From the IMG/VR virus record IMGVR_UViG_3300042565_000657, positions 1-22,377 of that record: a stretch of 22,377 nt of DNA; one strand, written 5' to 3'. Below the pieces are notes generated by a model that was not told the DNA's origin, ran no database searches, and saw only the letters and a program-made list of their open reading frames with translations. Of the stretch, positions 1-22,377 are shown piece after piece (position 1 is the first letter of the stretch; the number at the start of each line of letters is the position of its first letter). Origin of the DNA: a virus. The translations under genes were made by a program, and so were the position numbers.

Positions 1-293
1 AACTCGACGATCTCCTCATCCGTCAGCCCGACCCATTGGCGCGGTGCGGTGTAGAGCGGCATGGATTCTGTGACGTAAGGCGGCGGCTCGATTACCGTAA
101 GCACCCAGTGGCCGACGAACTCGCCCTTAACTTCTTTCCATCGCCACGCCACCGGCTCCTGCTTCTCACCCTGCTCGATGGCAGCGCGTAGAGCGGCGAT
201 GGCGGCGTCAATAACAATATCTTCCTCTTGGCTTGTTTCTGCATGTATGTACGTCAATGCATCCAGCGCTTGTTTCATTGCTTCGATGCTCAT
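1..293 (-). CDS. Hypothetical phage protein, C-terminus cut off by the window edge
   Basis: An open frame starts at ATG 293 and runs off the left edge without a stop, giving about 97 residues that begin MSIEAMKQALDALTYI. An N-terminal helical part (ALDALTYI, AAIAALRAAIEQ) is followed by QEPVAWRWKE and ESMPLYTAPRQWVGLTDEE. This combination of an EPVAW strand and a PLYTAP phrase is a recurring build in small accessory proteins of proteobacterial phages; its function is unknown to me. The start overlaps the stop of the upstream gene as ATGA, indicating translational coupling in the minus-strand operon led by the VRR-NUC gene. The real C-terminus cannot be seen. Confidence 0.75.
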   Translation of the reverse strand, partial: MSIEAMKQALDALTYIHAETSQEEDIVIDAAIAALRAAIEQGEKQEPVAWRWKEVKGEFVGHWVLTVIEPPPYVTESMPLYTAPRQWVGLTDEEIVE

Positions 294-487
294 TTTTCAC
301 CTCGTGCCCGTATAACTTCAGCAAACATCACGCCGTAAAACGGCTCGGTTTCCAAACATAACTGGGCGCACGCTTCTCGTTCGGCTGCGGCAACAAGGGC
401 GGCGAAGCTAACAAAGCCATCAAATCCAATAATGTCTACAATCCCATCTACAAACCCCGCCTCCTGCGCCATGCGGATGATGTTCAT
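290..487 (-). CDS. Small phage protein of unknown function (65 aa)
   Basis: The 65-residue protein begins MNIIRMAQEAGFVDG and contains FAALVAAAEREACAQLC and ends AEVIRARGEK. The helix with EREACA and the closing RARGEK are familiar in accessory-region proteins of many proteobacterial phages, but no biochemical role is known to me. There are two cysteines near the middle and no membrane segment. The start overlaps the stop of the 44-residue gene upstream and its stop overlaps the next start (ATGA at both ends), so it is the third gene of a coupled minus-strand operon. The regular codon pattern and conserved phrases make it a real gene rather than a chance frame. Confidence 0.8.
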   Translation of the reverse strand: MNIIRMAQEAGFVDGIVDIIGFDGFVSFAALVAAAEREACAQLCLETEPFYGVMFAEVIRARGEK

Positions 488-618
488 TTCTCACCCCGTT
501 GTTCGGCTTCCATCTCGCGCAGGTCCATCGCCACATCCGCGACGCCGTGCCAGTCGCACCGTGCGATCATCACTTGCAGGTACTGAATCAAAATTGCTCG
601 CTGTTCTTCGTAGCTCAT
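484..618 (-). CDS. Small phage protein of unknown function (44 aa)
   Basis: This 44-residue gene begins MSYEEQRAILIQYLQVMIAR, continues CDWHGVADVAMDLREMEAEQ and ends RGEK. It is predicted to be almost entirely helical. The phrase DWHGVADVAMDLRE resembles a recurring small phage protein, of unknown role. It sits exactly between the VRR-NUC gene and the 65-residue gene, overlapping both by ATGA junctions, which is the strongest evidence that it is translated. Confidence 0.8.
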   Translation of the reverse strand: MSYEEQRAILIQYLQVMIARCDWHGVADVAMDLREMEAEQRGEK

Positions 619-974
619 TCCGCCATCTCCTTAATCAGTTGATCCACGTCTTCCTTCGACCAGACCACGCGCACGTTCTGCTGTAGTCTTTGCATCTCTG
701 CGATGAAGATGTTCTGCAACGTCGACAAGCGACCGTTCTCCTTCTTCACCTCAACAAACCACACCACGCCTTGCGGCAGCACCACCAACCTGTCCGCCAC
801 GCCACGGTTCGAGGGCGAGACGAACTTGTAGGCCACGCCGCCAATTTCTTTCACCCGGCGCACCAGGTATCTCTCTATGTCGCGCTCTAAAATTTTTGAC
901 CTCCCACATGTTTCAAAGTTTATGCCGTTGCAAACTTCAAAGCGATGGTATACCATGCGGTTTCCGTTAGTCAA
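615..974 (-). CDS. VRR-NUC domain nuclease
   Basis: The C-terminal 92 residues form a compact VRR-NUC (PF08774) nuclease, a PD-(D/E)XK type fold. ERDIERYLVRRVKEIGG is the first helix, SPSNRGVADRLVVLP carries the catalytic aspartate, VVWFVEVKKENG supplies the E-x-K pair, and LSTLQNIFIAEMQRLQ is the following helix. Such small nucleases occur in phages and are proposed to act on branched DNA or replication intermediates. The coordinates are those of the longest ATG frame. The first 27 residues do not look like the family, and a GGGAGG sequence at about 900-905 lies 6 nt before an in-frame ATT at 893-891, so the true protein may be 92 residues with a rare AUU start. The stop overlaps the next gene's start (ATGA). 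Confidence 0.85.
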   Translation of the reverse strand: MTNGNRMVYHRFEVCNGINFETCGRSKILERDIERYLVRRVKEIGGVAYKFVSPSNRGVADRLVVLPQGVVWFVEVKKENGRLSTLQNIFIAEMQRLQQNVRVVWSKEDVDQLIKEMAE

Positions 975-990
975 CTACAGGAGATTGAAG
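900..990. promoter_or_regulatory. Divergent promoter/operator region with a 12-bp palindrome
   Basis: This gap separates the minus-strand VRR-NUC operon from the plus-strand DNA-metabolism operon. On the plus strand TTGCAA (928-933) and TACCAT (951-956) are 17 bp apart, a plausible but imperfect -35/-10 pair. ATGGTATACCAT at 945-956 is a perfect palindrome overlapping it and could be an operator. AAACTTTGAAA-like arms also occur in inverted orientation around 910-942. The evidence is compositional only. Confidence 0.35.
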
Positions 991-1229
991 TGAGCGCGAT
1001 GGACCAGAACAAACAAGTGCAGACGCACGAGCAAACGGTGTACGTGTTGCGCGGGATCACCTACGTGCCGCACTACCGCAACAAAGATATCTGCGTCGGC
1101 CCCGGTTATCCGCGTCACAACATGACGCTGTACACGGCAGCAGACCTGCTGGCGTTGGGCGCTGTTGAGAGCGTGGACTTTTTGTGGTCACGCGGCGTTG
1201 GCGGTCGTGTTAGCGTGGGGCAGCCATGA
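990..1229 (+). CDS. Small protein of unknown function, first gene of the plus-strand operon
   Basis: The protein is 79 residues if it starts at GTG 990. That start is preferred because AGGAG at 979-983 is 6 nt upstream; an in-frame ATG at 999 is 15 nt from it, and an upstream ATG at 945 lies inside the promoter palindrome. The sequence contains TVYVLRGITYVPHYRNKDICVGPG, then NMTLYTAADLLALGAVESVDFLWSRG, suggesting a small beta-rich N-terminal half and a helix. I do not recognise the family. Its stop overlaps the next gene's start (ATGA), tying it to the Cas4-like nuclease gene. Confidence 0.65.
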   Translation: MSAMDQNKQVQTHEQTVYVLRGITYVPHYRNKDICVGPGYPRHNMTLYTAADLLALGAVESVDFLWSRGVGGRVSVGQP

Positions 1230-2299
1230 GCCATTCTAAAATCGTAGGTGGCTCGTCAGCCGAGCGCGTCATCAAATGTCCCGCCAGCGTCAAGCTGGCG
1301 CAGCAGATGCCCGCGCAAGAAGAAAACGATGACATGCGCGAAGGCACACGCCGGCATGAGCTGCTGCAAGCCGTGCTGGAAGAGAAGATCGACTCGCGCA
1401 ACATCGACGACGAGAAGGTGCTGGCCGCGCTGAATCTGTTCGACAACGAGGTTGACCCGCACGCCGAGGCGCTTTTCGATCTTGAGAAGCGCGTCCACTA
1501 TCTGTGGAACCCCGACGTGTTCGGCACTGTCGACATGATTGGCGTGCTCGACAAAGACACTGCATACGTGCTCGACTGGAAGACCGGCGACGGGCACCAG
1601 GTGACAGCGGAAGAGAACTATCAACTGCTCTTCTACGCCGCTGCCGCGCTGTCGTGCGACCATTGGGCCTTTCGTGACCGGACGTTTGTTGAGCTCATCA
1701 TCGTGCAGCCGCCGGTCGTGCGGCGCTGGGTGACCGACAAGGCGCGTCTGCGCGAGTTCGAGCATGAGCTGCGCATGGCGCTGGCCGCTGCCGAGCGCGA
1801 CACCGCGCCTCACGCGGGCGAGCACTGCAAGTGGTGCCCGGCGAAGATCATCTGCCCGGCCATGAACGGCGCGCGCGACCGTCTGGTCAAGGCGGAGCTC
1901 GACGCGCTGCCAATACAAGCGATTGCTGCTATCCTGCAAGACGCTGAGCGGGTCGAGGCGGTCATCGACGCCGCGCGTAAGGCGGCGCTAGCGGTCCTTG
2001 AGAAAGGTGGCCAGGTGCCGGGGTATAAACTTGTACCGAAGCGCGCTCAGCGCTCGTGGGCTAAAGAACAAGAGGCCAAGGAGGCAATTGTCGCCCTTGG
2101 CGTCGCGGAGTCTGAACTGATGGACCTGAAGTCTCCCGCGCAGGTTGAGAAGGTGCTGAGGGCGCACAAGCTCAAGCTGCCCGAGGGTCTGACGGTTTCT
2201 GTCAGTTCTGGCGACACCATCGCACCGGAGAGCGATCCCCGGCCAGCGAAGGTGCTAATCGGGCAGCAGTTGACTGCGGCCCTCTCTAAACTTGTCTAA
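1226..2299 (+). CDS. Cas4/RecB-like PD-(D/E)XK nuclease (DUF2800 type)
   Basis: This 357-residue protein has the signature of phage DUF2800/Cas4-like nucleases. SAERVIKCPASVKLA carries Cys18 and EGTRRHELLQ has His44. GTVDMIGVLD gives the metal-binding Asp103, YVLDWKTGDG supplies D117-x-K119, and NYQLLFYAAA is the QxxxY-like motif around Gln132. Cys201, Cys204 and Cys210 in HCKWCPAKIICP complete a four-cysteine set with Cys18 that, in AddB/Cas4 relatives, holds an Fe-S cluster. The likely role is 5'-3' resection or processing of DNA ends in phage recombination or replication. The long C-terminal region (after about residue 220) is helical and less recognisable. It is followed 9 nt later by the 214-residue gene, preceded by a good AAGGA ribosome site. 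Confidence 0.85.
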   Translation: MSHSKIVGGSSAERVIKCPASVKLAQQMPAQEENDDMREGTRRHELLQAVLEEKIDSRNIDDEKVLAALNLFDNEVDPHAEALFDLEKRVHYLWNPDVFGTVDMIGVLDKDTAYVLDWKTGDGHQVTAEENYQLLFYAAAALSCDHWAFRDRTFVELIIVQPPVVRRWVTDKARLREFEHELRMALAAAERDTAPHAGEHCKWCPAKIICPAMNGARDRLVKAELDALPIQAIAAILQDAERVEAVIDAARKAALAVLEKGGQVPGYKLVPKRAQRSWAKEQEAKEAIVALGVAESELMDLKSPAQVEKVLRAHKLKLPEGLTVSVSSGDTIAPESDPRPAKVLIGQQLTAALSKLV

Positions 2300-2308
2300 G
2301 GAAAAGTC

Positions 2309-2953
2309 ATGTCCAATCTCGTAAAGTTCGCTCAAGCAGGTCTTCCCGCTGTTCAAACGCTCGCCACCAGCCTTCGCACGCTGGAAACCGTAGCGCCCAT
2401 GGCGTCTGCCATCATCAAGATGGACAAGACGGGCCATTGGGTCTATGGCGCAGATCAGACCGAGGCTGAAGATGACGCCCGCTGGGCGGTCAATCCTTTC
2501 TCGTTTGTCCACGGCTTTATTGCGTGGGGCGACGGCGAGGTGCTGGCCGAGAAGATGTCGTCTGTGACCCAACCGCTGCCAGAGCTTGACGCCGCGCCCC
2601 CAAGCGCGAAGAAGGGCTGGGAGCAGCAGGTAGGGTTGATGCTGAAGTGCCTGACTGGTGAAGACGCGGGCCTTGAGTGCCGCTACACCACCACGTCAGT
2701 GGGCGGTAAGCGCGCCGTGCAGACGCTTGCCGTGGCCATCGCGGCGCAGGTGGAGAAGGATCCCGAGCGCCCTGTGCCGATCGTGACGCTGGGCAAGGAT
2801 CACTATCAGCATAAATCATATGGTAAGATATATACACCTGTGTTTGAGGTCGTTGAATGGGTGTCGATGGAAGGCGAAAACGCAGGAGATGAGCAGGAGG
2901 AGCCCGCGTCAGTTAGCGTGGATCAGCCGAGACGTCGCCGGCGTTCTGCCTAA
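2309..2953 (+). CDS. Conserved phage protein of unknown function; possible ssDNA-binding partner
   Basis: This 214-residue protein follows the Cas4-like nuclease by 9 nt. It contains IKMDKTGHWVYGADQTEAED, WAVNPFSFVHGFIAWGDGEVL and a TTTSVGGKRAVQTLAVAIAAQ segment, suggesting a mixed beta fold. The C-terminal tail is acidic (EGENAGDEQEEPA), then basic (PRRRRRSA). I have an impression of similar proteins beside nucleases in other phages but know of no proven role. The position between nuclease and polymerase genes, and the disordered charged tail, would suit a single-strand-binding or annealing partner; this is inference. An alternative is a nuclease accessory subunit. A hairpin terminator follows 14 nt after the stop. 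Confidence 0.75.
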   Translation: MSNLVKFAQAGLPAVQTLATSLRTLETVAPMASAIIKMDKTGHWVYGADQTEAEDDARWAVNPFSFVHGFIAWGDGEVLAEKMSSVTQPLPELDAAPPSAKKGWEQQVGLMLKCLTGEDAGLECRYTTTSVGGKRAVQTLAVAIAAQVEKDPERPVPIVTLGKDHYQHKSYGKIYTPVFEVVEWVSMEGENAGDEQEEPASVSVDQPRRRRRSA

Positions 2954-2966
2954 GTAGGCTAAGGGG

Positions 2967-2990
2967 CGCCGGCGAAAGCCGGCGTCTTTT
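2967..2990 (+). terminator. Rho-independent terminator after the 214-residue gene
   Basis: A perfect 7-bp stem CGCCGGC/GCCGGCG closes a GAAA tetraloop and is followed by TCTTTT. The T-run abuts the AGGAG ribosome site of the HNH gene, so the element could also act as a 5' hairpin of that message. Confidence 0.65.
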
Positions 2991-3000
2991 AGGAGCTGCA

Positions 3001-3543
3001 ATGGAAACGTGGCGTGATATTCCTGGGTATGAAGGCGCGTATCAAGCCAGCAATCTTGGGCGCATACGATCGCTACCAAGAGAGGTACCGCGTTTTAGCA
3101 GAGACGGCGCTATAAAAGCATTGGCCCGGTATAAAGGAAAGGTGTTGTCATCGTGGGCAAAAGATTGCGGCCACCACAATGTTTTGCTTGGCGCTAACAA
3201 CACACAGCTTGTGCATAGACTAGTTTTGCTGGCGTTTGTTGGGCCGCCTAAGCCGGGCCAAGAGTGCCGCCATCTTAATGGCAACCCAGCAGACAATCGG
3301 CTGGAAAATCTGACATGGGGTAGTCGGCTTGAAAACCGAGCAGACATATCGACACACGCGCGGCTGTATGGGCGAAGACAAGGCAGCACATGGTTGTCTG
3401 AAGATGTCATCCGCGCCATCAAACGCGATCTTCAATCACTTGATAGGCCATCTCAAAAAGTGTTGGCTCGCAAGTACGGCGTGCATTACAACACTATCAA
3501 CAACATCAATCGCGGTTTTACGCACAAGTGGGTGAGCATCTAA
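3001..3543 (+). CDS. Free-standing NUMOD4/HNH homing endonuclease
   Basis: The 180-residue protein opens with a NUMOD4 module (WRDIPGYEGAYQASNLGRIRSL, residues 4-25), which in related enzymes contacts DNA. The HNH nuclease core follows: VHRLVLLAFVG (His72, Arg73), then ECRHLNGNPADNRLENLTWG with His91, Asn93 and Asn99. A C-terminal helix-turn-helix (SQKVLARKYGVHYNTINNI, about 151-169) gives sequence specificity. Such enzymes nick or cut DNA at a target and spread by recombination. It sits alone between a terminator and a methyltransferase-like gene and does not interrupt a recognisable gene, so it is free-standing. The ribosome site AGGAG (2991-2995) lies 5 nt before the ATG. A strongly structured untranslated stretch follows. 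Confidence 0.85.
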   Translation: METWRDIPGYEGAYQASNLGRIRSLPREVPRFSRDGAIKALARYKGKVLSSWAKDCGHHNVLLGANNTQLVHRLVLLAFVGPPKPGQECRHLNGNPADNRLENLTWGSRLENRADISTHARLYGRRQGSTWLSEDVIRAIKRDLQSLDRPSQKVLARKYGVHYNTINNINRGFTHKWVSI

Positions 3544-3669
3544 TGTCCGACGCCCAGCCGGCGGTGGCGTGAAACACCGGCAGCTTGTCACGCCCTCGTG
3601 CAGTGTCTCCTCGGGCGGGGGCAAGCTGACAGCCCGGAAAGACGGGCATCCACTACACTAAGGTGCAAT
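3544..3669 (+). ncRNA. Highly structured untranslated stretch, possible RNA element
   Basis: This 126-nt gap has no convincing gene but contains several nested perfect pairings. GCCGG (3557-3561) pairs with CCGGC (3577-3581), or alternatively CGGTG (3562-3566) with CACCG (3575-3579). CAGCUUG (3581-3587) pairs with CAAGCUG (3622-3628), enclosing CGCCC (3591-3595)/GGGCG (3613-3617). GCCCG (3632-3636) pairs with CGGGC (3643-3647) around a GAAAGA loop. An AAGG ribosome site and ATG 3670 follow. It is either a structured leader of the methyltransferase-like gene or a separate small RNA. I cannot match it to a named class. Confidence 0.4.
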
Positions 3670-4221
3670 ATGAAAGTTCTTGTTGCGTGTGAGTACAGCG
3701 GCGTCGTGCGCGACGCTTTTCTTCGCGCAGGTCATTACGCGCTGTCGTGTGACCTGCTTTCGTGCGAATCGACCGCCTCTGGCGACCATTACCAAGGCGA
3801 CGTGCGTGACGTGCTTGACCACGGTTGGGATTTGATGATTGCGCATCCGCCATGCACACACTTGGCCGTCAGCGGCGCGAGATGGTTCAAGGACAAACAA
3901 GTAGAACAGGCAGAAGCGTTGGACTTTGTACGACTGCTTTTAGACGCGCCGATCAAACGGATTGCGTTGGAGAATCCGATCAGTATCATCAGCAGCCGCA
4001 TTCGCAAGCCTGACCAGATCATTCAGCCGTGGATGTTCGGTCACGGCGAAACGAAAGCGACCTGTCTGTGGCTAAAAAATCTTCCGCTTCTTCAGCCCAC
4101 CAATATCGTTAGCGGTCGAGAGCAGCGCATTCATAAAATGCCGCCGAGTCCAGACCGTTGGAAGATTCGCAGCGCCACTTATCAGGGCATCGCTGACGCG
4201 ATGGCGGCGCAATGGGTATAG
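3670..4221 (+). CDS. Half-size cytosine-C5-methyltransferase-like protein
   Basis: The 183-residue protein has the catalytic half of a C5-cytosine methyltransferase. The start MKVLVACEYSGVVRDAFLRAG resembles the SAM-binding motif I, and ALSCDLL resembles motif II. MIAHPPCTHLAVSG contains the PPC catalytic cysteine loop (motif IV), and ALENPISI matches the ENV-like motif VI. No target-recognition domain or motifs IX/X can be placed; typical enzymes are around 300 residues or longer. It could modify DNA with relaxed specificity, work with another subunit, or use a different substrate. The start at 3670 is chosen from AAGG upstream and because motif I begins there. It overlaps the polymerase gene by 10 nt. 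Confidence 0.75.
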   Translation: MKVLVACEYSGVVRDAFLRAGHYALSCDLLSCESTASGDHYQGDVRDVLDHGWDLMIAHPPCTHLAVSGARWFKDKQVEQAEALDFVRLLLDAPIKRIALENPISIISSRIRKPDQIIQPWMFGHGETKATCLWLKNLPLLQPTNIVSGREQRIHKMPPSPDRWKIRSATYQGIADAMAAQWV

Positions 4222-6134
4222 TTTGGATTGATTTCGAAACGCGTAGCGAGTGTGACCTGATCGCTCGCGGGGCATATAATTACAGTCGCCACCCGTCGAC
4301 GCAGGTGCTCTGCATGGCCTATGCGATCGATGATGGCGAAGTCGAGCTGTGGACGCCCGATCAGCCGTTCCCGCGTGAGATCCTGACGCATCAGATACGC
4401 GCGCACAACGCGGCGTTCGAACGTCTGATTCTCTGGTACGTGCTCTGCCCCGATCTTGACCTGCCGGAGCCTGCGCTGGAGCAGTTTTACTGCACCGCCG
4501 CGCAAGCGCGGTCGAACTGTGCGCCTGGTAGCCTTGAGGACGTCGGGCGCTTCGCGGGCGCCAGCATGAAGAAAGACCACAAGGGCGCTGCGCTCGTGCG
4601 GAAGTGCTGCCTGCCACCGTTCAAGCACACCGCCGACGACTTGGCCGCGCTGTTCGAGTATTGCAAACAGGACGTCCGCGCCATGCGCGCGATCAGTAAG
4701 AGTCTGCGCGACCTGTCGCCTGAAGAGCTTGCCGACTACCACGTCAACGAGCGCATTAACGACCGAGGCGTGAAGGTCGACGTCGAGCTGTGCCTTGCCG
4801 CCATGCGTTACAGCGAGGCCGAGCGGGTTGAGATCGAGGCGCGCGTTGTCGAGCTGACCGAGGGCGCGGTGACGTCCGTGCGATCGCCTAAGATGCGCCA
4901 GTGGGTGCTGGAACGCCTTGGGCCGGAGGCGCGCAAGCTCGCCCGATCAAAAGACAAAGACTCGATAGACAAGACCGTGCGAGCGAACCTGCTTGCGATG
5001 GAGAACCCCGATGAGGTACCGCCCGCTGTTGCCGAGGTCATCCAATGCGCAGACGACCTCTGGGCGTCGAGCACTGCGAAGTTTGGCCGCCTCGCGGCTC
5101 TGGCTGATGATGAAGATCAGAGAGTACGAGGCGCATTTGTTTTTGCTGGAGGCGCAGCGACAGGCCGCGCTGCGAGCTATGGCGCTCAGGTACACAACTT
5201 CCCTCGGAAGTCCGCCAAAGAGCCCACTGAACTTCGACACGCCCTCGTACGAGGCCACGCTGTCGTGCCTCGGTTCGGAAAGCGAGTCACCGACGCCCTG
5301 AAGTCGATGTTGCGTCCGGCGCTAGTGGCCGATCATTCGTTTGTCGTCGCCGACTGGAGCGCGATCGAGGGCCGGGTCAATCCGTGGCTATGCGGCGCTG
5401 AAGCGAAGTTAGACATCTTCCGGCAGCAGCTAGACCCGTACAAGGTCAACGCGGCGGCCACCTATGGCGTCCAATATTTGGACGTCACCGACGAGCAGCG
5501 CCAAGTCGGCAAGGTGCAAGAGCTGGCGCTCGGGTTCGGCGGCAGCACCGGCGCGTTTGCTGCGATGGGCCGGGGCTATGGCGTGCGGTTTGAAGAAGCC
5601 CAAGCCCGTCGGATCGTCGACGCCTGGCGCCGCGCGAACCCGTGGGCCGTGATGTTCTGGCAAGACCTTGAGCGCGCGTACATGTCCGCCATGCGTCATC
5701 CGGGCCATGAGTTCACGGCGGGCCGTATAACGTATGTCTACGACAAGCAGCACCTTTGGTACATGCTGCCCAGCGGGCGCGTGCTCTGCTACCCGTTTGC
5801 CAAGTTCGAGGGCGAGCACCTGACCTACGCCAAGGCGTCATGGAAGCCTGCGGCTGACGCGACCGAGTGGCCGCGTGCGCGCTTGTGGGGCGGGCTCGCT
5901 TGCGAGAATGTGACGCAGGCAAGTGCTCACTGTCTGTTGCGTCACGCGATACGCGAGGCTGACAGGCTGGGCCTTGCGGTCGTAACGACAGTGCATGACG
6001 AGATCGTTATCGAGACGGCTGAGCCTGAACGGGTGCGGGCCGAGCTTGAGCGTATCATGGTGACCCCGCCCGATTGGGCGGTGGGGTTGCCGCTCGCCGT
6101 TGAGGCCAAGATCATGGCCGTTTACGGTAAATAA
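4212..6134 (+). CDS. DNA polymerase I-like (family A) with 3'-5' exonuclease
   Basis: The 640-residue replicative polymerase has an N-terminal DEDDy exonuclease: WIDFETRS (Asp7, Glu9), AHNAAFERLIL (exo II) and EYCKQDVRAM (exo III, Tyr150/Asp154). The polymerase domain shows motif A in VVADWSAIEGR (Asp381), the O-helix motif B RQVGKVQELALGFGG (Arg430, Lys434), and motif C TTVHDEIVIE (His595-Asp596-Glu597). It would copy the phage genome together with the primase/helicase encoded next. By counting from Lys434, residue 442 is Phe where most family A enzymes have Tyr (Tyr766 in E. coli Pol I), a possible fidelity change. There is no 5'-3' nuclease domain. The start overlaps the upstream stop by 10 nt. 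Confidence 0.95.
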   Translation: MGIVWIDFETRSECDLIARGAYNYSRHPSTQVLCMAYAIDDGEVELWTPDQPFPREILTHQIRAHNAAFERLILWYVLCPDLDLPEPALEQFYCTAAQARSNCAPGSLEDVGRFAGASMKKDHKGAALVRKCCLPPFKHTADDLAALFEYCKQDVRAMRAISKSLRDLSPEELADYHVNERINDRGVKVDVELCLAAMRYSEAERVEIEARVVELTEGAVTSVRSPKMRQWVLERLGPEARKLARSKDKDSIDKTVRANLLAMENPDEVPPAVAEVIQCADDLWASSTAKFGRLAALADDEDQRVRGAFVFAGGAATGRAASYGAQVHNFPRKSAKEPTELRHALVRGHAVVPRFGKRVTDALKSMLRPALVADHSFVVADWSAIEGRVNPWLCGAEAKLDIFRQQLDPYKVNAAATYGVQYLDVTDEQRQVGKVQELALGFGGSTGAFAAMGRGYGVRFEEAQARRIVDAWRRANPWAVMFWQDLERAYMSAMRHPGHEFTAGRITYVYDKQHLWYMLPSGRVLCYPFAKFEGEHLTYAKASWKPAADATEWPRARLWGGLACENVTQASAHCLLRHAIREADRLGLAVVTTVHDEIVIETAEPERVRAELERIMVTPPDWAVGLPLAVEAKIMAVYGK

Positions 6135-6137
6135 AAA

Positions 6138-6157
6138 CGCCCGCTGGCAGGCGGGCG
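6138..6157. other. GC-rich hairpin between polymerase and primase genes
   Basis: CGCCCGC (6138-6144) pairs perfectly with GCGGGCG (6151-6157) around TGGCAG. On the plus strand there is no U-tract; the AGGAG ribosome site of the primase follows directly. On the minus strand the stem is followed by TTTTTATTTA, so it could terminate antisense transcription. Confidence 0.5.
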
Positions 6158-6168
6158 CAGGAGAAGCT

Positions 6169-8490
6169 ATGAATTTCGAGCAGTTTATCATCAATCTGGC
6201 GCCCGAGGGCGAGACAGCGTTATTTGTGCGCCAGAAGCCACGCCGTGACGCGAACGGCGAATTGCAGTATCACGCCGACGGCGCGCTGAAGGCGTCATGG
6301 CCGGCCATGCTGCCGGACCTGTCGAAGGTGCGTGAGGGTGCCTGGTACGGCAACACTGGGTCATTTGTCATTGATCGGTTTGAGCAGGGTCGCCCGTCCG
6401 CGAGCGCAGCGAACGTCGACTATGTGTTGGTCATGGTGCTGGATGACGTGGGCGAGCCTAGCAAGGCGCCCAAGACCTCGCCTGTCCCGCCGACGTGGAT
6501 CATGGAGACGAGCGCCGGATCGTATCAGTGGGGCTATGCCTTCGACCCCGAGGACCAACCGACCAAAGCGGCCTACAGCGCCGCCATCCGCGCGATTGCG
6601 GAAGCCGGTTACAGTGACCCTGGCGCGATCAATCCGGTTCGCAATTTCCGACTACCGGGTAGCGTCAACCTGAAGCCGGACAAGGGCGGCTTTCAAGCGC
6701 GTCTCGTCGAGTTCCACCCCGAGCGGGTCTATCGGCTGCCGGACCTCTGCGCCGCTCTCGGTGTCGACCCGGGGCCGGACGACAGCGCGGGCGTGCGGCC
6801 CGTGCGCCTGTCGGACGATGGGGCTGATGACGTGCTCGCGTGGCTGTCGGCGCAGGGGCTGGTGCTGTCGCGCCCGAACCCGGAGGGCTGGGCTGGGGTT
6901 GTATGCCCGAACAGCGCCGACCACAGCGATGGCAACCCCGAGGGCCGTTATCTGGGCTTGACGCGCGCGTATTGCTGTTATCACGGCCATTGTGGCGATT
7001 GGGACAGCGCGCGCTTCCTCGCGTGGGTCGCAGAGCAGGGCGGCCCTAAGCATACGCCTGGGCTGCGCGACGAGCTTCTGACGCAGCGCATGGCCGAGGT
7101 CATGGCTAAGTTGACGCCGACCGAGGAATACCCCGACGCTGCGGCTGCGGTGGTGGCCGAGGTCGAGCGCCGTGAGGCCGGGCGGCTTGAGCGGGCCGAG
7201 TGGTTTGAACGGTACGCTTATGTCGCGGACGGGGATTGTTATTTCGACCTGACCGAGCGTCGAGAGTTGACGCGCCAGACGTTTAACGCGCTCTACCGGC
7301 ATGTGACGTGCTGGTCGGTTCACGCCACGGGCGCGAAGAAGCGCCGGGTTGAGGCGTCTATCAGCTTTGACGAGAACCGGCAGGCCATGGGCGCTCGGGT
7401 GCTTGAGGGGCTGACCTACGCTGCGGGCGAATCGATCATCTGCGCTCGTGACGGGCTTGCGTACGGGAACCGTTGGCGTGACGCGCGGCCCGAGGGCCGA
7501 TCGGGTGACGTGTCGCCGTGGCTCGCGCACGTCGAGCGCCTGGTGCCTGACGCGCGCGAGCGCGAGCATCTGTTAAACGTGCTGGCCTTTAAGGTCCAGC
7601 ATCCTAAGGTCAAGATTAATCACGGCATTCTGTTCGCGGGCGTGCCGGGTTGCGGTAAAGATTCGCTTTTTGCGCCGTTTTTGTACGCGATCGGCGGTAA
7701 AGACCTTGGGAACGTGGCGCTGGTGCGGAACGAGGAAGTCACAAGTAGTTGGGGTTACGCGCTTGAGTCTGAGGTACTGGTAGTCAACGAATTGCGCCAA
7801 GCCGAGGCCAAAGACCGTCGCGCGCTTGAGAATCAATTGAAGCCCTTGCTGGCTGCGCCACCCGAGGTGCTGCCCGTCAATCGCAAATATTTGGCGCCCT
7901 ACATGAGCGCGAACCGCTTGCTGGTGGTGGCGTTCTCGAATGAGCGCATCCCGATCGCGCTCCCGTCTGACGATCGGCGCTGGTTTGTCATCTGGACGTC
8001 AGCGCCGAGGATGACCGAGGCGGATTCGAGCGCGTTGTGGGCGTGGTATATGGCCGGCGGACGTGAGGCGGTGGCGGGCTACCTGCGCGCCCGCGACGTG
8101 TCGGCGTTCGAACCTGGCGCGACGCCTATGGTGACCGAGGCGAAGCGCATGATGACCGAGGCGGGCATGTCGCCTGTCGAATCCTACCTTTTGGAATTGA
8201 TTAGGGGCCGTATAGGCGAGTTTTCCTCGGGCGTGGTGTCTGCCCCTTGGCAAGAACTTTGCGGGCGCCTGAGCGCTCTTGCGCCGTCTGGCGCGAGGGT
8301 GCCTGTATCGGCACTGTTTCACGCGCTGGCCGAGGCGGGCTGGCTCGACTGCGGGATGTGTCACTCGCGCGAACATCCGACGAAACGTCATCTGTATTGC
8401 GCGCCTGATTTGGCCGAACTTGGCAAGGCTGAACTGCGACGGCTGAGCGAGCGACCGACGGGCGGTGGCGCTCTCCGCGCTGTCAAATAA
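6169..8490 (+). CDS. Primase-helicase (RepB/AEP-like primase plus DUF5906-type SF3 helicase)
   Basis: The 773-residue fusion has two halves. The N-terminal part resembles an archaeo-eukaryotic-type or RepB-like primase: VMVLDDVGE (Asp92, Asp93), SAGSYQWGYAF (about 115-125) and NPVRNFRLPGSVN (about 155-167). A Cys/His cluster (Cys246, His252, Cys269, Cys270, His272, His274, Cys275) looks like a zinc site. The C-terminal half is an SF3-like helicase with Walker A GVPGCGKDS (491-499), Walker B VLVVNEL (about 536-542) and sensor RLLVVAFSNERIP, as in DUF5906 phage helicases. It would prime and unwind DNA for the adjacent polymerase. The start at 6169 is set by AGGAG 6 nt upstream; an upstream ATG at 6100 lies inside the polymerase gene. 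Converging transcription ends in the shared terminator just downstream. Confidence 0.9.
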   Translation: MNFEQFIINLAPEGETALFVRQKPRRDANGELQYHADGALKASWPAMLPDLSKVREGAWYGNTGSFVIDRFEQGRPSASAANVDYVLVMVLDDVGEPSKAPKTSPVPPTWIMETSAGSYQWGYAFDPEDQPTKAAYSAAIRAIAEAGYSDPGAINPVRNFRLPGSVNLKPDKGGFQARLVEFHPERVYRLPDLCAALGVDPGPDDSAGVRPVRLSDDGADDVLAWLSAQGLVLSRPNPEGWAGVVCPNSADHSDGNPEGRYLGLTRAYCCYHGHCGDWDSARFLAWVAEQGGPKHTPGLRDELLTQRMAEVMAKLTPTEEYPDAAAAVVAEVERREAGRLERAEWFERYAYVADGDCYFDLTERRELTRQTFNALYRHVTCWSVHATGAKKRRVEASISFDENRQAMGARVLEGLTYAAGESIICARDGLAYGNRWRDARPEGRSGDVSPWLAHVERLVPDAREREHLLNVLAFKVQHPKVKINHGILFAGVPGCGKDSLFAPFLYAIGGKDLGNVALVRNEEVTSSWGYALESEVLVVNELRQAEAKDRRALENQLKPLLAAPPEVLPVNRKYLAPYMSANRLLVVAFSNERIPIALPSDDRRWFVIWTSAPRMTEADSSALWAWYMAGGREAVAGYLRARDVSAFEPGATPMVTEAKRMMTEAGMSPVESYLLELIRGRIGEFSSGVVSAPWQELCGRLSALAPSGARVPVSALFHALAEAGWLDCGMCHSREHPTKRHLYCAPDLAELGKAELRRLSERPTGGGALRAVK

Positions 8491-8520
8491 AAAAGGGCGC
8501 CCGCAGGCGCCCTTGTTGTT
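8485..8520. terminator. Bidirectional terminator between converging operons
   Basis: GGGCGCC (8495-8501) and GGCGCCC (8506-8512) form a perfect 7-bp stem with a CGCA loop. It is flanked by TTGTTGTT on the plus side and, read on the minus strand, by TTTTTTATTT. It sits between the primase-helicase stop and the last minus-strand gene, exactly where a shared terminator is expected. Confidence 0.75.
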
Positions 8521-8531
8521 TATGGGGCGGG

Positions 8532-8594
8532 CTAGAGTCGCAAGGCGACGGCCAGCACGGCGACTAGCAGACCGACGAAGATTGCGGCAATCAT
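8532..8594 (-). CDS. Tiny single-span membrane peptide (20 aa)
   Basis: The whole peptide, MIAAIFVGLLVAVLAVALRL, is one hydrophobic helix with a single Arg near its end. Its ATG (8594-8592) overlaps the TGA of the 96-residue gene as ATGA, the same coupling as elsewhere in this operon. It would insert into the host inner membrane. Its function is unknown: a role in lysis timing or exclusion is possible, but no endolysin or holin pair is near. It is so short that the call rests mainly on the overlap and the hydrophobic pattern. Confidence 0.5.
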   Translation of the reverse strand: MIAAIFVGLLVAVLAVALRL

Positions 8595-8881
8595 CGACGT
8601 TTTTTGTCAAGGTGAGCGTTGATCAGATTGCCAATGAGAATTTCGGCGTTCATTGGCAAATCGAGCGGAAAATCAGGCGACGCTGGAATCGGCGGAAGTG
8701 TTTCGGCGTAGGCTTGAACCCGTTTTTGTGCGTCCCAGTCGGACCACCAATCAGGCCCGCCCCGGCCATCGTTTTCGACGGTCGCAACCCGCGTGCCGTC
8801 AACGTAAACCGTTGCGGAAAAATGGAAGGTTTCGCGCGACGCGCGGGTGTTGGTCTTGATGTTTTTGAGTTCGATTTTCAT
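8591..8881 (-). CDS. Hypothetical protein (96 aa)
   Basis: The 96-residue protein begins MKIELKNIKTNTRASRETFH and continues FSATVYVDGTRVATVENDGRGG, a beta-hairpin-like run, then PDWWSDWDAQKRVQAYAETLPPI. I do not recognise the family by name; the content suggests a soluble alpha/beta protein. The start is placed at 8881 because it overlaps the stop of the 28-residue membrane gene as ATGA. A longer frame to 9241 would run through two other genes. It sits between the two tiny membrane proteins in one minus-strand message, which suggests a shared job. Confidence 0.75.
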   Translation of the reverse strand: MKIELKNIKTNTRASRETFHFSATVYVDGTRVATVENDGRGGPDWWSDWDAQKRVQAYAETLPPIPASPDFPLDLPMNAEILIGNLINAHLDKKRR

Positions 8882-8964
8882 GATGACAATCCAAAAAAGA
8901 GCGCGCAACCGAGCGCGATACCGGCGCCGATGAAGATGGTCCATTCGATAAGGTTTTGGGGCAT
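8878..8964 (-). CDS. Tiny single-span membrane protein (28 aa)
   Basis: The complete sequence is MPQNLIEWTIFIGAGIALGC followed by ALFFGLSS. Residues 5-26 form a hydrophobic, Gly/Ala-rich membrane segment preceded by a Glu. A GGAG ribosome site lies about 9 nt before the ATG, 2 nt after the stop of the upstream 122-residue gene, and its TGA overlaps the next ATG. The precise packing and ribosome site argue for translation. No family is recognised; possibilities include an accessory lysis, exclusion or membrane-stress peptide. Confidence 0.6.
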   Translation of the reverse strand: MPQNLIEWTIFIGAGIALGCALFFGLSS

Positions 8965-8966
8965 CG

Positions 8967-9335
8967 TCAGGCTCCAACGGTTTGCGCGCTCGCGTGCGCG
9001 CGATCGATAACAGTCTCGAATTTCTCGAGCCCCACGCGATCAACGAGCGCGTCAATATCGGCGAGCGCGCACTGGCGTGCTTCGGCGAGCGTGAGCGAGC
9101 GCGACGATATCGGCATGCCCTTGAAGTGAGCATTAACGCGCAGTAGGCGATAGCCCGATACCGGATCGGATACGATCCATTCTCGGCGATCCTTCGGAAT
9201 ACCGGCGGTCTGCTCGCGATGCAGTGCGAATATGTGCGCACGGGTTCCGCGCATGTAGGCTAGGCGATCGTATTTCACGTCGACGATTTTGTCCGAACCC
9301 TTGACGCGCATGCTAAAGGTAGGCTTTGTTGGCAT
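8967..9335 (-). CDS. Hypothetical protein (122 aa)
   Basis: The 122-residue basic protein begins MPTKPTFSMRVKGSDKIVDV and has a beta-rich N-terminal half (GSDKIVDVKYDRLAYMRG, REWIVSDPVSGYRLLRVNAH). A helical end follows (SLTLAEARQCALADIDALVDRVG). I cannot name a family. GGAG at 9345-9348 lies 9 nt upstream of the ATG, and the gene follows the Gp88-like gene by 4 nt, so the two are co-transcribed. The alternation of charged strand and helix fits a small regulatory or nucleic-acid-binding protein, but this is only an impression. Confidence 0.75.
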   Translation of the reverse strand: MPTKPTFSMRVKGSDKIVDVKYDRLAYMRGTRAHIFALHREQTAGIPKDRREWIVSDPVSGYRLLRVNAHFKGMPISSRSLTLAEARQCALADIDALVDRVGLEKFETVIDRAHASAQTVGA

Positions 9336-9339
9336 GGTT

Positions 9340-10002
9340 TTACGCTCCGAGCTTGATATCGATCACACGTTTACGCGAACCATGCGCTGGGAAGCCGACG
9401 ATCACGTCACGCTGCCGGCTGCATAGCTGACACGTCGCGCAACTAACGTCGTCGCGTTGCGTAGCAGGGCAGACGACGACGCGTCGCCCAGCGGGTGTGC
9501 GAGTGTTTTCGGTCGTGGTCGACGGTAGCACGCAAACGACCGGACCGGCGCCGGTGTCGGCGAGCGTGTCCGCGTCGGCGAGATCGTTCGCGGACAGGTT
9601 GACCGTAAAACCCCATTCGTTAGCAGTCTTGATCCAGTTTAGGGACGAGCGATCGCGGTAATGAGAATAGGTAAACCCGCGACGCCCGCGATTAGCTGCG
9701 ACGAGTTCGCCAAGCGCGACCGGGTCGACCGTCGCGCCATCGCCCGGCAGATCGCCGGCTTGGTTGTGGCGCCACAATTGACCGGCGGGCAGTTGCGCGA
9801 TCGCGTCGACGAAGGTCGACCAATCAGTCCCACGCGCGCCCGATGACACTGCGGACCAATGGAGCGCGAGCGGACCGGACGACGCGTAGCACGCGTCGCG
9901 CATGGCGCACGACGTCGGACAGGTTTCGCGCGTCGTGGTCGATACAGGGATCGGACCGGTTTTCGCGTTCGCGGATTTCAGGGACAGATGAACTTGATAC
10001 AT
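9340..10002 (-). CDS. Cysteine-rich phage protein resembling Gp88/DUF7227
   Basis: The 220-residue protein has two cysteine clusters. One is at the N-terminus, ETCPTSCAMRDACYA (Cys28, Cys32, Cys38); the other is near the C-terminus, VVCPATQRDDVSCATCQLC (Cys178, Cys188, Cys191, Cys194). Between them are LWRHNQAGDLPGDG, RRGFTYSHYR and FTVNLSANDLADADTL, read as a barrel-like alpha/beta core. Phage Gp88-like proteins share the CPxxC...CYA start; their activity is not established. The clusters could bind an Fe-S centre or zinc. It is the second gene of the minus-strand operon, with its own GGAG ribosome site and a leader (GGAGCCGACACC before ATG) identical to that of the gene before it. Confidence 0.75.
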   Translation of the reverse strand: MYQVHLSLKSANAKTGPIPVSTTTRETCPTSCAMRDACYASSGPLALHWSAVSSGARGTDWSTFVDAIAQLPAGQLWRHNQAGDLPGDGATVDPVALGELVAANRGRRGFTYSHYRDRSSLNWIKTANEWGFTVNLSANDLADADTLADTGAGPVVCVLPSTTTENTRTPAGRRVVVCPATQRDDVSCATCQLCSRQRDVIVGFPAHGSRKRVIDIKLGA

Positions 10003-10025
10003 GGTGTCGGCTCCAGAGTTGAGAG

Positions 10026-10041
10026 CGCGCCCGTAGGCGCG
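10026..10041 (-). other. GC-rich hairpin in the leader of the Gp88-like gene
   Basis: CGCGCC (10026-10031) pairs with GGCGCG (10036-10041) around CGTA. The core GCGCCCGTAGGCGC is nearly identical to that of the terminator at 8497-8510 (GCGCCCGCAGGCGC). On the minus strand it lies shortly before the GGAG ribosome site of the Gp88-like gene. Confidence 0.45.
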
Positions 10042-10049
10042 GGGGTTAG

Positions 10050-10235
10050 TTAAACAATCCAGTCAGGCGAGCTGGTGAGCCCGTGCGCAGCGGCGATCGC
10101 GGCGATCTCACGTTGCTGCGTGGCGCGCATGGCGGAACGATGAAGGGCGGAGAGCACGCGCGCAGCATAGTCAGCGCCGAGCGCGGGTAGGCGCGCGAGC
10201 GCGGTGTTGACGGTTGATTGTTGGTGCTTGGTCAT
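10050..10235 (-). CDS. Small hypothetical protein (61 aa), first gene of the minus-strand operon
   Basis: The 61-residue protein begins MTKHQQSTVNTALARLPALG and continues ADYAARVLSALHRSAMRATQ. It is likely wholly helical, basic, and ends SSPDWIV. The start at 10235 is chosen because AGGAG lies 8 nt upstream and a TTGACA promoter sits at about -78. The frame stays open to 10337, but that extension covers the promoter. A role as a small DNA- or RNA-binding helical protein is possible; the family is not recognised. Confidence 0.65.
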   Translation of the reverse strand: MTKHQQSTVNTALARLPALGADYAARVLSALHRSAMRATQQREIAAIAAAHGLTSSPDWIV

Positions 10236-10283
10236 GGTGTCGGCTCCTGGGTTGTTGGCGCGCTCACGCGAGCGCATGGCGAC

Positions 10284-10313
10284 ATCTTGCCACATGTTTT
10301 GTAGCAGTGTCAA
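10284..10313 (-). promoter_or_regulatory. Candidate promoter for the minus-strand operon
   Basis: On the minus strand a perfect -35 TTGACA (10313-10308) is followed after 18 bp by CAAGAT (10289-10284), a weak -10. Transcription would begin near 10277, about 40 nt before ATG 10235. A GCGCTC/GAGCGC hairpin would form at the start of the message (about 10261-10275). Confidence 0.4.
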
Positions 10314-10456
10314 CCCATGCTCTAAAGTTTGTTCCATTTTTCACTACCCCACGCAAATTGTGTGGCGTGCTGCGACAAGTCTTAGGGCATGGGTGAGGTG
10401 GGGCGCGCGTGGGTTAGGGGCGTGGGTGGTGCGGCGGATAGCATGCGCGCCTCTGG

Positions 10457-10583
10457 GTGGGGTAGCATGGGGTAGTAGGTAGTATCTTAAAAATGTTTTG
10501 TGTTTATACTGTATATATATACAGTAGTGTAAATTATAGGGACTTTTTTTAGGGGGGTGCCCCAGCTACCCCAACTACCCCAC
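10457..10583. repeat. Inverted repeat arms flanking the LexA box
   Basis: The left arm 10457-10475 reads, in reverse complement, CTACCCCATGCTACCCCAC. The right arm 10566-10583 reads CTACCCCAACTACCCCAC. They match except for the 1-2 nt linker. The midpoint of the pair is about 10520, within 4 nt of the centre of the SOS box. Confidence 0.7.
10507..10526. promoter_or_regulatory. Consensus LexA (SOS) box
   Basis: TACTGTATATATATACAGTA is a perfect 20-bp palindrome identical to the consensus LexA operator of E. coli-type LexA (CTGT-N8-ACAG core at 10509-10524). On the minus strand a TATAAT (10538-10533) lies just before it, so the box would cover the start site of a minus-strand transcript. A TTTATA/TATACT-like sequence overlaps it on the plus strand. 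It suggests that a phage promoter is held by the host LexA protein and released by DNA damage. Confidence 0.75.
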
Positions 10584-10608
10584 GGCACCGCGCCCACGGC
10601 ACCGCGCC
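10581..10608. repeat. 14-bp tandem duplication
   Basis: CACGGCACCGCGCC occurs twice head to tail (10581-10594 and 10595-10608) with no mismatch, next to the right inverted-repeat arm. Confidence 0.85.
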
Positions 10609-10800
10609 ACCACGCCGGGTGCTGTGGGGTACCCCACGCAAAACGTAAAACCGGTTTGTCATCGGACTGCCCCACGCTGCCCACGTTCGCATGGCCAGGT
10701 GATGCCAGGCAAGCGTCTATCGATCCGTGGGGCACTACCCCACGCCACCCTACGGGCTACCGGTTGTCGGGGTGCTACCCCACGCCACCCAGCGAGGCGG

Positions 10801-10863
10801 GCTGACGGCTGACGGCTGACGGCTGACGGCTGACGGCTGACGGCTGACGGCTGGCGGCTGGCG
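10801..10863. repeat. Heptamer tandem repeat
   Basis: Seven perfect copies of GCTGACG (10801-10849) are followed by two GCTGGCG copies (10850-10863). The 7-bp period is not a multiple of three, and the frames through it give only low-complexity peptides, so it is non-coding. Confidence 0.95.
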
Positions 10864-10951
10864 GATCGGGGTCGCGTGGTGAGAGCCCCCGGTGGGGGCC
10901 GGCGACCGGGCCGGTCAAAAACGGAGGTGTCGCACAAATTTTTTTGCAAAG

Positions 10952-10960
10952 TGCTATAAT
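10952..10960 (+). promoter_or_regulatory. Extended -10 promoter for the terminase operon
   Basis: TGC-TATAAT is a perfect -10 hexamer with the TG extension. No good -35 is seen, as is usual for this class. Transcription would start near 10967, about 29 nt before ATG 10996. Confidence 0.6.
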
Positions 10961-10995
10961 TACTTGCAACACTATTTGCAGCACACCATCTGGCC

Positions 10996-11436
10996 ATGAC
11001 CTTCCAATCCTTGCCGCTTACCGCGCGCAAACTAGAGGCGACCGAGGCGCGCTTGCAGCGCATCTACGAGGCTGCCAAGTTGGGTCTAAAAGGTGACTCG
11101 CTGGCGTTAAAGGCTGGCATGTTGCCGACCGAGTATCGGCGTCTATGCGAGATGGACCCGATTGCCGAAATGGCAGAACAGAAGGGGCGCGCTGACGCAG
11201 AAGGGGCGCTTGCGACTGTGATGATGGACGCGGCTATGTCAGGCGACACCAAAGCGGCGCTAGAGATTCTTCGCCACAGACATGACTGGGTGGCTAAGCA
11301 ACAAGTGCAGATCGACGTGGCGCAGCAGATCAGCGTAATATCGGCGCTTGAGAAAGCAGAGCAGCGCGTCATCGACGTGCAGGTAACAGAGCGACTGGAG
11401 CCAACACTTGCAGCAGCCGATCTACAACGCCTCTGA
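10996..11436 (+). CDS. terS: Terminase small subunit
   Basis: The 146-residue protein lies directly before and overlaps the large terminase gene, the usual place of the small subunit. Residues about 20-55 (RIYEAAKLGLKGDSLALKAG, then MLPTEYRRLCEMDP) form a helix-turn-helix-like DNA-binding domain that would recognise the packaging site. A helical oligomerisation core follows (AEGALATVMMDAAMSGDTKA, ALEILRHRHDW), and the end (ISALEKAEQRVIDVQVTERL) should contact the large subunit. Only a weak ribosome site precedes the ATG. The assignment rests on position, size and domain layout. Confidence 0.85.
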   Translation: MTFQSLPLTARKLEATEARLQRIYEAAKLGLKGDSLALKAGMLPTEYRRLCEMDPIAEMAEQKGRADAEGALATVMMDAAMSGDTKAALEILRHRHDWVAKQQVQIDVAQQISVISALEKAEQRVIDVQVTERLEPTLAAADLQRL

Positions 11437-12934
11437 TGAAATGCTCTTGATGACGCGGCTCTGGCAGCCGCGCATCAAAGACGACCCGGAAGCGTTTGTA
11501 AACTTTGCGTTCCCGTGGGGGCAGCACGGCACGCCACTAGCCAACTATAAAGGCCCGCGCAAGTGGCAGCGCCAGGTGCTGCGGAAGATTACGCAGCACA
11601 TCAAAGACAACGGCGGCAAAGTTGACTACAACGTCTTCCGGCTGGCGGTCGCGTCAGGCCGGGGAATCGGTAAATCGGCGCTAGTCAGTTGGCTTGTGCT
11701 GTGGATGCTCTCCACGCGCATTGGCTCGACAACCATCGTGTCGGCCAACAGCGAAGCGCAGCTTCGCAGTATTACCTGGTCAGAAATCACCAAGTGGCTG
11801 GCGATGATGATCAACAGCCATTGGTTTGAGATCAGCGCGACCAAGGTCGCGCCAGCTAAGTGGCTGGCGGAGATTGTTGAGCGGGACTTGAAGAAAGGCA
11901 CGCGCTTCTGGTCGATCGAGGGCCGTCTGTGGTCGGAAGAGAACCCGGACGCTTACGCCGGTCTGCACAACCTGGACGGCGTGTGTCTGATCTTCGATGA
12001 GGCGTCTGGTATTCCGGACTCAATCTGGCAAGTGGCCGCCGGCTTCTTCACAGAAAACACGCCGCACAGGTTCTGGTTTGCCTTTTCCAACCCGCGCCGT
12101 AATCAAGGCTACTTCTTTGAGTGCTTCAACTCGAAGCGCGACTTTTGGTCGACAGAGAACATCGACGCCCGTGATGTCGAAGACACCGACAAACAGGTCT
12201 ACGAGCAGATCATCGCGGAGTACGGCGAAGACTCAATACAGGCCAAGGTCGAGGTGTATGGAGAATTTCCTAGCGCAGGCGACGATCAGTTCATCGGACC
12301 CGCGCTGGTCGATCAAGCGTTTGGCCGACCCAAGCACAGAGACGAAACAGCGCCAATTGTGATCGGCATTGACCCAGCCAGGTCGGGCGGTGACTCGACG
12401 GTCATTGCCATCAGGCAAGGGCGTGACATCATCGCAATCAAGCGGTACCGAGGTGATGATACGATGACGACCGTGGGGCACGTCATCGACGCGATCGAGG
12501 AATACAAACCGACGCTGACGGTGATCGACGAGGGTGGGCTGGGGTACGGCATACTTGACCGGCTAGTCGAACAGCGGTATAAGGTGCGTGGGGTCAACTT
12601 TGGCTGGAAAGCCAAGAACCAAGTGATGTGGGGTAACAAGCGCGCTGAGCTGTGGGGTGCGCTGCGGGACTGGTTAAGAACTGCGTCGATCGCGCCAGAC
12701 AGGCAACTGAAGGCGGATCTGACCGGGCCTAAGACCAAACCCGACTCAAGCGGTACAATCTTCTTGGAGAGCAAGAAGGATATGAAAGCCAGGGGTCTAG
12801 CTTCTCCTGACGCCGCCGATGCGATCGCGGTGACGTTCGCATTTCCTGTCGCCTCCCGCGAACCCCGAGCAACTATGCCCCGTCGCCACTACAGCGACCG
12901 CACCGCAGGCGCAACCGGCTGGATGGGCGCATGA
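11408..12934 (+). CDS. terL: Terminase large subunit (packaging ATPase/nuclease)
   Basis: The 508-residue motor protein pumps DNA into the prohead and cuts it. Walker A is AVASGRGIGKSAL (about 80-92), Walker B with the catalytic Glu is CLIFDEASG (Asp197, Glu198), and the coupling motif is FAFSNPRR (227-229). The C-terminal RNase H-like nuclease shows VIGIDPARSGGD (Asp322), TVIDEGGLG (Asp374) and SPDAADAIA (Asp468/Asp471). The start is TTG 11408: GGAG (11397-11400) sits 7 nt upstream, whereas the first in-frame ATG (11441) has no ribosome site. It overlaps the small subunit by 29 nt and the next gene by ATGA. Confidence 0.95.
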   Translation: MQQPIYNASDEMLLMTRLWQPRIKDDPEAFVNFAFPWGQHGTPLANYKGPRKWQRQVLRKITQHIKDNGGKVDYNVFRLAVASGRGIGKSALVSWLVLWMLSTRIGSTTIVSANSEAQLRSITWSEITKWLAMMINSHWFEISATKVAPAKWLAEIVERDLKKGTRFWSIEGRLWSEENPDAYAGLHNLDGVCLIFDEASGIPDSIWQVAAGFFTENTPHRFWFAFSNPRRNQGYFFECFNSKRDFWSTENIDARDVEDTDKQVYEQIIAEYGEDSIQAKVEVYGEFPSAGDDQFIGPALVDQAFGRPKHRDETAPIVIGIDPARSGGDSTVIAIRQGRDIIAIKRYRGDDTMTTVGHVIDAIEEYKPTLTVIDEGGLGYGILDRLVEQRYKVRGVNFGWKAKNQVMWGNKRAELWGALRDWLRTASIAPDRQLKADLTGPKTKPDSSGTIFLESKKDMKARGLASPDAADAIAVTFAFPVASREPRATMPRRHYSDRTAGATGWMGA

Positions 12935-13188
12935 CCAAGAAGTCTGTCAGCCTGTCAGTGGGGCGTGGCGAAAAGCTGCCGGTCAGCAAAGGCGCGGGTC
13001 TGACAGCCAAAGGGCGCGAGAAATACAACCGAGCCACAGGGAGCAACCTCAAAGCGCCTGCGCCTAATCCCAAGACAGAAGCAGACAAGGGGCGCAAGGC
13101 TAGCTTCTGCGCACGCATGGGTGGGGTAGCCGCCAAGGCCAAAGATGGCGAACGCGCCAAAGCGGCGCTCAAACGATGGAAGTGCTAA
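12931..13188 (+). CDS. Small basic protein resembling DUF6321
   Basis: The 85-residue, strongly basic protein contains GAGLTAKGREKYNRATGSNLKAP and KASFCARMGGVAAKAK, ending LKRWKC. The phrases GLTAKGREKYNRATGSNL and SFCARM recur in small proteins found beside terminase and portal genes in many phages (DUF6321-like). The function is unknown; the charge suggests DNA or capsid-interior binding. Its ATG overlaps the terminase stop. Confidence 0.85.
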   Translation: MTKKSVSLSVGRGEKLPVSKGAGLTAKGREKYNRATGSNLKAPAPNPKTEADKGRKASFCARMGGVAAKAKDGERAKAALKRWKC

Positions 13189-13189
13189 T

Positions 13190-13336
13190 ATGAAACCAGG
13201 ATTGTACGCAAACATCGCAGCCAAACGTGAGCGCATTAAAGCCGGATCGGGCGAGAAGATGCGCAAACCTGGCGCACCGGGCGCACCCACCGCCAAAGCG
13301 TTCAAAGAGAGCGCTAAAACAGCCAAGAAGAAATAG
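13190..13336 (+). CDS. Small basic protein (48 aa)
   Basis: The 48-residue protein begins MKPGLYANIAAKRERIKAGS and has GEKMRKPGAPGAPTAKAFKE before a Lys-rich end. The Tyr-Ala-Asn-Ile...KRERI...GSGEKMRKPG pattern is frequent between terminase and portal genes of related phages; the function is unknown. GGAAG about 7 nt upstream supports this ATG; an in-frame upstream ATG at 13145 lies inside the preceding gene. It is likely disordered and nucleic-acid- or capsid-binding. Confidence 0.85.
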   Translation: MKPGLYANIAAKRERIKAGSGEKMRKPGAPGAPTAKAFKESAKTAKKK

Positions 13337-13338
13337 CC

Positions 13339-13473
13339 ATGCCGCTCGTCAAATCACCCAGCAAGGCCGCCTTTCGCAAGAACGTAGCGGCTGAAGTCAA
13401 GGCCGGAAAGCCCGTAAAACAGGCTTTGGCGGTTGCGTACTCCACCAAACGGCAAGCCGCCAAGAAGAAATAA
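13339..13473 (+). CDS. Small basic protein (44 aa)
   Basis: The 44-residue protein begins MPLVKSPSKAAFRKNVAAEV, continues KAGKPVKQALAVAYSTKRQA and ends AKKK. It matches the recurring phage pattern MPLVKS..AF.KN...E..AGKP.KQA.AIAYS.KR, a family annotated only as a domain of unknown function. The start is 2 nt after the previous stop, and its TAA overlaps the portal ATG (TAATG). It is the third of three consecutive small basic genes, suggesting a shared structural or DNA-condensing role. Confidence 0.85.
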   Translation: MPLVKSPSKAAFRKNVAAEVKAGKPVKQALAVAYSTKRQAAKKK

Positions 13474-15584
13474 TGGTCTACGACCCGACAGGCATTATCG
13501 GCGCGGCTGAAGTCTCGGACGTAGGCGGCGCGCCGGATAAAGACACCGCGCATAAGCTGTCGCAGATGCGCAGTCGCTTCAAGATGGCGGTGGCGGCGTA
13601 CAGCGACACGCGAGAAGACCAGTTGGACGACCTGCGGTTTATGGCAGGCTCGTCCGACAACCACTACCAGTGGCCAGCGGATGTGCTGTCAGTACGAGGG
13701 TCGGTGCAAGGCCAGACCATCAACGCGCGCCCGTGCCTGACAATCAACAAGTTGCCGCAGCACGTGCGGCAGGTGACAAACGAGCAGCGGCAAAACAGGC
13801 CGTCGCCCAACGTCATCCCGGTCGACGACGACGCGGATGTCGAGGTCGCAGAGATTTTCGACGGCATGATCCGTCATATCGAATACATTTCAGACGCCGA
13901 TGTAGCGTACGACACCGCCTGCGACAACCAAGTAACGTACGGCGAAGGCTACATTCGGATTCTGACCGAATATTGCGACGAGACGAGCTTTGATCAGGAC
14001 ATCAAGATCGGTCGGATTCGCAACAGTTTTTCGGTCTACATGGACCCGACGATCCAAGACCCGTGCGGTGCGGATGCCGAGTGGTGCTTTATCACCGAAG
14101 ACATCCTAAAAGCCGATTACGAGCGGATGTACCCCAACGCCATGCCGGTCAGCTCGATCATGGTGCAAGGCGTGGGCGACCAAGCGCTGTCACAGTGGCT
14201 GTCTGAGACGACGGTGCGGATTGCAGAGTATTTCTACTGCGATTACAAGGCAGAAACGCTCAATTTGTACCCTGACGGCACGACGACCTATCAAGGCACG
14301 CCGCAGGACAAAATGCTGCGCCAGATGGGTCTAAAACCGACCCGTCAGCGTAAATTGCAACGCAAAAGCATCAAATGGTGCAAGACCAACGGCTACGAGA
14401 TCATTGAAGAACGCGAGTGGGCGGGTGCGTACATCCCCGTTATCCGCGTGATCGGTAACGAGTGGTCGATTGAGGGCCAGCTTGAGATCTCAGGGTTGGT
14501 CAGGAACGCCAAAGACGCCCAGCGGATGTACAACTATTGGGTCAGCCAAGAAGCTGAGATGCTGGCGCTGGCCCCAAAAGCACCGTTTATCGGCTACGGC
14601 GGTCAGTTTGAGGGTTACGAAGAAAAGTGGAAGACTGCCAACACGCAGAACTACCCCTATCTTGAGGTCAACCCTGATGTGACCGACGGAGCGGGCAATA
14701 TTTTGCCGTTACCGCAGCGGGCGCAGCCTCCGATGGCCCAAACTGGCTTGATTCAGGCCAAAATGGGGGCTTCTGAGGACATCAAAGCGGCGACTGGGCA
14801 GTACAACGCCAGCCTCGGAATGACGTCAAATGAGCGGTCTGGAAGGGCTATTTTGGCCCGTCAGCGCGAGGGTGACGTCGGTACGTACCACTACGTCGAC
14901 AACTTGGCGCGGGCAATTCGTCATGTCGGGCGGCAACTGGTCGATCTAATCCCTAAAATCTATGACACGCAGCGTATCGCGCGGGTGATCGGGGTAGATG
15001 GCGAGTCAAAGATGGTGCGGCTTGACCCGAACCAGCCGGAACCCGTGCGAAAGATGGTGAACGAGCAAGGCGTGGTGGTTGCGAAGATTTACAACCCTGG
15101 CGTTGGCAAGTACGACGTCAAGGTCACCACCGGCCCGAGCTACCTGACCAAGCGTCAGGAGTCGATGGACGCAATGAGCCAGATTTTGCAAGGCAATCCA
15201 AACCTGTGGGCGGCGGCTGGCGATCTGTTTGTGAAGAACATGGACTGGCCAGGCGCACAAGAGCTGGCACAGCGGCTAAAGAAGATGATCGACCCCAAGC
15301 TGCTGCAAGAAGAAGACGATCCTGCGCTGCAAGCGGCCAATCAGCAAATCCAGGCGATGCAACAGCAGATGGAGCAGATGTACAACATGCTCCAGAACGT
15401 CGGCAAGTCAATGGAAGCGCAGAAGCTGCGCATTGACGAGTACAATGCGGAAACCAAGCGTATTCAAGCCGTGCAAGCGGGCATGACGCCTGATCAAGTT
15501 CAAGATGTTGTCATGCAGACGCTGAAAGATGTTATGACGGCTGGCGACATGGTGGTTGCTCAACAAATGGGTATGACACAATGA
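13473..15584 (+). CDS. Portal protein (P22 gp1-like)
   Basis: The 703-residue protein forms the dodecameric ring through which DNA enters and leaves the capsid. Its size and phrases such as VTNEQRQNRPSPNVIPVDDD, MIRHIEYISDADVAYDTACD, EGYIRILTEY and DPCGADAEWCFITEDI are typical of P22-type portals. NERSGRAILARQREGDVGTY, around residue 450, is the conserved stem/crown segment. The C-terminal region is Gln-rich and coiled coil (QQIQAMQQQMEQMYNMLQ), like the barrel of long P22 portals. The stop overlaps the following start (ATGA). The P22-type portal supports a podovirus-like virion. Confidence 0.95.
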   Translation: MVYDPTGIIGAAEVSDVGGAPDKDTAHKLSQMRSRFKMAVAAYSDTREDQLDDLRFMAGSSDNHYQWPADVLSVRGSVQGQTINARPCLTINKLPQHVRQVTNEQRQNRPSPNVIPVDDDADVEVAEIFDGMIRHIEYISDADVAYDTACDNQVTYGEGYIRILTEYCDETSFDQDIKIGRIRNSFSVYMDPTIQDPCGADAEWCFITEDILKADYERMYPNAMPVSSIMVQGVGDQALSQWLSETTVRIAEYFYCDYKAETLNLYPDGTTTYQGTPQDKMLRQMGLKPTRQRKLQRKSIKWCKTNGYEIIEEREWAGAYIPVIRVIGNEWSIEGQLEISGLVRNAKDAQRMYNYWVSQEAEMLALAPKAPFIGYGGQFEGYEEKWKTANTQNYPYLEVNPDVTDGAGNILPLPQRAQPPMAQTGLIQAKMGASEDIKAATGQYNASLGMTSNERSGRAILARQREGDVGTYHYVDNLARAIRHVGRQLVDLIPKIYDTQRIARVIGVDGESKMVRLDPNQPEPVRKMVNEQGVVVAKIYNPGVGKYDVKVTTGPSYLTKRQESMDAMSQILQGNPNLWAAAGDLFVKNMDWPGAQELAQRLKKMIDPKLLQEEDDPALQAANQQIQAMQQQMEQMYNMLQNVGKSMEAQKLRIDEYNAETKRIQAVQAGMTPDQVQDVVMQTLKDVMTAGDMVVAQQMGMTQ

Positions 15585-15943
15585 GCTGCGCAGATTTTAT
15601 TGGCACGCTGTTTTTGGCGCGCGATGTTACTCATAGTGTGCATCTGGGGACTAGAAGCTACGCCAAGCACGTTGCGCTAAACGAGTTTTACGACGGCATT
15701 GTCGACCTTGCCGACAAGTTTGCCGAAGCGTATCAAGGCCGGCATGGGCTGATTGGACCAATCACGCTGATGTCAGCCAAGAAGACGACAGACGTCATTG
15801 AGTTTCTCAAAGACTCGCTTGCGGACATCGAAGAGATGCGGTACAAGGTGTGTGAGAAGGACGACACGCCGCTCCAGAACATCATTGACGAGATCGTCGG
15901 GCAGTATCTATCGACGCTCTACAAATTACGTTTCCTTGCGTAA
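15581..15943 (+). CDS. DUF5856-like protein (ferritin/Dps-like helical fold)
   Basis: The 120-residue helical protein contains ADFIGTLFLARDVTHSVHLG, YAKHVALNEFYDGIVDLADK, AEAYQGRHGLIGPI and DEIVGQYLSTLYKLRFLA. This pattern matches DUF5856-like phage proteins, which resemble a Dps/ferritin four-helix bundle. His17, His21 and Glu35 sit where a metal site would be. The role is not known; a structural or DNA-protecting function is suggested by its place next to the portal. The start is coupled to the portal stop. Confidence 0.85.
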   Translation: MSCADFIGTLFLARDVTHSVHLGTRSYAKHVALNEFYDGIVDLADKFAEAYQGRHGLIGPITLMSAKKTTDVIEFLKDSLADIEEMRYKVCEKDDTPLQNIIDEIVGQYLSTLYKLRFLA

Positions 15944-15952
15944 GGGCGCATT

Positions 15953-16228
15953 ATGGGACTGAAATCAACAACGGATTGCATGGGCTACCAGCAGCTCACC
16001 AGCGTGTCGACTGCGACCGGGCTGACGGTTCCTGCTGGAGCGACGATGGCGTTGATCGTGGCCGAGAACCAATCGGTTCGCTGGCGAGACGACGGCACAG
16101 CCCCCACCGCAGGCGTTGGCATGCTGTTGCCGGTCAACTCTTCGCTAAACTATGACGGTGATCTTCGTCGGATTCAGTTTATCGAGATCTTGGCAAGCGC
16201 CAAAGTCAACGTCAGCTACTACCGATGA
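15953..16228 (+). CDS. Small beta-rich virion protein (91 aa)
   Basis: The 91-residue protein has a short beta-sandwich look: STATGLTVPAGATMALIVAE, then NQSVRWRDDGTAPTAGVGML, LNYDGDLRRIQFIEILASAK and VNVSYYR. This sequence type (VRWRDDG, AKVNVSYYR) is widespread in phage structural clusters, probably as a capsid decoration or tail accessory protein. An AAGGGCG stretch precedes the ATG. Its stop overlaps the next start (ATGA). Confidence 0.8.
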   Translation: MGLKSTTDCMGYQQLTSVSTATGLTVPAGATMALIVAENQSVRWRDDGTAPTAGVGMLLPVNSSLNYDGDLRRIQFIEILASAKVNVSYYR

Positions 16229-16518
16229 TCTTTCAACAATACAATACGCTGTTTAACCAGCGGATTGCGCCAGACCGGCCAATCTACAACGCTGGGCGTG
16301 GCGTAACGCTTGGGTTGAATGGCGGCGGGGCGGATTCTTTGCCGATCGCCTTGCAGCTTGGGCCTAGCTTGTATTTGGATTTTACGGTCGGGGCTACAAA
16401 GCCTTTGGGCGACTATGAGGATTTGACGCTCAACTTGATCTTTACGCAAAATGCGTATCAGGTAGAGGCTACAAACGATCCGGCCTACGGCCCTGGCCTT
16501 TACTTGGTGGAGGCATAG
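16225..16518 (+). CDS. Hypothetical virion-region protein (97 aa)
   Basis: The 97-residue protein begins MIFQQYNTLFNQRIAPDRPI and contains RGVTLGLNGGGADSLPIALQ. It ends with LGPSLYLDFTVGATKPLGDY and a YGPGLYLVEA tail. The LYLDFT...YLVE pattern recurs in the 48-residue gene at 16951-17097, so the two are paralogues. No family is recognised by name; coupling to the neighbours indicates a structural role. Confidence 0.75.
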   Translation: MIFQQYNTLFNQRIAPDRPIYNAGRGVTLGLNGGGADSLPIALQLGPSLYLDFTVGATKPLGDYEDLTLNLIFTQNAYQVEATNDPAYGPGLYLVEA

Positions 16519-16519
16519 C

Positions 16520-16954
16520 ATGGCGCAGTACGAAATTCTTGCGCTGAACACTAGCGTCCCGCAGATTCAAGCGCCTCAAACTGGCGATACTTATGTTGCT
16601 AGGCGTGACATTTCAATCGAATCTGACTTGGATTCTGAGTCGTATCGGTTGCGGGCCGCAGGGATTATTACTGACTCCAGCACTGCGCGTACGCTAGCTG
16701 CGGATGACAACGGCAAAGTGTTGTACTTTACGTCCAGTTCGACGGTGACGGTCACAACCGCCACGGGGCTAGGCGCGGGGTTTGCATGCGTGATTGTCCA
16801 AGGCGGGGCTGGCCAAGTCCAACTCGCGCAAGGGGTCGGCACTTCACTGGTGTCGTATAGCGCGTACCTAAAACTTTCTGGGCAGTACGCGGTTGCAACG
16901 CTGATTAGCCCAGCGGCAAACACCTTCTTTGCAACAGGGCAGCTCAGCCTATGA
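16520..16954 (+). CDS. Beta-rich virion protein (144 aa)
   Basis: The 144-residue protein begins MAQYEILALNTSVPQIQAPQ and includes TGDTYVARRDISIESD, a phrase found in phage structural proteins. TARTLAADDNGKVLYFTSSS and GAGFACVIVQGGAGQVQLAQ follow, typical of repeated beta-strand surface proteins. GGAGG (16509-16513) is 6 nt before the ATG. Its stop overlaps the next start. It may be a head fibre or decoration protein; the exact position in the virion cannot be told. Confidence 0.75.
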   Translation: MAQYEILALNTSVPQIQAPQTGDTYVARRDISIESDLDSESYRLRAAGIITDSSTARTLAADDNGKVLYFTSSSTVTVTTATGLGAGFACVIVQGGAGQVQLAQGVGTSLVSYSAYLKLSGQYAVATLISPAANTFFATGQLSL

Positions 16955-17097
16955 TCCCGATTTTTGCGATCAATGCAGCGCCTGTTGGCAACAGCGTACT
17001 AAAGTACGCGCCCACGTTGTACCTTGACTTTACGGCTGCGCCTACTGACACTTGGCAAAGCGCGTACGGGTACGGCTTTTACATGGTTGAGGTTTGA
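16951..17097 (+). CDS. Short paralogue of the 97-residue virion-region protein (48 aa)
   Basis: The 48-residue protein begins MIPIFAINAAPVGNSVLKYA and ends with PTLYLDFTAAPTDTWQ and YGYGFYMVEV. LYLDFT and the Y-x-Y/F-x-VE end align with the C-terminal half of the 97-residue gene at 16225-16518, so it looks like a shortened duplicate. The start overlaps the previous stop (ATGA), and the next ATG is 1 nt after its stop. Confidence 0.7.
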   Translation: MIPIFAINAAPVGNSVLKYAPTLYLDFTAAPTDTWQSAYGYGFYMVEV

Positions 17098-17098
17098 C

Positions 17099-18844
17099 AT
17101 GGGCTTGGTACAGAAATCATTCTCCGACATCATCACGTTCTCGCGGTCGAGTAACGCCACCAGGATCGGGCCGACTGGGCTGGTGGAGTATGCGCCGCAC
17201 AATCTGCTGACTTACAGCGAGCAGTTCAATAATGCGGCTTGGTCTAAAACCGGCGGGCTTCCAACTGTCACAGCAAATGTTGTCGCCGCTCCAAACGGAA
17301 CAATAACCGCCGATAAAATCGCACCTTCGACATCCTCTAACTATCAACTTATTTATCAATCAATCACGGTATCTTCCAGTCCGGTTACCCTTTCTTGCTA
17401 TGCAAAAGTCGCCGAATACCAATATCTGCAACTTGCTACGAATTCTCCGGGTTTAACTCACGTTGTATTTAATTTGTCTACAGGAGCAGTTGCCTACAAT
17501 CCTGGTGGGTCGGGTATAACTGCCAACATTACTTCTGTAGGTAACAATTGGTATAGATGCTCAATTACTTTTACACCCTCGGCAGGGTCAGTATCGTTTT
17601 ACATTGGCGGAAGTAATAGCCCGTCAGAATTTCAAACATCAGGTGACGGCACCAGTGGCATTTATATCTGGGGCGCCCAACTCTCCGTCGGCCCCTACGC
17701 TCTTGACTACACGCCCACCACCACCGCCGCAGTCTACGGCCCGCGGTTTGACTACGACCCGGTGACGCTGGCGGCTAGGGGGTTGCTGATTGAGGAGCAG
17801 CGCAGTAACCTGCTGACGTACTCGGAGCAGTTCGATAATGCTGCTTGGACTAAAGTAAGATCATCAATCACTGTCAATGCCGCGACATCACCGGATGGAA
17901 CCGTTACGGCAGATCAGTCGACAATTGATAACACGAATGGTTTTCACGATGCTTGCGTTCAGTCATTTTCAGCGGTGTCGGGAACTTCATATTCATTTTC
18001 AATTTTTGTAAAAAAGAGTGTTGGTATTGAAGCGGTGTATTTTTATACGAACGCCGCTGGCGATAAAATTGCAAAATTCAACTTAACAACTGGCGCCTAT
18101 ATTGGAAATGCTGCTGGTAATGGTTACGGTGCATTTTCTTCGTATTCGTCTATCGCGCTGTCAAACGGTTGGTATCGAATTATCGCAACCGTTGCTGCGA
18201 ACGCCACTGCTAGTGCAGTATTTTCGCTTGGACTGTCAACCAATACAAACGACACTGTGACTCAGTTCACCGGCAACGGTACGGACAACGTTTACGTCTG
18301 GGGCGCCCAACTCGAAGCCGGCTCCTTCGCCACCAGCTACATCCCCACAGTCGCCGCCTCCGTCACACGCAGCGCGGATGTTGCGAGTGTGAATACGTTG
18401 TCGCCGTGGTACAACGCGACTGAGGGGACGTTGTTTGCGGAGTTTGATCTGTTTATCAACGCCTCTAACACCGATAACCAGACGGTTTGGAGTTTGAATG
18501 ACGGCACTGCAAGCAACGAGATTTTTATCTATCGCAGTGGCGGCGGAAATGATGGTCGGTTTGCGGTTCTCACCTCCGGCGCAGGTCAGGCTGACATAGA
18601 TACCGGACCAAATTTGACACAAAACACAGTTTATAAACTGGCGGGCGCTTACAAGCTCAACGATCTTGCGGCATCGATTTCTGGGCTTGCAGCAGTAACA
18701 GATGCGTCTGGAACTATCCCGACCGTAAGCGCCATGCAAATTGGAGCTGGTAGATTCGCACCCGCTTTCAACGGCCACATCCGTCGAATTGCGTATTACC
18801 CCGTGAGACTCAGTAACGCTCAACTCCCGGCCTTGACCGCGTGA
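17099..18844 (+). CDS. Large virion protein with duplicated carbohydrate-binding-like domains and LamG-like end
   Basis: The 581-residue protein begins MGLVQKSFSDIITFSRSSNA. Two homologous domains follow. Each opens with NLLTYSEQF.NAAW (about residues 37-50 and 239-252), then a Gly/Ser/Thr-rich beta-sandwich, and closes with WGAQL and a Y.PT segment (about 199 and 401). The C-terminal 150 residues (TEGTLFAEFDLFINASNTD, FNGHIRRIAYYPVRLS) are concanavalin/LamG-like. Such proteins usually bind cell-surface glycans. The middle of each repeat is AT-richer than its ends. The start 17099 is 1 nt after the previous stop; an upstream ATG at 17024 lies inside that gene. Tail fibre or head fibre cannot be decided. 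Confidence 0.85.
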   Translation: MGLVQKSFSDIITFSRSSNATRIGPTGLVEYAPHNLLTYSEQFNNAAWSKTGGLPTVTANVVAAPNGTITADKIAPSTSSNYQLIYQSITVSSSPVTLSCYAKVAEYQYLQLATNSPGLTHVVFNLSTGAVAYNPGGSGITANITSVGNNWYRCSITFTPSAGSVSFYIGGSNSPSEFQTSGDGTSGIYIWGAQLSVGPYALDYTPTTTAAVYGPRFDYDPVTLAARGLLIEEQRSNLLTYSEQFDNAAWTKVRSSITVNAATSPDGTVTADQSTIDNTNGFHDACVQSFSAVSGTSYSFSIFVKKSVGIEAVYFYTNAAGDKIAKFNLTTGAYIGNAAGNGYGAFSSYSSIALSNGWYRIIATVAANATASAVFSLGLSTNTNDTVTQFTGNGTDNVYVWGAQLEAGSFATSYIPTVAASVTRSADVASVNTLSPWYNATEGTLFAEFDLFINASNTDNQTVWSLNDGTASNEIFIYRSGGGNDGRFAVLTSGAGQADIDTGPNLTQNTVYKLAGAYKLNDLAASISGLAAVTDASGTIPTVSAMQIGAGRFAPAFNGHIRRIAYYPVRLSNAQLPALTA

Positions 18845-18851
18845 GGACACC

Positions 18852-19229
18852 ATGCTTGACGATCTCCCCCTGACTCCTCCGGTTCCGCTCTGGACGGATC
18901 TCTATCTCAAGTTCTCATCCGAACAGACTGCATACGAGCAACTGCTCGCGGTGGGTCTGCTCATCGAGACGCAGGCGCTGCTGGCCGAGGATGAGACTGT
19001 CGTCGTACCCGCTGGCTACGCAGCCGCTCCTGGTGCGTCTGTCGATTACATCGGCGTGATCTACAAGCCCACCGGCCAGATGATCGAAACCGACATGGGC
19101 GAACAGCCAGAGATGGAGCCGCTGCCGGGCTGGCACGTTAACGTCCGCCTGAGTGCCGACAGGACGTGTCCAGAGGCTCTACAAGGCGCGATCGTGTCGC
19201 CATCGACTCCGAGTAGGGTCTGGGCGTAA
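18852..19229 (+). CDS. Hypothetical protein, adhesin-associated (125 aa)
   Basis: The 125-residue protein begins MLDDLPLTPPVPLWTDLYLK and contains ETVVVPAGYAAAPGASVDYI, then GVIYKPTGQMIETDMGEQPE, LPGWHVNVRLSADRTCPEAL and a short C-terminus. GWHVNVR and IYKPTG occur in small proteins encoded after tail-fibre genes in other phages. Its place just after the adhesin-like gene fits a chaperone or accessory to that protein. The gene starts 8 nt after the adhesin stop, with GAGGAC upstream. Confidence 0.75.
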   Translation: MLDDLPLTPPVPLWTDLYLKFSSEQTAYEQLLAVGLLIETQALLAEDETVVVPAGYAAAPGASVDYIGVIYKPTGQMIETDMGEQPEMEPLPGWHVNVRLSADRTCPEALQGAIVSPSTPSRVWA

Positions 19230-19243
19230 AATTTTAAACCGTA

Positions 19244-19260
19244 CTGGTGCGGTCCACCAG
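19244..19260 (+). promoter_or_regulatory. Hairpin in the leader of the scaffold gene
   Basis: CTGGTG (19244-19249) pairs with CACCAG (19255-19260) around CGGTC, in the 49-nt gap before the scaffold gene. There is no T-run after it, so it is more likely a translation or stability element than a terminator. Confidence 0.4.
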
Positions 19261-19278
19261 GCACTCGCCAGAGTAATC

Positions 19279-20037
19279 ATGGAAAACACTGAAGCAGTTG
19301 TAGCGGAACCAACCGCGCCGGAACAGGTAGCGACGCCCGCGCCTGAATCTGTAGCAGTATCGGCGGAAGAGCAGCAAAACACAGTCAAGACGTTCACTCA
19401 AGAAGAAGTGGACTCGATGATTGGCAAGCGTCTCGCAAGAGAGCGTAGGTCTTGGGAACGTGAGCGTCCGAAGGCGCCCGCAGCGCCCGCAGAACCTGTA
19501 TCGCAGGATAAGTTTGAGTCGGTCGAAGCGTACGCTGAAGCACTGGCCACGCAGAAAGCCGAACAGCTTCTCCAGCAACGGGAACTGGAGCGCCAGCAAG
19601 CAGCACTGGTTGAGTCGTACCACGAGAAAGAAGAACAGGCGCGGGATAAGTATGACGACTTCGAGCAAGTCGCCTACAACCCGAGTCTGAAGATCTCAAC
19701 CGTGATGGCTCAAACAATTCAGGCGTCAGAGATCGGCCCCGACATTGCGTATTTTCTCGGGTCCAATCCAAAAGAAGCTGATCGTATCTCGCGTCTATCG
19801 CCGTTCTTGCAGGCCAAAGAGATTGGGAAGATTGAGGCCAAAGTGGCCGCCAGTCCGCCCACCAAAAAACCATCCAGCGCTCCGGCGCCTATTCAGCCTG
19901 TTGCAGCACGCGCTTCTGGCGCACCGGCTTACGACACCACCGACCCGCGCTCAATCAAAGCAATGAGCACGAGCGACTGGATCGCAGCCGAGCGGCAACG
20001 ACAGATCAAGGCGTGGGAAGCGAAACACGGTAGGTAA
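19279..20037 (+). CDS. Scaffolding protein
   Basis: The 252-residue protein has the make-up of a capsid scaffold: an acidic, Pro/Ala/Glu-rich start (TEAVVAEPTAPEQVATPAPE), a central coiled coil (EEVDSMIGKRLARERRSWER, AEQLLQQRELERQQAALVES), and a Pro/Ala hinge (SPPTKKPSSAPAPIQPVAAR). A short basic helical end follows (STSDWIAAERQRQIKAWEAK), like the coat-binding tail of P22-type scaffolds. It is placed immediately before the coat protein gene. It would direct assembly of the prohead and leave before or during DNA filling. The start 19279 has only a weak GAG-type ribosome site. Confidence 0.85.
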   Translation: MENTEAVVAEPTAPEQVATPAPESVAVSAEEQQNTVKTFTQEEVDSMIGKRLARERRSWERERPKAPAAPAEPVSQDKFESVEAYAEALATQKAEQLLQQRELERQQAALVESYHEKEEQARDKYDDFEQVAYNPSLKISTVMAQTIQASEIGPDIAYFLGSNPKEADRISRLSPFLQAKEIGKIEAKVAASPPTKKPSSAPAPIQPVAARASGAPAYDTTDPRSIKAMSTSDWIAAERQRQIKAWEAKHGR

Positions 20038-20067
20038 TTTTTATCAACTTTAGGAGTTTGATAGATC

Positions 20068-20120
20068 ATGGCTAACAGTATTTTAACGATTGACATGATC
20101 ACCCGGAAAGCACTCGAGAT
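20068..20120 (+). CDS. Major coat protein, exon 1
   Basis: The first 53 nt of the coat gene encode MANSILTIDMITRKALEI, with a TAGGAG ribosome site at about 20050-20055. The phrase MANS.LT..MI.R.AL is the standard start of P22-type (gp5-like) coat proteins, which then continue with a LENNL-type segment. In the unspliced RNA the frame ends after ATT AAA at TAA 20125-20127. After removal of the intron (20121-20881), AT joins C of exon 2 to make an Ile codon. The last base of this exon is U, paired with G in P1, as group I splicing requires. Confidence 0.85.
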
Positions 20121-20881
20121 TAAATAATGGTCTCCTCTAGGGGAAACCCTAGTAGAAAAACTGTGTGAATTCGGTGGACGTCATGTAGAATGATTACATG
20201 AAAACACCGAGCCAAGCCAAAGATGAAACAAACCCCGACATCGACGCAGCAACCAAGCAACGCGACCAAAATCGCGAAGCTGCTGCTCGCTATCGGGAAC
20301 GCAACCGAGAAAAGCTCGCCCAGCGAATGCGCGATTGGCGGAAAGCAAATCGAGAAAAAGCTCGAGAGCATTCCCGTGAGTGGCGCAACCGGAAACTGGC
20401 AAACGCAAGTCCTGAAGAAGAAGCAGCAATCCGCGCTGCTGAATCTGCCAAGACAAAACGAAGCCAAGATCGGCGTAGAGACGAAGTGTTTGCCGCATAT
20501 GGCGGCTACAAATGCGTCTGCTGCGGAGAAGCTGAGCGAATGTTTTTGTCGATTGACCACATTGACAACAACGGCAACGTGGAACGAAAATCAGGTGCTT
20601 ACCGCAGTAGCGGCACCGCGTTCTACCTCTGGCTGTGCAAGAACAAGTTCCCTTCGGGGTATCAAGTTCTCTGCATGAATTGTCAAGTGGGCAAGCACAA
20701 AAACGGTGGCGTTTGTCCTCATCAGCGGAAGGTGTAACGACTATCCCGTAAGGGAGTACGGCCAAGCGGCCGGAAGCGCACAGCCCCTCGTAAGAGGGTG
20801 AAGAGATAGTCTGCTCTGCATGGTGACATGCAGCAGCCCGAAAGGGCGGTCAAGGCGTAGCGAACCTTGGCGAACACATGG
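20121..20881 (+). ncRNA. Group I self-splicing intron in the coat protein gene
   Basis: The 761-nt intron can be folded by eye. P1: exon GAGAU (20116-20120) with GUCUC (20130-20134), U·G at the splice site. P2: CUAGGG/CCCUAG with a GAAA loop (20137-20152). P3: CUGUGUG (20161-20167) with CGCACAG (20777-20783). P4: CGGUG/CACCG (20172-20176/20205-20209). P5: CAUGUA/UACAUG (20182-20187/20195-20200). P7: GACUAUC (20739-20745) with GAUAGUC (20805-20811). P7.1 and P7.2 (CCC/GGG, CGGCC/GGCCG, about 20745-20772) suggest class IA. P8: CCCUC/GAGGG (20785-20798). P9: CUGCAUG/CAUGCAG with GUGA (20816-20833). P9.1: GCCC/GGGC with GAAA (20836-20847). P9.2: CAAGG/CCUUG (20851-20869). The final base is G20881. 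Confidence 0.9.
20198..20737 (+). CDS. Intron-encoded HNH homing endonuclease
   Basis: This 179-residue protein lies wholly inside the group I intron, looped out of P6. The N-terminal part is a run of basic helical repeats (AAARYRERNREKLAQRMRDW, then RKANREKAREHSREWRNRKL) likely to grip DNA. The C-terminal HNH nuclease has CVCCGE (Cys106/Cys109), LSIDHIDNNGN (Asp120, His121, Asn125) and VLCMNCQVGKHKN (Cys159/Cys162). These fit two zinc-binding CxxC pairs around the catalytic His. It would cut intron-free coat genes to spread the intron. The ATG is the last triplet of P5, so translation and folding compete. The TAA ends 1 nt before P7. It is unrelated in layout to the NUMOD4/HNH gene at 3001. 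Confidence 0.9.
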   Translation: MKTPSQAKDETNPDIDAATKQRDQNREAAARYRERNREKLAQRMRDWRKANREKAREHSREWRNRKLANASPEEEAAIRAAESAKTKRSQDRRRDEVFAAYGGYKCVCCGEAERMFLSIDHIDNNGNVERKSGAYRSSGTAFYLWLCKNKFPSGYQVLCMNCQVGKHKNGGVCPHQRKV

Positions 20882-22031
20882 CCTTGAGAACAACCTGGTG
20901 ATCACCCGGACGGTTAACCGTCAGTACGACGACAGCTTTGCTGTCCAAGGCGCAAAAATCGGCTCCACGCTGCGTATCCGTCTGCCGGACCGCGCACTGG
21001 TGACCGACGGTGCTGCGCTGCAAGTTCAAGACGACAACGAGCAGTTCACCACTCTGACTGTTTCGAGCCAGAAGCACATCGGCGTGAACTTCACGACCGC
21101 TGAGCTGACCATGCAGCTCGATGATTTCGCAGAGCGTGTGCTAAAGCCTCGTATCAGTCAGCTTGCTTCCAGCATCGACGCTGACGTTGCCAACAGCTTC
21201 AAGAGCATCTACCAGTCGGTTGGCACCCCTGGCACCACGCCCGGAACCAGCCTGGTGCTGCTGCAAGGCCAACAGAAGCTGAACGAAGCCGCTGCGGTCA
21301 TGGCTCCCCGCTATGCCACCGTCAACCCGGCTGCAAACGCTGGCCTCGTCGAGGGCATGAAGGGTCTGTTCAATCCCACCAACACCATTAGCCGTCAGTT
21401 CAAGAATGGCCTGATGGGCGAGGGTGTTCTGGGCTTTGAAGAAGTCAGCATGTCGCAGTCGATCAAGCAGCACACCACCGGCACCCGCACGGGTTCGCAC
21501 ACGGTGACCAGCGCTGTGACGGCTCAAGGCTCAACCACGATCCTGATCACGGGCACTGGCACGCAGACGATCAAGCAAGGTGACGTGTTCACCGTTGCCA
21601 ACGTCTTTGCGGTCAACCCGCAGACTCGTGAGTCGACCGGCAGCCTGCAACAGTTCGTGGCCACTGCGGACGCAACCGCCACCGGCGGCGCGTACACGGT
21701 CAGCGTCAGCCCCGCGATGTACACCTCCGGCCATGCGCTTGCGACGATCGATGCGTTCCCGCAAGCCAGCGCTGTGGTGACCTTCTTGGGTAGCGCCAGC
21801 ACTCAGTACCCGCAAAACCTGATCTATCACAAAGATGCGATCACGTTTGCGACCGCTGACCTGCTGATGCCGCAAGGCGTAGACATGGCCTCGCGCCAGG
21901 TGCATAACGGCATCTCGATGCGTATCGTTCGCCAGTACGATATCAATAACGATCGACTGCCTTGTCGCATCGATGTATTGTACGGCTTCTCGGTCATCCG
22001 TCCGCAAATGGGCGTACGCCTCTGGGGCTAA
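20882..22031 (+). CDS. Major coat protein (P22-like, HK97 fold), exon 2
   Basis: After splicing the gene encodes 400 residues. Exon 2 begins with the last base of Ile18, then LENNLVITRTVNRQYDDSFA. It continues with AKIGSTLRIRLPDRA, LDDFAERVLKPRISQLASSI and ENSF-type spine helices. The segment HTVTSAVTAQGSTTILITGT through FVATADATATGGAYTVSVSP is a beta-rich insertion like the P22 coat I-domain. The end NNDRLPCRIDVLYGFSVIRP is the usual C-terminal P-domain strand. The protein builds the capsid shell with the scaffold. A frame open from ATG 20820 would add 21 intron-encoded residues and is not expected to be used. A strong terminator follows. Confidence 0.9.
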
Positions 22032-22040
22032 CGTCTAATA

Positions 22041-22077
22041 CGAGGCTAGTAGGGATCTACTAGCCTCGTTTCTATTT
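22041..22077 (+). terminator. Strong rho-independent terminator after the coat gene
   Basis: CGAGGCTAGTAG (22041-22052) pairs perfectly with CTACTAGCCTCG (22057-22068) around GGAT, followed by TTTCTATTT. This 12-bp stem ends the head-gene message, or attenuates it before the next gene. Confidence 0.85.
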
Positions 22078-22096
22078 AATTTGAAAGGATTAAATC

Positions 22097-22377
22097 ATGG
22101 CTCTTCCCAATGGTGCTGGTGGCTATCAAGTTGGTGATGGCAACCGCAACGAAAACGTTCTCGGCTACATGGCTGATCCGCTGTCGCAAACTGGTACCGC
22201 AACTCTGTCGGCTGCGCAAGTAACCGCCGGCATGCTGCTGGTTGGCTCTGGCGCGACTACTGCACAAACCTACACGCTGCCCGCAGCGTCGACGGTAGAT
22301 GCAATCGTCAGCAGCGCAGGGATCGGCAGCACGTTCGATCTTATCGTCGTCAACCTCGGCACCAGCTCTGGTACCGG
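22097..22377 (+). CDS. Virion-region protein, truncated by the window edge
   Basis: The frame opens at ATG 22097 after an AAGGA ribosome site and runs to the end without a stop, giving at least 93 residues. It begins MALPNGAGGYQVGDGNRNEN and contains QTGTATLSAAQVTAGMLLVG, TYTLPAASTVDAIVSSAG and FDLIVVNLGTSS. The strand pattern (TLSAAQV...GTFDLIVVN) is like that of beta-rich head decoration or fibre proteins and recalls the 144-residue gene at 16520. It is the first gene after the coat terminator. The C-terminus and the exact family cannot be seen. Confidence 0.75.
   Translation, partial: MALPNGAGGYQVGDGNRNENVLGYMADPLSQTGTATLSAAQVTAGMLLVGSGATTAQTYTLPAASTVDAIVSSAGIGSTFDLIVVNLGTSSGT

Follow-up and report, generated by a model that had tools for sequence, protein, structure and literature searches.

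A perfect LexA consensus box in the control region of freshwater phages with no sign of lysogeny

The window analyzed here, a linear virus record from IMG/VR with 22,377 bases, carries a 20-bp palindrome that is probably an operator for the E. coli-type LexA of its host, kept by selection. The operator would hold the control or origin region of this apparently non-lysogenic phage in check until SOS. The palindrome (TACTGTATATATATACAGTA, positions 10507–10526) is identical to the published E. coli LexA consensus, TACTG(TA)5CAGTA with core CTGT-N8-ACAG (PMC9578287, PMC12527982), as a preliminary description of this DNA had claimed. It also lies where that description placed it, between minus-strand ORFs running from 10235/10337 to 8967 and the terminase genes terS and terL from 10996 onwards.

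The gene content of the window is that of a phage with a P22-like portal. Genes for an exonuclease, a DNA methyltransferase, a DNA polymerase and a primase/helicase are followed by a short minus-strand operon and then by terminase, portal, scaffold and major capsid genes (Table 1). Behind the box, the minus-strand operon of the window (8967–10337) and of its relatives is a variable cargo slot: the small genes differ, and their starts lie about equally far from the box, often at 255–272 nt. One cargo-slot gene, in L090, resembles the DnaN sliding clamp (judged by eye). Examined for an antirepressor, the first genes behind the box encode a diverse set of small proteins to which no function is assigned.

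Table 1. Features of the control region and neighboring genes, in window coordinates
Feature	Position	Strand	Remark
Primase/helicase-type replication protein, candidate repeat-binding initiator	6100..8490	+	RepB_primase and DUF5906 regions
122-aa protein, last in minus operon	8967..9335	-	Without family match
DUF7227 protein (PF23872), cysteine-rich	9340..10002	-	No assigned function
61-aa protein, first gene of minus operon	10050..10235	-	Slot filled by many unrelated small genes in relatives, at similar distance from the box
Best candidate promoter of minus operon: TTGACA, 18 nt, TGG-CAAGAT (extended -10)	10284..10313	-	Kept in most close relatives
Left repeat cluster, two copies of TGGGGTAGxA	10458..10477	-	Inverted relative to right cluster
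Most AT-rich 80-mer of the window, LexA box inside	10472..10551	.	23.75% GC versus 58%
LexA (SOS) box, perfect 20-bp consensus palindrome TACTGTATATATATACAGTA	10507..10526	.	Exact match
TATAAT of the preliminary description, doubtful promoter	10532..10537	-	No -35, not conserved
Right repeat cluster CCCCAGCTACCCCAACTACCCCA	10560..10582	+	
Further TACCCCA copies	10345, 10630, 10736, 10776 (+); 10625 (-)		
TGCTATAAT, candidate extended -10 promoter of terminase operon	10952..10960	+	In close relatives with and without LexA box
terS, probable terminase small subunit	10996..11436	+	Position; weak PHROG matches; homologues conserved beside terL
terL, terminase large subunit	11408..12934	+	

No other site within three mismatches of the consensus occurs in the window, and dinucleotide-preserving shuffles of the window (n = 100) contain none. 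The exact 20-mer is found in 79 IMG/VR stretches, whereas two control palindromes of equal composition occur in 1 and 0. Homologues of window proteins are carried by 54 of these stretches, and nearly all of their boxes precede terS by a few hundred bases; 23 others are unrelated to the window and 2 only distantly related. Two of the unrelated viral contigs carry the same exact box in the usual SOS setting, between a SRAP gene and a gene for a UmuD-like S24 peptidase (L087) or beside a SRAP gene (L133), whereas the window family has no such genes beside its box.

Because the 79 stretches were chosen by the box itself, a second set of relatives was gathered by TerL alone, with three queries. In it, 164 non-redundant loci extended far enough upstream, and about 1.6 kb before terL was searched in each. 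Exact sites were present in 10 loci, sites with up to three mismatches in 33 and sites with up to four in 40, most of them 770–950 nt upstream of terL. The same 164 sequences read backwards gave no site at up to four mismatches, and four control motifs with swapped half-sites gave none in the 164 relatives. A search of related phages had been suggested in the preliminary description; its outcome is these 40 of 164, versus 0 in reversed sequences. The 23 distinct variants depart from the consensus 8 times within the eight core positions and 50 times across the other twelve (binomial p = 1.3e-5), as would be expected of a CTGT-N8-ACAG site. The box evolves as a LexA site, with its core kept, its spacer free and its recurrence above chance.

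Against the operator reading, the presence of the box is patchy. Most relatives are without it, and at least nine changes are needed on the TerL tree, so the box is dispensable; since such changes occur even among phages 99% identical in TerL, it is also readily exchanged or lost. Two relatives with TerL 98–99% like that of the window (L007 and L004) have no LexA box and carry a TGACCCA repeat type. L004 has a different primase and L007 does not, which argues that the control region is exchanged as a module. Complete or near-complete relatives that we examined have one site per genome. In L029 and L030, a second, weaker LexA-like site of the form CTGT-N8-CCAG lies 449 nt upstream of terL, near the terminase promoter. 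G002 has two near-terminal copies, considered as a possible second origin; a circular genome with overlapping ends, or a mixed assembly, is the likelier explanation. No GenBank phage has a similar control region at the DNA level.

The preliminary description had also noted a minus-strand TATAAT next to the box, and this motif is present (ATTATA on the plus strand). As a promoter it was rejected. It has no -35 element at 16–18 nt, is missing or changed in four close relatives (L143, L006, L010 and L129), and across 21 representatives there is no minus-strand promoter signal at the box (Fisher p = 0.83). The best candidate minus-strand promoter of the operon lies about 200 nt from the box. Somewhat more speaks for a rightward promoter that overlaps the box: the rightward signal across the 21 representatives, which are not fully independent, is weak (Fisher p = 0.004), and in several lineages the start of the box forms a rightward -10 element, TATACT. 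The window itself has no good sigma-70 promoter overlapping the box in either direction (rightward p = 0.59), which counts against the operator reading. Of the direct LexA control of a phage promoter that had been proposed, what stands is a conserved E. coli-type LexA site in a non-coding control region; that the site controls a promoter we only infer.

Nothing marks this phage as temperate, since matches to integrase, resolvase, CI/S24 repressor and ParA (PF00589, PF00239, PF00717, PF13614) number 0 in the 15–17 phage records of the family that were searched. The relatives tested reach 41 kb and several records may be fragments, so this absence is evidence rather than proof. In a TerL scan of bacterial assemblies, close relatives (62% or more) were found only on contigs of 7–36 kb from metagenome-assembled genomes (MAGs), and more distant matches (36–40%), judged by TerL similarity alone, on chromosomes. 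One relative, DSL-LC05, is predicted virulent by BACPHLIP (PMC10611076). The gene searches and the DSL-LC05 prediction do not support the analogy with temperate phages drawn in the preliminary description, and the lack of integrase, resolvase, S24 and ParA genes in the records searched led us to reject a prophage or phage-plasmid.

Of the mechanism we propose, the site, its constraint and its place are shown, whereas LexA binding, repression, the direction of repression and any benefit to the phage are inferred. In an undamaged cell, LexA would occupy this site, one of maximum affinity, on phage DNA that is entering or replicating, and keep the AT-rich core from opening. A closed core would most likely block rightward transcription, possibly leftward transcription and perhaps origin firing. 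Damage, or host nucleases processing phage DNA, would trigger SOS, and RecA-stimulated cleavage of LexA would free the region once SOS is on. Because no lysogeny genes were found, the box would tune or defer part of the lytic program rather than induce a prophage.

The surroundings of the box resemble an iteron origin. Around the box the window reaches its highest AT content, and clusters of a phage-specific repeat flank the box in inverted orientation. TACCCCA occurs nine times within 10345–10782, on both strands, and five times in the rest of the window. Other lineages carry other repeats (TGACCCA, TGACCTA, TGCCCACA, TGTCCACA, GGGGCGAAC and others), and the box stays constant while the flanking repeats vary between lineages. 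For 17 of 26 representatives, no more than one of 100 shuffles matches the inverted arms, which stand 23–40 nt to the left and 32–43 or 60–68 nt to the right of the box; the inverted arm of the window, taken alone, is not significant against shuffles. Repeats flanking an AT-rich stretch are also the layout of iteron origins. Short repeats flank an AT-rich stretch in SaPI origins, and SaPI/PICI and iteron-plasmid origins share with the window family both element-specific repeats of this kind and an encoded primase/helicase-type protein. A host LexA site in the AT-rich core is not known to us from SaPI/PICI or iteron-plasmid origins.

It is rather unlikely, in our judgment, that the box acts mainly as a replication switch, with the repeat-flanked AT-rich region as the phage origin, the primase/helicase bound to the repeats and LexA blocking melting until SOS. 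Besides the base composition and the inverted repeat clusters, such a switch would fit the replication protein with RepB_primase and DUF5906 regions encoded nearby. It would also fit L004 (TerL 99% like the window), in which TGACCCA repeats are accompanied by a primase like those of L014 and L020 (C-terminus 73–78% versus about 51%), as joint inheritance of repeat and initiator would predict. L007, however, combines the other repeat type with a window-like primase. The cumulative G–C skew of four relatives, only two of them near full length (38–41 kb), has no turn at the box and located no origin, and the repeats could equally be operators of some regulator. TerS is unlikely to be the repeat binder, because the TerS sequences of L004 and L007 look nearly identical to that of the window while their repeats differ. 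In its most specific form, a damage-sensing lock on a phage replication origin in which LexA sits in the AT-rich core between phage-specific iterons and bars replication until SOS, amounting to lytic deferment tied to DNA damage, we regard the origin idea as unlikely.

The ligand of the box is likely the host LexA. The variant in one phage, L217 (TACTGTATATAATAACAGTA), has exactly the sequence of the box that directly precedes the lexA match of a bacterial sequence (L185). Genomes related to a Rhodoferax MAG, the one whose assembly contains a relative, carry CTGT-N8-(A/C)CAG boxes at lexA, often in tandem, and the CTGT-N8-CCAG form seen at lexA in these Rhodoferax relatives is also that of the phage variant L255 and of the second sites of L029 and L030. 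Contig L209, which proved to be a different contig from that of the Rhodoferax MAG, was left out. The consensus box has the highest affinity for LexA (PMC9578287). These matches to lexA boxes, the consensus affinity and the lack of S24 matches in the family are the grounds on which we name host LexA. A point against is that none of 201 genomes from the candidate host family contains the exact 20-mer, so that the phage site is nearer the consensus than the host sites seen. The preliminary description had held that the box narrows the likely host; the box type fits beta- and gammaproteobacteria, and the MAG contigs carrying relatives point weakly to Burkholderiales as candidate host.

The palindrome could instead be the operator of a phage-encoded regulator that shares the LexA consensus by coincidence. 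Phage operators are often palindromes between divergent operons, and a small 'repressor protein C' is annotated in DSL-LC05. DSL-LC05 itself, though, has no CTGT-N8-ACAG site, the 17 phage records of the family have no S24 match and HTH_3 matches only below cut-off, and it is the bacterial LexA consensus that is kept across phages whose other control repeats differ. We consider a coincidental phage operator very unlikely.

Nor is the box likely to be a sponge, in which many maximum-affinity copies titrate LexA during replication and switch on host SOS genes for the phage. An exact consensus in place of a weaker natural site would suit a sponge, but E. coli contains on the order of a thousand LexA molecules and the complete or near-complete relatives examined offer a single site per genome, making titration highly improbable. 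That the box is a chance AT-rich palindrome without function, as its position in the most AT-rich stretch might suggest, is already refuted as far as sequence statistics reach, being excluded by the two database control palindromes, the reversed sequences and the swapped half-sites and opposed by the return of the box at the same place in relatives and by its constrained core.

Use of LexA is known in temperate phages, phage-plasmids and filamentous phages (PMC4551915, PMC6182141, PMC11652158, PMC3121763). In 186 (tum), N15 (antC), GIL01 (P1) and CTXphi, as probably in the window family, a phage control region holds an operator for the LexA of the host, so that phage genes can respond to DNA damage. 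Those elements keep a dormant state by a repressor or co-repressor, with LexA gating release, whereas no lysogeny or partition genes were found in the window family, and what stands beside its box, unlike in the four, is terminase genes and variable small genes. The closest idea appears to be lytic deferment, proposed for CtrA sites in alphaproteobacterial phages and Spo0A sites in phi29 as a means to time lysis (PMC9437464). Several of these phages are described as virulent, and they too have host transcription-factor sites in intergenic regions. With them the window family would share a site for a host regulator that is concentrated in intergenic control DNA, in a phage where no lysogeny genes were found. 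It differs in its factor, which would be LexA and respond to DNA damage, and in the single site that each genome has, placed in a divergent region with flanking repeats. The part of the literature covered describes no LexA site for this family or for a repeat-flanked region of this kind where phages lack lysogeny genes, and no such role of LexA in phages like these.

A perfect LexA operator recurs at one place in a large, uncultured, apparently non-lysogenic family of freshwater phages. Its position between early and late genes suggests that these phages read the host SOS alarm to time part of infection. If LexA binds, this would be DNA-damage sensing without lysogeny, and the lytic deferment idea would come to include the SOS response. 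It would also provide a testable link from UV or restriction damage to phage output in lakes.

Further features were seen outside the box. Between the control region and terS, at 10800–10864, the window has a heptamer tandem array, (GGCTGAC)9, and relatives carry other tandem heptamers near the same place (GGCGGTC, GGCAGGC, GGCTGGC). Upstream of terS, at about 10890–10950, a conserved block reads GGGCCGGCGACC..GCCGGTCAAAAACGGAGG and leads into a T-rich run. The block is present in most relatives, with the LexA box or without it, and is possibly a packaging site or a late leader. At 20111–20833 there is a group I intron (Rfam RF00028, E = 1.9e-5, below the gathering score) with an HNH endonuclease ORF. 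The intron apparently interrupts the 5' end of the major capsid gene, with a candidate first exon from the ATG at 20069. The 3' part of the intron shares about 80% identity with stretches of T4-like and other phages that are annotated near homing endonucleases.
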